Shown here: positions 1 to 64,000 of the stretch, one piece after another
Layout: each line of letters starts with the position of its first letter
Position numbering within the stretch: the stretch's first letter is position 1
Source: Bdellovibrio sp. GT3
GTDB lineage: Bacteria > Bdellovibrionota > Bdellovibrionia > Bdellovibrionales > Bdellovibrionaceae
NCBI RefSeq assembly: GCF_037996765.1
Contig: NZ_JBBNAD010000005.1
Coordinates: 1,148,001 to 1,212,000, forward strand
Length of the DNA: 64,000 bases
Direction of reading: 5' to 3'
The notes under the pieces: model-generated
What the model was told of the DNA's origin: nothing
What the model saw: only the letters and a program-made list of their open reading frames with translations
Database searches by the model: none
Translations under genes and position numbers: made by a program

Positions 1-179
1 GCAGCGCCGCCGATAGGCAGAGCTTTTCCAATGATCGCAACTATGGTTCCTATAAAAATTCCCAGCAATCTCCAGGCATTGATGTCAACCCCATCCGGCG
101 GGCTGATCACCACCCAGAAAAGCATGGTCGCGATGAATGCGGCAATAGCAGGACCGAATTTGACAGGAGTCAGTTCCAT
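1..179 (-). CDS. DASS-family anion permease, N-terminal fragment (cut by window edge)
   Basis: Only the first 59 codons are present; the gene continues past the left edge. The translation begins MELTPVKFGPAIAAF, has one hydrophobic segment, then a W-x-L-x-x-IFIGTI stretch and ALPIGGA. This pattern is typical of the first helices of divalent anion:Na+ symporters (the DASS group that includes dicarboxylate, tartrate and citrate permeases). By family, such proteins import or exchange C4/C5 dicarboxylates across the inner membrane. The ATG is preceded by a GGGAG-type ribosome site about 8-10 bases upstream. The substrate cannot be read from this fragment. It is separated from the next minus-strand gene by a terminator, so it is probably transcribed on its own. 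Confidence 0.72.
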   Translation of the reverse strand, partial: MELTPVKFGPAIAAFIATMLFWVVISPPDGVDINAWRLLGIFIGTIVAIIGKALPIGGA

Positions 180-247
180 CGAAGAATCTCCCAGGAAGTT
201 GAGCGAAGGTTTCGCTGGCTATCTTCCAATGGTATTCTTCGATAAAG

Positions 248-273
248 AAAAGGCATCGTTTCTGATGCCTTTT
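248..273 (-). terminator. Rho-independent terminator (bidirectional)
   Basis: A perfect 10-bp stem, AAAAGGCATC with GATGCCTTTT, closes a 6-base loop and carries A and T tracts on both sides. It lies 20 bases after the stop of the barstar-like gene and upstream of the permease gene. It would therefore end barstar transcription before the permease. Confidence 0.85.
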
Positions 274-293
274 GTTTGAAATCAAATAGTTTG

Positions 294-719
294 TTACATC
301 CAAAACATGAAAGTATTCATGCGGTTTTGATCTTGGGCATCGTTTAGGGTGTCGATCAGAGTCTGCGTCTTTTGTTCACCCAGATTTTCATAAAGGTGCT
401 TGCCACCGATAATGGTAATGTCCCAGTTTTTGGTAACTACTGATGGATCTGTCAGGACGTCATAAAGGGCATCGAAGTTCGCGCCGTAGGTATTTGGAAG
501 TCTTAGACCATCAGCTACGACCGCGTGCAGCTGTTTTAGGGAATGAATTTCGCGACCTTGAATCAGGATTAAAATTTTATATTTGGATTCAAAGACCGTT
601 GCGCCATAAAGACCTTCTCGCTCAACTGTTCTGTCGGGAGTGGCATTGCGAAAAGCATGGGCCTGAGTGGCACCGAAGCAAAGCAATAAGGCAGAGGCGA
701 TTAGCAGCAACTTCTTCAT
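294..719 (-). CDS. Secreted barstar-like protein
   Basis: A 141-residue protein with a clear signal peptide (KKLLLIASALLLCFG, probable cleavage after AHA, residue 22). The mature part carries the barstar family pattern: a GREI strand, a helix 'HSLKQLHAVVADGL', then LPNTYGANFDALYDVLTD, matching the conserved LP-x-x-YG-x-N-x-DAL-x-D-x-L segment of barstar (PF01337). Barstars are normally cytoplasmic inhibitors that cap the active site of barnase-type ribonucleases. An exported version would act in the periplasm, on the surface, or in prey. No barnase-like ribonuclease gene is visible nearby. ATG start with GAAGGGA upstream. The family call is fairly secure; the target is unknown. Confidence 0.75.
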   Translation of the reverse strand: MKKLLLIASALLLCFGATQAHAFRNATPDRTVEREGLYGATVFESKYKILILIQGREIHSLKQLHAVVADGLRLPNTYGANFDALYDVLTDPSVVTKNWDITIIGGKHLYENLGEQKTQTLIDTLNDAQDQNRMNTFMFWM

Positions 720-738
720 GGAAATCCCTTCGAAAGAG

Positions 739-754
739 TTGCGGCACTATAGCA
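739..754 (-). promoter_or_regulatory. Extended -10 promoter for the barstar-like gene
   Basis: On the minus strand the sequence TGCTATAGT (bases 746-754) forms an extended -10 element (TGn plus TATAGT). The predicted start is near 739, about 20 bases before the ATG and just upstream of a GAAGGGA ribosome site. No good -35 hexamer is seen, which is usual for extended -10 promoters. Confidence 0.5.
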
Positions 755-805
755 TATCTGACTGTGTGTCTGCTCCTGTCAGGATTTTGTACAGTAAGAA
801 CTACA

Positions 806-825
806 GCAGGGGCTATGACCCCTGC
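806..825 (-). terminator. Stem-loop at the end of the esterase gene
   Basis: GCAGGGG pairs with CCCCTGC around a 6-base loop that contains the esterase stop codon. Reading out on the minus strand, it is followed only by a mixed tract (TGTAGTTCTT). It is a weak intrinsic terminator or a 3'-end stabilising hairpin. Confidence 0.45.
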
Positions 826-1496
826 CCATTGATGTATTGGCTGATCTTTTGAAGAACCACTGGTGGAATTTCATGGCCACCGCGGAAGTTCAGAAGTGAA
901 CCCTTCATTCCATTCTGGGTCAGAAGAGTTTCCAGCTTTTGCGCCTGCTTATAGTTCAGAACCTGATCCATTTCACCATGGCTTTGGAAGAACTTTTGGC
1001 CTGCACGGTTGGGGATGTGCTTTTTCCATTCGTCCTGGCTGACAAGAGTGCCAGACATAATCACCAAACCCCGTGGAGTTTCAGGAGCGCGCAAGTAAAG
1101 ATCAGTCGCAAGCATGGCCCCTTGGCTGAATCCGCCCAGGATGATTTGGTTCCAAGGAACGCGCAACTGACGAATCATTTCCATCGCCATATCGCGGGCT
1201 TTGTCGAAGCCTTTTGGGATTTCACCGCTGAAGTCCCGAGGCACTCCCGTTTCCATAGCGCGTTGAATTTCCATCATGTCAATGGGCCACCAAGCGCGCC
1301 CTGTCCACGCTGGGCCAATGGGTACTTCCAAAATTCCGTTCGGAAAAAGCCAATTGTACGTCTTATTCGTCGGGATCATTTGTCCCAAAGAGAACAGATC
1401 GTTGGCGTCAGCACCATAACCATGGAAGAAGATGATCCAGGGTGCGTTATCGTCTTGATTAATTTCTTGGCAATGTATTTTTCCGAGTTGTCTCAT
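813..1496 (-). CDS. Carboxylesterase/phospholipase-type alpha/beta hydrolase (Abhydrolase_2)
   Basis: 227 residues with no signal peptide, so probably cytoplasmic. An oxyanion-type HGYGAD motif lies near residue 25. The nucleophile elbow GFSQGA is followed by the acid in HGEMDQV and the histidine in GGHEIP, in the order expected for a Ser-Asp-His triad. The length and the layout 'LFPNG...WW' fit the small acyl-protein thioesterase/YpfH-like esterases, which cleave short acyl esters or lysophospholipids. It is divergent from murE; its ATG lies 25 bases from the murE ATG, and a TATAGT -10-like box for this strand overlaps the murE -10. The substrate is unknown. Confidence 0.85.
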   Translation of the reverse strand: MRQLGKIHCQEINQDDNAPWIIFFHGYGADANDLFSLGQMIPTNKTYNWLFPNGILEVPIGPAWTGRAWWPIDMMEIQRAMETGVPRDFSGEIPKGFDKARDMAMEMIRQLRVPWNQIILGGFSQGAMLATDLYLRAPETPRGLVIMSGTLVSQDEWKKHIPNRAGQKFFQSHGEMDQVLNYKQAQKLETLLTQNGMKGSLLNFRGGHEIPPVVLQKISQYINGQGS

Positions 1497-1515
1497 AGCT
1501 TTCCCATACTATACT
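1488..1515 (+). promoter_or_regulatory. Sigma-70-type promoter for murE, predicting a leaderless transcript
   Basis: TTGTCT (1488-1493), a 16-base spacer and TATACT (1510-1515) lie directly before murE. With the usual 6-7 bases from -10 to start, transcription would begin at about the murE ATG (1522). No Shine-Dalgarno sequence is present between the -10 box and the ATG (gatccc). The same box reads TATAGT on the other strand, so it may also drive the divergent esterase. Confidence 0.55.
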
Positions 1516-1521
1516 GATCCC

Positions 1522-3018
1522 ATGAAACTACAGCATCTTTTTTCAACAATTCCAGGAATTCCCGAGCACGCTTTGCCAGATATCGAAGTGGCGGGGATTT
1601 TTAATGATGCTCGTAAGGTCGTTTCTGATGGACTGTTTGTCGCCATTCGTGGTGTCAAAGTCGATGGTCATTCTTTCATTCCAGATGCGATCGCAAAGGG
1701 TGCAACGGTGTTGGTTGTCGAAGACCCCAATCAGGTGCCCAATAGCTTCAAAGGTTTTGTCTTGCGCGTGGAAAACACTCGTGAGGCCCTGGATATTCTG
1801 TCATCGCATTATTACGGAGACCCGGCGCAGGAAATGTTTTGTGTCGGTGTGACGGGAACCAACGGAAAGACTTCTGTGACCTACATGGTGGAAGCGATCT
1901 TGAATCATGCCAGCATGCCGACGGGGGTGATCGGGACCGTTAATCACCACCTTTTGGAGAAAATCTGGCCGTCGGATATGACGACTCCCGATCCAATCTA
2001 TCTGCAAAAACGTCTGCGTGAATTCAAAGATGACGGAGCACAAGCCGTGGCGATGGAGGTTTCCTCCCATGCCCTGGATCAGCACCGCGTGGACAGTGTG
2101 CCGTTTAATACGGTGATCTTCACCAATTTGACTCGTGATCATTTGGACTATCACGAAACCATGGAAAAATATCTGGAGGCCAAGCAGCGTCTGTTCACGG
2201 ACTTGCTGTGGATGACGGACAAGCATCCTTGTTTTGCGATTGTTAACATCGACGATAAGTATGGTCGTCGCTTGCATGTCGCAGATCCAGCGGTTTTATG
2301 GACCTATGGTTCCGATAGTTCAGCAACGTTGCATTTTAAAATCAAAAGCATGGATTTCGCATTAACCACTTTCGATTTGAAAACCCCGATGGGCTCGGTC
2401 GAAGTGCAGCTGCCAATGTCAGGCACACATAACGTTATGAATGCAGTGGCTGCGATCGGTGCCGGTTTGTCAGCAGGGATTCCTTTGGAGAAATGCGCGG
2501 AGGCACTTTCGCGATTCACCGGAGTGCCAGGCCGTTTGCAATCGGTACCGAATAATAAAAACATTTCTGTCTTTGTGGACTACGCTCATTCTCCGGATGC
2601 TTTGGAAAATGTGCTGACGGCCCTAACCAGCGTGCGCGAAAGCCTGAACTCCAGCGCAAAAATCTGGACGATCTTTGGTTGCGGTGGGGATCGTGATAAA
2701 GGCAAGCGTCCTTTGATGGCTGAGATGGCGTTGAAGTTCTCGGACTCTGTTGTGGTTACTTCAGACAATCCACGTACGGAAGAGCCGCAGGCGATTATAG
2801 AAGATATTTTAAAGGGCATTCCTGCCCAGGATAAGGAACGTGTGACTGTGATGGTCGACCGCAAGGAAGCTATTTTGGCAGCGATACACAAGGCCCAGGA
2901 GGGTGATGTGGTGTTAATCGCAGGCAAAGGTCACGAAGATTATCAAATTATTGGAACCACGAAGTTTCCATTTAGTGATGTGCAGGTTGCGGAACTCGCA
3001 CTGCAGGGGAGAGCGTAA
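1522..3018 (+). CDS. murE: UDP-MurNAc-L-Ala-D-Glu:meso-diaminopimelate ligase MurE
   Basis: A 498-residue cytoplasmic Mur ligase that adds the third residue, meso-diaminopimelate, to the peptidoglycan stem peptide using ATP. The N-terminal UDP-binding domain is followed by the P-loop TGTNGKTS (residues 111-118), the central ligase domain ('TNLTRDHLDYH'), and a C-terminal domain with DNPR at about residues 415-418. DNPR marks DAP-specific rather than lysine-specific MurE. It is the first gene of this copy of the dcw cluster: an opposite-strand esterase, not ftsI, lies upstream. Its stop overlaps the start of murF by one base (TAATG), suggesting translational coupling. No ribosome site precedes the ATG. 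Confidence 0.97.
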   Translation: MKLQHLFSTIPGIPEHALPDIEVAGIFNDARKVVSDGLFVAIRGVKVDGHSFIPDAIAKGATVLVVEDPNQVPNSFKGFVLRVENTREALDILSSHYYGDPAQEMFCVGVTGTNGKTSVTYMVEAILNHASMPTGVIGTVNHHLLEKIWPSDMTTPDPIYLQKRLREFKDDGAQAVAMEVSSHALDQHRVDSVPFNTVIFTNLTRDHLDYHETMEKYLEAKQRLFTDLLWMTDKHPCFAIVNIDDKYGRRLHVADPAVLWTYGSDSSATLHFKIKSMDFALTTFDLKTPMGSVEVQLPMSGTHNVMNAVAAIGAGLSAGIPLEKCAEALSRFTGVPGRLQSVPNNKNISVFVDYAHSPDALENVLTALTSVRESLNSSAKIWTIFGCGGDRDKGKRPLMAEMALKFSDSVVVTSDNPRTEEPQAIIEDILKGIPAQDKERVTVMVDRKEAILAAIHKAQEGDVVLIAGKGHEDYQIIGTTKFPFSDVQVAELALQGRA

Positions 3019-4439
3019 TGAGAGCCATGGATGTGCAAACAGTTATTAAAGTCACCAACGCCCAAGTGATCAGCCAGCATGCGGATCGTTTTTCGGGTAT
3101 TGGCACTGACACCCGTGCCAATCTTCAGGATCAGATGTTTATCGCACTTAAAGGCGAGGCCTTTGATGCGCATCAGTTTTTGGATAAAGCAGTTTCCCAA
3201 GGAGCGACTGTTTTGTTGGTTCATGAAGACAACAGCCAGGTTCAACAATTCAAAAACAAAGTCACTGTTTTGAAAGTGGCTGACACTTTAAAAGCCCTGC
3301 AACAGCTGGGTAACTGGGCTCGCCACCAGGCGCAAGGTAAGATTGTGGCGATCACCGGCTCGAATGGCAAAACCACCACTAAAGAATTCACAGCGGCCCT
3401 TATTGATACCGTTAAAACTGTTCACTACAACAAAGGCAGCTTTAACAATCACTGGGGTGTTCCATTCACATTGTTGCAGCTGGATCCGAAAAAAGAAGTG
3501 GCTGTTATTGAAATGGGCATGAATCACGCTGGCGAAATCACGGAACTTGTGAAAATCGCAGAGCCTGACGTCGTCGTTTGCACGATGGTAGGCCGCGCGC
3601 ACATGGAGTTCTTTGGAACGATTGAAAAAGTCGCTGAAGCCAAAGAAGAAATCTACAATGCGGCAGGTAAGAACACGATCCGCATTTACAACCTGGATAA
3701 CGAGCAGACTCATAACATGTATGTTCGTGGTCATGGCAAGTTTTCACAGGATAAAATTCTAACTTTCTCCAGTGAAGATCCCCGTGCCGATGTGCATTTG
3801 ATGATCGATTCAATGAACATGAAAGAGTTGGTTTTAAAAGGCAGCATCAAAGGTGTGACTGGTGCGGCAAAGGTTCAGGTGTTCGGATCGCAAAATCTAA
3901 CAAATCTGATGGCAGCCGCTGCTTTGGGGTTGTCGGTGGGAATGTCGCCGAAGGAAATCTGGGACGGGTTACCAGCATGTCGTACAAATTGGGGGCGCAA
4001 CCAGCTGGTTCACCTCAAATCCGGTGCTCAAATGATCTTTGATGCCTATAACGCCAACCCCGACAGTATGAAAGCTTTACTGGAAAACGTTCAATTGTTA
4101 ACCGTGAGTGGACGTAAAGTGGGGGTCTTTGGGCAGATGCGCGAGATGGGTTCGGCCTCCGCACAATTGCATGAGGAACTGGGCGAACGCGTGGGCAAGG
4201 CGGGCTTTGAAAAAGTTTACTTTGTTGGCGAGGATTCTGACGCCTTCAATAAGGGGCTGCAAAAGGCTCATTTCTCTAAGGAAAGTCTGATCCAGAAAGA
4301 TTTTACAGATAATGCCGGGAAAGATTTAGCCACCTTCCTTAAAAACGGGGACATTGCCGTGGTGAAGGCGTCCCGTGGCACGAAACTTGAGCGTTTCGTC
4401 TTCCCATGTGAACCTTTGGATTTCACAGAAAAAGTTTAA
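3018..4439 (+). CDS. murF: UDP-MurNAc-tripeptide:D-Ala-D-Ala ligase MurF
   Basis: A 473-residue Mur ligase that adds D-Ala-D-Ala to complete the UDP-MurNAc-pentapeptide. The N-terminal MurE/MurF domain ('GIGTDTR', 'FIALKGEAFDAH') precedes the P-loop GSNGKTTTK (about residues 114-122), the motif 'KGSFNNHWGVPFTLL', and a C-terminal domain with 'DAYNANPDSMK'. This substrate-binding motif is diagnostic for MurF. The ATG at 3018 overlaps the murE stop; a second in-frame ATG lies at 3027. No D-Ala-D-Ala ligase gene (ddl) lies anywhere in this window, so its substrate is made by a gene elsewhere. Confidence 0.97.
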   Translation: MRAMDVQTVIKVTNAQVISQHADRFSGIGTDTRANLQDQMFIALKGEAFDAHQFLDKAVSQGATVLLVHEDNSQVQQFKNKVTVLKVADTLKALQQLGNWARHQAQGKIVAITGSNGKTTTKEFTAALIDTVKTVHYNKGSFNNHWGVPFTLLQLDPKKEVAVIEMGMNHAGEITELVKIAEPDVVVCTMVGRAHMEFFGTIEKVAEAKEEIYNAAGKNTIRIYNLDNEQTHNMYVRGHGKFSQDKILTFSSEDPRADVHLMIDSMNMKELVLKGSIKGVTGAAKVQVFGSQNLTNLMAAAALGLSVGMSPKEIWDGLPACRTNWGRNQLVHLKSGAQMIFDAYNANPDSMKALLENVQLLTVSGRKVGVFGQMREMGSASAQLHEELGERVGKAGFEKVYFVGEDSDAFNKGLQKAHFSKESLIQKDFTDNAGKDLATFLKNGDIAVVKASRGTKLERFVFPCEPLDFTEKV

Positions 4440-4462
4440 AGAAAATAGCCTTCCTCGAAAAT

Positions 4463-4484
4463 CCGGCTGGATTACTCCAGCCGG
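4463..4484 (+). promoter_or_regulatory. Stem-loop after murF
   Basis: CCGGCTGG pairs perfectly with CCAGCCGG around the loop ATTACT, 24 bases after the murF stop. It lacks a T tract, so it is more likely an RNA processing or stability element, or a weak terminator, than a full intrinsic terminator. A TATAAC -10-like hexamer (4491-4496) follows and might start a separate transcript for the outer-membrane protein. Confidence 0.5.
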
Positions 4485-4496
4485 CTGACATATAAC

Positions 4497-4518
4497 AGTC
4501 CTCATTATTAGGAGGACT
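4497..4518 (+). promoter_or_regulatory. Hairpin that sequesters the ribosome-binding site of the next gene
   Basis: AGTCCTC (4497-4503) pairs perfectly with GAGGACT (4512-4518) around an 8-base loop. The 3' arm contains most of the Shine-Dalgarno sequence GGAGG (4511-4515), and the ATG follows at 4520. Folded, the RNA would hide the ribosome site, which suggests translational control by temperature, a protein or an sRNA. If transcription starts from the TATAAC box at 4491-4496, the 5' arm would be largely missing and this control would vanish. Confidence 0.5.
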
Positions 4519-4519
4519 A

Positions 4520-5542
4520 ATGAAACAAAATCTTTCTCTACTTATCGCAGCTCTTACTTTCTCTGCGATGCAAGCTGGGGCGCAAACAAGTTCTGCAAAG
4601 ATGGGTGCGGCTACTTCCACAAACACTTCGACTTCTAAAATCGAAGATCTTAAAAAGCCGACAGAAAAAATGAAGGACGTGGACGAGGAAATCACTGATG
4701 CTCGTATGCGTGCAACTTTGGGTTCTAAATCCAAATGGTCTTTCAAATCTGACCTTTCTTATTCCGGTGGTTCTGTTAACGATCCATTTGGCGCGATCCG
4801 TCCTAATTACCGTGCATCTGCAACGGCTGAATCTTTGACTTACCTTTCCGGTAACGTGGGTGTGAACGTTCGTATCACTCCTAAAGACAGCATCAGCTTC
4901 GGTTCTGGTTTGACGATCAACGATCCATTCCATGGCGATATCACAAAACCAGCATCTGACTCTCGTAGAGGCAGAGCTGCAAATGCGGTACTTCCTCGTT
5001 ATGAAATGTCGACTCCTTTCGTAAGCTGGAGCCGTGGTTATAAAGCGTTTGGCACTCAAATGAGCACCAGCGTTTCCACGACTTATTACACTGATGAAGA
5101 CACAAGCAAATACCAAAACTATTTGGGTAACGTCTCTTTGTCTCAAGTTTTCCTGGCAAATTTCGGAACATCAAAATGGAACGGTGGCGTGAGCGTAAGC
5201 TTGGCTAAGTACCTTTACAATGGTGAGTTGTCTGACACAGGTTACGTGGCAGCACAAGCTGCTGGCAGATACATGCGCTCTGATATCAGTGGGGGTTTGT
5301 TCCCATTCATGCAGTACACGTTCAACGACACGTACTCTTTCAGAACTGTTTTCGGTTACTTCCAATTCGCGAAATACGAAGTTAACGACAGATACGTTCA
5401 ATTGGAACCATACCAATCTGTGGGCGTAGGTATCTCTATCACTCGTGACATCTACTTGTACCCGAACATCCAGTTCACACCTAAAGACGTACGTGACGAC
5501 AGAACGAACGTAGCTCTTTCCACGAACATCAACTTGTTCTAA
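4520..5542 (+). CDS. Outer-membrane beta-barrel protein of unknown function
   Basis: 340 residues. The signal peptide (KQNLSLLIAALTFSAMQAGA, probable cleavage after residue 21) is followed by a Ser/Thr/Lys-rich linker of about 45 residues and then alternating polar/hydrophobic strands rich in aromatic residues. It ends in phenylalanine ('STNINLF'), the usual C-terminal signature for assembly into the outer membrane. I do not recognise a named family. It sits between murF and mraY and is followed after 5 bases by an SRPBCC gene. The codon choice looks optimised (many CGT, GGT and TCT codons), which suggests high expression. An abundant structural or porin-like role is an inference. Confidence 0.8.
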   Translation: MKQNLSLLIAALTFSAMQAGAQTSSAKMGAATSTNTSTSKIEDLKKPTEKMKDVDEEITDARMRATLGSKSKWSFKSDLSYSGGSVNDPFGAIRPNYRASATAESLTYLSGNVGVNVRITPKDSISFGSGLTINDPFHGDITKPASDSRRGRAANAVLPRYEMSTPFVSWSRGYKAFGTQMSTSVSTTYYTDEDTSKYQNYLGNVSLSQVFLANFGTSKWNGGVSVSLAKYLYNGELSDTGYVAAQAAGRYMRSDISGGLFPFMQYTFNDTYSFRTVFGYFQFAKYEVNDRYVQLEPYQSVGVGISITRDIYLYPNIQFTPKDVRDDRTNVALSTNINLF

Positions 5543-5547
5543 TAAAT

Positions 5548-6030
5548 ATGTCTGGATCGAAGTTCATTCCTCCCTCCAAAAAGGGGGAGGATTCCAACAG
5601 TCAGGAAATCAGCATCACGATCACAGTGAAGGCCACCGCTGCAGAAATCTGGCGGGCTCTGACTGATACGGACGATCTGGAAAATTGGTGGGGCGACGAC
5701 GTCGCCCTTGAACCAAAAGTCGGCGGTAAATTCCGCGAAGCCTGGGAAGATGACGAGGGCCAAGAGCAACTCGCTTCCGGCAAAGTCCTATCTTTAGTTC
5801 CTAACAAATCCATCACCTTTACCTGGCGCGAGAAAAACTGGGATGCAAAAGCCATCACAGAGTGTTCTTACGTGATCGAAGACAAAGGTAAAACGCGCAC
5901 GATGACCGTTACCCATAAGGGATGGGACGTGTTCCCGGACAAGCAGGGCGCAAAACTTCTTAAAGATTTCCAGCTTGGTTGGAAATACCACATGCAAGAG
6001 CTTAAAGCTTATCTGGATGACGAAGGCTAA
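5548..6030 (+). CDS. SRPBCC (AHSA1/START-like) domain protein
   Basis: A 160-residue soluble protein. It contains 'ITVKATAAEIWRALTDTDDLENWWGDD', 'FREAWED', 'LVPNKSITFTWRE' and a C-terminal helix 'WKYHMQELKAYL'. This is the standard layout of the Activator-of-Hsp90-ATPase-1-like branch of the SRPBCC superfamily, whose members bind hydrophobic ligands or act as co-chaperone-like proteins. No catalytic residues can be named. The ATG lies five bases after the stop of the outer-membrane protein, with no clear ribosome site of its own, so it is probably translated by coupling. Its link to that barrel or to cell-wall synthesis is unknown. Confidence 0.85.
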   Translation: MSGSKFIPPSKKGEDSNSQEISITITVKATAAEIWRALTDTDDLENWWGDDVALEPKVGGKFREAWEDDEGQEQLASGKVLSLVPNKSITFTWREKNWDAKAITECSYVIEDKGKTRTMTVTHKGWDVFPDKQGAKLLKDFQLGWKYHMQELKAYLDDEG

Positions 6031-6336
6031 GCATTCGTGCTGTCAATCTAGTTGCCGTTTCATTTAACTCACCTTTGGAAGCATGTATCTGATTGTGATG
6101 TTTCCCGTTCATTCACTCTGAAGTTCCCACCGAGCTGTCTCACTACGAAGCGAATATAAAGTGCGAACCGCAGGTTCCCTTGCAAATGATATTAGGGAAC
6201 CTTCACGTACTTCGATCAAAACTTTTGCAACGTCAGATCCTGAACACCTTAAACCCGGTTTAAACCGTTATCGACTCGAACAAACGCTGTGCATGGCTTT
6301 TGCTTTACTCCTTATTGAATTCAATTTGGAGGAATA
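6031..6336 (+). other. Long intergenic leader of the curlin-repeat gene, with inverted repeats
   Basis: No convincing gene is seen here. Bases 6172-6180 (AGGTTCCCT) and 6194-6202 (AGGGAACCT) form a 9-bp hairpin. Bases 6249-6263 form the palindrome TTAAACC-C-GGTTTAA, overlapping a second perfect palindrome CGGTTTAAACCG at 6256-6267. Overlapping palindromes of this kind are typical of a regulator binding site. A good ribosome site, TTGGAGGAATA, abuts the ATG at 6337. No clear sigma-70 promoter could be picked out by eye. Confidence 0.5.
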
Positions 6337-6885
6337 ATGAAAACCACAGCAACTATTGTGATCTTAGCCACAGCTTTACCATTCATGACAGCTTGTTCGC
6401 AGCTGGGTGTAGGCGCAGAAGTGGAGTTTGGTTCATTCAGAAGTGCGCAGGAAATCATTTCTGTCGTGGATGGCGAAGAGCCAGGGACTACATCTGATGA
6501 ATCCATTCCGGAAGTGATTGATGAGATCCCGGTTATGCCAGGCGAAGTAATCGATGACGACGGGAATCTGGTAACCGACGATGGCGAAGTGATTTTGCCA
6601 GCGTGTGATGCCCTTCAACAGGCCGAAGCTAACTTTATATTAAGCCAAGAAGGTTCCAGCAACGTGGCGGGTGTCAGCCAAGTGGGTAATGCCAACTCTG
6701 CAACGATCTACCAAAAAGGTGACAGCAATACAGCCTGTGTGGTTCAAGTTGGCGACAATAACCAAGCAAACGTTCAGCAAACCGGCTCAAACAACTCTGC
6801 ATCTGTAAGTCAGCAAGGTAATGGCAGCTCTGCGAACATCATCCAATCCGGTGGCAGCAACTCTGCAGTGGTTAACCAACACTAA
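6337..6885 (+). CDS. Curlin-repeat lipoprotein
   Basis: 182 residues. A lipoprotein signal peptide ends in FMTAC (acylated Cys20), followed by an acidic, low-complexity spacer rich in Glu, Asp, Pro, Val and Ile. From residue 103 to the C-terminus there are seven consecutive 11-residue units of pattern x-Q-x-G-x-x-N-x-A-x-V/I, for example SQVGNANSATI, VQVGDNNQANV and QQTGSNNSASV. This is the half-repeat that forms one strand and turn of the CsgA/CsgB amyloid fold. Curlins are normally secreted soluble subunits; here the repeats are tied to a lipid anchor, like a membrane-bound nucleator. No csgA, csgE, csgF or csgG gene is seen nearby. It has strong terminator and leader boundaries and so is probably its own transcription unit inside the dcw cluster. 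Confidence 0.85.
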   Translation: MKTTATIVILATALPFMTACSQLGVGAEVEFGSFRSAQEIISVVDGEEPGTTSDESIPEVIDEIPVMPGEVIDDDGNLVTDDGEVILPACDALQQAEANFILSQEGSSNVAGVSQVGNANSATIYQKGDSNTACVVQVGDNNQANVQQTGSNNSASVSQQGNGSSANIIQSGGSNSAVVNQH

Positions 6886-6896
6886 TAGTACGCACT

Positions 6897-6945
6897 AAAA
6901 GGTACGGACTTACTTAGCAGGTAAGGCCGTACCTTTTATCTTTTT
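6897..6945 (+). terminator. Rho-independent terminator after the curlin-repeat gene
   Basis: An 11-bp stem, AAAAGGTACGG (6897-6907) with CCGTACCTTTT (6927-6937), is extended by a short inner stem (CTTAC/GTAAG) and followed by a T-rich tail (atctttttaa). It separates the curlin-repeat gene from mraY. Confidence 0.88.
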
Positions 6946-7067
6946 AATTTTTAGTAATGATATCAATAGCTTATAAATTTCCCATTGCATTTTAAAGCGC
7001 CGATGTGCTAAACCCTTAAAGTTCCAAGCAAATATCAATTTCCAAGGAATTAGGGGAATCGCACATC

Positions 7068-8144
7068 ATGCTTTATCAGTGGCTCTATTCAATGTCGGAA
7101 TACTTCTCTCCATTGAATGTCTTCCGTTACATCACTGTTCGTACGTTCATCGCGTTTTTCACGTCGTTTTTGCTGTGCTGGATGTGGGGACCTTACTTCA
7201 TCAAGCGCCTGCAACTGAAGCATTTCGGGCAAGCGATTCGTGATGACGGTCCTCAGTCACATAAGAAAAAAGCAGGTACGCCAACCATGGGTGGGGGCTT
7301 GATTCTGCTTTCCACGCTGATTCCGTGCTTGTTGTGGGTGGATATGCAAAACCCATTGGTATGGGCGGTGCTGATCATCACTTGGGGCTTCGGTTTGATC
7401 GGTTACATGGATGACTGGTTGAAAGTAAGCAAAAAGAACTCCAAAGGTCTTTCCGGTAAAATCCGTTTGGCCGGGGAGTTTTTGATCAGCGGAGCGGTGG
7501 TTGCGTACTTGGTGCACTTCCATAATTTGGGTACGACTGTTTATATTCCGTTCGTAAAATCCTTTGGTTTTGATATGGGCTATGCCTACATCGTTTTCGC
7601 CGCACTTGTTGTGGTGGGGACTGCAAACGCCGTGAACCTGACAGACGGTCTTGACGGTTTGGCGATCGTGCCAGTGATGATTTCGGCTGCGACTTTGGGG
7701 TTGTTTGCTTACGTCACGGGTCACTATTCCATCGCAAATTATCTGAATATCCCCCATGTCGTGGGAGCAGGTGAGTTAACTCCGGTGGCGGCGACGATTG
7801 TTGCTGCGGGAATGGGCTTCTTGTGGTTTAACGCGTATCCCGCTCAGGTCTTCATGGGCGACGTAGGTTCTTTATCCTTGGGTGGATTCCTGGGTTCCAT
7901 GGCTGTGATCACGCAAAATGAACTTTTGATGGTGATCCTGGGCGGTGTCTTCGTGGTGGAAGCATTGTCTGTAATCACTCAGGTTATTTCCTTCAAACTC
8001 ACTGGAAAACGTGTGTTTAAGATGGCGCCGATTCATCACCACTTTGAATTGGGCGGTTTAACTGAAACGAAAATCATCGTTCGTTTCTGGATTATTTCGA
8101 TTTTATTGGCTGTTTTAAGTCTAGCGACTCTCAAATTGAGGTAG
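7068..8144 (+). CDS. mraY: Phospho-N-acetylmuramoyl-pentapeptide transferase MraY
   Basis: A 358-residue integral inner-membrane protein with about ten hydrophobic segments. It transfers phospho-MurNAc-pentapeptide from UDP to undecaprenyl phosphate to make lipid I. Visible signatures are '[12 protein letters not shown]' near the N-terminus, the catalytic-site sequence GYMDDWLK, '[11 protein letters not shown]', 'FMGDVGSL' and the histidine-rich loop '[12 protein letters not shown]'. ATG start with AGGGGAAT upstream. Four bases separate it from murD, so the two are co-transcribed. In the usual dcw order mraY directly follows murF; here three unrelated genes and a terminator intervene. Confidence 0.97.
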
Positions 8145-8148
8145 AAGA

Positions 8149-9537
8149 ATGTATAAAGAATATAGTGATTTAAAAGACAAAAGAATCCTGGTGGTCGGTC
8201 TTGGTAAAACAGGTGTGTCCTTGGCGCACTTTCTTACCAAGCATGGCGCTCAGGTCACTGTAACGGATCACAAATCCAAACCAGAACTTTCTGTTCAACT
8301 TGAGCAATTGGGTGATTTGCCAATTAAGTTTGAATTGGGTGGTCACAGTCCGAAAACTTTCATCGCTCAGGATTTGGTTATCCTTTCTCCGGGCGTTCCA
8401 TCCACTTTGAAAATCTTCGATTACGCAAGATCTCAAGGTATCAAGATCACAGGCGAGTTCGAGTTCTCTGCAGGGTTCATCAAAGAACCGATCATCGGTT
8501 TGACTGGTACCAACGGTAAAACCACTGTGGCACGCATCACAGAGGCGATTTTGACTCAATCAGGTATTAAAACCTGGGTGGGCGGCGCGAATGAAAAACC
8601 ATTGGTGGACTACCTTCGTCTTGATGACAAAGCACAAGTGGTGATCGCTGAAGTTTCCAGTTTCATGCTTGAGCATTGCGACACTTTTAACCCAGGCAAC
8701 GTGGTCTTCACGAACTTGGCTGAAAATCACCTGGATCGTTATCGCTCCATGGAAGAGTACGTAAATGCAAAACGCCGTATCTTCAAAAACACCAACCAGG
8801 CAACTACAAGCATTTTGAATGCGGATGACAACGCCGTTGTTGAATTGGCGCGTGATCCAGCGGTTCAACGTGGTCGTATTTTCTACTTCTCTCGTAAACC
8901 GGCTTTGGAGCCTCAAATCATGAACATCGGTGGTGCAGTGAATATCGGTGACGAGATTCGCGTGCGCACAGGTCCTGAGATCGAGACTTTCAATATCAAA
9001 AACATGAAAATGCGCGGTAAGCACTCGGTTGAAAACGTGATGGCAGCAATCCTGGCATCTCGTGAGCACGGTGCGACTCGTGAAGCTGTTCAAAAAGTGA
9101 TCGATACTTTCCAAGGTCTTCCTCACCGTATTGAGTACGTTCGCAAAGTGGGCGGAGTGTTGTTCTACAACGATTCCAAAGCCACAAACGTTCATGCCGT
9201 ACTTCGTGCACTTGATACTTTCGATGAAAACGTGATTTTGATCGCGGGTGGTAAAGATACGAATCTAAACTACGAACCACTTCGTACGTCGGTAAAACGC
9301 AAAGTTAAAACTCTGATCTTGGTCGGGGAAGCTAAAGAGCGCATTAATCGCGACCTTGGTGATTTCTCTGAGACCTTCCTGATCGGTACATTCGAGGAGG
9401 CGGTTTTGATCGCTTACCAAAAGTCCAGAATCGGGGACATCGTGCTGCTTTCTCCAGGCTGCTCAAGCTTTGACATGTTTGACAGTTTCGAAGAGCGTGG
9501 TGAATACTTTAAAGAGATCGTGAGAAAGTTTCACTGA
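8149..9537 (+). CDS. murD: UDP-MurNAc-L-alanine:D-glutamate ligase MurD
   Basis: A 462-residue cytoplasmic ATP-dependent ligase that adds D-glutamate to UDP-MurNAc-L-Ala. It has an N-terminal Rossmann-like domain ('ILVVGLGKTGVSLAHFL'), the P-loop LTGTNGKTTV, the central motif 'TNLAENHLDRY', and a C-terminal domain beginning around 'YNDSKATNVHAVLRAL' with 'LLSPGCSSFDMFDSFEERG'. The last motif is characteristic of MurD. Length is normal for the family. The gene ends the mraY-murD pair and is followed at once by a strong terminator, so later dcw genes need another promoter. Confidence 0.97.
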   Translation: MYKEYSDLKDKRILVVGLGKTGVSLAHFLTKHGAQVTVTDHKSKPELSVQLEQLGDLPIKFELGGHSPKTFIAQDLVILSPGVPSTLKIFDYARSQGIKITGEFEFSAGFIKEPIIGLTGTNGKTTVARITEAILTQSGIKTWVGGANEKPLVDYLRLDDKAQVVIAEVSSFMLEHCDTFNPGNVVFTNLAENHLDRYRSMEEYVNAKRRIFKNTNQATTSILNADDNAVVELARDPAVQRGRIFYFSRKPALEPQIMNIGGAVNIGDEIRVRTGPEIETFNIKNMKMRGKHSVENVMAAILASREHGATREAVQKVIDTFQGLPHRIEYVRKVGGVLFYNDSKATNVHAVLRALDTFDENVILIAGGKDTNLNYEPLRTSVKRKVKTLILVGEAKERINRDLGDFSETFLIGTFEEAVLIAYQKSRIGDIVLLSPGCSSFDMFDSFEERGEYFKEIVRKFH

Positions 9538-9581
9538 TAACAATCATGAAACACCAGTGCCTCTTTGTTGGGGCGCAAAAG

Positions 9582-9613
9582 AAAAGGCTCTCATCGCATG
9601 AGGGCCTTTTTGC
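9582..9613 (+). terminator. Rho-independent terminator after murD
   Basis: AAAAGGCTCTCAT (9582-9594) pairs with ATGAGGGCCTTTT (9598-9610) through a 13-bp stem with one G-U pair and a CGC loop, followed by further T residues. It divides the cluster between murD and the downstream lipoprotein/ftsW unit. Confidence 0.88.
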
Positions 9614-9645
9614 TTTTTCACAATATATAAAGCTAGGAGGGCTTT

Positions 9646-10014
9646 GTGATCCGTATTCTCGTTGTTTCCTTGTCGTCTGTATTCTTGTTGTCTGCTTGTG
9701 CATCCGGGACATTTAAAGCGCGCCAGGAACAACGTGATAAATTGGCTGCCAACACGGGCATGTATTGCAACTTTGTGAGTGGTGAGCAGTTTCCGGATAT
9801 CGAAGTGGAATTGAGCATGGAAATGGCAAAACGCTGTGATTCCTCCCGTGCTTTCTCAATCACCAATTTTAAAAATTCTTCCAACGAAAATGGTGTCGTG
9901 TACTGCTGCTCTATGTCGGGCCGCGCACAAACTGCGGTTAACAAGCGCACGGAAGCCAGAGCCGCTTCCGAGAAAAAAGATTCAGGTGCTGAAGTGGTGG
10001 AAGCCGCTCCCTAA
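9646..10014 (+). CDS. Small lipoprotein of unknown function within the dcw cluster
   Basis: 122 residues starting at GTG, placed by an excellent AGGAGG five bases upstream. The signal peptide ends in LLSAC (acylated Cys18). The mature protein has a Lys/Arg/Gln-rich start, then Cys residues at about 40, 67, 86 and 87, which could form disulfides in the periplasm, and a charged, alanine-rich tail. No family is recognised. It lies between the murD terminator and ftsW, in the same direction as the cell-wall genes, and may share a transcript with ftsW through a weak hairpin. A role at the envelope is likely from the anchor; a role in division is speculation. Confidence 0.75.
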   Translation: MIRILVVSLSSVFLLSACASGTFKARQEQRDKLAANTGMYCNFVSGEQFPDIEVELSMEMAKRCDSSRAFSITNFKNSSNENGVVYCCSMSGRAQTAVNKRTEARAASEKKDSGAEVVEAAP

Positions 10015-10071
10015 TTCGGGGTCCAGTCTTCCCACCATTCCTAGACGTTCAAATGGACTTCTGATTAAAAT

Positions 10072-10089
10072 AAAGGCGAGCACGCCTTT
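10072..10089 (+). promoter_or_regulatory. Stem-loop just upstream of ftsW
   Basis: AAAGGCG pairs with CGCCTTT around an AGCA loop, ending 11 bases before the ftsW ATG and next to its ribosome site (GGGAGTCC). It has no T tract, so it may modulate translation or mRNA stability rather than terminate. Confidence 0.4.
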
Positions 10090-10100
10090 GGGAGTCCATC

Positions 10101-11252
10101 ATGTTTAGATATTTATCCAGCAGCTTGTTTTTGGCCATTATCACTTTATTGGGCATCGGCCTGGTGCAGGTTTACTCTTCCAGTTTTATCTTTGCGACCG
10201 AATCCTACGGAGACGGTCTTTTCTTTTTTAAACGTCAGTTGATTTTCGCAGTGATCGCATTCGGTGTTTTGATTGGGACGATCCATGTTCCTTTTCGTCT
10301 GATTGAAAAACACGGATGGATGTTGTGGTTTGCTGCCGCGATCGGCGTGTTGATGACCTTCGTTCCAGGTCTTGGGGTGCGAGTGGGTGGCGCGATTCGC
10401 TGGATCCAGTTGCCGTTCGGTTTGCGCTTTGAGCCGGGTGAACTTTTGAAGATCGCATTCTCGGTCTGGTTTGCAAGCTTGCTATGCCGTCGCGACAATA
10501 TTCTGGGCCACGTAAAGTGGTGGTGGTTGGCACTGGCATTGGTTGTTCCATTGTTCCTGTTGCTTCGTCAGCCAGATTTCGGAAGCTTTGCGATCATCTT
10601 GATGGTGGGTGTCAGTCTGTTGTTTGCCTTTGGCCTGCAATGGAAATACATCGCTGGAGCGGTGGCAGTTCTAATTCCGGCGTTTTACTTCCTGGTGATG
10701 TCGGTGCCTTACCGCCGTGCCCGCGTTTTGGCCTTTTTAGATCCTTGGGCTGATCCGGCACAAAAGGGTTTCCAGGTGATTCAAAGTATGCTGAGTTTTC
10801 ACTCCGGTGGTTTGACGGGCGTTGGTTTGGGGCAAGGGCAGGGGAAACTTTTCTTCCTTCCTGAAGCACACACGGACTTCACGTTGGCTGTCCTGGGTGA
10901 GGAAATGGGCTTTGTCGGCTTCGTTGCAATTCTGGCTCTTTATGGATTCGTTGTTTTCCGCGGAATTCAAATTGCCATCAAAGCCGAAGATCCATTCAAA
11001 AGAGCATTGGCTTTGGGACTTTCTGTCACGTTTGGCATGAGCGTCTTCATCAATGCGGGTGTTGTCATGGGCCTGCTTCCAACAAAAGGTCTGACGCTTC
11101 CTTTCTTAAGTTACGGTGGCAGTTCCCTGGTGGTTTTGTGTTTTATGTTCGGACTCATTTTGAACATTGAAAATTCCTTCGAAGAGGATAAATTCTCTAA
11201 ACGTTTCGGATCATCCCGTTGGAACGCATCGAAAGTGAAAGCACATGACTAA
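10101..11252 (+). CDS. ftsW: Peptidoglycan glycosyltransferase FtsW (SEDS family)
   Basis: A 383-residue polytopic membrane protein of the SEDS family, which polymerises lipid II during septal wall synthesis together with a class B PBP. About ten hydrophobic segments are visible. The hallmark motifs are 'QPDFGSFAIIL', 'QVIQSMLSFHSGGLTGVGLGQG' (the long extracellular loop), 'LPEAHTDFTLAVLGEEMGF' and 'GLLPTKGLTLPFLSYGGSS'. The FtsW name, rather than RodA, rests on its place next to murG. The stop overlaps the start of murG by eight bases, indicating tight coupling. Its usual partner gene ftsI is not in the window. Confidence 0.95.
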   Translation: MFRYLSSSLFLAIITLLGIGLVQVYSSSFIFATESYGDGLFFFKRQLIFAVIAFGVLIGTIHVPFRLIEKHGWMLWFAAAIGVLMTFVPGLGVRVGGAIRWIQLPFGLRFEPGELLKIAFSVWFASLLCRRDNILGHVKWWWLALALVVPLFLLLRQPDFGSFAIILMVGVSLLFAFGLQWKYIAGAVAVLIPAFYFLVMSVPYRRARVLAFLDPWADPAQKGFQVIQSMLSFHSGGLTGVGLGQGQGKLFFLPEAHTDFTLAVLGEEMGFVGFVAILALYGFVVFRGIQIAIKAEDPFKRALALGLSVTFGMSVFINAGVVMGLLPTKGLTLPFLSYGGSSLVVLCFMFGLILNIENSFEEDKFSKRFGSSRWNASKVKAHD

Positions 11253-12318
11253 AAAGACCGTTGTGATTGCCGGGGGTGGCACAGGTGGCCACATCTACCC
11301 AGGAATCGCTATTGCCCGCGCCATCCAGAAATTGGACCCTGAAGTTCAGGTTCATTTCGTGGGAACTTCGCGCGGGATGGAATCTAAAATTGTCCCTCGT
11401 GAGGGATATACTCTGCACTTGATCGAATCCGGCCAGCTGAATGTGAAAAGTCCCATTAAAAAGTTAAAAACATTGCTCCGCATGCCATTGGGGTTGTTTC
11501 AATCCATCCGTCTGCTATGGCAGTTAAAGCCGTTGTATGTGATCGGGGTGGGTGGTTATGCTTCGGGTCCTTTCGTGCTGGCGGCAAGCATTGTTGGCTT
11601 TAATACGGCGATCTGGGAGCCGAATGTCATGCCGGGCATGGCGAATCGTTTTCTATCTCGCTTCGTCGACAAGTGTTTCGTGGTTTTTGAAGAGTCGCGC
11701 AAACACTTGAAAAGCAATCGTGTGACCCAAGCTGGGATGCCGGTTCGTGAAGAAATCGAAAATGCGGTCCATGCTCAGAACAAAGATGAGAAGTTTCATC
11801 TTTTGGCCTTCGGTGGCAGCCAAGGATCCAGAGTTATCAACAACTGCCTGAGTGACGCGATCATTGGCGGGGGCGAGTGGACGAAGGATTTATCTGTCGT
11901 TCATCAGTTGGGAAGCGCTGATTTTCCTACAATCTCTGTCAAATATCAAAAAAACAGCGCCGATGTGGATTATCATGAGTATATCTTCGATATGCCAAAG
12001 TATTATCAGTGGGCGGACATAATTGTCAGTCGTGGTGGGGCCAGTTCCATTGCGGAAGCGGCAGCGTTTGGTATAATTCCTATAATTGTGCCATTACCAG
12101 GAGCCGCCGATGATCATCAGCAAAAAAATGCCGAAAGCCTTGTCGCCCGAAATGCGGGTCGCATGATTTTGCAGAAAGATTTAACCCCTGAAAGATTGAT
12201 TTCAGAAGTACAATCTCTTCGCCAAGATAAAGCTTTGCGTGAGCAAATGGTTCGGAATATAAAAGATCTTTATGTTCCCCAAGCAGCTTCAACCATCGCA
12301 AAGGAAATCTTGCAATGA
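11245..12318 (+). CDS. murG: UDP-GlcNAc:lipid I GlcNAc-transferase MurG
   Basis: A 357-residue peripheral inner-membrane glycosyltransferase that adds GlcNAc to lipid I to make lipid II. The N-terminal half has the membrane-side loop GGGTGGHIYPG. The C-terminal half has a second glycine loop 'AFGGSQGSRVIN' and the UDP-GlcNAc-binding signature SRGGASSIAEAA, followed by 'PLPGAADDHQQKNA'. These are diagnostic for the GT28 family. It overlaps ftsW by eight bases and murC by four (ATGA), so ftsW-murG-murC forms one translationally coupled unit. Confidence 0.97.
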   Translation: MTKKTVVIAGGGTGGHIYPGIAIARAIQKLDPEVQVHFVGTSRGMESKIVPREGYTLHLIESGQLNVKSPIKKLKTLLRMPLGLFQSIRLLWQLKPLYVIGVGGYASGPFVLAASIVGFNTAIWEPNVMPGMANRFLSRFVDKCFVVFEESRKHLKSNRVTQAGMPVREEIENAVHAQNKDEKFHLLAFGGSQGSRVINNCLSDAIIGGGEWTKDLSVVHQLGSADFPTISVKYQKNSADVDYHEYIFDMPKYYQWADIIVSRGGASSIAEAAAFGIIPIIVPLPGAADDHQQKNAESLVARNAGRMILQKDLTPERLISEVQSLRQDKALREQMVRNIKDLYVPQAASTIAKEILQ

Positions 12319-13682
12319 AATTACAACACGCCAAATTCCACTTCGTAGGTGTCGGCGGCATCGGTATGTGTGGACTCGCTGAACTTTTGCACAACATGGG
12401 TGCGAAGGTTTCAGGATCTGATATCGCGGATAATGCGAATACAGAACGTCTTCGTGATATGGGCGTGAGAGTATTCAAAGGTCACGCGGCCTCCAATATC
12501 GGTGATGCTGATGTTGTCGTTTATTCTTCAGCTATTCAATATGGTAACCCGGAAATCTACGAAGCTCGCGCTCGTCAGATTCCATTGATCCCTCGTGCAG
12601 AAGCCCTGGCTGAGATCATGCGCTTAAAGCGTGGTATTGCTGTGGCAGGAACGCACGGTAAGACCACGACAACGTCCATGACGTCGGCGATTTTCCTTGA
12701 AGGCAACCTAAGCCCGACGATCGTGGTTGGTGGTCGCTTTGAAATGATCAAATCCACAGCTCTATTGGGGGCGGGTGAGTGGTTGGTTGCAGAGGCCGAT
12801 GAATCCGATGGCAGCTTTAATAAGCTGACTCCGGAAATCGCGATCATCACCAATATCGACTCCGATCATTTGGATCACTATAAGACTTTCGAGAACCTGC
12901 AAAAGAACTTCTATGACTTTGCTCTTAAAGTTCCGTTCTATGGAAAGATCATCGCTTGTGGTGATGATCCCGTGGTTCGCCAGATTTTTGAGAACTTCCC
13001 AAAACGTATTTTGTACTACGGTTTCGATGAAAAGAACGACTTGGTTCTTTCAGGTGAGCAGGGGAGCTACTCCCTGTATCGCAGCGACCGCCTGCTTGGC
13101 ACTCGTCACTTGGTGGGTAAGTTTAAGCTTAACATCCCAGGTCGTCACAATGCCTTGAATGCAGTGGCCGCTATTTGTGCTGGTCTTGCAGCAGGCATTC
13201 CATTTGATATGTGTGCGGCTGGTTTGCAGCGCTTTGATGGTGTGGATCGCAGATTCCACTTCAAGGGCGAAAAAAGCGGTATCAAAGTTTACGACGATTA
13301 CGGTCACCATCCAACAGAAGTGCGCGCGGTTCTTCAGGCCTTCCGTGAAAAGTATCCTCAAAACCGTCTGGTGGTTTATTTCCAACCACATCGTTTCAGT
13401 CGTACTCAGCACTGCTGGCATGACTTCACAACGGCATTCATGGAAGCTGATCAAATCCTGCTGACGGATATCTATCCAGCGGGTGAGGCACCAATTCCAG
13501 GGGTCAGCTCGGAAAAGCTGGCTTCAGAAATGAAGCATGAAAATGCGCAGTACTTCCTTCGCGATGACAAGTCTTCGTCTAAGATTGTGTCGATGCTAAA
13601 GGATGGCGACGTGTTCATCACTCTCGGCGCCGGCGATGGCTGGAAGCTGGGATTGGATGTTCTGGATAAGATTCAAAACTAA
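12315..13682 (+). CDS. murC: UDP-MurNAc:L-alanine ligase MurC
   Basis: A 455-residue cytoplasmic ligase catalysing the first amino-acid addition to UDP-MurNAc. The N-terminal nucleotide-binding domain reads 'FHFVGVGGIGMCGLAELL'. The P-loop is AGTHGKTTTTSM, the form of the Mur ligase loop typical of MurC. The central domain has 'EADESDGSFNKL' and 'ITNIDSDHLDHY', and the C-terminal domain has 'YDDYGHHPTEVRAVL' and 'YFQPHRFSRT'. It ends in a strong terminator. In many gram-negatives murB and ddl follow directly; neither is present here, and ftsQ is next. Confidence 0.97.
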   Translation: MKLQHAKFHFVGVGGIGMCGLAELLHNMGAKVSGSDIADNANTERLRDMGVRVFKGHAASNIGDADVVVYSSAIQYGNPEIYEARARQIPLIPRAEALAEIMRLKRGIAVAGTHGKTTTTSMTSAIFLEGNLSPTIVVGGRFEMIKSTALLGAGEWLVAEADESDGSFNKLTPEIAIITNIDSDHLDHYKTFENLQKNFYDFALKVPFYGKIIACGDDPVVRQIFENFPKRILYYGFDEKNDLVLSGEQGSYSLYRSDRLLGTRHLVGKFKLNIPGRHNALNAVAAICAGLAAGIPFDMCAAGLQRFDGVDRRFHFKGEKSGIKVYDDYGHHPTEVRAVLQAFREKYPQNRLVVYFQPHRFSRTQHCWHDFTTAFMEADQILLTDIYPAGEAPIPGVSSEKLASEMKHENAQYFLRDDKSSSKIVSMLKDGDVFITLGAGDGWKLGLDVLDKIQN

Positions 13683-13685
13683 AAC

Positions 13686-13714
13686 AAAGCCGGGGAGACC
13701 CGGCTTTTGTTTTT
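13686..13714 (+). terminator. Rho-independent terminator after murC
   Basis: AAAGCCGGG (13686-13694) pairs with CCCGGCTTT (13699-13707) around a stable GAGA tetraloop, followed by TGTTTTT. It ends the ftsW-murG-murC unit and leaves ftsQ to a promoter in the following 110 bases. Confidence 0.9.
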
Positions 13715-13822
13715 AAATTCCTGTTCCTAGGTCGTGTTTTCACGGATCCCACGGGCATTGGTTTAAAGCTGACTGAATTAATTGATAGTCTGGAGTCTGG
13801 AAGCCATTCCTTTGGAGAGTCT

Positions 13823-14569
13823 GTGAAGAAGTTGGTTCTAAAACTATTTTTGGGTTTCATTGTTATACCAGCTGCCTTGGTGGGAACTCTTTATTATCTG
13901 AATGAAAATGGTTTCTTTAATATTCAAAAAGTCGAAGTGGTTCTGGAGAATCCGGCAGCAGGGCAAGAGCACTTTTTAAAGCCCAATGTGGATGCTCTAG
14001 AAAGTCTTCTGGTGAAGTATAAAGGTATGTCCCTTTGGAATATCAAACTTCGCTCTGTCTCCAAGGAATTGCAGAAGCAGGAATGGGTCGAGACCTTGCA
14101 GATCTCAAGATCCTGGCCGACGACGCTGGCGATTCGTGTGAAGCCTTATGAAGTTAAGTTTCTATATATGGCCAAGGGTGGAAAGCTGACTCCGATCATC
14201 AAGGACGGAAAGTTCCTGGATGTGATCGAAGCAAAGCAGGCGCCTGACGTGGCGATTTTGGATGGTGATGCTTTTGGAAAAAAACAAGAGCTTCGCAAAA
14301 AAGCGATTGATGTGATCGAGCAAATTCCTGCTCAAGGATCGTTCAGTCGTAAAACAATTTCTGAAGTTCGTTACGATAATAAAGAAGGCTTTTGGATGAC
14401 ACTGATTAAGACTGGAACACAGGTGAAAATCGGTGAAGACCAAGTGGCACTAAAGGCAGCGCGCGTTTCTCGCGTCGTTGATTATCTCGAAACCAAGCAG
14501 TTTGACGCTCGCGTCATAGACGCGGATCTGTCAAAGAAAGTCCTTGTCAGGTTGCGTAAGGATCCCTAA
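13823..14569 (+). CDS. ftsQ: Cell-division protein FtsQ
   Basis: 248 residues. Start is GTG at 13823 with TTGGAGAG upstream. A short cytoplasmic tail is followed by one transmembrane helix (about residues 6-27, 'LFLGFIVIPAALVGTLYYL'), then a periplasmic POTRA-like segment ('FFNIQKVEVVLENP' through 'ISRSWPTTLAIRVKPYEVKFL') and a beta domain. This is the normal FtsQ/DivIB layout. FtsQ links the early cytoplasmic divisome to FtsB, FtsL and the septal synthases. Its position directly before ftsA and ftsZ supports the name. Sequence conservation in this family is low, so the call rests on topology, the POTRA pattern and synteny. Confidence 0.9.
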   Translation: MKKLVLKLFLGFIVIPAALVGTLYYLNENGFFNIQKVEVVLENPAAGQEHFLKPNVDALESLLVKYKGMSLWNIKLRSVSKELQKQEWVETLQISRSWPTTLAIRVKPYEVKFLYMAKGGKLTPIIKDGKFLDVIEAKQAPDVAILDGDAFGKKQELRKKAIDVIEQIPAQGSFSRKTISEVRYDNKEGFWMTLIKTGTQVKIGEDQVALKAARVSRVVDYLETKQFDARVIDADLSKKVLVRLRKDP

Positions 14570-14618
14570 GCTTAAGTCTGGTAGACCATCTAAAGTCGAG
14601 CTCGCGTTCGGCTCAGAT

Positions 14619-14639
14619 CGAATAAAATGATTTTATTCG
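14619..14639 (+). promoter_or_regulatory. AT-rich hairpin between ftsQ and ftsA
   Basis: CGAATAAAA pairs perfectly with TTTTATTCG around a TGA loop, 55 bases before the ftsA ATG. It is a weak, AT-rich stem that might attenuate read-through from ftsQ or protect the ftsAZ transcript end. Confidence 0.4.
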
Positions 14640-14693
14640 CCGGTCTTTCAAACAAAGACGCCCAAATAGGGTGTCATATACGAGGACTTAGGG

Positions 14694-15950
14694 ATGAGTA
14701 CATCAAAACCGAAAGCTCCGGTATTGGCTGGTTTGGATATTGGTTCGACCAAAGTATGTTTCGTCATCGGAACCGTCAATCCCGAGGGGAAAATCGAAGT
14801 CGCAGGAGTAGGTACTGCTCCTAATACAGGCATCCGCCAGGGTGTTGTCGTTAATATTGAGGCAACAACCGACTCTATTAAAAAAGCAAAAGAAGAAGCA
14901 GAATTGATGTCCGGTTATAGAGTCGACGAAGTTTGGGTCGGCGTTTCTGGTACTCATATCTCTTCATTTGATTCAAAAGGCATGGTCGCGATCAAGAATC
15001 GCGAAGTCACACCTTCTGAAATTGATCGCGTGATTGAAGCTGCAAAAGCAGTGGCAGTTCCGACAGATCGTACTGTCTTGCACATCCTTCCAAGAGAATT
15101 CAAAGTCGACGGTCAAGACGGCATCACTGATCCAGTGGGCATGTCGGGCATTCGTTTGGAAGCCAACGTGCATATCGTAACCGGCAGCCAGTCCGCGATT
15201 AACAACACTGTTAAATGTGTTGAAAAAGCGGGACTTAAAATCGCAGGCTTGGTGCTAAGCCAGTTGGCTTCTGCGACAGCGGTTATCTCTAATGATGAAA
15301 AGAATCTGGGCGTAGTGGTTGTCGATATGGGCGGCGGTACTTGTAACAACTTGTACTTCGTCAACGGCAGCGTGGCTCATTCCTCTATTATTCCAGTAGG
15401 TGGTTCGCACTTTACTCATGACGTGGCGGTAGGTCTTAGAACTCCGCAATTCGCAGCTGAAATCTTGAAAAAGAAATACGGTTGCGCAATGGCGTCTATG
15501 GTGAATGACAACGAAACTATCGAAGTTGAAGGTGTGGGCGGTCGTAAATCCCGTGTGATCCCGCGTAAGGATCTTGCGGATGTGATCGAGGCTCGTGCTG
15601 AAGAAACATTGAATCTGATCGCCAACGATATTCGTATGAGCGGTGTGATGCCAATGTTGGGTTCAGGTATCGTTCTAACTGGCGGAGCAAGTCAGTTGGA
15701 TGGCCTGATTGAAATGGGTGAGTTTATTTTTGATATTCCGGTTCGCAGAGGGGCACCTTTGGAAATCGGAGGTCTGACTGATGTTGTGAAATCTGGAGAG
15801 TTTTCGGCAGCAGTTGGATTGTTACAGTATGGATTGTCACAACGTAAAGATTTGATGATCCAAAGCGCGCAGGAACTTGAGATCAATATCGGAGAGTCGA
15901 TCAACGGCTTGACGAAGCGTCTTAAGGAAATGTTTGAAAAGGTATTTTAG
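14694..15950 (+). CDS. ftsA: Cell-division protein FtsA
   Basis: A 418-residue actin-like ATPase that tethers FtsZ filaments to the inner membrane and recruits later divisome proteins. The phosphate-1 motif is 'AGLDIGSTKVCFVIG' near residue 12. The 1C/SHS2 domain follows ('VGVSGTHISSFDSKG', 'ILPREFKVD'). The phosphate-2 motif is 'VVVDMGGGTCNNLYF', and the adenosine motif is 'GSGIVLTGGASQLDG'. The C-terminus 'INGLTKRLKEMFEKVF' is an amphipathic helix, the conserved membrane-targeting sequence. ATG start with GAGGACTTAGGG upstream. A 66-base gap with a small hairpin precedes ftsZ. Confidence 0.96.
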   Translation: MSTSKPKAPVLAGLDIGSTKVCFVIGTVNPEGKIEVAGVGTAPNTGIRQGVVVNIEATTDSIKKAKEEAELMSGYRVDEVWVGVSGTHISSFDSKGMVAIKNREVTPSEIDRVIEAAKAVAVPTDRTVLHILPREFKVDGQDGITDPVGMSGIRLEANVHIVTGSQSAINNTVKCVEKAGLKIAGLVLSQLASATAVISNDEKNLGVVVVDMGGGTCNNLYFVNGSVAHSSIIPVGGSHFTHDVAVGLRTPQFAAEILKKKYGCAMASMVNDNETIEVEGVGGRKSRVIPRKDLADVIEARAEETLNLIANDIRMSGVMPMLGSGIVLTGGASQLDGLIEMGEFIFDIPVRRGAPLEIGGLTDVVKSGEFSAAVGLLQYGLSQRKDLMIQSAQELEINIGESINGLTKRLKEMFEKVF

Positions 15951-15969
15951 TTTTTAAATTTACTCGGTG

Positions 15970-15984
15970 GAGGCTGGAAGCCTC
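15970..15984 (+). promoter_or_regulatory. Short hairpin between ftsA and ftsZ
   Basis: GAGGCT pairs with AGCCTC around a GGA loop, 20 bases after the ftsA stop and ahead of the ftsZ ribosome site (GGGAGGG). It is too weak to terminate alone; it may set the FtsA-to-FtsZ expression ratio by RNA processing. Confidence 0.35.
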
Positions 15985-16016
15985 TGAATCTTTTAAGCAT
16001 CGTCGGGAGGGACAAC

Positions 16017-17726
16017 ATGTTTGAGTTAGAAGAAAATATCAATATCGGTGCAAATATTAAAGTAGTTGGCGTTGGTGGCGGCGGTAGTAACGCAGTTTCC
16101 ACAATGATCGCTTCTGAAATGAGCGGCGTAGAATTTATCGTGGCCAACACAGATATTCAGGCTTTGAACTCACACAAAGCTTCCAATAAAATTCAATTGG
16201 GTCTTGATCTGACTAAAGGTTTGGGCGCTGGCGCAAATCCGGATGTTGGTCGTCGTGCTGCGATCGAGTCTTACAACGAAATCGTGGAAAAATTGGAAGG
16301 TTCTGACATGGTATTCGTCACTGCTGGTATGGGCGGTGGTACGGGTACTGGTGGTGCTCCGATCGTGGCGAAAATCGCTCGCGAGTTGGGTGCCCTGACT
16401 ATCGGTGTGGTAACGAAGCCGTTCCTTTTTGAAGGTAAAAAACGCTCCAAGCATGCAGAGACTGGTCTTCAGGAACTAAAAGACAATGTTGATACATTGA
16501 TCGTAATTCCCAACCAAAAACTTTTGACGATTGCTGCAGAGAAAACTCCACTTTTGGATACTTTCAAAAAAGCGGATGAAGTTCTTTTGCAAGCAGTTAA
16601 AGGTATCTCTGATTTGATCAACATCCGTGGTTTGATCAACCTGGATTTCGCAGATATCCGCACTGTTATGTCTTCCAAAGGTATCGCGATCATGGGTACT
16701 GGTTCTGCGAAAGGTGAAAACCGCGCAGTTGAGGCAGCTACAGCGGCGATCTCTTCTCCACTTCTTGAGAATGTTAAAATTGATGGTGCTACAGGTATCA
16801 TCGTTAACATCACTGGTGGTTCTGAGCTTTCATTGTACGAAGTGAACGAAGCAACTACATTGATCACTGAAGCGGCTCATGAAGATGCAGAAATCATCTT
16901 CGGTGCGGTTATCGATGAAACTATGGGTGAAGAAGTTCGCGTGACTGTTATCGCTACTGGTTTCGACTCTCACGATGTGAAACTTGTGAACGATATGGCT
17001 CAAGTGAACCAAATGCAAAACTTCCTAAATCAGCAAACTGCTCAATTTGGAATGAACAACATGGGTATGGGCATGCAAATGCCGCAAATGCCAAGCATGA
17101 ACCACATGCCGCAAATGCCAAACATGCAACAGTTTCAAATGCCGCAAATGCCAGTAATGCCAACTATGCCGGTTATGCCTCAGCAGGCAGCTCCGGTTGA
17201 ACTTCCGCCTATCGCGGCAGTGCAGTCCCAAGTGATGAACTACACTTACCAGCAGCAAGTGGAAGTTCCGGTCACTTCGGGGTTACCCCAGCAACCCGTC
17301 ACTGAGACTGTAACAGTTCCGCCGGTTGCTCAAGTTACTCCGCAAGTTGCTCAACAAGCAGCTCAATCTGTGGCAGCACAAGTGCCTCCACAAGTTCAGC
17401 CGCAAATGATGCAGCAAGTTCCGGTTCAGCAACCGGTTCAACCAACTCCAGTCGAAATGGCGACACCAATCCAACCACAAGTTGAAGGTGTTTCCCCTCG
17501 TGATTTGTTGTTGGCTAAGGCTCGTGCTTTCAAAGAAAGCCAGGACCTTAAGAACCGTCATGCAAACCCAGAGCAATTGTCCATGAACGTGGACCATGAA
17601 CAACAATCTTTGGAAGAAGCTCGTCGTATGGCACGTGAAGTGTTGAGTTCTCCATTCTCCTCTCAAAACCTGGAAGTACCTGCTTTTATCCGCAAGAAAC
17701 AAGGTTTTGATTTGAAACAAGACTAA
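16017..17726 (+). CDS. ftsZ: Cell-division GTPase FtsZ with a long Met/Pro/Gln-rich linker
   Basis: 569 residues, much longer than the usual 380-450. The tubulin-like GTPase core covers about residues 1-315, with '[12 protein letters not shown]', the tubulin signature [10 protein letters not shown] (near residue 105), '[14 protein letters not shown]'-type loops and the T7 motif '[11 protein letters not shown]'. A linker of about 230 residues follows, dominated by Met-Pro-Gln in its first part and Gln-Pro-Val in the second. The C-terminus carries the conserved FtsA/ZipA-binding peptide [10 protein letters not shown]. FtsZ assembles the Z ring in the cytoplasm. ATG start with a strong GGGAGGG site. 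The lpxH-like GTG start follows the stop with no gap. Confidence 0.96.
17079..17153 (+). repeat. Internal 15-bp repeats encoding the FtsZ linker
   Basis: The 15-mer ATGCCGCAAATGCCA occurs three times (17079-17093, 17106-17120, 17139-17153), each encoding MPQMP, with similar degenerate units around them. The repeats lie in the disordered linker, where slippage could change linker length without breaking the frame because the unit is a multiple of three. Confidence 0.85.
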
Positions 17727-18473
17727 GTGGAAGCCTGGTTTATATCCGACATTCACTTAAAATCCGCAGAAGAGCGCAACGGGCAAATCCTGTTGCGCTT
17801 TTTGCGTTCTTTGCTGAAGGAGAATCCTTCGCAAGTTCACCTTTTTATGTTGGGTGATATTTTCGATCTTTGGATCGGCAGTTCTGAGTTCTTTGCCAGA
17901 AAGTTCCAGCCTTTGATGGATGCTTTGAAAGACCTGAGAAATGCGGGTGCTCGTATCACGTACATCGAGGGTAATCACGATGTGCACGTTGAGGGTTACT
18001 TTACCAAAAAACTGGGCGTCGAGGTTTTTGTCGAAGCACAGTACTATCAGATAGATGGCCTTAATGTGCGTGTGGAGCACGGTGATCTGATCAATCTTAA
18101 CGACATCAAGTATCTTAAATACCGTTCGATCATTCGAAATCCCTGGGTCAAACCACTGAAGGATTTTTTTCCGGGAAGCTTTTGGAATTACATTGGCAAT
18201 CGCGCCAGCAAGAAAAGTCGTGAGCGCAGTGGCAACTATCGCGAGCGTAATGAACAAGAGCTTGTGTCCATGATTCGCGGACATGTCGCACGCGCCTATG
18301 ATGAAGCGCCCTTTGATGTGATTATTTCCGGTCATATGCATGTCTTTGATGATTCCGTGGTGCAAACTCATGGACGCGAAGTACGTTCTGTAAATCTGGG
18401 GTCCTGGTTTGAAGACCAAGTAAAAGTGTTTCGCATCAAAGATGGAAATTGCAGTTGGGTGACGATTTCCTAG
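17727..18473 (+). CDS. lpxH: UDP-2,3-diacylglucosamine hydrolase-like metallophosphoesterase (LpxH type)
   Basis: 248 residues, GTG start immediately after the ftsZ stop. The calcineurin-like metal motifs appear in LpxH order: FISDIHL near residue 5, LGDIFDLWIG near 43, IEGNHD near 79, VEHGD near 112 and SGHMHV near 203. The 'GDIFDLWIG' form with a following aromatic segment is typical of LpxH and close relatives, which cleave UDP-2,3-diacylglucosamine to lipid X in lipid A synthesis on the inner face of the membrane. The family contains related phosphoesterases of unknown substrate, so the exact activity is an inference. Translational coupling to ftsZ would link lipid A supply with division. 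Confidence 0.75.
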   Translation: MEAWFISDIHLKSAEERNGQILLRFLRSLLKENPSQVHLFMLGDIFDLWIGSSEFFARKFQPLMDALKDLRNAGARITYIEGNHDVHVEGYFTKKLGVEVFVEAQYYQIDGLNVRVEHGDLINLNDIKYLKYRSIIRNPWVKPLKDFFPGSFWNYIGNRASKKSRERSGNYRERNEQELVSMIRGHVARAYDEAPFDVIISGHMHVFDDSVVQTHGREVRSVNLGSWFEDQVKVFRIKDGNCSWVTIS

Positions 18474-18534
18474 GCCCTGTGATTGACCAGACTCCGGTTC
18501 ACTTTTAAAGTTTCCTCTAATGGAGGAATTCCCA

Positions 18535-19095
18535 ATGCGTTTGCTATTGTTTGCGATCCTTTCTTTGTCCCTGGTGGCATGTTCCACGAATCGTAATAAA
18601 GCCGAAAAAATTGATACTGAAATCGAGCATTCCGCGCCGGTTGGTGGCGGCGCCATCGGAGTGAAAGATGGAGATATGGTGTATCAGCGCAAAGTGCAGA
18701 TGAATGAGCAGCTGCGTACTTTGGAAAACGAAGTATATGATCTTGAAGCCCGCGTATTCGGAGGTCCCCGTTATCTGGACAACCGTGGATTGTACGGAGT
18801 CCTTCGTGATTGCCGAATTCAAATGGGTGATTCAGATAATAAAGGCGATGGGAAAATTCGCTGGACTGAACAGCGTACCTACGTGACATCCGAAGAGGAT
18901 TTCTCCAAAATTGGTATCGAAAATAAAAAGGACATTGTCGGTGTTACCGAAGAAGGTCTTCGTGATCGTCTGGATCGTTTCAAAGGTTACAAAGCAACTT
19001 TGATCAGTCGCCATGATGAATACGAAACAAAAGTAAAAATGTGTGAGCTGGAGCTGAAACAGCAAAAGGCCAAAGAAAAAGTTGAAGGACATTAA
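18535..19095 (+). CDS. Lipoprotein with coiled-coil-like helices, unknown function
   Basis: 186 residues. The start is placed at 18535 because GGAGG lies just upstream, and the lipoprotein signal then begins correctly (RLLLFAILSLSLVAC, acylated Cys16). An earlier in-frame ATG at 18520 overlaps that ribosome site and is unlikely. The mature protein is strongly charged. A helix with heptad character ('QMNEQLRTLENEVYDLEARVFG') precedes a conserved-looking 'GPRYLDNRGLYGVLRDCRIQ' segment, and a Lys/Glu-rich helix forms the C-terminus. No family is recognised. It is followed after three bases by a phosphoesterase lipoprotein, so the two are co-expressed. Confidence 0.8.
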   Translation: MRLLLFAILSLSLVACSTNRNKAEKIDTEIEHSAPVGGGAIGVKDGDMVYQRKVQMNEQLRTLENEVYDLEARVFGGPRYLDNRGLYGVLRDCRIQMGDSDNKGDGKIRWTEQRTYVTSEEDFSKIGIENKKDIVGVTEEGLRDRLDRFKGYKATLISRHDEYETKVKMCELELKQQKAKEKVEGH

Positions 19096-19098
19096 AGA

Positions 19099-20355
19099 AT
19101 GAATTTTGGAAAAGCTGGATCGGTCTTGGGGATTCTTGTTATCGCGGCTTGTGCTCACAAGCCCATGGACCGAGTGGAAGGGTTGACCTATGTGGGTTTG
19201 GCAGATGGAAACACTTCCTTTGTCAGAACCATTGCTCCGCAAAATGGGAAATGCCCTGAGGTAAAAATCAGTAAAGGTGCTGCAGAGGAAACCACTTTGC
19301 AGATGACGGCGAATAAGTTTGAATCCGCGACGGTGTGCGAGGCGACCTTGCCCGAAGGGACTGCTTCAGTTTCCGTCGCCGGAAAACAGATTCAAATCCC
19401 TAAAGCACCCAAGCGCATTGTGGTATTTGGGGATACGGGTTGCCGTTTGAAGGGTGATTACTTCCAGGAATGCAACGACCCAAATCAATGGCCATTCAAA
19501 AGAATTGCGAAAGCTATTGAACTGGAAAAAGCCGATTTGATTGTTCACGTGGGTGACTATCACTATCGTGAATCCTGCAAAGATCCAGTGAAGTGTGCTC
19601 CCTACAAAGATACATTGGGTTATGGATATCGTCCTTGGGAGGCGGATTTCCTGCATCCGGCGGCACCACTTTTACAGACAACACCGTTCTTGTTTGTGCG
19701 TGGAAATCACGAAGATTGTCAGCGCGCCCATGAAGGTTTCAGTCGTTTGTTGACTCCGCTTGGAGAGAACTCATGCCCGAAATTTCAAGACACTCGTTAC
19801 ACGAATTTCGGAAACATTCTGGTGGTAAATTTTGATAATGCCACTTTGTCTGATCAGGGATTGGATCCCAAAGGTACGGAGATGAACCAATGGCGTGAAC
19901 ACTATCGTAAGATGGTGGCGCAAATCAAATCCCGCCCTGAATCTGAAGTGTGGATTGTTTTGCACAGACCAATTTGGGGGCTTTCTCCGAACTGGAATGG
20001 TCCTGCAGCGGTTTTACCGGTGAATCTGAACATGCAGCTTTTGGTAAAAGAAATGCCATTGCCGAAAAAAGTTAAGTTTGTTTTCGCGGGTCACATTCAC
20101 AACACACAAGTTTCCTCGGGGAAACGACCGGTTCATGTGGTGGTGGGTGAAGGCGGTACAGCTTTGGACTACTATGATGAGGCGACTCGCAAATTGATTC
20201 CCGCTGGCTTCACAGTGCTGCCTTCCACTCATGGTTACATGGTGTTGGAACAAAACTCTGATGGCAAATGGGTCGGCGTGGTTAAAGACGATCAAGGCAA
20301 AGCAAGTTTCAAATGTTCCTTGGAGCAAGCAAATGCTCCGTGCGCGGTTCCTTAA
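19099..20355 (+). CDS. Lipid-anchored calcineurin-like phosphoesterase (purple acid phosphatase style)
   Basis: 418 residues. The N-terminus (residues 1-18, ending VIAAC) is a lipoprotein signal. After about 90 residues of beta-rich N-terminal domain, the metal-binding motifs appear: 'VVFGDTG' near 112, 'VHVGDYHY' near 151, 'VRGNHED' near 198, 'IVLHRPIW' near 289 and 'AGHIHNTQ' near 330. This is the dinuclear metallophosphatase fold with a layout like bacterial purple acid phosphatases. It likely faces the periplasm or cell surface and could scavenge phosphate from organic phosphates. The exact substrate is not visible. Co-transcribed with the lipoprotein just upstream. Confidence 0.82.
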   Translation: MNFGKAGSVLGILVIAACAHKPMDRVEGLTYVGLADGNTSFVRTIAPQNGKCPEVKISKGAAEETTLQMTANKFESATVCEATLPEGTASVSVAGKQIQIPKAPKRIVVFGDTGCRLKGDYFQECNDPNQWPFKRIAKAIELEKADLIVHVGDYHYRESCKDPVKCAPYKDTLGYGYRPWEADFLHPAAPLLQTTPFLFVRGNHEDCQRAHEGFSRLLTPLGENSCPKFQDTRYTNFGNILVVNFDNATLSDQGLDPKGTEMNQWREHYRKMVAQIKSRPESEVWIVLHRPIWGLSPNWNGPAAVLPVNLNMQLLVKEMPLPKKVKFVFAGHIHNTQVSSGKRPVHVVVGEGGTALDYYDEATRKLIPAGFTVLPSTHGYMVLEQNSDGKWVGVVKDDQGKASFKCSLEQANAPCAVP

Positions 20356-20368
20356 GGCTATTCAGTTG

Positions 20369-20402
20369 CGCAGACAAAGGTCGTGACTGACCATTGTCTG
20401 CG
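20369..20402 (+). promoter_or_regulatory. Strong imperfect palindrome upstream of the NUDIX gene
   Basis: CGCAGACAA (20369-20377) pairs with TTGTCTGCG (20394-20402). An opposed A pair and an inner GGTC/GACC stem close a GTGACT loop, giving 13 paired bases with one mismatch. No T tract follows. It could be an operator or an RNA attenuator. It also swallows a possible GTG start at 20402, which argues for the ATG at 20420. Confidence 0.6.
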
Positions 20403-20419
20403 TGAGATCCTGCTTTTCT

Positions 20420-20968
20420 ATGAAGCATCTTGAAGAAGAAACACTGTCATCCAAGCAAGTATTCAAAGGTCGATTTCTTAAAGTCGAGCAGGACGAAGTT
20501 CGTGCGCCAGACGGCAAGATCTATCACCGCGAATACATCACACATCCGGGTGCTGCGATGATGATTCCTATTTTACCCAACGGCAACCTGATCATGATTC
20601 ACCAGTATCGTCATGCCGTAAAACGGGTGATGCTGGAGTTTCCTGCGGGCAAACGGGACGGTGGCGAGGACAGTCTGCTGACGGCAAAGCGCGAATTGCT
20701 TGAAGAGACAGGATACTCGGCAAAAGAGTGGAAGTTTTTGACCCCGATTCACCCGGTGATTGGGTATTCCGATGAGCAGATCGATCTCTATTTGGCAAAA
20801 GATCTTAGCAAGACCGAGCAACAACTGGATCATGGTGAATTCCTTGAGGTAGTTGAGATTGCTCCTCAAGAACTTATGTCTCTTGTTCAACAGGGTAAAG
20901 TAACCGATGTGAAAACCCAGATCGGTGCCTTTTGGCTTGATAAAATTCTCCGCGGGGAGTGGAATTAA
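20420..20968 (+). CDS. NUDIX hydrolase, ADP-ribose pyrophosphatase type
   Basis: 182 residues from the ATG at 20420; an in-frame GTG at 20402 lies inside a hairpin and is less likely. The Nudix box begins '[16 protein letters not shown]' and continues LLEETGY, matching G-x5-E-x7-REUxEExGU. The preceding '[24 protein letters not shown]' and the following '[19 protein letters not shown]' resemble the ADP-ribose pyrophosphatase (NudF/YqiE) branch, which splits ADP-ribose into AMP and ribose 5-phosphate. It is a cytoplasmic housekeeping enzyme. The aconitase gene follows after 16 bases, probably on the same transcript. Substrate assignment is by resemblance only. Confidence 0.85.
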
Positions 20969-20984
20969 GAGGGAGGATCCCCTC

Positions 20985-23663
20985 ATGTTGGTACAATCAA
21001 AAGACAGTTTCAAAACAAAAGAAAAACTTAAAGTCGGTGCGAAAGAATATACGATCTTCAATCCCAAGAAGACAGCGCATCCGAATTTCAAAAAACTTCC
21101 AAACTCTTTAAAAGTGCTTCTGGAAAATCTTCTGCGTCACGAGGACGGCGTGCATGTCACGAAGGAAGATATCGATGCGCTTCTAAGTTTAAGCAAAGAA
21201 TCCCTGACCCGGGAAATTTCATTCTTTCCAGCGCGTGTTCTGATGCAGGACTTTACCGGTGTTCCGGCCGTGGTGGATTTGGCAGCGATGCGGGATGCGA
21301 TGAAGGCGCTGGGTGGTGATCCGACCAAGATCAATCCATTGGTGCCAGTGGATCTGGTTATCGATCACTCGGTGATGGTGGATTCCTTTGCAACTCCTTC
21401 AAGTTTTCAGGAAAACGTAAATATGGAATTTCAGCGCAATCACGAGCGCTATGTTTTCTTGAAATGGGGTCAAGGCGCATTTCAAAATTTCAGAGTGGTG
21501 CCGCCAGGTACCGGCATTTGCCATCAAGTGAATCTGGAATATCTGGGTAAAACAATCTGGGATGCCAAAGGTCAGCACGGCGAATACGCGTTTCCTGATA
21601 CATTGGTCGGAACGGACTCTCATACCACCATGGTGAATGGACTTGCAGCCCTGGGGTGGGGTGTTGGTGGTATCGAAGCTGAAGCGGTGATGTTGGGGCA
21701 GCCTTTAAGTATGTTGATCCCTGAAGTGATTGGCTTCCGCCTGGAAGGCAAAATCAAAGAAGGCGCCACAGCGACAGATCTGGTTTTGACCGTCACACAA
21801 ATGCTGCGCAAAAAAGGCGTGGTGGGAAAATTCGTCGAGTTCTATGGACCGGGATTGGAAGGTTTGTCATTGGCAGACCGAGCAACTATCGCCAATATGG
21901 CTCCGGAATATGGTGCAACCTGCGGCTTCTTCCCCATCGACGAAGAAACGATGAAGTATCTTAGAATTTCCGGTCGTGATCCGCAAACGATCGCGCTGGT
22001 TGAAGCTTACGCAAAAGAAACTGGCATGTGGCGCACGTCTGATGACGAGCACTTTGCCTTTCATGACACATTGAAATTGAATTTGGCAGACGTTGTTCCG
22101 TCATTGGCAGGTCCTAAGCGTCCCCAGGACCGTGTCCTGTTGGACAAGGCAGCTGGTGATTTTACCACACAGTTGGGAACGACTTTTGCGGTTGGCGCAG
22201 ATCACACAACGAAAGAAAAATTCAACACACCTGTGGACGGGGCATCTTACTCCCTGGGGCATGGAGATGTGGTGATTGCAGCCATCACAAGCTGCACCAA
22301 TACTTCCAACCCGTCGGTTATGATGGGAGCTGGATTAGTTGCCAAAAAGGCCTTTGAAAAAGGTCTTAAGGTGAAGCCCTGGGTGAAAACATCCCTGGCG
22401 CCGGGATCTCAGGTGGTAACAGACTATCTTGAGAACTCGGGACTGCAAAAGTATCTGGATAAAATGGGATTCAATCTTGTGGGGTACGGATGCACAACTT
22501 GTATCGGTAACTCCGGACCGCTTCCTGAGCCCATCGCGCACGCGGTGGAAAAAGGAAATCTTGTCGTGGCCTCGGTGCTATCGGGGAATCGCAATTTCGA
22601 AGGACGTATCAATCCCCATGTGAAGGCGAACTACCTTGCTTCACCGATGTTGGTTGTTGCCTACGCGTTGGCTGGAACGATGCAATTGGATATCACTCAG
22701 GATCCATTGGGTGAGGATGCCAGCGGCAAGCCGGTTTACCTGGATGACATCTGGCCGACCAATCAGGAAATCTATGACATCGTCAATAAAACGGTTGAAA
22801 CCAAAATGTTCGACAACCGTTATGGCAATGTGTTTGCGGGAACGACGGATTGGCAAAAAATCAAAACAACCACTTCACAAACGTATTCCTGGGATGAAAG
22901 TACTTATATTAAAAATCCTCCGTACTTTAAAGGAATGCAAAAATCATCAGGTAAACTGTCAGATGTAAAAGGGGCCCGAGTTCTTGCGATTCTGGGAGAC
23001 TCCATCACGACGGATCATATATCACCTGCAGGAAGTATTAAAAAAGATTCTCCAGCTGGTAAATATTTGATGAGCAAAGGTGTTCAACCGGTTGATTTCA
23101 ACTCCTACGGTTCACGCCGCGGGAATGACGATGTGATGGTGCGCGGAACATTTGCCAACATTCGCATTAAGAATGAAATGTTGAATGGTGTCGAGGGTGG
23201 CATGACCAAGTACATTCCGACTGGCGAGCAAATGTCGATCTTTGATGCTTCGATGAAATACCAGGCGGAAAAAACTCCCCTGGTGGTCGTGGCCGGCAAG
23301 GAGTATGGAACGGGTTCTTCCCGTGACTGGGCAGCCAAGGGAACCACTCTTTTGGGGATTCACGCAGTGATCGCTGAAAGCTTTGAGCGTATTCACAGAT
23401 CAAACCTTGTGGGTATGGGTGTTCTGCCTTTGCAATTCCATGCGGGCATGGATCGCAAGACGCTGAATTTGGATGGCACTGAGGTGTTGGACGTTGTGGG
23501 TGTAGAGACCATGAAGCCGCTGCAGGATGTGACCGTTCGTATCACTCGGGCAAATGGCAAGACTGAAGAGATCAAAGTGAAGTCTCGGGTCGATACAGCC
23601 GTTGAAATTGAATACCTGAAAAACGGGGGGATCCTGCAATACGTCCTTCGAAAATTGATGTAG
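20985..23663 (+). CDS. acnA: Aconitate hydratase A
   Basis: 892 residues from the ATG at 20985, which has GGGAGG eight bases upstream; this equals the usual AcnA length. A longer reading from 20925 would overlap the NUDIX gene and is rejected. The enzyme interconverts citrate and isocitrate in the TCA cycle in the cytoplasm. Iron-sulfur cluster cysteines are visible in '[13 protein letters not shown]' and '[14 protein letters not shown]'. Substrate-binding motifs include '[13 protein letters not shown]', '[13 protein letters not shown]', '[13 protein letters not shown]' and '[13 protein letters not shown]' in the C-terminal swivelling domain. The order of domains marks the AcnA/IRP1 type rather than AcnB. 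A strong terminator follows. Confidence 0.97.
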
Positions 23664-23688
23664 GTTTGCAGTAAATGTAAAAGTTATG

Positions 23689-23725
23689 GACAGGGGGATC
23701 CGAAAAATCCCCCTGTCTTTTTTTT
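23689..23725 (+). terminator. Rho-independent terminator after acnA
   Basis: GACAGGGGGAT (23689-23699) pairs with ATCCCCCTGTC (23707-23717) around a 7-base loop, followed by eight T residues. It is one of the strongest terminators in the window. Confidence 0.92.
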
Positions 23726-23782
23726 CGATTTGTGGGCATCGGGTTTATCGGGGACAATGAGTAAAGATAGCGGAGTTACACC

Positions 23783-24253
23783 TTGAAAGCACTCTTGAAA
23801 CTCATCACATTGATTCTTCCAGTGATCGCCAGTGCGAAGCTGCCACTGCATGAGTTGGATAGCTTAAAACAAATCGTCATTGTGTCTCGCGTGGCCATCA
23901 ACGAACCGGCAAATCCCGAAGTGGTCGCCTGCAAAATCAAAACCGAGGGGCTGGATCTGAAACTTCAGCAAGCCAAAGACAACGCAAAGAAAAGCTGGAA
24001 GAAACAGATTGTTCGTAAAGGCGATTTACCACTATTGACCAAAGCAATTCAAAACTGCGCAGAGCGGGTTACATGCGAAGTGTACGACAGCTTCATTACA
24101 TCTGTACGAATTGAGCCGGCCATCGAAAAACAAGTGGAACCACTGAAGATAGTGTTGGATCAGAATCTCCAACAGTTGAAGCCGGAATCCTATAAGGCAG
24201 TATTTAAGACGGTCAGAAACCCTTGCTCATTGTTGAAAGCAATCTCAAAATAG
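23783..24253 (+). CDS. Secreted protein of unknown function
   Basis: 156 residues from a TTG start at 23783, supported by GCGGAG seven bases upstream and by the signal peptide that starts there (KALLKLITLILPVIASA, cleavage near residue 18). The mature protein is Lys-rich and helical. Its cysteines at about 52, 93, 100 and 149 could form two disulfides in the periplasm. No domain is recognised. It lies alone after the acnA terminator, with a small membrane-protein pair downstream. The short length and the lack of motifs prevent a functional guess. Confidence 0.7.
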   Translation: MKALLKLITLILPVIASAKLPLHELDSLKQIVIVSRVAINEPANPEVVACKIKTEGLDLKLQQAKDNAKKSWKKQIVRKGDLPLLTKAIQNCAERVTCEVYDSFITSVRIEPAIEKQVEPLKIVLDQNLQQLKPESYKAVFKTVRNPCSLLKAISK

Positions 24254-24318
24254 TCCCACAGGTCCAGTATAAACAGGATATAGTTTCTTGAGTGGTGAAT
24301 TTGAGATATACTCAGGTC

Positions 24319-24522
24319 ATGCCTCCACGCAACCGTCCCAGTGAAATCGAAAAATGGATGATGATATCAGCTTTCTTGATCAGCTGTTACTGCGGTTTCA
24401 TGTTTTTTTGGAGTGTCATTGATGCTTTGGATTCCACCGCACTTATGTACGCGTTGGGCGTCCTGGTTTCTTCCTATATCGGCGTTAAGATTGCCGGTCC
24501 TCGCAGACCCAGCGTAGACTAG
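24319..24522 (+). CDS. Small two-helix membrane protein
   Basis: 67 residues from the ATG at 24319 (a GTG at 24292 would add nine residues). After a charged start (PPRNRPSEIEKW) there are two hydrophobic segments, about residues 14-32 and 38-56, then a basic end (GPRRPSVD). It is likely an inner-membrane protein. No family is recognised. The next gene starts four bases after its stop, so the two form a pair of small membrane proteins. The ribosome site is weak, and the start is therefore uncertain. Confidence 0.55.
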   Translation: MPPRNRPSEIEKWMMISAFLISCYCGFMFFWSVIDALDSTALMYALGVLVSSYIGVKIAGPRRPSVD

Positions 24523-24526
24523 AATT

Positions 24527-24820
24527 ATGAAAAGTAATTTCCAGATTTTCGCACGTGACCTTATTTGGACGCTGGTTCTGATTGCATTCAATCCGTTTAA
24601 TCTGATTGCGCTTTACAGCCGCTATACCGGAAAAGTTTTTGTAGGAATGGAACATGCCACAAGCACAGATCCAGTAAAGGCATATCTTTTGCCCACTCTG
24701 GTCTATGCTGTGATTTGGTTGATTTTGAAAAAGTGGCGCCGCTGGAGTTACTGGAATCTGTATTTCTTTTCATTCCTGGGCGCGATTGCTGTCTTTTATA
24801 TCTGGTTCAAGTTCGCGTAA
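24527..24820 (+). CDS. Small membrane protein, three predicted helices
   Basis: 97 residues. Hydrophobic segments lie at about 9-28, 52-66 and 75-95, separated by short charged loops (KKWRRW). Aromatic residues are frequent. No family is recognised. It is paired with the small membrane protein four bases upstream and ends just before a convergent minus-strand gene. Together the two may form one inner-membrane complex, but nothing in the sequence shows what it does. Confidence 0.6.
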   Translation: MKSNFQIFARDLIWTLVLIAFNPFNLIALYSRYTGKVFVGMEHATSTDPVKAYLLPTLVYAVIWLILKKWRRWSYWNLYFFSFLGAIAVFYIWFKFA

Positions 24821-24838
24821 AAGAACTGGCACCTTTTC

Positions 24839-25282
24839 TTACTGCATGGTTGCCAGCATGTTCGCCAGTTGGGTCATGCTGGCCGCGGTTTGATTCTTAA
24901 GTCCTATGCAAGTTCCCTGAACATATTTATTGCCATGATATAGCTGAATGTTCGCGCGTGGGCAGCTGTTGATATTAGCGCCTTTTAGCGAAGCGATTTG
25001 ACGGCTTTGAGTTGTCAGGAAGTTATAGTTCGGATCCGAAAGGCTGCCGATAGTCGGGGAGCCGCCTTTACTATAGGCATAAAACTTTCCACGGGTATCC
25101 TGCCATACAGTGAAGTAGTTCTTTTGATTTCCATAAACAACGACAACACGGAATCCGTTAAAGCTGCCAGCCTTTTTGGGGGCGGCTTTGGGATTTGCAG
25201 CACGACGTTGCATGCTTTGTTTTTGCGGAGCAGACCACGCCAGTACCGGAACAATCAGAAGAAGTGCGATAAAGTATTTCAT
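24839..25282 (-). CDS. Secreted basic protein of unknown function
   Basis: 147 residues. The signal peptide is clear (KYFIALLLIVPVLAWSA, cleavage near residue 18) and is followed by a Lys/Arg/Gln/Pro-rich linker. The globular part has beta-strand character ('GFRVVVVYGNQKNYFTVWQDTRGKFYAY') and two cysteines (in NSCPRAN and GTCIGLK) that could form a disulfide. No family is recognised. It follows the 330-residue secreted gene with a one-base stop/start overlap, so the two proteins are made together and may act together outside the inner membrane. Confidence 0.72.
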   Translation of the reverse strand: MKYFIALLLIVPVLAWSAPQKQSMQRRAANPKAAPKKAGSFNGFRVVVVYGNQKNYFTVWQDTRGKFYAYSKGGSPTIGSLSDPNYNFLTTQSRQIASLKGANINSCPRANIQLYHGNKYVQGTCIGLKNQTAASMTQLANMLATMQ

Positions 25283-26274
25283 TATTCAACTCCTCCCTTA
25301 GAGTTAGCAGGGGCGCTCATGATGTCGCTTGCTGCCGGTGCTGCTTTAGGGGCGCCAAGTGCTTTGGCCATCGCATCCGGATTTCCAGCATCACAATAAA
25401 GATAGCTGCTGGAATCGTAGCAATTCATTTTCTTTCTTAGTGCTGGATTGGCGGTGACGATTCCGTTTACTCGTGAACTGAAGTCAGGATCATCAGTGAA
25501 ACCATCATCAGGCCGTCCAAAAGAACATTCTTCGCGATAGGCATTGGCGATTCCCTGGCGCCATTGTGAAGCGGACAGCTTGCTGTATTTTTGAGAGACA
25601 TATTCCGTAACCACTTCCGTCGTTAACCAGTCTGAAAAAGCACGGGTGACCTGATCATTTGCGCAGAATCCTGCTTCCTTGAAGGAGGACCCGTGATTGT
25701 GTTTGGCGCTGACTGACTTTCCGGAGCGCAGACATGAAATCATTCCCTTAAACGGATAGGCTTCCTCAGCCTGGGCAATGGATTTTTCCTTGGGGCGACG
25801 GATAATGCTGTCGATGCCGCAGGGATTGATCGAAGCCGAAAGTTCGTCGGCAATCATTTTCGCGGCAACGAAATCGGACATTCCCGGTTTGGCTTTGCAC
25901 AGATAGAAGGTGTTGTCAGAGTGAGTAAAGAAAGAGTTTGGCCAAAGTGATTCATCCAGACTTGCGGAAAGCTGTTCACACTCTGTCGAAAACTTCATGC
26001 CGTTCAATTTTGCCAGGATGGCACTTCGGGCAGATTCATCAATCGGCATTGCCGCCACTTTTTTGATGAAAGCTTTTTGAACTGCAGGAAAGGTTTCAGT
26101 TTTTAGTTTATCGTTGAAAGCAGCCTTGCTGTCTTTAACGTTACCGACAGTGGTGCCATCGCTCGCACCAATTGAAGAGCATGTGTATGCCGCCATGTCG
26201 GAGCAAGAGCTGTCTTTTTGAGCATGAGCGTGCACGGATAGAATCAGGCTTAAAAATAAAAACGTCTTATTCAT
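25282..26274 (-). CDS. Secreted Cys-rich protein, possibly a degenerate metallopeptidase relative
   Basis: 330 residues with a signal peptide (NKTFLFLSLILSVHAHA, cleavage near 18) and about a dozen cysteines. The segment 'IADELSASINPCGI' sits where a zinc-binding helix of HExxH type might be expected but lacks both histidines; the following 'FSDWLTTEVVTEYVSQKY' resembles the helix carrying a third ligand. This suggests a catalytically dead relative of secreted zinc peptidases, possibly a binding protein or inhibitor. The idea is inference from pattern only. The C-terminus is Ala/Pro-rich. It lies directly downstream of an intact HELGH-containing gene and overlaps the next secreted gene by one base. 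Confidence 0.65.
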   Translation of the reverse strand: MNKTFLFLSLILSVHAHAQKDSSCSDMAAYTCSSIGASDGTTVGNVKDSKAAFNDKLKTETFPAVQKAFIKKVAAMPIDESARSAILAKLNGMKFSTECEQLSASLDESLWPNSFFTHSDNTFYLCKAKPGMSDFVAAKMIADELSASINPCGIDSIIRRPKEKSIAQAEEAYPFKGMISCLRSGKSVSAKHNHGSSFKEAGFCANDQVTRAFSDWLTTEVVTEYVSQKYSKLSASQWRQGIANAYREECSFGRPDDGFTDDPDFSSRVNGIVTANPALRKKMNCYDSSSYLYCDAGNPDAMAKALGAPKAAPAASDIMSAPANSKGGVE

Positions 26275-26349
26275 AACTTTAAGTTTAAAAGTGAATGAAA
26301 AATTCGTCTATTGCAGGGCCGTAGATTATCCCAATTCCAGACCAGGAAA

Positions 26350-26402
26350 TTAATGCCCGTACTGGACCACACAGATGTGGCCCTGTGGAACAGGTGCATT
26401 AA
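26350..26402. repeat. Nested inverted repeat at the end of the HELGH gene
   Basis: Outer arms TTAATGC (26350-26356) and GCATTAA (26396-26402) enclose an inner stem GGACCACA/TGTGGCCC with a CAGA loop. The outer 3' arm includes the stop codon of the minus-strand peptidase gene. There is no T tract, so this is a cruciform-like structure or a weak terminator. Confidence 0.45.
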
Positions 26403-28006
26403 GGAAGATTTGATAGGAATGCATTCTCCAAACGTCCAGAATTCTGGCGAGCAGACTGGCAGACGCGCTCAAAGAATTTTTCGATTTTCTCGTAGCGTTT
26501 TCCTTTAAAGAAAAACTGTGGATCTTTGGACTTTATTTCAGAGAGCAAAGGACTTGCCGTGAACAGTATCTGAGCGGATTTAGCCCAGTCCAGACAGGAA
26601 CCGCGACTGACTGATTCGCGGAAATCAGAACTGAAGGACTTTGCGGCGTCGCTGGAAAACTTGGTCCGGACTCGTTTGCTGAAATCAGCTTCAGTGTCGC
26701 CACTGAATGCGATGGCATTTAACTGAGCATCACTGAGTAAATCTCCATCCAGTTTTTTACCCTTGCTGGCTTTAACCAGTTGCAGACGTTGAAGAGCACG
26801 ACTGGTGCAGTTTTCCGCGCTGCCGGTTTCATTGATCATCACTTTGACGATCGTCGGAAGACACAGTTCTTGAGCTTGTTCGATAAAACGGCTGTCCAGC
26901 TTGTTGGCGTTCTTTTTGGCTTTGGCCAAAGCGCCATTGTACAGAATGTTATTTGCGACTCTTCTGGTTTCAGTTCGTGATTTTGAAGCCAGACATGCGG
27001 TCGGCGACAGGTATTCTTTGCCGTCGAAGACCTGGTTTTTTAAAAACTCATACTTTTCAGATTGCTCGGACTTTAGTTTCGCAGCACCAAAACGGTAGGC
27101 AACGACGGATTCAGCAAAATCCTCGTGGGGATTGGTTTTTCCGTACAGGGAAACAGCTTTCGAAGGGTCCACCAGGGAATAGTTCATTCCTGATTTACCT
27201 TTGGAGTTACGTTGGACCCAGCCGGCCACTTTCAGCCATTCAGCTGATTCATCCAGATTGTTCTTTCGCGCGACCACGTGACCCAGTTCATGAAGCAAGG
27301 TTTGCTGACGTTCCGCCAGGCTTAGTTTATTCCAGAAGTCGTAGATTTCCATCGTGGAGTTGGCGACGCTTTCCCCTTCGGGCGTTTTCATGCTGGCACC
27401 GCGGGTTGCGTGAATCAACTTGCGATTGTAATCAAGGGGATAAAGCTCAATCGGATAGTCGGAAAGGGCAGCCAAAATATCATCCAACTCATCACTGCGC
27501 CATGCTGAGGCATTTACAGTGCGCAGGTGAGACCCGTTGAATCCGAAGTGCTTTAACATGTATAGAAGTTGAATGCCGACGCGAGGGCCATAAATGGACT
27601 GAGCACTGCAAATCACTTTGTCGCAGTGGGATTTCAAGGACAAGGGGCTGGCCTTGATCATGGTGACATCATAGCTGTGCAAATCCCGGAAAAGCTGCAA
27701 CAGTTGCGGGTCCTCGTTCGTGAACGCGATGCCAAACAACGTTTCTGATTTTTTTGTCAGACTGGAAGACTGCAGATCCAACAGCATTTCTGCGTCAGAA
27801 GGTGACCTTGTGTTCTTGCAGGGAGCATTTGCTACATGTTGAGGTAAAACGGACCACCATTCCAGATTGGCGGCGAATAAACTGCCGGGATTGAAGTGAG
27901 CGGAAGTGACTTCGCAAATAGGAGCACTGACTTCCGCGACTTCATCTGTTGCGAAACCCATGCTGCAAAAAACTATAGTGCTTAAAAATAAAGTCCACTT
28001 CGCCAT
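26399..28006 (-). CDS. Secreted zinc metallopeptidase candidate (HExxH)
   Basis: 535 residues. Signal peptide AKWTLFLSTIVFCSMGFA, cleavage near residue 19. The zinc-binding helix LLHELGHVVA lies near residues 237-246, and 'NPHEDFAESVVAY' follows about 55 residues later. That spacing fits a third glutamate ligand of a gluzincin-type site. A Cys-rich helical region of about 200 residues forms the C-terminus. No named peptidase family is recognised. Secretion would place it in the periplasm or outside the cell, where a predator could use it on its own envelope or on prey; that use is speculation. The related-looking 330-residue gene is next downstream. Confidence 0.75.
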   Translation of the reverse strand: MAKWTLFLSTIVFCSMGFATDEVAEVSAPICEVTSAHFNPGSLFAANLEWWSVLPQHVANAPCKNTRSPSDAEMLLDLQSSSLTKKSETLFGIAFTNEDPQLLQLFRDLHSYDVTMIKASPLSLKSHCDKVICSAQSIYGPRVGIQLLYMLKHFGFNGSHLRTVNASAWRSDELDDILAALSDYPIELYPLDYNRKLIHATRGASMKTPEGESVANSTMEIYDFWNKLSLAERQQTLLHELGHVVARKNNLDESAEWLKVAGWVQRNSKGKSGMNYSLVDPSKAVSLYGKTNPHEDFAESVVAYRFGAAKLKSEQSEKYEFLKNQVFDGKEYLSPTACLASKSRTETRRVANNILYNGALAKAKKNANKLDSRFIEQAQELCLPTIVKVMINETGSAENCTSRALQRLQLVKASKGKKLDGDLLSDAQLNAIAFSGDTEADFSKRVRTKFSSDAAKSFSSDFRESVSRGSCLDWAKSAQILFTASPLLSEIKSKDPQFFFKGKRYEKIEKFFERVCQSARQNSGRLENAFLSNLP

Positions 28007-28080
28007 TCAAAAACTTATCGGATTTCGCCCAAGTTTCTAAATGAAAACGAAGTGGATTGAGCCTGACTCAAAGTGAGACG

Positions 28081-29019
28081 TCAGGGGCGCGCTTCGTAGG
28101 GACCTGAGTTGGAACGACGAACGTGGCGCATGGCCACTGCGTGATTATAGGCATTTAAGAAGGTCGATCGCGCAAATCGTTCAATCGATGTTACTGTGGA
28201 GTTTTGCTTGTCCCGATTGTAGGTACCAGCCAGCAATCCATTACTGGCTGCATGGTCCAGCTCGATGAGTTCCTCTGCCATGGTTTGAGACATGCCAGCT
28301 CCGACCATGTAGTTGCGAAGTTCTGTATCGGGAACCGCGGCATACTCAAGTGTGGGCTTGCCGATGGATTGTCCCAGAACACGGGCGATTTCCCGATAAG
28401 TCAAAGTTCTTTCACCAAGAAGGTATTCGACATTGTGGGAGGTGAAATTCGGATGAGCCAGCAGGAAAGCCGCCCGGGCCGCAATGTCTTTGGTTGCGAC
28501 AAAGTCCACGGGGGCATCTTCATGGATAATTCCAAAGACTCGGTCCATGGCAATTATCGTGGGAATTTCCTGTATCAAATTCTCCATAAAAAATGTCGAT
28601 CGCAAATGAACAATGTTCAATCCAAGGATTTTATTCAGTCGATCCTCTTGATCACGCAAAGCCAGAACGGGGCCTGTGCCACTGCCGAGATCTGCTCCGA
28701 CACTGCTTAAGTTGACGACGTGCTTAACACCCGCTTCCTCGATGGCTTCGGCAATGACTTCACCCACTTTGTTTGCGTGAAAGCGGGGCTCGGCGGCTCT
28801 GATATCCGGGGGAATCATGACGAATGCAGCGGAGCAGTCTTTCAAGGCACGCATCATCGTGTCGACGCTGTTGGCATCGCCGGTGACGAACTCAGCCCCT
28901 TCAAATTGTTCGGGATTGGAAAAGTGGCGGGCCAGAAGACGGACTTCATGCCCTTGAGAAAGAAGTTCCATCGCAATCTTTGAACCCACATGCCCGGTCG
29001 CACCCATAACCAGAATCAT
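28081..29019 (-). CDS. NmrA-like NAD(P)-binding protein
   Basis: 312 residues. The N-terminus MILVMGATGHVGSKIA carries the GxxGxxG dinucleotide-binding loop of atypical short-chain dehydrogenases; 'EVRLLARH' ends the second strand. 'VKHVVNLSSVGADLGSG' and 'HLRSTFFMENL' are typical of the NmrA/QOR2-like family, whose members sense NADP(H) or reduce quinones. The YxxxK catalytic pair of classical SDRs is not evident, which supports a sensor or an NmrA-type reductase. A strong AAGGAGGCTGGCT ribosome site sets the start. The upstream region holds small inverted repeats that could be an operator. It is transcribed in the same direction as recN but separated by 91 bases. Confidence 0.85.
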   Translation of the reverse strand: MILVMGATGHVGSKIAMELLSQGHEVRLLARHFSNPEQFEGAEFVTGDANSVDTMMRALKDCSAAFVMIPPDIRAAEPRFHANKVGEVIAEAIEEAGVKHVVNLSSVGADLGSGTGPVLALRDQEDRLNKILGLNIVHLRSTFFMENLIQEIPTIIAMDRVFGIIHEDAPVDFVATKDIAARAAFLLAHPNFTSHNVEYLLGERTLTYREIARVLGQSIGKPTLEYAAVPDTELRNYMVGAGMSQTMAEELIELDHAASNGLLAGTYNRDKQNSTVTSIERFARSTFLNAYNHAVAMRHVRRSNSGPYEARP

Positions 29020-29110
29020 AGCCAGCCTCCTTGAATACTTAAATTCTAGAAGGAGGCGGCGGGCTTGTGCACATTAAGACATGTGTTTGTTCACAGGTAC
29101 GGACTTACCT

Positions 29111-30805
29111 TTATCTGGCTTCGACCAAAAGCTGCTCAGCATGAGCCAGGGACGTCTTGGAGATTTTCTCGCCGCTGATAAGGCGGGCGATCTCCTGAAC
29201 GCGGTCCTTTTGCTTTAGTTCGGAAACCAGCATGGCAACGGATTCTTTTTGCGGAGATTTTTGGATAAAGAAGTGTGTGTCACCAAACGCTGCGACCTGA
29301 GGCAAGTGAGTCACGCAGATAACCTGCTGACCTTTTGCAATGGTCTTAAGTTTGCGTCCCACTTTCTCGGCTGTTTCACCTGACACTCCTGTATCGACCT
29401 CGTCGAAAAGATAGGTGCGAGGTTGATTGCTGGAGCCCACAACGCGCTTCAAAGACAATAGAATACGGCTCAACTCACCACCAGAGGCGAATTTTGCCAA
29501 TGGACGTTTAACATCCTTTACGGAGGTTTGGCTTAGGAACTCAACATCGCTGGTTCCGGTGGAGCTTAATTCATTCAGCTTTTCGATTTGGACATGGAAA
29601 GTGACACCTTTCATGTTCAGATCCAAGAGTTCCGCATTCACACTCTCTGTCAACAGATCGGCGCCTTTAAGACGACGTTTGTGCAGATCTTGTCCCAGAG
29701 CTTCCAGTTCTTTCAACAATACGGCCGCTTCCTTGCGAAGGGTTTCAATTTTCGCATCGGAATTCTGCAGGTTGGAGATTTCGATTTCCATCTCCATCAA
29801 AGCTTTCAAAATATCGTTTACAGAGGCGCCGTATTTCTTTTGTAATTTGCGCAGATCACTCAGGCGACCTTCAACTTCCTCAAGGCGTTGCGGGTCAGCG
29901 TCGATCTTATTTGCGTAATTGCGAAGCTCAAAAACACTTTCATCAATCAAAGCCTGAGCCTGCTCCAGTAATTCCAATTTTGCGCCGATTTGCGGGTCAA
30001 CGTTGGAAAGTTCCTGACCTTTTTTAAGCACCATTTTCAAGCGGCTGATCGCGGAGTCATCGTCTGTGTACAGAGCGGACTCTGCCTGATCGACAAAAGA
30101 GCCAATGCGATTGGCATTCTTAAGTTTTTTAACTTCAGTCTCAAGCTCGATGTCCTCGCCAGGGGATAAATCCAGGTTGGCGATTTCATCACGTTGATAA
30201 ATCAGGAAGTCCAGACGTTGGGCTTTTTGTTTCGCATCACTTTCAAGCTTTTTGATTTCTTCAAAGATACCAAAGTAGCGATTGTATTTTTCAGTGAAAA
30301 GCAGGCGCTTGTCCCAGGTGCCTGCATACTGGTCCAACAGATCCAGGTGATAGGCTTTGGACATCAGGTTGCGATTTTCATGCTGACCTGTCATTTCGAT
30401 CAACGGTGCGGAATGACCTGCCAGCTCCACCAAGGGGGCCACGATATCACGCAAGCTGTTCAGAGTGGACAGGCTGCCGTTCAGATAGACTTTTGATTTG
30501 TCACCAGTGCTGAGCACGCGACGAACAATCAGAACGTCTTCGTCAGCATCAATACCCATGTCTTTAAGGTTGGTCATGATGTCGGTGCGCTTGCTGATAT
30601 CAAAGGAGCCTTCAATAGTGGCTTGAGTGGATCCGGTGCGAATGGTGTCGCTGGAACCCTTGCCACCCATTAGCAATGACAAGCTTTTCAGTAGAACGGA
30701 TTTACCAGCACCAGTTTCACCAGACAGAATATTAAGTCCATCTTTGAAAGTGATGTGCAGGTTTTCGATAATCGCAAAATTTGTAACTTTAAGCTCTAGC
30801 AACAT
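29111..30805 (-). CDS. recN: DNA repair ATPase RecN
   Basis: 564 residues. The N-terminal half-site has the Walker A motif LSGETGAGKSVLL at about residues 28-40. A long coiled-coil middle (about 150-370) is followed by the ABC signature 'LASGGELSRILLSLKR' and the Walker B motif 'TYLFDEVDTGVSGETAEKV'. This is the SMC-like layout of RecN, which acts early in double-strand-break repair by holding DNA ends and promoting RecA strand invasion. The length matches the family. It follows nadK with a two-base gap, an arrangement common in bacteria, and would be expected to respond to DNA damage; no LexA box was recognised. Confidence 0.96.
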   Translation of the reverse strand: MLLELKVTNFAIIENLHITFKDGLNILSGETGAGKSVLLKSLSLLMGGKGSSDTIRTGSTQATIEGSFDISKRTDIMTNLKDMGIDADEDVLIVRRVLSTGDKSKVYLNGSLSTLNSLRDIVAPLVELAGHSAPLIEMTGQHENRNLMSKAYHLDLLDQYAGTWDKRLLFTEKYNRYFGIFEEIKKLESDAKQKAQRLDFLIYQRDEIANLDLSPGEDIELETEVKKLKNANRIGSFVDQAESALYTDDDSAISRLKMVLKKGQELSNVDPQIGAKLELLEQAQALIDESVFELRNYANKIDADPQRLEEVEGRLSDLRKLQKKYGASVNDILKALMEMEIEISNLQNSDAKIETLRKEAAVLLKELEALGQDLHKRRLKGADLLTESVNAELLDLNMKGVTFHVQIEKLNELSSTGTSDVEFLSQTSVKDVKRPLAKFASGGELSRILLSLKRVVGSSNQPRTYLFDEVDTGVSGETAEKVGRKLKTIAKGQQVICVTHLPQVAAFGDTHFFIQKSPQKESVAMLVSELKQKDRVQEIARLISGEKISKTSLAHAEQLLVEAR

Positions 30806-30807
30806 AA

Positions 30808-31710
30808 CTAAGTCCGGTCTCCGAATTTAAGTTTTTCACGAAGCAAATGGAAGTAATTGTGATCCGGATGTCTGACCATCCAATGATCGTAAGGGGAGCG
30901 AGTCAGCACGACTTCGTCGTCGGCATTGATCTCGGCCACCTTTTGCCCATCCACGATGAAATGGGCTTTGTGAGTTTTGCCGTCCAGTTGAAACGACAGT
31001 TTGTTTTTGTCAGGAACAATCAGCGGACGGGAGGTCAAGCTGTGAGGCGCGACAGGTGTCACCACCAGCACTTGCGCTTCCGGATGCAGGATCGGTCCAC
31101 CCGCAGCCAAATTGTAGGCTGTGGAGCCCGACGGACTTGCCACGATGAAGCCATCGGCTTTCACTTCACTGACCAGGTGTTTGTCTGAATAAATTGCCGT
31201 ATGAATCAACTGCGACATCGAACCTCTTTCGATGACGACGTCATTCAGCGCGTGGAATTCAGCTTTGGCTTTTCCTTTGCACAGAATTTTTGCGTGAATC
31301 ATGGTGCGCGGGCGAAGCTCCATCTGACCGTTCAAAGTGTCTTCGATGACTTCCATGGTGGAGTCAGCACTGTGTGCAGTCAGGAATCCCAGCGAGCCCA
31401 TATTGAAGCCCAGGATTGGAACATCACGGCCCTCAAGAACTCGAACGGCGCGCAGATATGTTCCGTCGCCGCCCAATACGATAACCAGCGATAAAGAATC
31501 GAGTTGTTTTTTAGTGGAAGCCAGTTTGGTGCCAGTCACCAGTTTTTGCCCTGGTGCCGTGAAGACCTGATGGCCCTGTTTTTTTAAAAACTCAGCCACC
31601 TTCTTTGCCAAAGCAACAGCACGGTCGGTCTCCAGACGGTAAACCAATGCGATATTGCTTTTGCCTGGGATCACCAATTTACTTTTCGGACTCATCGCGG
31701 TTTTCTTCAT
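30808..31710 (-). CDS. nadK: NAD kinase
   Basis: 300 residues. The diagnostic motif LGGDGTYLRAVR (GGDGT at 80-84) is followed by 'ILGFNMGSLGFLTA', 'NDVVIERGSMSQLI', 'DGFIVASPSGSTAYNLAAGGPI' and 'VVTPVAPHSLTSRPLIVP'. These are the conserved NAD-binding blocks of bacterial NAD kinase, which phosphorylates NAD to NADP in the cytoplasm. The first residues (KKTAMSPKSK) are not conserved, and a later Met6 is a possible start. The gene overlaps the upstream M3 peptidase by one base and precedes recN by two, so the three are one operon. Confidence 0.96.
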   Translation of the reverse strand: MKKTAMSPKSKLVIPGKSNIALVYRLETDRAVALAKKVAEFLKKQGHQVFTAPGQKLVTGTKLASTKKQLDSLSLVIVLGGDGTYLRAVRVLEGRDVPILGFNMGSLGFLTAHSADSTMEVIEDTLNGQMELRPRTMIHAKILCKGKAKAEFHALNDVVIERGSMSQLIHTAIYSDKHLVSEVKADGFIVASPSGSTAYNLAAGGPILHPEAQVLVVTPVAPHSLTSRPLIVPDKNKLSFQLDGKTHKAHFIVDGQKVAEINADDEVVLTRSPYDHWMVRHPDHNYFHLLREKLKFGDRT

Positions 31711-33743
31711 TAAATCAATCCATCACGTCTTAGCAAAGCATTTGGATCTGGTTCACGGCCACGGAATTTTTTGTAAAGTTCCATTGGATGTTCCGTGCCA
31801 CCTTTGCTCAGGACAAACTCTTTGAACTTGCGAGCGACTTCAGGCGAGAACAAACCTTCTTCTTTGAAGTATTCAAATGCGTCTGCATCCAAAACTTCCG
31901 CCCATTTGTAAGAGTAATATCCTGCAGAGTAACCGCCTGCAAAGATGTGGCTGAAGCTGCAAGAGCTATTAGTGCCAGCGACCTTCGGGAACAAACGAGT
32001 TTCGGCCGTTGCCTGCTCTTCGAAAGCATCCACGTCCTTGATCAAGGAAGGGTCCGCCGTGTGCCAAGCCATGTCCATCATGCCGAATTGCAATTGACGG
32101 CAGGATGCATAACCCGCCTGGAATTTTTGCGAAGCTTTCAATTTATTGATCAGCTCTACTGGCATTGGCTCGTTGGTTTCATAGTGACGGGCAAAAAGGT
32201 CCAAGCCTTCTTTTTCACCGGCCCAGTTTTCCATGATTTGTGAAGGAAGCTCTACGAAATCCCAATAAACGCTGGTGCCGCTTAAAGTTTGGTAAGTCAC
32301 ATCAGAAAGCATTCCGTGCAAAGCATGACCGAACTCATGGAACAAAGTGCGAACTTCATCGTAAGTCAAAAGTGAAGGTTTTGTCGGAGTTGGTTTTGTG
32401 AAGTTGCACACGATACTGACGTGCGGGCGTTTCAGATCTTTACCAAACAAACCTTGAGCACGGAATTGAGTCATCCATGCGCCGCCTTTTTTCGTTTCAC
32501 GCGGGAAGAAGTCTGTATAGAACAAGCCCATGTATTTGCCAGTTTCGTCGGAAATCTCGTAAGCTTTCACTTCCGGATGGTAAACCGGGATGTCCTTGTT
32601 TTCTTTGAACGTCAAACCGTAAAGCTGTTTCGCGTGTTTGAAGACACCTTCCACAACGTTTTCCAATTGGAAGTACGGGCGCAGGTCCTCTTCATTGAAA
32701 GCGTATTTTTCCTCTTTCAATTTTTCAGAGTAATAACCAAAGTCCCAAGGTTTCAATTCAGGAATTGCATCCAGCTGTCCGGCAAAAGCAGCAACTTCAG
32801 AAACGTCACGCTGGCCGGCTGCTTTGGAGGCATCCAAAAGTTTGTGCAGGAAAGTGCCCACTGTTTTTGGGTCTTTTGCCATGCGCTCCGCCAAGACGAA
32901 GTCCGCGTGAGTTTTGAAACCCAAAAGGTTCGCACGTTTCGCACGCAGGGTTACGATCTTTTTCACGATCTCCTGATTGTCAAACTCGCCACCAAAAGCA
33001 CGGGACGTGAAGGCTTTGGACATTTTTTCGCGCAACGCACGGTTGTTCGCGTAAGTCATGAACGGAAGGTAAGAAGGAATTTGCAGATTGAACAACCAGC
33101 CTTTTTTACCTTTGGCTGCTGCGGCAGCTGCAGCGCCCTCAAGGATGCCTTCAGGAATTCCAGCAACATCTTTGTGATCTTCCAAAACCATTTCAAAAGC
33201 ATTGGTCGCTTTCAAAACGTTCTCGGAATATTTCGGACCAAGGACAGACATCTCCTGGTCAATCTGACGAAGAGTTTCTTTGTCAGCGCCCGAAAGCAAA
33301 GCACCATTGCGAGTGAAGCCCAGGTATGTTTTTTCAAGCAGGCGAAGTTGTTCTGCAGTCAACTTCATTGAAGTGCGATTGTCGTAAACGCTTTTCACAC
33401 GTTTGAAAATCTCCTCATCCAAAGAGATGTCGGATTCCATCGCTGTCAATTTTGGATAGATATCCTTGGCAAGTGCCTGGAAAGCTTCGTCAGAGTGTGC
33501 GGATTCAAGATTTCCATAAACACCGGCAACCACACCCGCAAGTTCTGTCGCTTGCTCCAACGCGAAGATCGTATTTTCGAAATCCGGAGTCGCTGTGTTT
33601 GCTTTGATTTTTTCAATATTGGCTTTTGCGGTTTTTACGGCTTCATCCAAAGCTGGCAGATAATGCTCAACTTTGATTTTATCAAACGGAACCGCTTGAT
33701 CTTTGGCTGTAAAGGGCATCAAAAAAGGATTGTTGGAACTCAT
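31710..33743 (-). CDS. M3-family oligopeptidase (oligopeptidase A/Dcp type)
   Basis: 677 residues with no signal peptide, so cytoplasmic. The catalytic helix reads 'TLFHEFGHALHGML' (HEFGH), with the third ligand glutamate in 'WDFVELPSQIMENW', the arrangement of thimet-type zinc peptidases. The N-terminal 'FDKIKVEHYLPALDEAVKTA' and the C-terminal 'RGREPDPNALLRRDGLI' are typical of oligopeptidase A (PrlC) and peptidyl-dipeptidase Dcp. These enzymes finish the degradation of short peptides, which suits a cell that lives on prey protein. Whether it is PrlC-like or Dcp-like cannot be decided by eye. It leads an operon with nadK and recN. Confidence 0.93.
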   Translation of the reverse strand: MSSNNPFLMPFTAKDQAVPFDKIKVEHYLPALDEAVKTAKANIEKIKANTATPDFENTIFALEQATELAGVVAGVYGNLESAHSDEAFQALAKDIYPKLTAMESDISLDEEIFKRVKSVYDNRTSMKLTAEQLRLLEKTYLGFTRNGALLSGADKETLRQIDQEMSVLGPKYSENVLKATNAFEMVLEDHKDVAGIPEGILEGAAAAAAAKGKKGWLFNLQIPSYLPFMTYANNRALREKMSKAFTSRAFGGEFDNQEIVKKIVTLRAKRANLLGFKTHADFVLAERMAKDPKTVGTFLHKLLDASKAAGQRDVSEVAAFAGQLDAIPELKPWDFGYYSEKLKEEKYAFNEEDLRPYFQLENVVEGVFKHAKQLYGLTFKENKDIPVYHPEVKAYEISDETGKYMGLFYTDFFPRETKKGGAWMTQFRAQGLFGKDLKRPHVSIVCNFTKPTPTKPSLLTYDEVRTLFHEFGHALHGMLSDVTYQTLSGTSVYWDFVELPSQIMENWAGEKEGLDLFARHYETNEPMPVELINKLKASQKFQAGYASCRQLQFGMMDMAWHTADPSLIKDVDAFEEQATAETRLFPKVAGTNSSCSFSHIFAGGYSAGYYSYKWAEVLDADAFEYFKEEGLFSPEVARKFKEFVLSKGGTEHPMELYKKFRGREPDPNALLRRDGLI

Positions 33744-34012
33744 AGAAGTACTCCAGTTTAAGAGCTAATAAATCGCCTCTGGTTATCCCTTGAGAATAGC
33801 GCAAAATAAAGGAAAAAAGCCTCTGGTTGCCGGTATGTTTTTTAATTAAAATTTGGTGCTTTTTGGTGATACTTGGGGACGCATTTGCTGCGCCTCAATA
33901 TGAAAGGGCTCTTAGAGGTAGTTCCCGCTAAGAGCCCATGAATAATGCGGCATATAACCCGGTAAAAACCGGTGAGGAGGCCGCGCTCCTCTTATTTAAA
34001 CTTATTTAAAGA
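33744..34012. other. Intergenic region with hairpins and short repeats
   Basis: No gene is seen. A 10-bp direct repeat GCCTCTGGTT occurs at 33775 and 33819. Three stem-loops follow: GGGCTCTTAG/CTAAGAGCCC (33906-33937), CCGGT/ACCGG (33959-33972) and GAGGAG/CTCCTC (33974-33991). The decamer CTTATTTAAA is tandemly repeated at 33991-34010. On the minus strand the hairpins lie after the Gly/Tyr-rich lipoprotein gene, and the first could act as its terminator, though its T tract is short (CCCTTTCAT). Confidence 0.55.
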
Positions 34013-34696
34013 TTAAAAACCAAAGCCGAAACCGATACCGAAACCAATGCCGGCACCGACTCCACCGTACGGGTAACCGTAACCCGTGTTGTAACCATAG
34101 CCGTAACCAGGTTGTTGGTAGCCATAGTTATAGTTTTGGCCTGTAGTACAAACGCCCAAGCCAGAACCAACCAAGACTTCTTGGCATGTTTGGCCGGTAC
34201 CGCAAGAGTTTGCCTGATTCATCAAACAGCTCGTTGCGATTTTACCAGAACAGTTAGCACCGTTGCCGCTTGGAATATTTGAAACCTGCTGGAAGTTATA
34301 GCCGGATTGAGGGGCATAGAATCCATAAGGCATTGCTGCGTAGTTGTTGTACTGGAACTGATAGAAGATATTCCAGTTAAAGCCATTTTGAACACGATAA
34401 CAGCCCATACCCATCACAGAGTTGTATGCTGGTGCAAAGCCCATCGGGCAACCGCACACTCCATATGATTGGAAGTAGTTAAGATAGTTGTTATTCACGC
34501 CGCCGTTTGGAAACGTATAAGGCATCCAACCGCCATATTGACTGTAGACACCGTTGTTGCACAGAGTGCTGGAAGTGATACAGCGAGTGTCGCCTTGGAT
34601 TGGAGTGGTCGCAACGCCGTTGTCGCCGCCGCCACCGCCGCTATCGCCGCAGGCTACTACCATTAATGTCATCAATGCTACGAAGAGCCTTTTCAT
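34013..34696 (-). CDS. Gly/Tyr/Asn-rich lipoprotein
   Basis: 227 residues. The lipoprotein signal ends in MVVAC (acylated Cys16), followed at once by 'GDSGGGGGDNG', a flexible spacer. The mid part has about eight cysteines in two groups (around 'CGCPMGF' and 'CSGKIATSC...CGTGQTCQE'), suggesting small disulfide-knotted units. The last 45 residues are almost only Gly, Tyr, Asn, Pro and Phe, ending in alternating Gly-Phe. Such tails resemble adhesive or self-associating low-complexity segments. No family is recognised. The AAGGAGTACCT ribosome site is strong. A surface-exposed structural or adhesive role is an inference. Confidence 0.75.
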   Translation of the reverse strand: MKRLFVALMTLMVVACGDSGGGGGDNGVATTPIQGDTRCITSSTLCNNGVYSQYGGWMPYTFPNGGVNNNYLNYFQSYGVCGCPMGFAPAYNSVMGMGCYRVQNGFNWNIFYQFQYNNYAAMPYGFYAPQSGYNFQQVSNIPSGNGANCSGKIATSCLMNQANSCGTGQTCQEVLVGSGLGVCTTGQNYNYGYQQPGYGYGYNTGYGYPYGGVGAGIGFGIGFGFGF

Positions 34697-34936
34697 AGGT
34701 ACTCCTTGAAAAATTAAAACTTCAACAACGCCTTGTAATTCAAGAGGTGTGCCCTGGGTGTCTCATCTTGAAACCCCTGTAATTTCGATTTGGATGGCAG
34801 AATTTGCAGTGAACGTGCCGCTTTTGGGCACCTTGCGCCGCAAAATAGTAGGCAGGGACCCTTTTGAGTGGCAGCATTAAAGGATAGCTACTTCGACAAA
34901 TCGGAGTGTATGTCCATCTATCGAAAGGAGTCGATA

Positions 34937-35446
34937 ATGAAATACATGGGATGTTTGCTTTGTCTTCTATTGGCGCTTCCAGTGAGCGCGGCAATTCCAT
35001 CAAAAAAAGTGCAACAGGGTCCGAAGATTCTTTCAGGAAAAGGCGAGCTATTTGGCGGTTTGGCCGGCTCTGGCTTCACGCTGTTGGATGTTCGCAGAAC
35101 TGCGGATAAAAATAAAAAAGTCGAACGCGTGGTGTTTGATGTGGGCGACAAAAATGGTGCAAAGATGAAGGGCTGGCCGGGATATTTCCATGCAGAGCTT
35201 AAAAACAATCCGCAAAGATTGATCATTTCTTTCGCACAAATGCCGACGTCGTTGGTGAATGAAGTGGCTTTGAATTTCCGTTTGAAAAATTCTTTCGCTG
35301 TTAAGAAAACTGCGATGAGCATGGATCCGATGGACAGCTCTTTGAATCTGACGATGGATTTGAAACAAAACACGAAAGTGCGCGTTTATCAGGTCGCGGG
35401 TAAAAAGAATACCTCCAAAGTCGTTGTAGACTTAATGGCGGAGTAG
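34937..35446 (+). CDS. Secreted AMIN-like domain protein
   Basis: 169 residues from the ATG at 34937, fixed by AAGGAG six bases upstream and by the signal peptide (KYMGCLLCLLLALPVSA). A longer reading from 34868 would put that signal in the interior. The mature part is a beta-rich domain with 'PQRLIISFAQMP' and a closing strand pair 'TKVRVYQVAGKKNTSKVVVDLM'. This resembles the AMIN fold that targets cell-wall enzymes to peptidoglycan or secretins, a low-confidence fold guess. A barrel-like gene starts nine bases after its stop, so the two are co-expressed and may be partners at the outer membrane. Confidence 0.7.
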   Translation: MKYMGCLLCLLLALPVSAAIPSKKVQQGPKILSGKGELFGGLAGSGFTLLDVRRTADKNKKVERVVFDVGDKNGAKMKGWPGYFHAELKNNPQRLIISFAQMPTSLVNEVALNFRLKNSFAVKKTAMSMDPMDSSLNLTMDLKQNTKVRVYQVAGKKNTSKVVVDLMAE

Positions 35447-35455
35447 GTCTTTTTA

Positions 35456-36214
35456 GTGAATCGCTCGGTGAAGTCTGCAGTTCTTTTTTCTATCGTGACA
35501 CTTATGGCGGCCTCTGCGGAGGCGCGGGTGTTCGATATCAATCGTGATTCAATGGCTCCGTATTTTATTCTTTCCGGTGGATCCTCAGTCCTCGGTACGA
35601 ATGCTTATGCCAATGAAGCAACGGGAACTACGGTTTCCGGCGAATCCATATTAACCTATGGCGGGGAGTTTGGATTTTTACTTTCACGACCGCTTGTGAA
35701 TCTGGCGTTTGGAATTGGAATCATCAAGCCTGCATTGGTGGAGGGCTTTTCCGGTAGCAACACGGGTGGCACTCAGATGTTTACTGGTAACAGCGAAGTC
35801 CTGGGTTTTGCTCCCAGAATTACCCTGGAAGTAAATCTGCATGGTGACCAGGTGTCGCGTTCTTTTATTGCAGTGGGTATTGGGTACGCTGATGTGAAAT
35901 TGCAAAACTCGTACACGATGACAGCAGCAGGGGATGCGGCTTATCCAGGTGTAGCAACAACGATTGAATCCAAAGGTGCTGCCACTGAGTTGATGGCAGG
36001 GCTGGGGTACGAGGGCGTTTTGTCGGATTCCACCACCTACGTATTTCAGTTTGGTTATCGGCAGCTGCGAATTGATCAACTCAAATATTCGAAAGACTAC
36101 ACGACCTTCAACGGCCCGGTGAGTGCCGGCGGCACAGTGATGAATGGTGCGTCAAATCGCGAGTTGAATCTCTCCGGCGGTTTCCTATCTCTTGGATTTC
36201 GCTTCTATTTATAG
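35456..36214 (+). CDS. Small outer-membrane beta-barrel protein
   Basis: 252 residues, GTG start. The signal peptide (AVLFSIVTLMAASAEA) is cleaved near residue 23. Alternating strands follow ('YFILSGGSSVLGTNAYA', 'GEFGFLLSRPLVNLAFGIGI', 'FIAVGIGYADVKL', 'YVFQFGYRQLRID'), and the protein ends 'GGFLSLGFRFYL' with a terminal aromatic/hydrophobic pattern. This is typical of 8-10-stranded OmpA/OmpW-like barrels. No exact family is named. It is co-transcribed with the AMIN-like secreted gene just upstream. Confidence 0.78.
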   Translation: MNRSVKSAVLFSIVTLMAASAEARVFDINRDSMAPYFILSGGSSVLGTNAYANEATGTTVSGESILTYGGEFGFLLSRPLVNLAFGIGIIKPALVEGFSGSNTGGTQMFTGNSEVLGFAPRITLEVNLHGDQVSRSFIAVGIGYADVKLQNSYTMTAAGDAAYPGVATTIESKGAATELMAGLGYEGVLSDSTTYVFQFGYRQLRIDQLKYSKDYTTFNGPVSAGGTVMNGASNRELNLSGGFLSLGFRFYL

Positions 36215-36253
36215 AGTTCTTTTTACATTGCAAACTAATAAGACCCTTGTGCT

Positions 36254-36282
36254 TTGGCATCAATTATCGCCTGTGCTATAGC
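36254..36282 (+). promoter_or_regulatory. Sigma-70 promoter with extended -10
   Basis: TTGGCA (36254-36259), a 17-base spacer and TATAGC (36277-36282), with TGC directly before the -10, form an excellent promoter. The predicted start is near 36289, giving a 25-base leader with GGAG at 36302 before the ATG at 36314. This excludes the upstream ATG at 36254, which lies in the promoter itself. Confidence 0.7.
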
Positions 36283-36313
36283 CAACTCCCTAAATAGAAA
36301 CGGAGTTACAGCT

Positions 36314-37522
36314 ATGTTCATGAAATGGATTTTCTCTTTCTTGTCTCTAGGTCTTGTACTTGCTTCGCAACAGGCTTCCGCATTTATCGTCGCAACGGAG
36401 CCGGCTCGATTGAATCCCAACGTTGCCACGGATATTTACGTCGCTGGTTTTGGTGGTGATCAAGGCAATCAATTTACTCACTCCGCGGTTCTGGGTGCGC
36501 GTATTTCGCGCGATCGTTTTCCTGAAAGACAGCGCGTGATTATTGCTGCTGTTAATAACAGTGCCTCTTATGAGGGGAGTCTGTTGACCAGAGGCGGTTT
36601 AAGCCTTCGTCGTGCAGACAAGGATGGTTTGACGGGAGAGCGTTTAGTCGCGACCTTAAGCAGTCTTGGAGTTCGTGCAAGCTCTTTGCAGTTCTACGGA
36701 CACGCCAACACTTACAATGGCTTCCGTTTGCAAACAAAGTACAAACGCCTGGATCATGATGATGAATCCTTTGCGCAATTGGGACGTTTCATCAGAACAG
36801 ATGGTTTTGCGGTGATTCATTCCTGTAATTCTGCCTGGTTCCTGGCGCCGGCGGCTGCGAAACTTTGGAATCGCCCGGTATTTGGTTCCTTCGCGGGATC
36901 CAATTTTCAAAATCTGAAAAGCGATGGCAACTGGTACTACAATGATCCAGGGTTTTATCCGGCGAACTTAAGCTGGAAAAGCAGCACTTCACAGCTGACG
37001 AAAAATACTTTGAGCTGCGAGGATGGACGTTGCGTGCGTTTGAAGCCGGTTAACATTCCTTACCATGATTCTTTCGGCAGATTCAGCCGTGGTTTGGGCT
37101 TCTATAAAGTCTTTGCGCCGGATGCGACGCAGATTCCACGCGCGTTGGTTCATCTGACGATGCTTTACCCAACGAACACGGCGGCGACTCCTACTTCGTC
37201 TCGCACAGAGTTCGGCAAGGCCCTGGCGGATTGGATGTGTCCTTCTGATAGAACTCAGGCAAAATTCAAAGCCTGCCAAGCTGCGATCTTGAATGAAGAG
37301 TTCAGATCCAAGCCCCATATGAGTTTCTTTGAGGGAACTTCCATTGCTTGTAATAACGTCAGCTGCAATACGCGGGTGAAGTGTAAATCCATGAAGGTGA
37401 TCTTCTCGGTTCCATGCAAAACCTATGACGTGGCTTCGGGGCGTTCGACTGTGTTCAGTGATACGTTGAAGCAGGCGTTCCAAGGGTTTGATCAGATGCA
37501 AAGTGGGGCTGTTAAGTTTTAA
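36314..37522 (+). CDS. Secreted protein with a caspase-like His/Cys pair
   Basis: 402 residues from the ATG at 36314 (GGAG eight bases upstream). Signal peptide near residues 5-22 (FSFLSLGLVLASQQASA). The middle reads as alternating strands and helices: 'VIIAAVNN', then 'SLQFYGHANTYNGF' with His130, then 'GFAVIHSCNSAWFLAPAAAKLW' with Cys171 followed by 'PVFGSFAG'. A strand ending in GH, then a strand ending in SC about 40 residues later, is the catalytic dyad layout of clan CD peptidases (caspase, gingipain, CHAT, C80). A Cys-rich C-terminal domain of about 130 residues follows. No named family is matched, so the peptidase role is a structural inference. It has its own strong promoter. Confidence 0.7.
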   Translation: MFMKWIFSFLSLGLVLASQQASAFIVATEPARLNPNVATDIYVAGFGGDQGNQFTHSAVLGARISRDRFPERQRVIIAAVNNSASYEGSLLTRGGLSLRRADKDGLTGERLVATLSSLGVRASSLQFYGHANTYNGFRLQTKYKRLDHDDESFAQLGRFIRTDGFAVIHSCNSAWFLAPAAAKLWNRPVFGSFAGSNFQNLKSDGNWYYNDPGFYPANLSWKSSTSQLTKNTLSCEDGRCVRLKPVNIPYHDSFGRFSRGLGFYKVFAPDATQIPRALVHLTMLYPTNTAATPTSSRTEFGKALADWMCPSDRTQAKFKACQAAILNEEFRSKPHMSFFEGTSIACNNVSCNTRVKCKSMKVIFSVPCKTYDVASGRSTVFSDTLKQAFQGFDQMQSGAVKF

Positions 37523-37541
37523 GGCGAGGTTACTTTAGGTT

Positions 37542-37560
37542 AGATGAAATAAATTCATCT
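37542..37560 (+). promoter_or_regulatory. Stem-loop after the caspase-like gene
   Basis: AGATGAA pairs with TTCATCT around ATAAA, 20 bases after the stop. There is no T tract; it is a weak terminator or a 3'-end stabiliser. Confidence 0.35.
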
Positions 37561-37638
37561 GGATCTGGATTAATTGTGAGGGCAAGCGGCTTGGGTTAAG
37601 AAACCCCTCTTTAGTTAAATTAAATAACAGAGGTTCTT

Positions 37639-37971
37639 ATGCTTAAATTTGCGGTTCTTACGTTAGTCACAGTTTCTTCATTAAATGCAATGGCTCTTGA
37701 TCATAAAGACGCTTCTGGTGCAGTTCTGGCTGCGACAACTATGGCTCCTGTTTGGACTGTTGTTGGACCATTTATGACAACAAAAAACGCGATGTCACCA
37801 GAGCAGTACAAAGTTCTTGTGGCAGCAAAAGATGATGCTGCGATTTTTGTTGGTACTGACGGTGAAGTTCGCACTGTGAGATTGCAGCGCGCATTGGAAG
37901 TAGTTCGCAAAGCAGATCCTAGAGCGGTTGCTTCTGATTTGGAAATTGCGGAAGCACTTTTGGCTCTGTAG
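37639..37971 (+). CDS. Small secreted protein resembling DUF2388
   Basis: 110 residues. The signal peptide (KFAVLTLVTVSSLNAMA) is cleaved near residue 19. The mature part has 'YKVLVAAKDDAAIFVGTDGEVRTVRL' followed by 'ALEVVRK' and a C-terminal 'ASDLEIAEALLAL'. This order (AA-x-DDAA-x-FV-x-x-DG-x-x-R, then an amphipathic helix and a closing helix) resembles the DUF2388 family of small secreted Pseudomonas proteins, from memory of that pattern. No function is known for the family. AGAGG ribosome site. A strong terminator follows and it appears to be a single-gene unit. Confidence 0.7.
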   Translation: MLKFAVLTLVTVSSLNAMALDHKDASGAVLAATTMAPVWTVVGPFMTTKNAMSPEQYKVLVAAKDDAAIFVGTDGEVRTVRLQRALEVVRKADPRAVASDLEIAEALLAL

Positions 37972-37995
37972 ATTTTGTCTTATAATTTAAAATAC

Positions 37996-38026
37996 GAAAA
38001 AGCCCGGTTTGTGCCGGGCTTTTTTT
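37996..38026. terminator. Bidirectional Rho-independent terminator
   Basis: AAAAGCCCGG pairs with CCGGGCTTTT around a TTTGTG loop, with A and T tracts on both sides. It serves the convergent DUF2388-like gene (plus) and the acyl-CoA synthetase gene (minus), whose stop lies at its edge. Confidence 0.92.
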
Positions 38027-39809
38027 ATGCATACATCTTTTCAATTTCAGTACTGAACTTCTGATCCAGCTTCTTGCGTTTTAGCTTCATCGAAGGGGTC
38101 AGTTCGCCGTTTTCGACTGTCAGCTCAATCGGCATGATCACATGCTTTTTGATGCTTTCAAAGCTGGCCAAGCTACTGTTAGCTTCAGCCACCGCATTGC
38201 GAATCAACTCGTCAACAAATGCGCTTTTGCTTAAGTCATTCCAGTCCGTGAACTTGATGCCTTTTTCTTTGGCCAAGGTCGTGACAGTTGCCTGATCCGG
38301 GAAGATCAAGGCCACGATATATTTCTTTTGATCACCATGAATAAGTGCATGGGAAATATAAGGGGAGAGTACCAGCAGGGATTCCAGGCGTTGCGGTGCC
38401 ACGTATTTGCCGCCGGCGGTTTTGATCAGATCCTTTTTGCGATCTGTTATGCGCAGATCACCGCTTTGAGTGATTTCGCCGATGTCGCCGGTATGGAACC
38501 AGCCATCAGTGAAGGCCGCATCAGTAGCTTCGGTATTTTGATAGTACTCTCTCATCACTTTTGCCGATTTAACCAGGATCTCTCCGTCTGCGGCGATCTT
38601 TAGTTCCACGTCGCCAATGGGGCGGCCCACGCTGCCAAAACGATAGTTGAAGGGAGTGTTCACGGTGATTGCTGCCGTTGTTTCTGTCAGACCGTAGCCT
38701 TCCAGAATCAAAATGCCTGCAGAGTGAAAGAACATCGCAATTTCTTTGGAGATCGGTGCGCCGCCACTGATGGCGAAACGCAGACGGCCACCGAAGGCTT
38801 CGGTGATTTTTCCAAGGACTAATTTTTTTGCCAGTTCGTACTTCGCAAGCAAACCCACAGGAAGTATTTGACCGGAAAGTTTGTACTCGCCAACTTCGCG
38901 TCCCACGTCCACGGCCCAATTGAAAAGTTTCATCTTCAATGGCTTGGTTTGAACCTGAGCAAGAATGGCACTATGGATTTTTTCAAAAATTCTGGGAACT
39001 GAAACCAGGATTGTCGGACGGATGTCAGCCAGATTGGCGCGAACCTTCTCAAGGCTTTCTGCATAGGCCATGGTAAAGCCAATGTACAGGTGTCCCCAAT
39101 GCTCAATGCGACCTAAAATGTGCGCATAAGGCAGGAAGGACAGGGAAGTGTCGTTAGGGGAAGCTCCCGCAAACGGGAAGGCTTCGCTGACTTCGCTGTA
39201 GGCTTGCAGGTGAGTCAGCACCACACCTTTTGGCAAACCAGTGGTGCCAGAGGTGTACAGGATTGTTGCCATGTCATCGGCTTTAATCGTGGAGCAAAGA
39301 TCCTTGTAGCAAGTTGGATTCGCTTCCAGATAACCGGCGCCGATTTTGTGCATTTGATTCCAATGCAGATTTTCACCGGGCGTGTGTGATGTATCCATGA
39401 GGATGATTTTTTCAACATGCGGGCATTTCGCACGGATCGACTCAAAAGTTTTAAGAGGACCACGGCTTTCGCAAATTAGAAATCTGGCCTTGGAGTTGTT
39501 CAGAATATACTCGACGTCTTCAGCGATGTTGTTCTGATAGATCGGGACGGTGATCGCCTTGATACCAAAAATAGCGTAGTCAGATACAGACCATTCGTAT
39601 CGAGTGTTGGCCATGATCGCAACGCGGTCACCAGGTTTGATGCCCAATGAAAGCAGGGCAGCGCCAAGGGTTTCGATGTCTTGATAGTATTCTTTCCAGG
39701 ATTTTTGTTCCCACTTTTTGCCGGTGTTGAATTTAACAGCCACGGCTTGGGGATCGCGTGACGTCATTGTCAAAATAGAATGACCTAAGGTCAGAGAATT
39801 CGTCTTCAT
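38025..39809 (-). CDS. Long-chain acyl-CoA synthetase (AMP-forming)
   Basis: 594 residues of the ANL superfamily, FAA1/COG1022-like branch. The P-loop-like AMP motif is ILYTSGTTGLPKGVVLTH; 'EGYGLTETTAAITVN' is the A5 motif; 'GWFHTGDIGEI' and 'DRKKDLIKTAGGKYVAPQ' form the hinge region. It activates fatty acids to acyl-CoA for oxidation or reuse in lipids at the inner face of the membrane. For a predator that takes up prey lipids this is a plausible route, but that is context inference. The kinase gene lies 51 bases upstream on the same strand, and the two may share a transcript. Confidence 0.94.
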   Translation of the reverse strand: MKTNSLTLGHSILTMTSRDPQAVAVKFNTGKKWEQKSWKEYYQDIETLGAALLSLGIKPGDRVAIMANTRYEWSVSDYAIFGIKAITVPIYQNNIAEDVEYILNNSKARFLICESRGPLKTFESIRAKCPHVEKIILMDTSHTPGENLHWNQMHKIGAGYLEANPTCYKDLCSTIKADDMATILYTSGTTGLPKGVVLTHLQAYSEVSEAFPFAGASPNDTSLSFLPYAHILGRIEHWGHLYIGFTMAYAESLEKVRANLADIRPTILVSVPRIFEKIHSAILAQVQTKPLKMKLFNWAVDVGREVGEYKLSGQILPVGLLAKYELAKKLVLGKITEAFGGRLRFAISGGAPISKEIAMFFHSAGILILEGYGLTETTAAITVNTPFNYRFGSVGRPIGDVELKIAADGEILVKSAKVMREYYQNTEATDAAFTDGWFHTGDIGEITQSGDLRITDRKKDLIKTAGGKYVAPQRLESLLVLSPYISHALIHGDQKKYIVALIFPDQATVTTLAKEKGIKFTDWNDLSKSAFVDELIRNAVAEANSSLASFESIKKHVIMPIELTVENGELTPSMKLKRKKLDQKFSTEIEKMYA

Positions 39810-39860
39810 GATGAAATGCTCCTAGTTGCTTGTCTCTCTGGCAAAGTCTTAAAGAGTGTA

Positions 39861-41783
39861 TTACTTCAAATACAGTTCAATCGTCTGTTTTTGATTGGCT
39901 GGGATGGTCACAGTTCTTTCAGCTGAAAGTCCGGTCACCTTATTGTAAGCCTGAATCTTAACTCCGACCTCTGCTTGAATCGTATAGCCCTCGTGTTGAG
40001 AACGTATTGCCACCGGAACTCCGGCAATTCTTAATTCAGAATTTGCGCCGCCGTTCACAATGTTGATGAAAACAGATGCCACTCTTGGAAGAACTTGTAA
40101 AGAGCCAGTAAATGAATACGCCTCATAAGTGGGTGTGACAGTTGTCACCAGATCCGTATAGCCCTCTTTAACCAGACGCAAACTGAATGGCGTGTTCGCC
40201 TTTCTTTGCATGCTGTACGGAGTGAACTCGCCCGTATCGACACCATCAATCACGATACGTGCCTTGGCAGGCGTACTGTAGATTGAAACAGTGTAGTTCG
40301 GAGCTGTCGTTGACATATCTGTAGTTTGCGGAACTTCCGGAGCTGTTTGCGCCACGGGTTGTGGGGGAGCAACAGGAGTGTGCTTAGGAGCCATGCCCAG
40401 TTGCTCGACTGCAGGTTTGTCACCAGAGAAATTTTTAAGTCCATAGACCACGCACACACCACCGACGATGGCGATCGCGCCACGCAGAACCCAAGTCATC
40501 GCATTGGATGACTTTTTATATGGAATACCAGCAGCTGTGCCCGAGATGCCATTAGGTCCACGAGTCACTCCACCAGTACGGGTTTGCGTGTTGGTGTGAG
40601 TATTGGTGACCGTGTGATTGCCAAAGTTTTTTGGTTTTGGCGGCGTTTTTAAGTCTTTCAAATCCACGCGAATATCAGTGGACGTGTCGATATCCAAATT
40701 ACCGGATTCATCCGTGGCTGACATTGTCGGAGGAGTCGGTACGCTTTGTGGTGGAATGCGTGTGTCAGTTTGCGTAACAACCGTTTTGTCTTCTGTCGGT
40801 TGAGTCGCCTGAATTTTTGCAAATTCCACTTGTTTGCGACGTTGCTCAAGGAATGCCGCCGAGAAAGCATTTTTCATGAACACCGAGAAGTCCTGAGGAG
40901 AGAACTCCGGATACTGAGTATTCAGGAATCTGTTCATATCACGGTGGAAAGCGGCCGCCGTTTGATAACGAAGGCTGCGATCTTTTGCCAATGCTTTGTT
41001 GACGATTCTTTCCAGTTCCGGAGGGACGGAAGGATTGATTTTACGAATACTTGGAATTTGGCACTCGCGGATTTTGCGCAAGATCGCCGCTTCACTGTTT
41101 GAAGTGAACAGACGGTCATTGGCCAAAAGCTCCCACAATACGATACCCATCGAGAAAATGTCAGTGCGAGGATCAATGTTTTGACCATCAGCCTGCTCTG
41201 GGCTCATGTAGCCGTATTTACCTTTTAGAGTTCCAGCTTTTGTCGCCTCAAGCTGGGTTTCTGCTTTAGCGATACCGAAGTCGATGATTTTAACTTCGCC
41301 TTCGAAGCTGACCATGATGTTTTGTGGACTCATATCGCGGTGAACGATATTTAGCGGTTTGCCAGTCGTGCCATCGATGCAACGGTGCGCGTGGTCCAAA
41401 CCTGCAGCCACTTCTTTCATCATGTATACGATTTGTTCGATCGTGAAGGACGTAGTTGTTTTCTTAAGCTCGTTCAGGATTTGGCGAAGGTTGCGACCTT
41501 CCACAAATTCCATAACCAGGAAGAATTGACTCTTTTCGACACCGAAGTCATAAATTGATACAACGTTACCGTGGTTCAGGTTGACGGCGATTTTCGCCTC
41601 TTCCTTGAACATCTCAATGAATTCCTGGTGATCTGAGTACTGAGGAAGAATACGTTTGATTGCAACAAACTTATTAACACCTACAGCGCCTGTAGACTTG
41701 GAAAGATACACTTCGGCCATACCGCCGGCCGCGACTCTCTCCAATAGAATGTATTTACCGAATTGTTCTACAGCTTGAGACAT
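39861..41783 (-). CDS. Membrane Ser/Thr protein kinase with a PEGA-like tail
   Basis: 640 residues. The N-terminal eukaryote-type kinase domain (about 10-280) has 'AAGGMAEVYL', the lysine in 'VAIKRI', the catalytic loop 'IVHRDMSPQNIM', the 'IIDFGIAK' metal motif and 'YGYMSPEQADG'. All are intact, so it should be active. A Thr/Pro-rich cytoplasmic linker leads to one transmembrane helix (about 430-452, 'VLRGAIAIVGGVCVVYGL'). The periplasmic part contains a PEGA-type segment ('VSIYSTPAKARIVIDGVDTG') often found in envelope-bound proteins. It may sense an envelope or prey signal and phosphorylate cytoplasmic targets. It is divergent from coaE. Confidence 0.93.
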   Translation of the reverse strand: MSQAVEQFGKYILLERVAAGGMAEVYLSKSTGAVGVNKFVAIKRILPQYSDHQEFIEMFKEEAKIAVNLNHGNVVSIYDFGVEKSQFFLVMEFVEGRNLRQILNELKKTTTSFTIEQIVYMMKEVAAGLDHAHRCIDGTTGKPLNIVHRDMSPQNIMVSFEGEVKIIDFGIAKAETQLEATKAGTLKGKYGYMSPEQADGQNIDPRTDIFSMGIVLWELLANDRLFTSNSEAAILRKIRECQIPSIRKINPSVPPELERIVNKALAKDRSLRYQTAAAFHRDMNRFLNTQYPEFSPQDFSVFMKNAFSAAFLEQRRKQVEFAKIQATQPTEDKTVVTQTDTRIPPQSVPTPPTMSATDESGNLDIDTSTDIRVDLKDLKTPPKPKNFGNHTVTNTHTNTQTRTGGVTRGPNGISGTAAGIPYKKSSNAMTWVLRGAIAIVGGVCVVYGLKNFSGDKPAVEQLGMAPKHTPVAPPQPVAQTAPEVPQTTDMSTTAPNYTVSIYSTPAKARIVIDGVDTGEFTPYSMQRKANTPFSLRLVKEGYTDLVTTVTPTYEAYSFTGSLQVLPRVASVFINIVNGGANSELRIAGVPVAIRSQHEGYTIQAEVGVKIQAYNKVTGLSAERTVTIPANQKQTIELYLK

Positions 41784-41848
41784 GAAATCATGTTCCCCTT
41801 TGATGGGACTATCGGTAAAATGGAAAGGCAGCTTAAGGAGAATTGACT

Positions 41849-42442
41849 ATGAAATGGATAGGACTGACCGGAGGTATAGCTTGTGGCAAGAGCACAGTCA
41901 GTCGTATGTTGCGCGATCGTGGCTATAACGTCCTTGATGCTGATGAGGTTGCCCGAGAAGTCGTGCGCCCTGGTACAGCTGGACTAAAGGCGGTGGCCGA
42001 GGAATTCGGTGATGTGCTGCTGCCAGACGGAAGTCTGGATCGTCGAAAGCTGGGACAAATGGTTTTTGGTAACCCGGACCGGCTTCATGTTCTGGAATCC
42101 ATCACGCACCCATTGATTCGTAAAGAGATTGCCCGCCGTCGCCAGGTGTTTGCGGATATGAATCTGCCTCTGGTGATTTATGATATTCCCTTATTATTTG
42201 AAACTCATGCGCAGGAGCAGTTCGATCAGATCGTTGTGGTTTCCTGCACCAAGAACCAACAAAAAGAACGACTGATGAGACGCAACCAACTGACCGAATC
42301 CGAAATCGACATGCGCATAGCCTCGCAAATTCCCGTGGCCAGCAAAGAATCCGAAGCCGATTTCGTCTTACAAAACAACCGCGACGAGCAACACCTGCTC
42401 AAAGAAGTCGACCGTTTGGATGCGTGGTTGAAAACGCTGTAA
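41849..42442 (+). CDS. coaE: Dephospho-CoA kinase
   Basis: 197 residues from the ATG at 41849 with AAGGAG eight bases upstream; a TTG at 41843 is too close to that site. The P-loop is GLTGGIACGKSTVSRML, followed by 'LDADEVAREVVRPG', 'ITHPLIRKEI' and 'YDIPLLFE', all typical of CoaE, which phosphorylates dephospho-CoA in the last step of coenzyme A synthesis. A cytoplasmic housekeeping enzyme of normal length. A hairpin follows directly on the stop. Downstream lies a toxin-antitoxin cassette in the opposite orientation. Confidence 0.96.
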   Translation: MKWIGLTGGIACGKSTVSRMLRDRGYNVLDADEVAREVVRPGTAGLKAVAEEFGDVLLPDGSLDRRKLGQMVFGNPDRLHVLESITHPLIRKEIARRRQVFADMNLPLVIYDIPLLFETHAQEQFDQIVVVSCTKNQQKERLMRRNQLTESEIDMRIASQIPVASKESEADFVLQNNRDEQHLLKEVDRLDAWLKTL

Positions 42443-42467
42443 ACAAGCAAACCCAAATTGCTTGTTT
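42441..42467 (+). terminator. Terminator-like hairpin after coaE
   Basis: AAACAAGCAA pairs with TTGCTTGTTT around the loop ACCCAAA, overlapping the stop codon. The T content of the 3' arm makes it a plausible intrinsic terminator. Confidence 0.6.
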
Positions 42468-42480
42468 GCAAGATCCACTT

Positions 42481-42506
42481 CCGAATCGGATGCGGCGATA
42501 GGTCAT
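42481..42506 (+). repeat. Left copy of a 26-nt repeat flanking the toxin-antitoxin cassette
   Basis: Pattern CCG-aat-CGG-a-TGCGGCGATA-g-GTCAT. It matches the copy at 43347-43372 at 22 of 26 positions in the same orientation. The CCG/CGG arms form a tiny hairpin in both copies and the differences lie mostly in its loop. It ends eight bases before the antitoxin stop codon. Confidence 0.8.
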
Positions 42507-42514
42507 AGTAGGTA

Positions 42515-42865
42515 TCAAGCGACTTTTATTTTTACTTCGGGGCGAATTCTGCAGAGTAGCTCCAGAAGTTTGTCGATGGTGAATCGATCGTGGTTGTAGT
42601 TAAGGATTTCACTCACGCGTGAATCTGTCACACCGAGCCGCTGGGCCAACTCTCTCTGGCTAATATCTTCATGCCTGCGGTACTTAATAAATTGCGCGCA
42701 CAATTCGTGCTTTGTTCTTTCAACAGGACCAGCGTTAGAGGGAAGAGTCTTTGATGCGGGCTTTTTATCCAGCTTCTTATCGATCTCTTTCCATTGGTCT
42801 TCAGAAGGCCAATTTGGAGGAGGCGTCTTGCTGATTTTGTAAGGACTTTTAGTCACTTTCTTCAT
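42515..42865 (-). CDS. XRE-family antitoxin (HTH_37/HigA-like)
   Basis: 116 residues. The N-terminal 50 residues are Lys/Pro-rich and probably the flexible toxin-binding part. The C-terminal half is a helix-turn-helix: 'DISQRELAQRLGVTDSRVSEIL', followed by 'FTIDKLLELLCRI' and a beta tail 'VKIKV'. This layout matches the HTH_37 type of XRE antitoxins. It would neutralise the toxin encoded just upstream and repress the pair by binding the palindrome at the toxin start. The start overlaps the toxin stop by four bases, and the toxin-first order is as in higBA modules. Confidence 0.85.
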   Translation of the reverse strand: MKKVTKSPYKISKTPPPNWPSEDQWKEIDKKLDKKPASKTLPSNAGPVERTKHELCAQFIKYRRHEDISQRELAQRLGVTDSRVSEILNYNHDRFTIDKLLELLCRIRPEVKIKVA

Positions 42866-43170
42866 TTCGATCTCCTGTAAGCATTTCGAATTCCAAGGTA
42901 ACTCTCATCAGATGGGATCACTAAAATGAGCCGATACGGTTTTCGATTGTGTTCTACATCAACTTCGAAGCAGCGAAACCCATTAGATTCCGCTGCAGGT
43001 TCGAGCTCGTGATTGTTGAGATAAGAAAGTAGTTTCAAAATCAGCTCATCTGTAATGGATTTGCTATGCTTGGCCTCGTAATGAGGGTCTATCCAAACCT
43101 CGGAAAAAGGCAATTCGTTTAGAACCAAATCTAATTCATAAACGCGAAACACTTGATACCACCATAACAC
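42862..43170 (-). CDS. Putative type II toxin partnered with the XRE antitoxin
   Basis: 102 residues from a GTG at 43170; a second in-frame GTG at 43152 is possible, and an ATG at 43165 is out of frame. The protein has helices with a Lys/Ser-rich turn ('HYEAKHSKSITDELILKLLSYL') and a closing beta sheet 'FRCFEVDVEHNRKPYRLILVIP' ending 'YLGIRNAYRRSK'. A basic C-terminus after a beta sheet fits a RelE/HigB- or BrnT-like ribonuclease fold, but no catalytic residues can be assigned. The toxin role rests mainly on position: toxin-sized, overlapping an XRE gene by four bases, with an operator at its start. A 22-bp palindrome ends one base before the start codon. Confidence 0.7.
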   Translation of the reverse strand: MLWWYQVFRVYELDLVLNELPFSEVWIDPHYEAKHSKSITDELILKLLSYLNNHELEPAAESNGFRCFEVDVEHNRKPYRLILVIPSDESYLGIRNAYRRSK

Positions 43171-43192
43171 AGTTTCCCAAATTTGGGAAACT
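43171..43192 (-). promoter_or_regulatory. Perfect 22-bp palindromic operator of the toxin-antitoxin pair
   Basis: The half-site AGTTTCCCAAA is followed directly by its exact reverse complement, giving a 22-bp perfect palindrome that abuts the toxin start codon. It is the obvious binding site for a dimer of the XRE antitoxin. The toxin's ribosome site, if any, lies inside it (GGGAAA), so bound repressor and RNA folding could both limit expression. Confidence 0.85.
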
Positions 43193-43346
43193 TTAATCTC
43201 ATAAGAGCAAGTTGTTGATTTTCCACAAGTAACCTCTATTTTTTGATTACTGGCGTTTCAATGTTTATGCCCTATTTGTGATGGCGGTAATTTAGAAGAT
43301 GGAGGGGTGGGAGTTCATTTTGCGGACAATAGTGACAGCCCTACAC

Positions 43347-43372
43347 CCGTAGCGGGTGCGGCGATATGTCAT
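43347..43372 (+). repeat. Right copy of the 26-nt repeat flanking the toxin-antitoxin cassette
   Basis: Pattern CCG-tag-CGG-g-TGCGGCGATA-t-GTCAT, a same-strand match to 42481-42506. In this copy the hairpin is longer (ACCCG/CGGGT, 43345-43357). About 840 bases lie between the copies and contain only the toxin, the antitoxin and their control region. Confidence 0.8.
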
Positions 43373-43382
43373 TGCGGGATAA

Positions 43383-43411
43383 AAAAAGGGAGATCACTGA
43401 TCTCCCTTTTT
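43383..43411 (-). terminator. Rho-independent terminator
   Basis: AAAAAGGGAGATC (43383-43395) pairs with GATCTCCCTTTTT (43399-43411) around ACT. It lies just after the stop of the minus-strand secreted gene and has a seven-A run that becomes a T tract on that strand. Confidence 0.9.
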
Positions 43412-43413
43412 CG

Positions 43414-44046
43414 TTACTTAAGAACGACTTGAATGTTTGTCGAGGAACCCAGTTTTGTACGGTAGGAAGTTCCTGGGCAGATTCCGTTGCTTTTGCTAGC
43501 CCATGCAAGTTGATCTTCTGATGTGGATCTTTCCACTTTCCAAGTTCTGTCTTCTTGCTGTTTGATTTTGTAGTTCACGACTTTCACAAGTTCAACATTG
43601 TTGGATCTTGTGATTGGTGTGCAGCGAGCAGGACTGTAGGGATCTCCCGGTCTTGGAGTTGGGTTGATGCCGCCCACTTGGTAGTCTGTGCGAGTGCCTT
43701 TGATTAGCTGGGAAGATTTTTCGGAGATTTGGAAAGTCCCGTCGGCCAAAACCTGACCTTTCACTTTGCCTTTTGCATCGACCAGCTTGTCACCTTTGAT
43801 ATCATAAGTGCCCAGGAAGTCATTGGTTGCAAGGCAGTCAATCACTGCGAAGTCCATGGTGATTGAAGTCGCAGAACGTTTCAAGTTCATGGCGATTTTG
43901 CATTTTTCGTATTTGCGCACGGTTTTTTTGCCGTTGAATTGATCGTGAGAAACAGTCATCGTGCCCAAACCGCGAAGCTCACCCAAAGAGGTGGCGTGGG
44001 AAGTTGCACCCAGTAGCAAAGTCATGGCGATTGCAAAGAATTTCAT
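43414..44046 (-). CDS. Secreted protein of unknown function
   Basis: 210 residues. The signal peptide (KFFAIAMTLLLGATSHA) is cleaved near residue 18. The mature part has beta-strand character with cysteines at about 48, 70, 142 and 190. 'GTYDIKGDKLVDAKGKVKGQVLADGTFQI' reads as a beta-hairpin repeat, and a Pro-rich turn lies near 'INPTPRPGDPYSP'. No domain is recognised. It is probably a periplasmic or surface protein with disulfides. It is a single gene between a terminator and a barrel-like gene on the same strand. Confidence 0.72.
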   Translation of the reverse strand: MKFFAIAMTLLLGATSHATSLGELRGLGTMTVSHDQFNGKKTVRKYEKCKIAMNLKRSATSITMDFAVIDCLATNDFLGTYDIKGDKLVDAKGKVKGQVLADGTFQISEKSSQLIKGTRTDYQVGGINPTPRPGDPYSPARCTPITRSNNVELVKVVNYKIKQQEDRTWKVERSTSEDQLAWASKSNGICPGTSYRTKLGSSTNIQVVLK

Positions 44047-44129
44047 ATGTCCGTCCTTTGTTAGTACAAAAGACAGATATCAAGTGCTTAAGGACGATGC
44101 AACTTGGGAACTGATAATGAAGCAAATGG

Positions 44130-44690
44130 TCAGAAATTAAAGCCGTAACCTGTGATAGCGTAGAGGTCTGCGCCTACAACCGCAAGGCCCACGCCCATTT
44201 CAAAGAAGAAAGAATCGCCGACGCCGACGCCACCACGAGCCCGGAAGCGTTTGATTTGAACGATATTCCCGAGTTCATCATCCGGATCTAAAAAAGTCCC
44301 CAAAGCAAGGCGAGCATAAGGATAGAAACGATCGTTTTCAAGATTCCAGCGATGGGCCCCAAAAATACCGATGGCATTGTGTTCATTAAATTCAAAATGC
44401 AGATCCCAAACAGGGCGTTCGCGCTCAATATTTGCGATTCGCAATCCGTAGATCACACCCTGTGACCACTCGTCATTTTCAATGATGTGCCCACCGCCGT
44501 AGCCAGCCAGCACTCCCAATTGCCATGTCGGTGCTGGCTCTCTAAGAGCGGCAGCTTTATCAGACAGATAGGGATCGTTCTCGCCAGTCAGTGGCTGACT
44601 GTCCAGAGTCGTCGTCGCAGTGGGGGCCGCGACACTCACGTTTGATAACAAGACCAAGGTCAAAAAAAGGGGGAGAATAGAAACTCGCAT
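44130..44690 (-). CDS. Predicted small outer-membrane barrel or secreted protein
   Basis: 186 residues from the ATG at 44690; a TTG at 44696 is rejected because it falls within the promoter region. Signal peptide RVSILPLFLTLVLLSNVSVAA. Gly-rich amphipathic strands follow ('WQLGVLAGYGGGHII', 'FYPYARLALGTFLD', 'FFFEMGVGLAVVGADLY'), and the protein ends in 'ITGYGFNF' with terminal Phe, the usual end of an outer-membrane barrel. No family is recognised. A TTTACA-18-TATACT promoter places the transcript start at about the ATG, with no ribosome site, so the mRNA may be leaderless. Confidence 0.7.
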   Translation of the reverse strand: MRVSILPLFLTLVLLSNVSVAAPTATTTLDSQPLTGENDPYLSDKAAALREPAPTWQLGVLAGYGGGHIIENDEWSQGVIYGLRIANIERERPVWDLHFEFNEHNAIGIFGAHRWNLENDRFYPYARLALGTFLDPDDELGNIVQIKRFRARGGVGVGDSFFFEMGVGLAVVGADLYAITGYGFNF

Positions 44691-44746
44691 AAGCAAAAGT
44701 ATAATTTACGAATACAATCTTTGTAAAAGTAAATTGGAGACAATAT

Positions 44747-45943
44747 ATGTTTAAAAGAGGATCGCTTCTCCTCTCGGTCGGACTTTGCACTACGTTTTTT
44801 GCAGCAAATTCTTTAGCAGCAGATTCAATGAGTACAACAATTCATCACCAGTACCAGGCTCCGCGCGCCCTTGGTATGGGTGATGCCTTTGTCGCAGTTG
44901 CTGACGACTATACTGCCATCTTTTACAACCCAGCAGGTTTGGCTCGTCGTGAAAGTGGCCAAGTTAACTTGTCTATGAGCTTTGCTGGTACGCCAGGGGC
45001 TAAAGACTTCTATGATGAGTATAGCGAAATCGAATCCAATACATCCCTGGATGAAATTGGTAAAAATACGGCCTATATTAATTTGATTGAAAAGCATTAT
45101 GGCGACAACTACTCCGTTCGCATAAGTCCAATGGAGGGCGTGTGGGTTCGTCCAAAGTGGGGGATTGCGTTTATTCCCGCGGACGTGTCCGTACAGCTGC
45201 AAATGCATAGAAGTATCGCAGCAGCTATTGATACTAAGGTTTACGCGGATTCGACATTGGCTCTTTCCTATGCTGATGATCTTCGTTGGTTCAATAATGG
45301 CCGTTTCTCCATGGGTTTAACTGCCAAATTTGTGAATCGTGGATTCTACAGCAAAATCATCCAGTCAACAGACTTGGCAACCAGTGATGAGATTGTTAAG
45401 AAAGAAGACCTTTCAGAGGGCTACACTATCGATGCTGATATTGGACTCTTGTGGACACCGGAAATTCCGGGTGAAGGTTTCTGGAGCTTTTTCCAATTGG
45501 CTCGCCCTACGTTCGGTGCCGTGGTTAGAAACGTTGCCGAGACGGGTTTCAACAACTCTCTTAAGTTGATCAATAAAGATGAGCAAACTGTGAATCCGGT
45601 TCCTGAAAAGCTGTATCGTGTATTCGATGTGGGCTCTAAATGGGAGTATCCAAGCGCTTGGATCTTTGGGGGCCGTGGGGTTCTTGACGTTCGTGATTTG
45701 GGTCATCCTGATTTCAACTGGAGAAAAGGGATTCATGCCGGTTTGGAATTTGACTGGTTTGTATATTCTTGGTGGAAGGGTCACTATCGAGTGGGCTTGA
45801 GCCAAGGGTACTGGACAGCAGGTGTCTCTGCTCAGCTTGGTATCTTCAATCTGGATTTGGTCAGCTACGCTGATGATGTCGGAACCAGAAATACACCCGT
45901 TGAGAGTCGGGTGTACGCAACAAGACTTAATTTGGATTTCTAA
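44747..45943 (+). CDS. Outer-membrane barrel, PorV/TraF_2/UPF0164 style (copy 1)
   Basis: 398 residues. The signal peptide (LLLSVGLCTTFFAANSLA) is cleaved near residue 25. The mature N-terminus has the hallmark 'PRALGMGDAFVAVADDYTAIFYNPAGLAR', shared by FadL-related PorV, TraF_2 and UPF0164 outer-membrane proteins. The rest alternates as a 14-strand-type barrel and ends 'YATRLNLDF' with terminal Phe. It is the first of three such proteins in 5.4 kb. Family members carry hydrophobic compounds or act as shuttle/anchor proteins for secretion; no substrate can be inferred. It ends in a strong bidirectional terminator. Confidence 0.85.
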   Translation: MFKRGSLLLSVGLCTTFFAANSLAADSMSTTIHHQYQAPRALGMGDAFVAVADDYTAIFYNPAGLARRESGQVNLSMSFAGTPGAKDFYDEYSEIESNTSLDEIGKNTAYINLIEKHYGDNYSVRISPMEGVWVRPKWGIAFIPADVSVQLQMHRSIAAAIDTKVYADSTLALSYADDLRWFNNGRFSMGLTAKFVNRGFYSKIIQSTDLATSDEIVKKEDLSEGYTIDADIGLLWTPEIPGEGFWSFFQLARPTFGAVVRNVAETGFNNSLKLINKDEQTVNPVPEKLYRVFDVGSKWEYPSAWIFGGRGVLDVRDLGHPDFNWRKGIHAGLEFDWFVYSWWKGHYRVGLSQGYWTAGVSAQLGIFNLDLVSYADDVGTRNTPVESRVYATRLNLDF

Positions 45944-45945
45944 AA

Positions 45946-45978
45946 CAAAAAAGCTCCTCTTCCGAGGAGCTTTTTTTT
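45946..45978. terminator. Bidirectional Rho-independent terminator
   Basis: AAAAAAGCTCCTC pairs with GAGGAGCTTTTTT around a TTCC loop. It separates the convergent barrel gene (plus) and the lipoprotein gene (minus), and the T runs extend in both directions. Confidence 0.93.
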
Positions 45979-46732
45979 ATTTCCATTTGGCGATCAGTTC
46001 TTTGCCTAGATCTTCAAGCTGGGTTGGTGTTAGTGAGATTAGCTCTTCCGGAGTAATTGAGGCTTGGGTGAGTGCTTCATTGATTGGTCCGCAAATATCT
46101 TGATTGGCACCACTTTGGCCACATGAAATTGCATAGACCGCTTGAACGGATTCAGCAACCGCTGTGATGGTGTCTATGGCTGTAGCGTATCCTGGGTCGC
46201 CGCTGCCCGCAGTTAAAGAGGCCTCGATATCCGAAATTAGATCGGTGATTTCATCAGGGTCACATTCGGAAATGCCACCGGCACAAGAAGGGAAAGTAGA
46301 CGTAGAGGATGCTAGTGCTGTCGCACTTTTTGCCATTGCCCCCATTAATGCAAGGCCCGCTGAACCAGACTTTGTACAGTAGTCAGCTGTTTCGTTTGCT
46401 AATGCTGTGTCCCCATTTTTGAAATTTAGAATTGAAAGCATAGTAGCTGTATCGCCATCTTCGGAAAGAGCGGTGAATGCCTCAGCAAGGTTTGAAGCGG
46501 AAGTAACTTCAGACTGAAGAAATCCAGCCGCACAACGAATTGCATAGGCATTTTCAGATGTCAGGCTGGCAATTCCTGAAACACAAGACTGCGCTGTTGA
46601 TGGGCTAGCTTTATCCAGGCAGTACTGGGCTTCCATAATCATATCTTTTTCGGATTGAGGGCCTTCACAACCTGCAAGCAGGGCAGCGCACGAAAGACCA
46701 GCCACTAACGCTGTAAACTTTGAACCAACCAT
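45977..46732 (-). CDS. Cys-containing helical lipoprotein (barrel-cluster partner 1)
   Basis: 251 residues. The lipoprotein signal ends in LLAGC (acylated Cys22). The mature protein is almost wholly helical and rich in Ala, Ser, Thr and acidic residues. Scattered cysteines occur in contexts such as 'YCLDKASPSTAQSC', 'IRCAAGF' and 'SCAGGISECDPDE', which probably form disulfides. It looks distantly like the 340-residue lipoprotein at 48022: 'YAIRCAAGFLQSE' compares with 'YAGRCGLLFANL', and 'ISECDPDE' with 'TVCDEDA'. No domain is named. It is divergent from the second barrel gene, with a shared control region between them. Confidence 0.75.
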   Translation of the reverse strand: MVGSKFTALVAGLSCAALLAGCEGPQSEKDMIMEAQYCLDKASPSTAQSCVSGIASLTSENAYAIRCAAGFLQSEVTSASNLAEAFTALSEDGDTATMLSILNFKNGDTALANETADYCTKSGSAGLALMGAMAKSATALASSTSTFPSCAGGISECDPDEITDLISDIEASLTAGSGDPGYATAIDTITAVAESVQAVYAISCGQSGANQDICGPINEALTQASITPEELISLTPTQLEDLGKELIAKWK

Positions 46733-46778
46733 CGCAAAACTCCTCGGACGTAGACCTTTTTGTTTGCTATATGATTAC

Positions 46779-46867
46779 TTATCGGACTTTTATCGGGGGG
46801 CTTAACGCTGGACTTACCTCCGTATTTTAATGAGACGTCTCAATGTGAGGCTGGTCCCGACCGATAA
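46779..46867. promoter_or_regulatory. Divergent control region with palindromes
   Basis: The gap between the lipoprotein (minus) and barrel 2 (plus) contains TTATCGG at 46779 and 46790, its inverse CCGATAA at 46861-46867, and the perfect 12-bp palindrome TGAGACGTCTCA at 46831-46842. This spacing and symmetry suggest one or two regulators acting on both genes. Confidence 0.55.
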
Positions 46868-46920
46868 GAAGTTTGACGGAAAATTTTGGTTTTCCGCACG
46901 TTTAACGAACGGATGGAACT

Positions 46921-48012
46921 ATGAAACGGATTTTGTGGATCGCCATCATTCAAATAGTCTTGCTGATCGCATTCACCTTTGATGTGAACGCGGCAGAGCG
47001 ACGTTCTTTCTATTCAGGTGTGCGCTGTCAGGGGATGGGCGGAGCCTGTCTTGCAGTGGTGAATGACGAAACAGCATTAATAGTAAACCCCTCAGCACTG
47101 GGCAAGCTTCGTGACTTTTATGGCACCTACTTCGATCCCGAAGTTGAGATGAATGCCAATGCTTCCTCCATGTATTCGGCGGGTGGAATTGGCAATCCTT
47201 TTAATCTTTCTGATATCAAAGGTGCTCTGGATTCAAATCGCGGAAAATACTATCACGCGAAAGGACAGATCTTTCCTTCGTTGGTAATGCGAAATTTCGG
47301 TATCGGTATTTACAACAATTATCTGCTTGATGCCGAGATGAGCTCCGACGGAACCACGATCGATACTTACTATCGCAATGACCTTGCATTGGTGCTGGGT
47401 TTCAATTTCAGATTCTTTGAGGGTCGTGTGAAGCTGGGCTTTAACACCAAGCTGATTGATCGGATCGAAGCTGATAATCGGACTTTGAGCAGTGTTGGTG
47501 CATTGGATTATGGCTCCATTGCCAACTCAGGTATGGGCTTGTCGACAGACGTGGCATTGATGTTGTCAGCTCCTTGGAAGTACATTCCAACGGTTACGGC
47601 CGTGTTGCACGATGTGGGTGGAACCAGCTTCAATCAAACAGATTCCATTCGTCAGGATTCGGCGACTTCAAATCGTCCCAATCTGGTAAAGCAGGATCTG
47701 GACATTGCAGCGGCGTTATTTCCAATTCATACCAATTACGTTAGATCGTCGTGGACTTTGCAATACAGTGGCTTATTAACATCATCCGACGAGGAAGATA
47801 AAGCCAAATTGATCCATGGTGGGATGGAGTTCAACTTCGGCGATGTGTTCTTTTTGCGTGCAGGATATAATCAAAGGTATTGGACCGCAGGTTTGGAAGT
47901 CGCATCCGAGATGTGGGCATTTCAATTCGCCTCCTACGGCGAAGAAATCGGCACCTCAAGTTCACCCAGAGAAGATCGCAGATACAACATGAAATTTTCA
48001 CTGAGGTTCTAA
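46921..48012 (+). CDS. Outer-membrane barrel, PorV/TraF_2/UPF0164 style (copy 2)
   Basis: 363 residues. The signal peptide (WIAIIQIVLLIAFTFDVNA) is cleaved near residue 24. The N-terminal motif here is 'CQGMGGACLAVVNDETALIVNPSALGK', the same element as in copies 1 and 3 but with two cysteines. Barrel strands follow, and the protein ends 'YNMKFSLRF' with terminal Phe. It starts a run of genes with very short gaps: ten bases to the next lipoprotein, then barrel 3, then addB/addA-like genes. The C-terminal third ('RAGYNQRYWTAGLEV') matches the equivalent region of copy 1 ('RVGLSQGYWTAGVSA'). Confidence 0.83.
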   Translation: MKRILWIAIIQIVLLIAFTFDVNAAERRSFYSGVRCQGMGGACLAVVNDETALIVNPSALGKLRDFYGTYFDPEVEMNANASSMYSAGGIGNPFNLSDIKGALDSNRGKYYHAKGQIFPSLVMRNFGIGIYNNYLLDAEMSSDGTTIDTYYRNDLALVLGFNFRFFEGRVKLGFNTKLIDRIEADNRTLSSVGALDYGSIANSGMGLSTDVALMLSAPWKYIPTVTAVLHDVGGTSFNQTDSIRQDSATSNRPNLVKQDLDIAAALFPIHTNYVRSSWTLQYSGLLTSSDEEDKAKLIHGGMEFNFGDVFFLRAGYNQRYWTAGLEVASEMWAFQFASYGEEIGTSSSPREDRRYNMKFSLRF

Positions 48013-48021
48013 GGGAAGCAG

Positions 48022-49044
48022 ATGGAATTGTTTAAGCGCATAACCATTCTAATAATTGCATTTTCACTTTCTGCATCCTGCAGTTCGGAAAATGTATTGT
48101 CGGATTTCTCGAATAAAGAAACCGATGAGGCGCTGTATATTGATGCCAAAAAAGCTCTTGATGAGATGGAGTGGGATACCACTATCGATATTATCAACAA
48201 TCAACTTTCTTCAGCTTATCAAGGAAATCGCGATGTGAAACTGGTGCTGGCATCGGCCTATGCCGGGCGGTGTGGTTTGTTGTTTGCAAATCTGATTCAA
48301 GGGATGACGAACAACGCTTCTTCGCAGATGTTCCGATTCTTTATGGGCATTTGGGCTGGGCAGACGGTAGCGCCGGATTCCTGCGAGCTTGCAATTGAAG
48401 TGTTGCAGGGGATTGGTACTGTTGCAGAGAGATCTGATAAAGAAAACCTGTTCTTGGCATTGTTGGGCGTTGCCCGCATGGGAACGAATCTTTCGGCAAA
48501 TCTGGATTCTGGTGATCAAAATGGTGACCTGGATGCGGATGCCACCGTTTGCGATGAGGATGCCACTGGTTCATTAACGAAATGGCCGGATGCTCCCATG
48601 CCTTTGCCAGTGGATGCTTACCGGGACGAGTTTGCCCATCCACCAGTTGGAAAGACAAAGTACATGAGCACGACAGCGATGAAGCGTGTGGCATCGGGCC
48701 TGGGTTTGGTATTGGAAAACTTCGCGGCTTTAACTGATGCGCTGGGAAGCGGTACATCTGTGGATTCGATTGGGGATTTAAGTGATGATTGCGATGCTGC
48801 ACTTACGGCAATCATTGGAGCACCCACCACCTGTGCGACCATGACGACTCCGGCAGCGGTTAGCGATGAAATGGTTTATGCGATGAGATTCATGATGGAT
48901 TCGAACTCCTTTGGTTGGGGCACTTGCAGTATTGATGATTCAGTGAGTTTCTTTTCGACCTTGGGCACTTACGATCCAGTGACAGATAATCCTCCAGCCA
49001 CTTTGTGCTGTCCTTCAACCAGAATCCCGGGAGTGTCGTTCTAG
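48022..49044 (+). CDS. Cys-containing helical lipoprotein (barrel-cluster partner 2)
   Basis: 340 residues. The lipoprotein signal ends in LSASC (acylated Cys20). The first 80 mature residues look like a TPR-type helical pair ('YIDAKKALDEMEWDTTIDIINNQL'). The remainder is helical, with many acidic residues and about ten cysteines. An Asp-rich stretch 'LDSGDQNGDLDADATVCDEDA' (the sequence D-x-N-x-D-x-D-x-D) could bind calcium, as in dockerin or EF-hand loops. It is sandwiched between two barrel genes with gaps of nine and zero bases, so the lipoprotein is most likely made with, and perhaps bound to, one of the barrels. Confidence 0.75.
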   Translation: MELFKRITILIIAFSLSASCSSENVLSDFSNKETDEALYIDAKKALDEMEWDTTIDIINNQLSSAYQGNRDVKLVLASAYAGRCGLLFANLIQGMTNNASSQMFRFFMGIWAGQTVAPDSCELAIEVLQGIGTVAERSDKENLFLALLGVARMGTNLSANLDSGDQNGDLDADATVCDEDATGSLTKWPDAPMPLPVDAYRDEFAHPPVGKTKYMSTTAMKRVASGLGLVLENFAALTDALGSGTSVDSIGDLSDDCDAALTAIIGAPTTCATMTTPAAVSDEMVYAMRFMMDSNSFGWGTCSIDDSVSFFSTLGTYDPVTDNPPATLCCPSTRIPGVSF

Positions 49045-50166
49045 ATGTTACGCTCTCTGCTATTAACCTTTATTTTGACTTTTTCAACGACGGCTTTGGC
49101 TCAGTCGTTGTCAGAGTTTGCGCGCAATGCACGGGCCCTGGGAATGGGCGGAACTTACATTCCATTCGTGAACGGCGCGGATGCGGTTTTTTACAATCCG
49201 GCGGCACTTGGTAAAGTTGAAGGTTTGGATATCAAAGTCGTGGATGTCGGGATAAGTTTGAATTCAATTTCACCTGAAGACTTGGAAGCCATTCAGAATA
49301 TCGATCCGAATGATCCGAACTCGTACAATAGTTTATTTGGTACTCGTGTTTGGGTGCAAGCGACGGGAAAAACTGCCTTGGCACTTGGAAACTTTGCCGT
49401 GGGATATCTGAACGACAACGAGGTTTCGTTAGAGCTGCATAATCCAGCCTATCCGCAATTTGACACCTACTTCAGGCAGGATACAGGCTACTATTTGGGT
49501 TACGCATTTAATGTCGCACCTGGAACTTATTTTGGTATTGCCGCAAAAAGGATTGATCGTTGGGGTGGAGTGCCTCAGGAACTGGGCTTGTCCGATGTTG
49601 CGAATGCAGATTCATTTAATGAGATCGGTGATCGTTTCGATGATAAAGGTCAGGGATACGGAATTGATCTTGCGCTGGCGACGACAATTGATTTGCCTCT
49701 TTTAAAACCAACATTGGCCGTGGTTTGGCAGGATGTGGGAAATACGGCATTCAGAAAAACCGCAGGGGACGATGCTCCACCACACATCACGCAAAATCTA
49801 AGTGTCGGCGCCGGGGTGACGTTGGATTTGCCTGGATTGGATTTGGCTTTTGGTGGTGAGGCACGACACCTCTTGGAGCCGGATATTGAAATGGGCAAGA
49901 AGTTGCATCTAGGAGCTGAGGTTTCCTTGCCTATCGTGGATTTACGGGCGGGTTACAGCCAGGGCTATCTGAGCTATGGCGTAGGCGTAAATCTATTTAT
50001 TTTTCACATTGATGCTGTAAGTTACACCGAGGAGCTAGGCGCCTATCCGGGGCAAACTGCAGATAATCGTTATATGGTCAGCGTTGGCATTGATTTAAGC
50101 TTTGATGCTGACTTCAAATTCACCGATACTCAGGGTAAAAGAAGAAAGCTAAAACAACGCCGGTAA
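49045..50166 (+). CDS. Outer-membrane barrel, PorV/TraF_2/UPF0164 style (copy 3)
   Basis: 373 residues beginning directly after the lipoprotein stop. The signal peptide (LLLTFILTFSTTALA) is cleaved near residue 19. The N-terminal motif is 'ARALGMGGTYIPFVNGADAVFYNPAALGK'. Barrel strands follow, with 'DLRAGYSQGYLSYGVGV' near the end. Unlike copies 1 and 2, it has a basic C-terminal extension past the last strand ('DTQGKRRKLKQRR'), so the terminal Phe signal is not at the very end. The addB-like gene starts seven bases later. Confidence 0.83.
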   Translation: MLRSLLLTFILTFSTTALAQSLSEFARNARALGMGGTYIPFVNGADAVFYNPAALGKVEGLDIKVVDVGISLNSISPEDLEAIQNIDPNDPNSYNSLFGTRVWVQATGKTALALGNFAVGYLNDNEVSLELHNPAYPQFDTYFRQDTGYYLGYAFNVAPGTYFGIAAKRIDRWGGVPQELGLSDVANADSFNEIGDRFDDKGQGYGIDLALATTIDLPLLKPTLAVVWQDVGNTAFRKTAGDDAPPHITQNLSVGAGVTLDLPGLDLAFGGEARHLLEPDIEMGKKLHLGAEVSLPIVDLRAGYSQGYLSYGVGVNLFIFHIDAVSYTEELGAYPGQTADNRYMVSVGIDLSFDADFKFTDTQGKRRKLKQRR

Positions 50167-50172
50167 ACCCTG

Positions 50173-52902
50173 ATGCTACAAATTGTCCCCATTAAAAATC
50201 GCTCGCAAATCAACGAGCTGTTTACAAATTATGACCCACGAACTCAATCGTGGCTGGTATCGGATTTGCGCACCAAATTCGAATTGCAGCAAAAGATTTT
50301 GGCTCGTGATGGACAATACGTGGACGAATCCGTTCTGCGTGCCAGTGATTTGTGGAAACTTCTTTTAAAACGCCTCGAACCGCGTTTGCGCCTGGTCAGC
50401 GATCCATTTGCGCGATCCATTTTGCGCACGATTTTGGATGAGCACTCTGAAGTATTGGGTGTGAACTCCTCCGCAGAAGACACCGTATTTTCTTATATCG
50501 ATCAATTGGCGCCAGTACTATTCTCCGAAAACGGCATGGGCATGCTGACGGAATGGTTTGAAGGCCATCCCGAGGCAAAGAATCGCTGGGGAGCCTGGGC
50601 GAATCGCGCGTACCTGTGTTCTCAGTATTTGATCAAACAATACAATATCATTACTGCTGATTGGATCACATCCTATCTACAATCTTTCAATCAACTTGAA
50701 CGAGTATGGGATATTCCCTTGATCGTTGATCTTAGTGGAGAGATTTCCCGCGTTGAGGCGGAGATCCTGCACACGCTTTCGCGCAGTATCGATGTGGTGA
50801 TTCTGGAACCAACTCCGACCTGGTCCGAAGAATTTAAATATCTTCTGAAACCCTACGAAGATTTGCGTGGCAAAAGTAATTCCATCAAAAATCTTCAGCC
50901 AGTGGAGCCGACAAAAAAGAAACGGGAGATCCTGCGTTTTTCAGGCATGTTGGCTGAAACCAAAAACTCCGTGGGCCAGGTTCGTAAATGGCTTGAAGAG
51001 GGTGTGCCGGCCGAAAATATCGCAGTGATTGCACCGGATATTGAGCAGTATTGGCCGGTCCTTCAGGCCTTTCTGAAGGAAGAGGGCATTCCTGTCCAAA
51101 AAGATATCACTCACAAAGTGCAAAGCTTGCCTGCAGCGACTCGTTGGCTGGCGACTCTGCGAGCAAAAAGTGGGCGCTTGTCTTCCTCGGATCTGGAGAT
51201 TTCATTTTTCGACAAGCATGAATCCCAAGCATTGCGCTACGAGGACTTCAAGGCTCTGTTTAAAAGTCTTTATGTTAACGAAGACCTTGCCCGTAATGAA
51301 CTGATTCAAAAAATTTATTTCGAACAAATCGATCTGACCGGTCTGGTTTCCCGCGATGAGTTCGTGGGTAAAGCGTTAAGTTTTTGGAGCTCCAATGACA
51401 CGGAGATCGTGCAAATCGTTCTGCGTGAGCTATTGCAAAATGCCACAATAAACACAAAGCTGATCTGGAAAGAATGGTTGAGTTATCTGGAAAGCATCGT
51501 GGCCGCCAAAGAGTACACCGTCGAAAAAGGTGATGGCTCCGGTGTTCTGGTCACAAAACTGATGTCGGCGTACAGTGAAAAAGCCCGTTATCGCGTGTTC
51601 CTGGGGCTAACGGATGAGTCGCTGAAGTCCCGAAATAAAACCCAGCTTTCCGGTACGGACTATTTCGACCTTTCAAAAGATATTGGATTTTATCTGGATA
51701 ATCCGGATCAAAGCGATCTGGCATTCGAGTTGAAACTTCTGGCGGAAGCGGATTCCTCTCATGATATCTATTGTTTCGGCGGAACGGATTTTTCCGGCAC
51801 CTTGTGCTCACCATCAACTTTTTGGATGGGACTTAATGAAGGACACGTCCATGAGCATTTGACTCTTCCATTGGAAACCCGATGGGATGAGTTGCAATAC
51901 TCGCAGGAGGGTTCTTCACGTCCATGGATCGAAAGCCGCTCCACGGAAATTGAACATAAAATCAAACAGGATCTGGGGAAAGCCGAATTGCCTCTTGTGC
52001 AACTTAATAAGCTGCCAAGTATTTCTGCTTCCGCTATTGAAAGCTATCTGGAGTGTCCTTTTATTTTCGCGGCACAACGGTATTTCAAGTTAAAAGACCT
52101 GCCGGAAATTGACCTGGATGTGGATCACCGCACCCGCGGACAACTGGCCCATGCTCTGTTCGAAAAGCTGACTCAGGAACCGATGCGCTTTGACTGGAAG
52201 ACAGAGGAGATTGAACAACTTCTGGAAACGACCCGTAAAGAAAAGGGTCTTCTGTTTGCCGACGAACGCCTGTGGATTCCTTTAAGAAAAAAGCATATTC
52301 AACTGGCACAAAGATTTTTGGATTTTGAAAAACAGTGGCGTCAGGAATACAACCGCACGAAAACTTTGGCGCGGGAAAAACGTTTTGAATTTTATTTGGA
52401 TCCCAAGACCGGTGAATTAAGCAAAGAACCAACAGACAGTGCCTTCCGCATCTCCGGTTCTATTGATCGCGTGGATTCGGATCAAAATGGCCAATTGGTA
52501 TTGTTGGATTATAAGAGTTCCAGCGGCGGGATATCCGCTCATGGATCCTGGCTTAAAAACCAAGAGCTCCAGTTGCTGTTCTACATGTGGGTTATTGAAA
52601 AATCCCTTATCGAGGACATCAAGGGCGAGGTTATCGGTTTATTCTATTATATTTTCCGTACCTTTGATCGCAAAGGTTTCCGTGTGAATGATCTTGCTGG
52701 AAGTTTGTATCCGGCGACTCGCACGAAAGACAAAAACGCTACTTTAGAGGCAAAGGAACTTTACCTGACAGAGTTTTCAAAAATTCTGATGTCGACGCTG
52801 GAACGCATTCGACTTGGGGAGATTCGTCCAGAGCCAGTGGACACGCAATCTTGTAACGGCTGTGAATGGAGACGACAATGTCGAGCACCACATCTGAATT
52901 AA
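50173..52902 (+). CDS. addB: AddB-type helicase-nuclease subunit
   Basis: 909 residues. The long N-terminal region looks like an inactivated helicase; no P-loop is seen in the first 40 residues. The C-terminal nuclease domain has 'SASAIESYLECPFIFAAQRYF' leading to 'GQLAHALFEKL', then 'GSIDRVDSDQNGQLVLLDYKSSS' (PD-(D/E)XK motif D-x(n)-DYK) and the closing 'CNGCEWRRQC'. The four cysteines (C in LECPF plus C-x2-C-x5-C) match the iron-sulfur staple of AddB nucleases. With AddA it would resect double-strand ends for recombination and degrade foreign DNA. The addA gene overlaps its end. It lies seven bases after a barrel gene, an unusual neighbour. Confidence 0.88.
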   Translation: MLQIVPIKNRSQINELFTNYDPRTQSWLVSDLRTKFELQQKILARDGQYVDESVLRASDLWKLLLKRLEPRLRLVSDPFARSILRTILDEHSEVLGVNSSAEDTVFSYIDQLAPVLFSENGMGMLTEWFEGHPEAKNRWGAWANRAYLCSQYLIKQYNIITADWITSYLQSFNQLERVWDIPLIVDLSGEISRVEAEILHTLSRSIDVVILEPTPTWSEEFKYLLKPYEDLRGKSNSIKNLQPVEPTKKKREILRFSGMLAETKNSVGQVRKWLEEGVPAENIAVIAPDIEQYWPVLQAFLKEEGIPVQKDITHKVQSLPAATRWLATLRAKSGRLSSSDLEISFFDKHESQALRYEDFKALFKSLYVNEDLARNELIQKIYFEQIDLTGLVSRDEFVGKALSFWSSNDTEIVQIVLRELLQNATINTKLIWKEWLSYLESIVAAKEYTVEKGDGSGVLVTKLMSAYSEKARYRVFLGLTDESLKSRNKTQLSGTDYFDLSKDIGFYLDNPDQSDLAFELKLLAEADSSHDIYCFGGTDFSGTLCSPSTFWMGLNEGHVHEHLTLPLETRWDELQYSQEGSSRPWIESRSTEIEHKIKQDLGKAELPLVQLNKLPSISASAIESYLECPFIFAAQRYFKLKDLPEIDLDVDHRTRGQLAHALFEKLTQEPMRFDWKTEEIEQLLETTRKEKGLLFADERLWIPLRKKHIQLAQRFLDFEKQWRQEYNRTKTLAREKRFEFYLDPKTGELSKEPTDSAFRISGSIDRVDSDQNGQLVLLDYKSSSGGISAHGSWLKNQELQLLFYMWVIEKSLIEDIKGEVIGLFYYIFRTFDRKGFRVNDLAGSLYPATRTKDKNATLEAKELYLTEFSKILMSTLERIRLGEIRPEPVDTQSCNGCEWRRQCRAPHLN

Positions 52903-55900
52903 AAAACACAATTCTGCGTGCGGGTGCCGGTGCTGGTAAGACCACCACATTAACGGCGTTGTTTTTGGATTTTGCTTCTGATTTCAAAAGCAAACATCAA
53001 AGATTTCCGCGCATCGTGGTCACCACGTTCACGCGTAAGGCGACTCAAGAATTGAAAGAGCGTCTTTCCGCAAAAGCTTTGGAAAAGAAGCGTGAAGACC
53101 TGTTCCATTTCGCCAACTCCCGTTCACAAGTGCAGATTTCTACCATCCATGGTGTTCTGAGCTTGTTTTTGTCCCGCTATGGCTCTGCTATCGGACTGAC
53201 TCCTGATTATAAAATCATGAGCGACAGTGAGATTCGCAGGGGAGCTCGTAAGATTATGCGCAAGCATATTCTGGAGAACCCATCATTGCAGGAGCTTTTG
53301 GAAGAGTATGAATTCAGTGTCATTGAAAGTGCCCTGATGCAGTATTTTTCAGAACGTATCGTATTTCCGCAGGCACGCTTCATCACTTTGGATGAGCAGG
53401 AGTCAGCAACACGCAAAGTGATCAAGGATATTTCTGGCAGACTTAAAAGATTGTGCGTTGAGATTGATCAGGAAACTGAACATGAAAAGTGGAAAGAGTA
53501 CGTCGCCACTTTGCACTCTTTTAACTGGGATGCCGAGGACCTTGGGCAGTTTTTCGGACTGCTACAGGGAATGTGGGATGGAATCACCAAACCTTCGTAT
53601 TTGAAAAAGAACCCGCCATTCAGTGCAAGTCTTAATGAGGAGCTGGAAGAGCTGCGCGATCGTATTGATAAGCTGCTCGAATCCGCTCGTTATCGTCCGG
53701 ATTTCTGGGCAAGACATCAAAAAAACTGCGAACTGTTCGAACAGCTGGCGCAGCTTTTTTGCCGGGATCTGATGCAGCAAAAGCTTGAAAACGGTTTGCT
53801 GTCGATGGCGGATCTTGAAACATTCGCTTATAAAATCATCAAGGATTCACCAGAGTCTGCAGAGAATTTCTCTCAGGAATGGGACTTCTGGATGGTGGAT
53901 GAGTATCAGGATACCAGCCCCATTCAAGTGGAAATCCTAAGAAACTTGATCGGCGCAAAGCCGTACTTCGTGGTGGGTGATCCTCAACAAAGTATCTATC
54001 TGTTCCGTGGAGCCAGATCCGAAGTGTTTCAGGAAAAAGTGGCGGAAGTTCAATCTCAGGACGGTGAAGTTCAAGTCAAACTTGTTAATTACCGTTCCAC
54101 TCCCGAAGTGCTGGAGTTCTTCAATCATTACTTTACCAGATTGGATGGCAAGCAGTTCGCGGCCATGACTCCCGCACCTGATAAAGAAAGAAAAGGTCCG
54201 GCGGACCCAGTAGTGCAAGTGCTGGTGACAGAGACGACCGACGAGGACGAAATTTCCAGAGAATACCTGGGAACTGTTGCCCGTATTCAGGAGCTATTGA
54301 AAGAGGGCGTCAGCCCCGAACAAATCTGTATTCTTTCCCGCACGCATAAAGTTTTGGCGGATATCGCCAAAGTTGCTCAGGATCACGGTGTGCCTTTGCA
54401 ACTTCACAGCGGAAGTGGTTTTTATGAGCGCCGTGAAGTTATTGATGCGTTGGCGATTCTAAAGTTCTTGGTGAATCCTCATGACAACGCCAATTTGGTG
54501 GCCTTATTGCGCTCGCCATGGCTGGTGATGGCGGATTCTGACATTCTGGAGCTTTGCCACAACTTCAAACACTCGTTCTGGCGTGAAGCTTTAAAGACGC
54601 TGGAGAACCGCTCATCATCTCATCCTGTGGCAATTTTGAAGTCACTTTTGGAAATGAGCGAGGAAAAAGGTTTGTCCTTTACTTTGAAAACAGCACTGAT
54701 TGATTTAGGGTTGTTTGATTATTCCGCGCGCATAGATTCCACGGGACGTCGTGAGGCAAATCTGTGGAAGGTCGTTTATCTTTTAAGTACTGAAGAGCGC
54801 CGTCCTGGTTTTAATTTCCTGGATTTCTTAGACTCCAGTCTGGACTCGTTGTCGACAGATGAAGGTGGCGAGGATTCAGATGCCACTCCGGTGATTGAGC
54901 CCAAACGTGTGAACTTCATGACTGTGCATGCCTCCAAGGGTTTGCAATTTGATCACGTTATTTTGCCGGGCATGGGTAAAGATCCAAGAGCAAGTCATGC
55001 TCCTGTTATTTCATTTGCTGAGAAATCCGGACAATGGACTTTGAAAATCCGCGATGAGGAAACGCAGATGCTGGCAAGCAGTATTCTGGCGGATCAGATC
55101 ATGGAAGAGCTTCGTCGCCGCGAGGGCGAGGAGTTCCTGCGGGTTCTATACGTGGCGTTGACTCGCGCCAAAGAAGGCGTGACGTTGCAGTGGGATTTGA
55201 AAAAAGTCGGAAAAAAATCCTGGGCCACGCAGTGTCCTTTGAATATCGAAGAAGGTTTGCACGAGGAAAAAGATTTCTCTTACGTGGTTCGCCGGGAAAA
55301 TCCGCAACCTGTGACCTTGGCAGACCAGGAGTTGGAAGTGAAACAGCTACGCACTCCATGGGCTCCAATCCGTAAGGAAGAAAAACGCAAACACATTTCC
55401 GTAACCGCACTAGTGACGCCAGAGTCTGCAGAGGGCTCTTCGCACGTGATGTCCGTTGCTCAACTGGCACCAGGCCTGGCAAGAGCCCAACAAGGGACGA
55501 CTGCGCACAGATTGTTTGAAGCGCTGAAGTTTACGTCCTATCAGGATCTTCTGAAAATTCCGGAGTATGTTGATCTTAAAAATCCGTTGGTATTCTTGGC
55601 GGAAACAGAGCAGCTGCCGCTTTTGAAAATCATTGAAAACGGCTATGTGGAGTGGGGATTTGCCCTGGTCGAGCAGAATGCTCTTATGCAGGGGCAAATC
55701 GACTTATGGGGTATCGTCGATGATACTTTATGGCTGGTGGATTACAAAACCGGTTCACAACGTTATTCTGAAACTGCGTTCAAGCAATTGGAAGCTTATG
55801 CCTGGGCACTTTATCGTATGAAGTATCTGGATAAAGTGAAAACGGTGAAGCTTGCGGTCGTTTATCCGATGGACGAAATTGTTAAAATCAAAGAAATACT

Positions 55901-55961
55901 GTCTTTGACGGAATTGAATAACCGCATGAAGTCGCAGATCGCGGATTACATTAAAACGTAG
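52878..55961 (+). CDS. addA: AddA-type UvrD-like helicase-nuclease
   Basis: 1027 residues from the ATG at 52878, chosen for its GGAG ribosome site over the ATG at 52866; it overlaps addB by 25 bases. SF1 helicase motifs are: Walker A 'LRAGAGAGKTTTL' (about 14-26), 'TTFTRKATQELKERL', 'ISTIHGVL', Walker B 'DEYQDTSPIQ', 'VGDPQQSIYLFRGA', 'VNFMTVHASKGLQFDHVI' and 'LRVLYVALTRAKEGV'. The C-terminal nuclease reads 'GQIDLWGIVDDTLWLVDYKTGS' followed by 'QLEAYAWAL'. This is the AddA layout: the motor that unwinds and cuts DNA ends with AddB, feeding RecA. A recBCD set is not seen in the window. Confidence 0.92.
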   Translation: MSSTTSELKNTILRAGAGAGKTTTLTALFLDFASDFKSKHQRFPRIVVTTFTRKATQELKERLSAKALEKKREDLFHFANSRSQVQISTIHGVLSLFLSRYGSAIGLTPDYKIMSDSEIRRGARKIMRKHILENPSLQELLEEYEFSVIESALMQYFSERIVFPQARFITLDEQESATRKVIKDISGRLKRLCVEIDQETEHEKWKEYVATLHSFNWDAEDLGQFFGLLQGMWDGITKPSYLKKNPPFSASLNEELEELRDRIDKLLESARYRPDFWARHQKNCELFEQLAQLFCRDLMQQKLENGLLSMADLETFAYKIIKDSPESAENFSQEWDFWMVDEYQDTSPIQVEILRNLIGAKPYFVVGDPQQSIYLFRGARSEVFQEKVAEVQSQDGEVQVKLVNYRSTPEVLEFFNHYFTRLDGKQFAAMTPAPDKERKGPADPVVQVLVTETTDEDEISREYLGTVARIQELLKEGVSPEQICILSRTHKVLADIAKVAQDHGVPLQLHSGSGFYERREVIDALAILKFLVNPHDNANLVALLRSPWLVMADSDILELCHNFKHSFWREALKTLENRSSSHPVAILKSLLEMSEEKGLSFTLKTALIDLGLFDYSARIDSTGRREANLWKVVYLLSTEERRPGFNFLDFLDSSLDSLSTDEGGEDSDATPVIEPKRVNFMTVHASKGLQFDHVILPGMGKDPRASHAPVISFAEKSGQWTLKIRDEETQMLASSILADQIMEELRRREGEEFLRVLYVALTRAKEGVTLQWDLKKVGKKSWATQCPLNIEEGLHEEKDFSYVVRRENPQPVTLADQELEVKQLRTPWAPIRKEEKRKHISVTALVTPESAEGSSHVMSVAQLAPGLARAQQGTTAHRLFEALKFTSYQDLLKIPEYVDLKNPLVFLAETEQLPLLKIIENGYVEWGFALVEQNALMQGQIDLWGIVDDTLWLVDYKTGSQRYSETAFKQLEAYAWALYRMKYLDKVKTVKLAVVYPMDEIVKIKEILSLTELNNRMKSQIADYIKT

Positions 55962-56008
55962 CTGGTCATTGATTGACTCAAGCAGCCTGTCCGTTCGAGG
56001 ATCAGGGT

Positions 56009-56761
56009 GTGACAAATACAGCACGTGGATACATTCAAATCTTTACTGATGGCGCTTGCTCTGGCAATCCCGGCCCGGGTGGCTGGGGCGCTGTCGTTCT
56101 TTTACAAAACGATTCCGTAACAGAATTGGGTGGTGGCGATCGTCCCACCACGAACAATCGGATGGAGATGAAGGCAACGCTGGAAGCGTTGAAGTTTGTC
56201 TCTGAAATTCCAGGTCCTGTGCATTTCTACACAGATTCCACCTATGTCATTCGCGGTATCACGCAATGGATCTTCGGTTGGAAGAAGCGCGGCTGGAAAA
56301 CGGCAGAAGGTGCCGAAGTTCTGAATCGCGATTTGTGGGAGGAACTGGGACAGGTGGTGCAGGCCCGCGGAGCCAGCAACAAAGTTGATTGGCGCTACAG
56401 TCGCGGCCACGTGGGAATTCCAGGGAATGAACGTTGTGATCAAATCGCAGTGGCATTTTCCAAGAATGACCACGTTAGCTTGTATACTGGAAGTTTAAAG
56501 AATTACCCTGTCAGTATTCTGGAAGTGCCTGCCGATCACTCTTTGCCGGAGATGAAGTCCCCGACAGAGAAAAAGGCGGCATTCAGTTATTTAAGCAATA
56601 TCGGTGGACTGGTTTATCGTCATAGGGACTGGCCATCTTGTCAGAAGCGAGTGAATGGTCAGTCTGGTGCTAAGTTCAAAAAATCCACGTCGGCTCAGGA
56701 TGAACAAGAAATTCTGAAATCCTGGGGACTTCCTGCCAGCACACCGATCAAGGAAGGTTAA
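56009..56761 (+). CDS. rnhA: RNase HI with a C-terminal hybrid-binding-like domain
   Basis: 250 residues from a GTG at 56009 with GAGG eight bases upstream; an earlier TTG at 55973 would add twelve unconserved residues. The RNase HI domain has the full DEDD set: 'FTDGACSGNPGPGGWG', 'NNRMEMKATLEAL', 'FYTDSTYVI' and 'GHVGIPGNERCDQIA'. After a linker, the last 55 residues ('LVYRHRDWPSCQKRVNGQSG', then ARF-like 'AKFKKS', 'EIIK'-like 'EILKSWGL') match the viroplasmin/hybrid-binding domain that normally precedes RNase H1 in eukaryotes. It removes RNA from RNA-DNA hybrids. It follows addA by 47 bases. Confidence 0.92.
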   Translation: MTNTARGYIQIFTDGACSGNPGPGGWGAVVLLQNDSVTELGGGDRPTTNNRMEMKATLEALKFVSEIPGPVHFYTDSTYVIRGITQWIFGWKKRGWKTAEGAEVLNRDLWEELGQVVQARGASNKVDWRYSRGHVGIPGNERCDQIAVAFSKNDHVSLYTGSLKNYPVSILEVPADHSLPEMKSPTEKKAAFSYLSNIGGLVYRHRDWPSCQKRVNGQSGAKFKKSTSAQDEQEILKSWGLPASTPIKEG

Positions 56762-56766
56762 GTTAT

Positions 56767-57540
56767 ATGGAGATCACGGGACGTCATATTTTAGTGACTG
56801 GTGCAAATCGAGGTGTTGGTCGTGCATTTGCAAAAATGTGCGCGGAAAACAAGGCCCATTTGCATCTGGTGGTTCGCTCTGAAGACAGCAATCTGGTGGA
56901 GGAGTTGAAATCTGAAGGGGCTAAATCTGTCACCGTATGGACTGCCGATTTGGCAAAGCGCGAGTCGGTAAACTCACTGGTGGCTCAGCTTCAGGGAACT
57001 CAGATTGATATTCTTTTCAATAATGCGGGACAGTTGACCGGTGGTTTGTTGGAATCTCAACCCATTGATGAAATTTGCGAGATGATTCAAGTCAATGTCA
57101 GCAGTTTGATTCAGCTGACTCATGGGGTGTTGCCGGGAATGCTTGAGCGCAAACGTGGCAAGATCATCAATGTCTCCAGCATCACTGCATTCATGGATTT
57201 GCCTGCGAACTCCACTTATGCAGCGACTAAGTCTGCGGTTGCTGCATTTACACGAAGTCTGCGGGTGGAGTTGAAGGATACAGGTGTTACGACGCTGCTT
57301 TTGATCCCGCCGGGGATCAAAACGAGAATGTATGATAAAGTGATGGGGGCGTTTGGTTCCCACATTGAAATGCCGGATAAAACCATTTCACCATCCCAGT
57401 ATGTTAAAATGATTCGCGAGGCGATTCTTCATGATTTGGAAGTGGTGCAGCCATCAGGAATGATGGGGCTGATGTTCAAGGCGGCAAGATTTGCAAAGCC
57501 TGTATTTGATTTCGAGATCGCACGTCGATTTCATAGATAA
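56767..57540 (+). CDS. Short-chain dehydrogenase/reductase
   Basis: 257 residues. The Rossmann loop is VTGANRGVGRAFA; 'ILFNNAGQ' is the NNAG motif; the catalytic serine is in 'IINVSSITAF', and the YxxxK pair is in 'STYAATKSAVAAFTRSL'. These are the standard motifs of classical SDRs (YkwE/DltE-like, COG0300). The substrate cannot be inferred. The C-terminus has hydrophobic stretches ('GMMGLMFKAARFAK') that might contact membrane or lipid. It ends the addB-addA-rnhA run, starting five bases after the rnhA stop, and is closed by a strong terminator. Confidence 0.92.
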   Translation: MEITGRHILVTGANRGVGRAFAKMCAENKAHLHLVVRSEDSNLVEELKSEGAKSVTVWTADLAKRESVNSLVAQLQGTQIDILFNNAGQLTGGLLESQPIDEICEMIQVNVSSLIQLTHGVLPGMLERKRGKIINVSSITAFMDLPANSTYAATKSAVAAFTRSLRVELKDTGVTTLLLIPPGIKTRMYDKVMGAFGSHIEMPDKTISPSQYVKMIREAILHDLEVVQPSGMMGLMFKAARFAKPVFDFEIARRFHR

Positions 57541-57568
57541 AAAAAGGGGACTTGAGGTCCCCTTTTTT
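57541..57568. terminator. Bidirectional Rho-independent terminator
   Basis: AAAAAGGGGAC pairs with GTCCCCTTTTT around TTGAG, directly after the SDR stop on one side and the lipoprotein stop on the other. It ends both convergent units. Confidence 0.93.
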
Positions 57569-58163
57569 ATTTCTTATTAAAGCTCAAAATTCCTGATCCG
57601 ACCGGGCCTGTGACTGTAACCTTCATCTCTTTGCCAGAGATAGTCTTTTCAGAGACCGGGAAGGTTAAGCTGTACGGTGTGTAGAAGCGGTTGTGAGTAG
57701 GGTACAGGCTGATCAGCTCTGCCAAAGAAGATTTGAGTCGAGTGACTTTGCCTTCATATCTTCTGCCATCTACATCCAGAAAAGCTTTCCAAAGTGATTT
57801 GGGAGTGCCCAGGTTGTCGTTCTGTCTTTCAGGAGTGAAGAAGCTTAAGAAGAACTCGGTCTCGGTGCTTAGGCGGGTTGCAACCTTGCCTCTTTCTTCC
57901 TGGAACTTTGCTTCATCCCACAGGTATATCCGGGTCTTTTGATCAAGCTGTGCTTCCAGAACTTCAGAGCTTAGCAACGTGGCTTGCATTTCCAGAACAT
58001 TGTACAGGCCGGAATACTTTGTTGTTCTATCAGTAAACTTTTGAACCGTTTCGAAATACTGATCTTCTGTGCGCAAAGCGCGGCCTGAATCCGTCACTTC
58101 ATAAGAAGCACAGCCGGTCAGAAGAAGTGTCAGCAATAGTGGAAGTGCTAAAATGTATTTCAT
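57567..58163 (-). CDS. Lipoprotein of unknown function
   Basis: 198 residues. The lipoprotein signal (KYILALPLLLTLLLTGC) ends with acylated Cys18. The mature region is helical ('EDQYFETVQKFTDRTTKYSGLYNVLEMQATLL') for about 110 residues and then has a beta-strand C-terminal half ending 'GSGILSFNKK'. No family is recognised. Its start overlaps the stop of the lipase-like gene upstream by four bases, so the two are translated together. The lipoprotein may be an envelope partner of that hydrolase or simply an operon neighbour. Confidence 0.78.
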   Translation of the reverse strand: MKYILALPLLLTLLLTGCASYEVTDSGRALRTEDQYFETVQKFTDRTTKYSGLYNVLEMQATLLSSEVLEAQLDQKTRIYLWDEAKFQEERGKVATRLSTETEFFLSFFTPERQNDNLGTPKSLWKAFLDVDGRRYEGKVTRLKSSLAELISLYPTHNRFYTPYSLTFPVSEKTISGKEMKVTVTGPVGSGILSFNKK

Positions 58164-59014
58164 GTGCGGTTCTCCAAAAAGCCATCTAGAAATCTTTTAA
58201 TATCAGCAAAAGCCGTGTCCCGCATTACATCGTTCACGATTTCATGCTTAGCATTAGGATAAACCTTGAGCTCTTTCTTTTTGCTGCCCAGTTTTTCAAA
58301 AAACTTTGTAGCTTCCGGTGTGCTGCAAATAGGATCTTTTTCCGGAAGGATGAACAGAGCAGGTTTTTTGATTTCACCGGCACGAGGTCGGACGAAATCC
58401 CAATTTTCCAGCATCCCTGTGAATACGCCCGGGGACATTTTCACATGTCGAAGGGAGTCGTTTTCATATTCGCGAATGACATCAGGATCGCTGGTAAGAG
58501 CGTTATTGTTGATCTCATTACCCAAGGTCAACTTCGGCAGGATTTTATTTAGCAAGAAAGCCGCTGTGGATTTGATCAGGGGAACTTCCATGGAAAGACC
58601 CAGCAAAGGTGCGCTGACGATCATACCATCGAATTTCAAATCAGGATTGCGTAGCAATGTTTTTACTTCAATCAGGCCACCCATGGAGTGACTGAACAGA
58701 ATGACAGGGCCCTTTTTGACTTTCTCTATGGAAGTTACCATGTCGATAAAAATTTTATGGTCTTTGCAGTAGTCATCAAAGTGAGAGGCAAAGCCACGAT
58801 GACCTTCGGATCGGCCGTGGCCACGTAAATCCCAAGCGTAAAATGACCATTGATCATTCTTAAATGCCTCGATCAGGCGATGATAACATTCCGAGTGTTC
58901 ACCGTGACCGTGAGTGATGATGACTGTACCTTTGGCATTGGGATTGTCCCAAACTTGAAAGAACAAGTTGATGCCATCGAAACCTTTAAAAAAGCCTTCT
59001 TCGCGTTTGAACAT
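58160..59014 (-). CDS. Monoacylglycerol lipase-like alpha/beta hydrolase
   Basis: 284 residues without a signal peptide. 'IITHGHGEHSECYHRL' is the oxyanion region, 'YAWDLRGHGRSEGHRG' the second strand-turn, and 'ILFSHSMGGLIEVKTLL' carries the nucleophile serine. 'LILPEKDPICS'-like aspartate and 'YPNAKHEIVNDV' supply the acid and base. The set matches the Hydrolase_4/monoacylglycerol lipase family (PldB-like), which cleaves monoacylglycerols or lysophospholipids. It could process membrane lipids from prey or self. It is translationally coupled to the following lipoprotein gene. Confidence 0.88.
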   Translation of the reverse strand: MFKREEGFFKGFDGINLFFQVWDNPNAKGTVIITHGHGEHSECYHRLIEAFKNDQWSFYAWDLRGHGRSEGHRGFASHFDDYCKDHKIFIDMVTSIEKVKKGPVILFSHSMGGLIEVKTLLRNPDLKFDGMIVSAPLLGLSMEVPLIKSTAAFLLNKILPKLTLGNEINNNALTSDPDVIREYENDSLRHVKMSPGVFTGMLENWDFVRPRAGEIKKPALFILPEKDPICSTPEATKFFEKLGSKKKELKVYPNAKHEIVNDVMRDTAFADIKRFLDGFLENRT

Positions 59015-59084
59015 ATGAATTTAGATTGCCGCTTGCCCCAAGTGAAAACAAGGTTCTTTTTGCTTCGGGGCCCAGGTAATAGGT

Positions 59085-60698
59085 CTAGATCAGTCCGCGG
59101 ACGACAATAGTGTCACGAGGCGGGTCTTGTTGCTCAGGGAAGTCGATGTTGTAGTGGATTCCGCGACTTTCCTGGCGACGAAGTGCACATTCAACAGACA
59201 AATTGGCAACGGTTGCGATATTTCGCAGCTCCAGAATGTCGGAATGGATCTTCATGTTTGAGTAGTATTCTTTAGTCTCCGCCAGAATATTTTCCAGGCG
59301 ATGTTGGGCGCGCTCCAGGCGTTTATTGGAACGGACAATTCCCATATAGTTCCACATCAGGCGGCGAATCTCCTCCCACATGTGGGAGATAACGATCATT
59401 TCGTCGTCGTTGGATTCTTCCGGATGTGTCCAGGCCTTGGGTGCAATCGGGAAATATTTCGAATCGTCAGCAGTGGACTTCATTTGCTCAGAGCAATTGT
59501 GTGCCGTTGTCAGGCACTCCAGCAGTGAATTTGAAGCCAGGCGATTCGCACCGTGCAAGCCTGTGCAGGCTGTTTCGCCGATGGCCCACAATCCTGGAAT
59601 GTCTGTACGTCCGGACTCATCAGTCAAAACTCCTCCACACAAATAATGTGCGGCGGGTACAACCGGAATCGGCTGTTTCGTCATATCAATTCCCAGTTCC
59701 ATGCACTTGGAATAAATATTCGGGAAACGCTGTTTTAAAAAATCGGCATCCAGCTTCGTCATGTCCAGATAGACACACTCAGCACCAGTGCGTTTCATTT
59801 CCTTGTCTATGGAACGTGCAACCACATCACGAGGCGCCAGAGATGCCAGTTTGTGGTATTTTTGCATGAAAGGCTCGCCATGGACGTCGATCAACACTCC
59901 GCCTTCGCCACGCAAAGCTTCGGAGATCAAAAAGTTTCGGGAGCTCGGATGGAAAAGGCAGGTCGGATGGAACTGCATGAACTCAAGATTTGCGATTCGC
60001 GCACCCACTCGGTAGGCCATCGCTATTCCGTCGCCAGTGGCTCCGCTCCAATTTGAAGTGTAGAGATAAACTTTGCCAGCGCCACCAGTTGCCAGAACTG
60101 TGTTTTTTGCTACAAAAGTGTGCACTTCGCCGGTATTTTTATCCAACGCATAGGCTCCGATGCACGTGACCGGTGTCATGTCGTTGGGATCCACTTCTTT
60201 ATTCACAATCAGATCGATGGCATTAAAGCGCTCAAGCAACGTGATGTTTTTGTTTTCGCGAACGCGAGCCAACAGAGTTCTGTGAATTTCCAGTCCCGTT
60301 TGGTCTTCGAAGTGAAGAATGCGGCGAAAGCTGTGTCCGCCCTCGCGCGTCAAATCGATTTCGTCGGCTTCTTCGCCGCCTTTTTTTCGCAGATCGAAAT
60401 GAACACCCCAGTTCAGTAAATCTTCAATGCGTTCAGGGGCTTGATGGACATAGTTATGAACAACAGTTTCCTTGCAAAGGCCTGCTCCAGCCACCAATGT
60501 GTCTTGAATGTGTGAGTCAAAGCTGTCCTCATCCGACATGACGGCCGCGATCCCACCTTGCGCCATCGAAGAGTTCGTGTCGGTCATCTTTTCTTTGGCA
60601 AGGACGATCACTTTTCCCTGAGAAGCCATTTTCAGAGCTAGGGCAAGTCCGGCAGAGCCAGAGCCAATAATCAAAACATCACTGCGGTGGGTACTCAT
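59085..60698 (-). CDS. nadB: L-aspartate oxidase
   Basis: 537 residues. The FAD-binding motif is 'LIIGSGSAGLALALKMA' at the N-terminus. 'NSSMAQGGIAAVMSDEDSFDSHI' and 'TGGAGKVYLYTSN' are the substrate and flavin regions, while 'MQFHPTCLF' and 'AHYLCGGVLTDESGRTDI' are typical of NadB rather than SdhA. The C-terminal helical domain ends 'RRQESRGIHYNIDFP'. It oxidises L-aspartate to iminoaspartate, the first step of de novo NAD synthesis in the cytoplasm. nadA and nadC are not in the window. A divergent histidine kinase gene starts on the other side of its promoter region. Confidence 0.95.
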   Translation of the reverse strand: MSTHRSDVLIIGSGSAGLALALKMASQGKVIVLAKEKMTDTNSSMAQGGIAAVMSDEDSFDSHIQDTLVAGAGLCKETVVHNYVHQAPERIEDLLNWGVHFDLRKKGGEEADEIDLTREGGHSFRRILHFEDQTGLEIHRTLLARVRENKNITLLERFNAIDLIVNKEVDPNDMTPVTCIGAYALDKNTGEVHTFVAKNTVLATGGAGKVYLYTSNWSGATGDGIAMAYRVGARIANLEFMQFHPTCLFHPSSRNFLISEALRGEGGVLIDVHGEPFMQKYHKLASLAPRDVVARSIDKEMKRTGAECVYLDMTKLDADFLKQRFPNIYSKCMELGIDMTKQPIPVVPAAHYLCGGVLTDESGRTDIPGLWAIGETACTGLHGANRLASNSLLECLTTAHNCSEQMKSTADDSKYFPIAPKAWTHPEESNDDEMIVISHMWEEIRRLMWNYMGIVRSNKRLERAQHRLENILAETKEYYSNMKIHSDILELRNIATVANLSVECALRRQESRGIHYNIDFPEQQDPPRDTIVVRGLI

Positions 60699-60847
60699 AA
60701 TGCAGACTTTCTAATTCCTTTTAGTGCCTTTGGCAAAGGAGTCTTGCTTGATTCTTACCAGTTTCTAAAACTACAATGAAATCAAAGACTCAGACGTGCG
60801 CTAGTCCGCGGCGAGTCCTGGGATTGGGACAGGAAGGAACAGGCTCA

Positions 60848-62917
60848 ATGAAAGTGAAACTCCTAGCAGTGTTGATTGCAGTAGCAGCGTTATTTATCGG
60901 CGCCGTTTTGTGGCGAACAGATAGTTTCGTGTACGGCGATCGCATGAGTTGGGTGGAGGCACAGACCCGCACACAAATCAGTTCCATCTCCCGTTCTTTG
61001 GGCGGCGAGCTTAAATCCCTGCAAAGAGTTGTTGCGACTTTCAACGCCGAGAACTTTCAAAAAAACAGAATCAACTGGTCCACAATTGCGCCGTACTATG
61101 CGGTGGCTTCAGTGGCTATCAATGGCAGTGACATTGAACCTCAGGTTTTGATCACGCGTGAAAATTCGAAAGCCGCCAACTGGAACAATGCTTTTGTAAA
61201 AGCGGCTTTGGGTAAAATTGAAAATCGCACGAACGACCTGAGATTTTTTATCAAACCTTTCCAGGACACCAATCGTGGCCGCTATGTCGCTGTCGTGATT
61301 CTTGAAGGCAATCGTGGATATGCGTTGTTCAGTTCCGGAGAAATTTTTCAGTCGCAAGTGGATTCCGAGCGCGGCAGTCTTAGTTCCTTTTCCATCGTGA
61401 CGACCTACGGTCTGACAGTGGGGCACACCATTCCGGAATATCTGGGCACAGTGATGCGTGATGATCCAATGTACAAACAGATCGCCAAGGACGGGGCAAC
61501 TCACGGTGGAGGAGTTGTTGAAGGCAGCGGCAAGCAGCAATTGTTTGGAATGTTTGAACAGGTGCCTCACACGAATTTGTGGGTGCTGAGTTCGGCGCCG
61601 TTGAATGAAGCTTTGAAGGGGCGCACCGGTTTGTGGTGGCAGTTCCTGTTGATGGGTGTGGGACTGGTGCTTGTGGGGATTGCGGCGGTGCTTTGGGTTG
61701 TCGCTCCCGCTGAAAATAAAATTGAAAAACTTGAGACGGATTTGGTGAAAGCACAAAAGCAGGCTGCAGCCACACCACCACCGACCACATCAGTGGTCGC
61801 GGATCCGGAAACGGCACAAAACGAAAAAGTTCAGACATCAATGCGCGTGGCTTCGGCGTTGGCACACGAGATGCGCGGACCGTTGAGTTCGATTTTGGGA
61901 TACTCACAAATGATTCTGGCGAAACATCCTGAAGGGGAGATCGTCGAGAACACCGATTCTATTTTGCGCGAGACGCGCGCTGCCCGTGAAGTTCTGAATA
62001 AACTTTTGGGTTATGCCGGCGAAGAGATCAAAGAAAAGAACTCCATGAAAGTGGAAGGCCCGCTGGCAAGAGCTTTAAAATCCCTGGAAGGCGAATTGCA
62101 AAACAAGGGTGTTAAAGTAGTTCGTAATTTTCAGGAAACCAGCCCGTTGGATTTGCATGCCGATGCTTTGGTAAAGGCATTTGAAAACATCATCATGAAT
62201 TCCATTGAAGCAATGGAGCGCATGCCGAAAAAGGAACTGAAGCTGGATCTTTTCGAGGACGGTTCCGGAGTGCATTTGTCATTCGAGGATTCCGGTGAAG
62301 GTATTGATTCGGCAAATCTGACAAAAATTTTCGATCCGTTTTTCACCACACGTTCATTCAAGAATCACATGGGGTTGGGATTGTCAGCGGCCTTCGGTGT
62401 GTTGAAGGAACATAATGCTGAAGTCAAAGTCACGTCCGAGCGCGGTTTCGGCGCAAAAGTTCTGATCACCTTCAAGAAGGTGGAAGCAGTGGGTGTTTTG
62501 AAAGCGCCATTGGCGGCACCAGTGGCTCCGGCTCCGGTGGTTGAAAAGATTCAGATTCAAGGCGAGGTGTTGCAGCTTCGCGAGGAGTCCCCGCATCGCG
62601 AAGAAGCGGAAGCGGAATTTGTGGAGACGAAAATGCAAGCATCAACAGGCACTCATTCACCATTGGATGTGAATATCGACAAACTTTTGGAAATGCCTGA
62701 AGAGGTGGTTTCTTCGACAATCGACGAAGAGACACCGGTTCCGGAAATTGAAGCAGCCGATTTTTCCGAGGATAAAACCGTTGTGTCAGCGCCGATTGAT
62801 GATCAGTTCACTCCGGTCAATTTGATCAATGCGCCAGCAGCAGAACTAAAACCGGTACGCAAATCCAAGGCCGACAGTTATCAAGTTGAAATTCGCAGAC
62901 CTGGAAAGAGGACTTAA
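60848..62917 (+). CDS. Membrane-bound sensor histidine kinase with a long C-terminal tail
   Basis: 689 residues from the ATG at 60848, preceded by AGGAAGGA and starting the first hydrophobic helix (KLLAVLIAVAALFIGAVL); an in-frame ATG at 60776 would add 24 residues. A periplasmic sensor region of about 225 residues lies between this helix and a second one ('FLLMGVGLVLVGIAAVLWVV', about residues 260-285). The kinase core has the H box 'ALAHEMRGPLSSILGY' (His340), the N box 'AFENIIMNSIEAME', and G boxes 'FEDSGEGID' and 'GLGLSAAFGVLKEH'. The last 130 residues are a Pro/Glu-rich cytoplasmic tail. A receiver-like/GGDEF-like gene begins directly after its stop and may be its partner. Confidence 0.9.
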   Translation: MKVKLLAVLIAVAALFIGAVLWRTDSFVYGDRMSWVEAQTRTQISSISRSLGGELKSLQRVVATFNAENFQKNRINWSTIAPYYAVASVAINGSDIEPQVLITRENSKAANWNNAFVKAALGKIENRTNDLRFFIKPFQDTNRGRYVAVVILEGNRGYALFSSGEIFQSQVDSERGSLSSFSIVTTYGLTVGHTIPEYLGTVMRDDPMYKQIAKDGATHGGGVVEGSGKQQLFGMFEQVPHTNLWVLSSAPLNEALKGRTGLWWQFLLMGVGLVLVGIAAVLWVVAPAENKIEKLETDLVKAQKQAAATPPPTTSVVADPETAQNEKVQTSMRVASALAHEMRGPLSSILGYSQMILAKHPEGEIVENTDSILRETRAAREVLNKLLGYAGEEIKEKNSMKVEGPLARALKSLEGELQNKGVKVVRNFQETSPLDLHADALVKAFENIIMNSIEAMERMPKKELKLDLFEDGSGVHLSFEDSGEGIDSANLTKIFDPFFTTRSFKNHMGLGLSAAFGVLKEHNAEVKVTSERGFGAKVLITFKKVEAVGVLKAPLAAPVAPAPVVEKIQIQGEVLQLREESPHREEAEAEFVETKMQASTGTHSPLDVNIDKLLEMPEEVVSSTIDEETPVPEIEAADFSEDKTVVSAPIDDQFTPVNLINAPAAELKPVRKSKADSYQVEIRRPGKRT

Positions 62918-64000
62918 TTGGACATTCGCGATCATAGCTCTCAGTTTACAGTTTATGTATTCACCACGGATGTGGATCAGGGTGCTGCCGTGAAGGTTTC
63001 TCTTTCGCAGGCGGGTTATGATGCCTATTTTATCCAGGATCCTGAGCAGCTGGAACAGCGTTTGAAAGACACTCCACCGCATTTGCTGGTGTTTTCGACG
63101 GCGACTATGGCGGGTGCTTTAAGTGATTTCGTGGTCCATGTGCAAAAGATCAACGACGAGATTCGTTTCATTGCGATCTCAAATTTGGGGCAGTTTGATA
63201 TTTTGTCCCAGTATCAAAGTTTCGGATTCATGGATGTTATCTCTGACGAGGCCGTGGCGATAGAGTCCCGCGTGCTTTGGGCCGTGGATCGGGCTTGTGA
63301 AAAAATTTATCTGGCTTTGCAGAACGAACAGTTGATCGAGGATATTGAATCCACCAAGCAACAGCTTGAAGATGTTCAACAGGCAGCAATGACCACGATG
63401 AAGCATCAGGAGGAAGAGGCGGCTCGTCCGGCTTTCCCGATGCGTATCGCTGAGTATCGTTCCGCGCAATCCAAAGAAGACATGGTACAAAGATTTCTGA
63501 ACGGAATCTCTGAAAGCCGTTGCGTGTTTTTTAAATTTCTTCCTTCCGTGCGCAGCTTCGTGGCCACGCACGCCAATGGAATCGATTCGGCGCAAATTCA
63601 AGGTGTCGGAACTCAACTGACCACGGACGAGATGAAAGACCTGGGGTCGCAATTGGCCATGGGTTTGATTCCACCAAGTTTTTCGAATCTGTTGATCGAA
63701 GCCTTTCATTTGAAGCCACCCAAGGCGATTCCGCTTTACGGTGGCAATCAATTGGAAGGACTGTTCGTATATTCCGGTGGTATGGAAGCACAGGCGCTGG
63801 CTCAGTTGAACGATGAGTACACACTGTTTAATCTCTGTTACTCACATTTTGTTCTGGAAAAAAGAGTCGACACGCTGGAAGTCCAAGATTTTGTGACGGA
63901 ACTCTTTAATCGCAATCACTATGTTAAAGTTTTGGAGGATGAAGTTGCTCGTGCCCGTCGTTTGAAACAACCTCTGGCAATCGTAAAAATCTCCATGGAT
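62918..64000 (+). CDS. Receiver-like/GGDEF-like signalling protein (cut by window edge)
   Basis: An open frame of 361 codons starts with TTG directly after the kinase stop and runs to the right edge. The first 120 residues read as a receiver-like alpha/beta domain ('FTVYVFTTDVDQGAAVKVSL', 'DTPPHLLVFSTATMAG'), but the usual phospho-acceptor Asp at the end of the third strand is Ser/Thr. A coiled coil ('LIEDIESTKQQLEDVQQAAM') and a GAF-like middle follow. The visible end, 'FNRNHYVKVLEDEVARARRLKQP', is the start of a GGDEF domain, which makes or senses cyclic-di-GMP. The catalytic GGDEF motif itself lies outside the window, so activity cannot be judged. Confidence 0.8.
   Translation, partial: MDIRDHSSQFTVYVFTTDVDQGAAVKVSLSQAGYDAYFIQDPEQLEQRLKDTPPHLLVFSTATMAGALSDFVVHVQKINDEIRFIAISNLGQFDILSQYQSFGFMDVISDEAVAIESRVLWAVDRACEKIYLALQNEQLIEDIESTKQQLEDVQQAAMTTMKHQEEEAARPAFPMRIAEYRSAQSKEDMVQRFLNGISESRCVFFKFLPSVRSFVATHANGIDSAQIQGVGTQLTTDEMKDLGSQLAMGLIPPSFSNLLIEAFHLKPPKAIPLYGGNQLEGLFVYSGGMEAQALAQLNDEYTLFNLCYSHFVLEKRVDTLEVQDFVTELFNRNHYVKVLEDEVARARRLKQPLAIVKISMD

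Follow-up and report, generated by a model that had tools for sequence, protein, structure and literature searches.

In a published survey, about 2% of the genomes bearing CsgA were without CsgG (PMC10192328), and known curlins with the full core pattern polymerise (PMC10192328). In E. coli, CsgA is the main fibre subunit and CsgB the minor subunit and nucleator; CsgB lacks a lipobox, is kept in place by CsgF/CsgG and serves as nucleator for the CsgA of its own operon. Two further described proteins are relevant here: the R15.5 curlin of Pontibacter korlensis (PDB 8c50), which comprises 15.5 repeats of about 23 residues on a centrosymmetric N-x-A-x-V/I-x-Q core (PMC10192328) and is not described as a lipoprotein, and WP_315962764.1, a curlin-associated protein from a Pseudomonas plasmid, encoded beside csgE, csgF, csgG and csgH genes and with no lipobox seen in its sequence. 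Curli have also been reported to protect E. coli against B. bacteriovorus (PMC12584612).

Curlins nearly always accompany a dedicated exporter. In the 64,000-nucleotide stretch of Bdellovibrio sp. GT3 analysed here (the window), a curlin domain is instead encoded behind a predicted lipid anchor and under selection, as a minimal, putatively membrane-tethered curlin without CsgG. The gene and its parts are as follows.

6337-6885, plus strand: curlin-repeat lipoprotein gene, 182 aa plus stop (open reading frame, Pfam PF07012, three orthologs in the same slot)
6328-6332, plus strand: Shine-Dalgarno-like GGAGG (sequence)
6337-6396, plus strand: signal peptide and lipobox FMTAC, with Cys20 as predicted lipidation site and Ser at +2 (read by eye; FMTACSQL invariant in four orthologs)
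6397-6627, plus strand: acidic linker, residues 21-97, predicted to be disordered, with conserved Cys90 at 6604-6606 (charge count, pLDDT, ortholog lengths)
6628-6882, plus strand: curlin repeat domain, residues 98-182, eight 11-residue strand-turn units, with conserved outward Cys134 at 6736-6738 (register, shuffles, AF2)

A curlin repeat domain behind a predicted lipid anchor

An earlier note on this DNA had described seven unbroken 11-residue curlin units preceded by a lipobox and an acidic spacer, a description that our analysis bears out. Seven QxG motifs follow one another at a pitch of exactly 11 residues (residues 104, 115, 126, 137, 148, 159 and 170), whereas 20,000 shuffled versions of their domain contained no chain at this pitch longer than three. 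The Curlin_rpt profile of Pfam (PF07012) matched with 68.5 bits (E 4.5e-19) against a curated cut-off of 20.7, which places the protein in the curlin-repeat family. Each strand carries the repeat unit N-x-A-x-V/I-x-Q-x-G-x-x, in which N, A, V/I and Q are the inward positions of curlin-repeat strands. Counting a degenerate first strand (ANFILSQ) and a last one (NSAVVNQ), eight beta-strands are predicted, in the order ANFILSQ, NVAGVSQ, NSATIYQ, NTACVVQ, NQANVQQ, NSASVSQ, SSANIIQ and NSAVVNQ, with xGxx turns between them. At the N-terminal end, inspection by eye found a bacterial-lipoprotein signal, MTAC followed by SQ, with Cys20 as the predicted anchor and Ser at +2; from residue 20 to residue 97, 20 acidic residues face a single basic one.

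Of the two E. coli curlins, CsgB is the nearer in sequence (65.9 bits; 43% identity over 82 residues), with CsgA at 52.8 bits and 34% over 86 residues. With CsgB the protein shares curlin repeats, a short and fixed repeat number and, in the role proposed below, the position of a membrane-associated template; it differs by its lipobox, acidic linker and extra cysteines, and by the lack of csgG, csgE, csgF and a second curlin. The best sequence match in the PDB was R15.5 (E 3.3e-26), whose centrosymmetric core recurs here, albeit in four repeats of that length rather than 15.5. WP_315962764.1 showed 47% identity over 81 residues.

Predicted fold

Single-sequence AlphaFold2 models of the full protein contained eight strands at an 11-residue pitch, with residues 1-97 mostly unstructured (pLDDT <50). 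Modelled by itself, the repeat domain reached a pLDDT of 82 and a pTM of 0.72, and a short helix was predicted at residues 88-92, around Cys90 and ahead of strand 1. The core residues of strand 1 are bulky (F/L), and the C-terminal end consists of a canonical curlin strand followed by one single residue. By motif alternation, Cys134 faces outward on strand 4, so that a disulfide stapling the cap would be possible.

Structural searches returned CsgA, a member of the same repeat family, as top neighbour, non-significantly in Foldseek (E 0.27) and as the CsgA fibril (PDB 8enq) in VIA-align, where a Z of 8.2 went along with a poor rmsd of 8.5 and the handedness of the model is uncertain. SufB/SufD and similar beta-helix proteins superposed at an rmsd of about 2 in VIA-align. 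The predicted solenoid of eight strands, to which the model adds an N-terminal cap, is credible, though its handedness in this model is not.

Purifying selection on the gene

Orthologs from three further genomes share 69-75% identity with the copy in the window, and all four proteins keep the eight strands, the lipobox Cys, Cys90 and Cys134, with linker length being the variable part. Most ortholog pairs are saturated at synonymous sites, but in the closest pair the repeats differ by 30 synonymous changes and 1 that is non-synonymous, the figures for the linker being 18 and 1. Among the repeat columns, 3 of 32 inward-facing ones were variable compared to 12 of 24 outward-facing ones (Fisher p 0.0016). 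All these numbers are small, and the genomes behind them are four related ones. Given the synonymous excess, the low inward variation and the conserved strand number and cysteines, the gene, as judged from its sequence evolution, is a functional one under purifying selection whose predicted packed core is constrained.

Distribution and genomic slot

Of 369 genomes sampled from the phylum, 4 had the curlin lipoprotein gene, and no curlin was found elsewhere in that set. Its carriers are the window's genome and the three whose mraY resembles that of the window most (97-98% identity); they form a small group of close relatives that is probably predatory, its gene content fitting Bdellovibrio-type predators. 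In all four, the gene sits between an AHSA1-type gene and mraY.

4440-7067 (also loci L043-L047): variable murF-mraY gap, holding the curlin gene and two other genes in the curlin-bearing clade
4520-5542: outer-membrane-protein-like gene, between murF and the curlin gene
5548-6030: AHSA1 gene, after 4520-5542 and likewise between murF and the curlin gene

The location that the earlier note had assigned, between murF and mraY within the cell-division cluster, thus holds as a position in the gap, although two genes separate the curlin gene from murF. In the five other genus members examined, unrelated genes occupy the slot. One of these (G017; mraY 96% identical, genome only 88% complete) keeps both upstream genes and has the slot filled by unrelated ORFs, which by eye are an MCP-like ORF and one of 195 aa. 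The four more distant members carry still other ORFs there, e.g. CBS-domain-like or solute-binding-like ones as judged by eye. Because slot ORFs differ in this way across the genus, the murF-mraY gap is a variable slot and placement in the dcw cluster is no ground for a cell-division function; the curlin gene looks like an insertion into this slot.

Several sources and partners were considered and rejected. A phage origin found no related protein in phage records or viral contigs. Grafting of the repeats onto an older lipoprotein was discarded, as the N-terminal half yielded weak matches outside the four genomes (E 0.03 or higher). What seemed a distant homologue (E 0.006), in a genome from another genus of the family (G182), is a chance match, its frame encoding by its sequence a protein of the flagellar hook/rod type. 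Nor is 4520-5542 a dedicated outer-membrane partner, its family being genus-wide and also found in curlin-less genomes.

Paralogs of 4520-5542 occur in every genus member, and the copy here seems to have been relocated beside murF in the curlin-bearing clade. Further along the cluster, murD and ftsW have a small lipoprotein-like gene between them (9646-10014), and the other members of the genus that were compared have it at this position too.

A wider scan of bacterial genomes recovered a single distant relative, a curlin from Salinisphaera encoded near an ORF that is CsgG-like by eye; the scan used short exact patterns, which lipid-anchored curlins elsewhere could escape. In the open-access literature, we found no paper that joins curlin, lipoprotein and Bdellovibrio.

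An orphan curlin and its possible roles

That no csg export genes were in view had been stated for the immediate surroundings, and a search of the genome for these and for other curlins had been suggested. The absence extends genome-wide and to the three curlin-bearing sister genomes: CsgG, CsgE and CsgF gave no match over the family cut-offs in any of the four, with E. coli as positive control, in which they were detected. All matches of the curlin family search in the genome fell within 6337-6885; hence there is no second curlin and, for a CsgB-like role, no CsgA partner was found by this search. In the absence of CsgG, CsgE and CsgF, a CsgF/CsgG tether is missing as well, a predicted lipid anchor being present in its place.

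Tentatively, and at somewhat less than even chances, we favor the protein as a functional orphan curlin lipoprotein that would act as a CsgB-like template, held on the envelope by its lipid and serving as an adhesin for further copies of itself or for foreign curli. After Sec export, it would be lipidated at the predicted Cys20, and Ser at +2 would permit transfer to the outer membrane. The acidic, presumably disordered linker of about 75 residues would form a tether carrying the predicted eight-strand beta-solenoid. Its anchor-proximal end may be capped by the short helix around Cys90 and the bulky first strand, and a putative Cys90-Cys134 disulfide might staple this cap. The distal canonical strand, in turn, would stay open to pair with the edge of another curlin. 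Such a polarity, with a capped membrane end and an open outer end, is suggested by the bulky strand 1, the helix preceding it and the uncapped canonical last strand. The protein would accordingly resemble CsgB as a membrane-held template, with lipid replacing CsgF/CsgG as the tether. As a second curlin is missing from the genome, the partner would be either further copies of the protein itself, giving envelope oligomers or cell-cell adhesion, or a foreign curlin such as the curli of prey. Fibre nucleation, which the earlier note had raised alongside attachment to prey, would need a partner of this kind. Outer-membrane sorting, surface display, polarity, amyloid formation and the ligand are all features that we infer. 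Against a CsgB-like template speaks that this is the lone curlin of the genome, leaving nothing obvious to nucleate; the structural match of the model to CsgA is likewise weak, and the two conserved extra cysteines suit a closed, stapled fold no less than an open one.

The chief rival, which we consider rather unlikely, is a periplasmic non-amyloid solenoid, i.e. a disulfide-stapled, N-capped structural or binding lipoprotein of the envelope that forms no fibres. The genome without a CsgG/CsgE/CsgF exporter, the cap-like helix around Cys90, the fixed strand number in four orthologs and the two conserved cysteines besides that of the lipobox are all consistent with it. Yet the last strand, at the C-terminus, is canonical for curlins and uncapped, and the full curlin core pattern, which polymerises in known curlins (PMC10192328), has been kept.

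For the CsgB-like template, a prey-curli partner is worth considering because of the protection against B. bacteriovorus that curli reportedly give E. coli (PMC12584612). That the predator displays a lipid-tethered curlin strand which engages the protective curli of its prey, as a docking site or as a block to their growth, nonetheless appears improbable, at about one chance in eight. A specialised receptor, whose open strand would be used specifically on the curli of prey, to bind curliated cells or cap their fibres, is also doubtful, being given roughly one chance in seven: the reported protection by curli (PMC12584612), the CsgB-like sequence, the missing CsgA and the very patchy distribution argue for it, while the other genus members do without a curlin gene. 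The locus bears on whether predators use amyloid against curli, a reported defence of prey (PMC12584612). A functionless remnant of a curli system that was lost or had come by lateral transfer would account for an orphan of csg genes, as in the surveyed CsgA-bearing genomes without CsgG (PMC10192328), but is highly improbable in view of the intact frame, the strong purifying selection seen between the two closest orthologs, the conserved lipobox that E. coli CsgA and CsgB both lack, and the want of any other curlin in 369 phylum genomes.

Flanking hairpins and a repeated palindrome

Two inverted repeats flank the gene.

6172-6202, plus strand: leader hairpin with a perfect 9-bp stem (inverted repeat; recognisable in all four orthologous leaders by alignment)
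6896-6938, plus strand: terminator-like hairpin (z -5.5; copy of a palindrome repeated in curlin-bearing genomes)

Of the palindrome-rich leader and terminator that had been described for the gene, the terminator held up, whereas the leader proved weak: it contains the one perfect stem, and its overall fold is not an unusual structure (z -1.0). A leader RNA element was rejected on the basis of this fold and of an Rfam search without matches near the gathering score, and a stem sequestering the Shine-Dalgarno sequence (6305-6334) was dismissed because the leaders of the sister genomes do not share it.

The palindrome AAGGTACGnnCTTAC...GTAAGnnCGTACCTT (6896-6938; also 29094-29108) looks like a clade-specific intergenic repeat, with 14-31 arm matches in each of the four curlin-bearing genomes and near absence (0-2 arm matches) from three other genus members. 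A half copy lies at the stop codon of the AHSA1 gene in three of the four curlin-bearing genomes.
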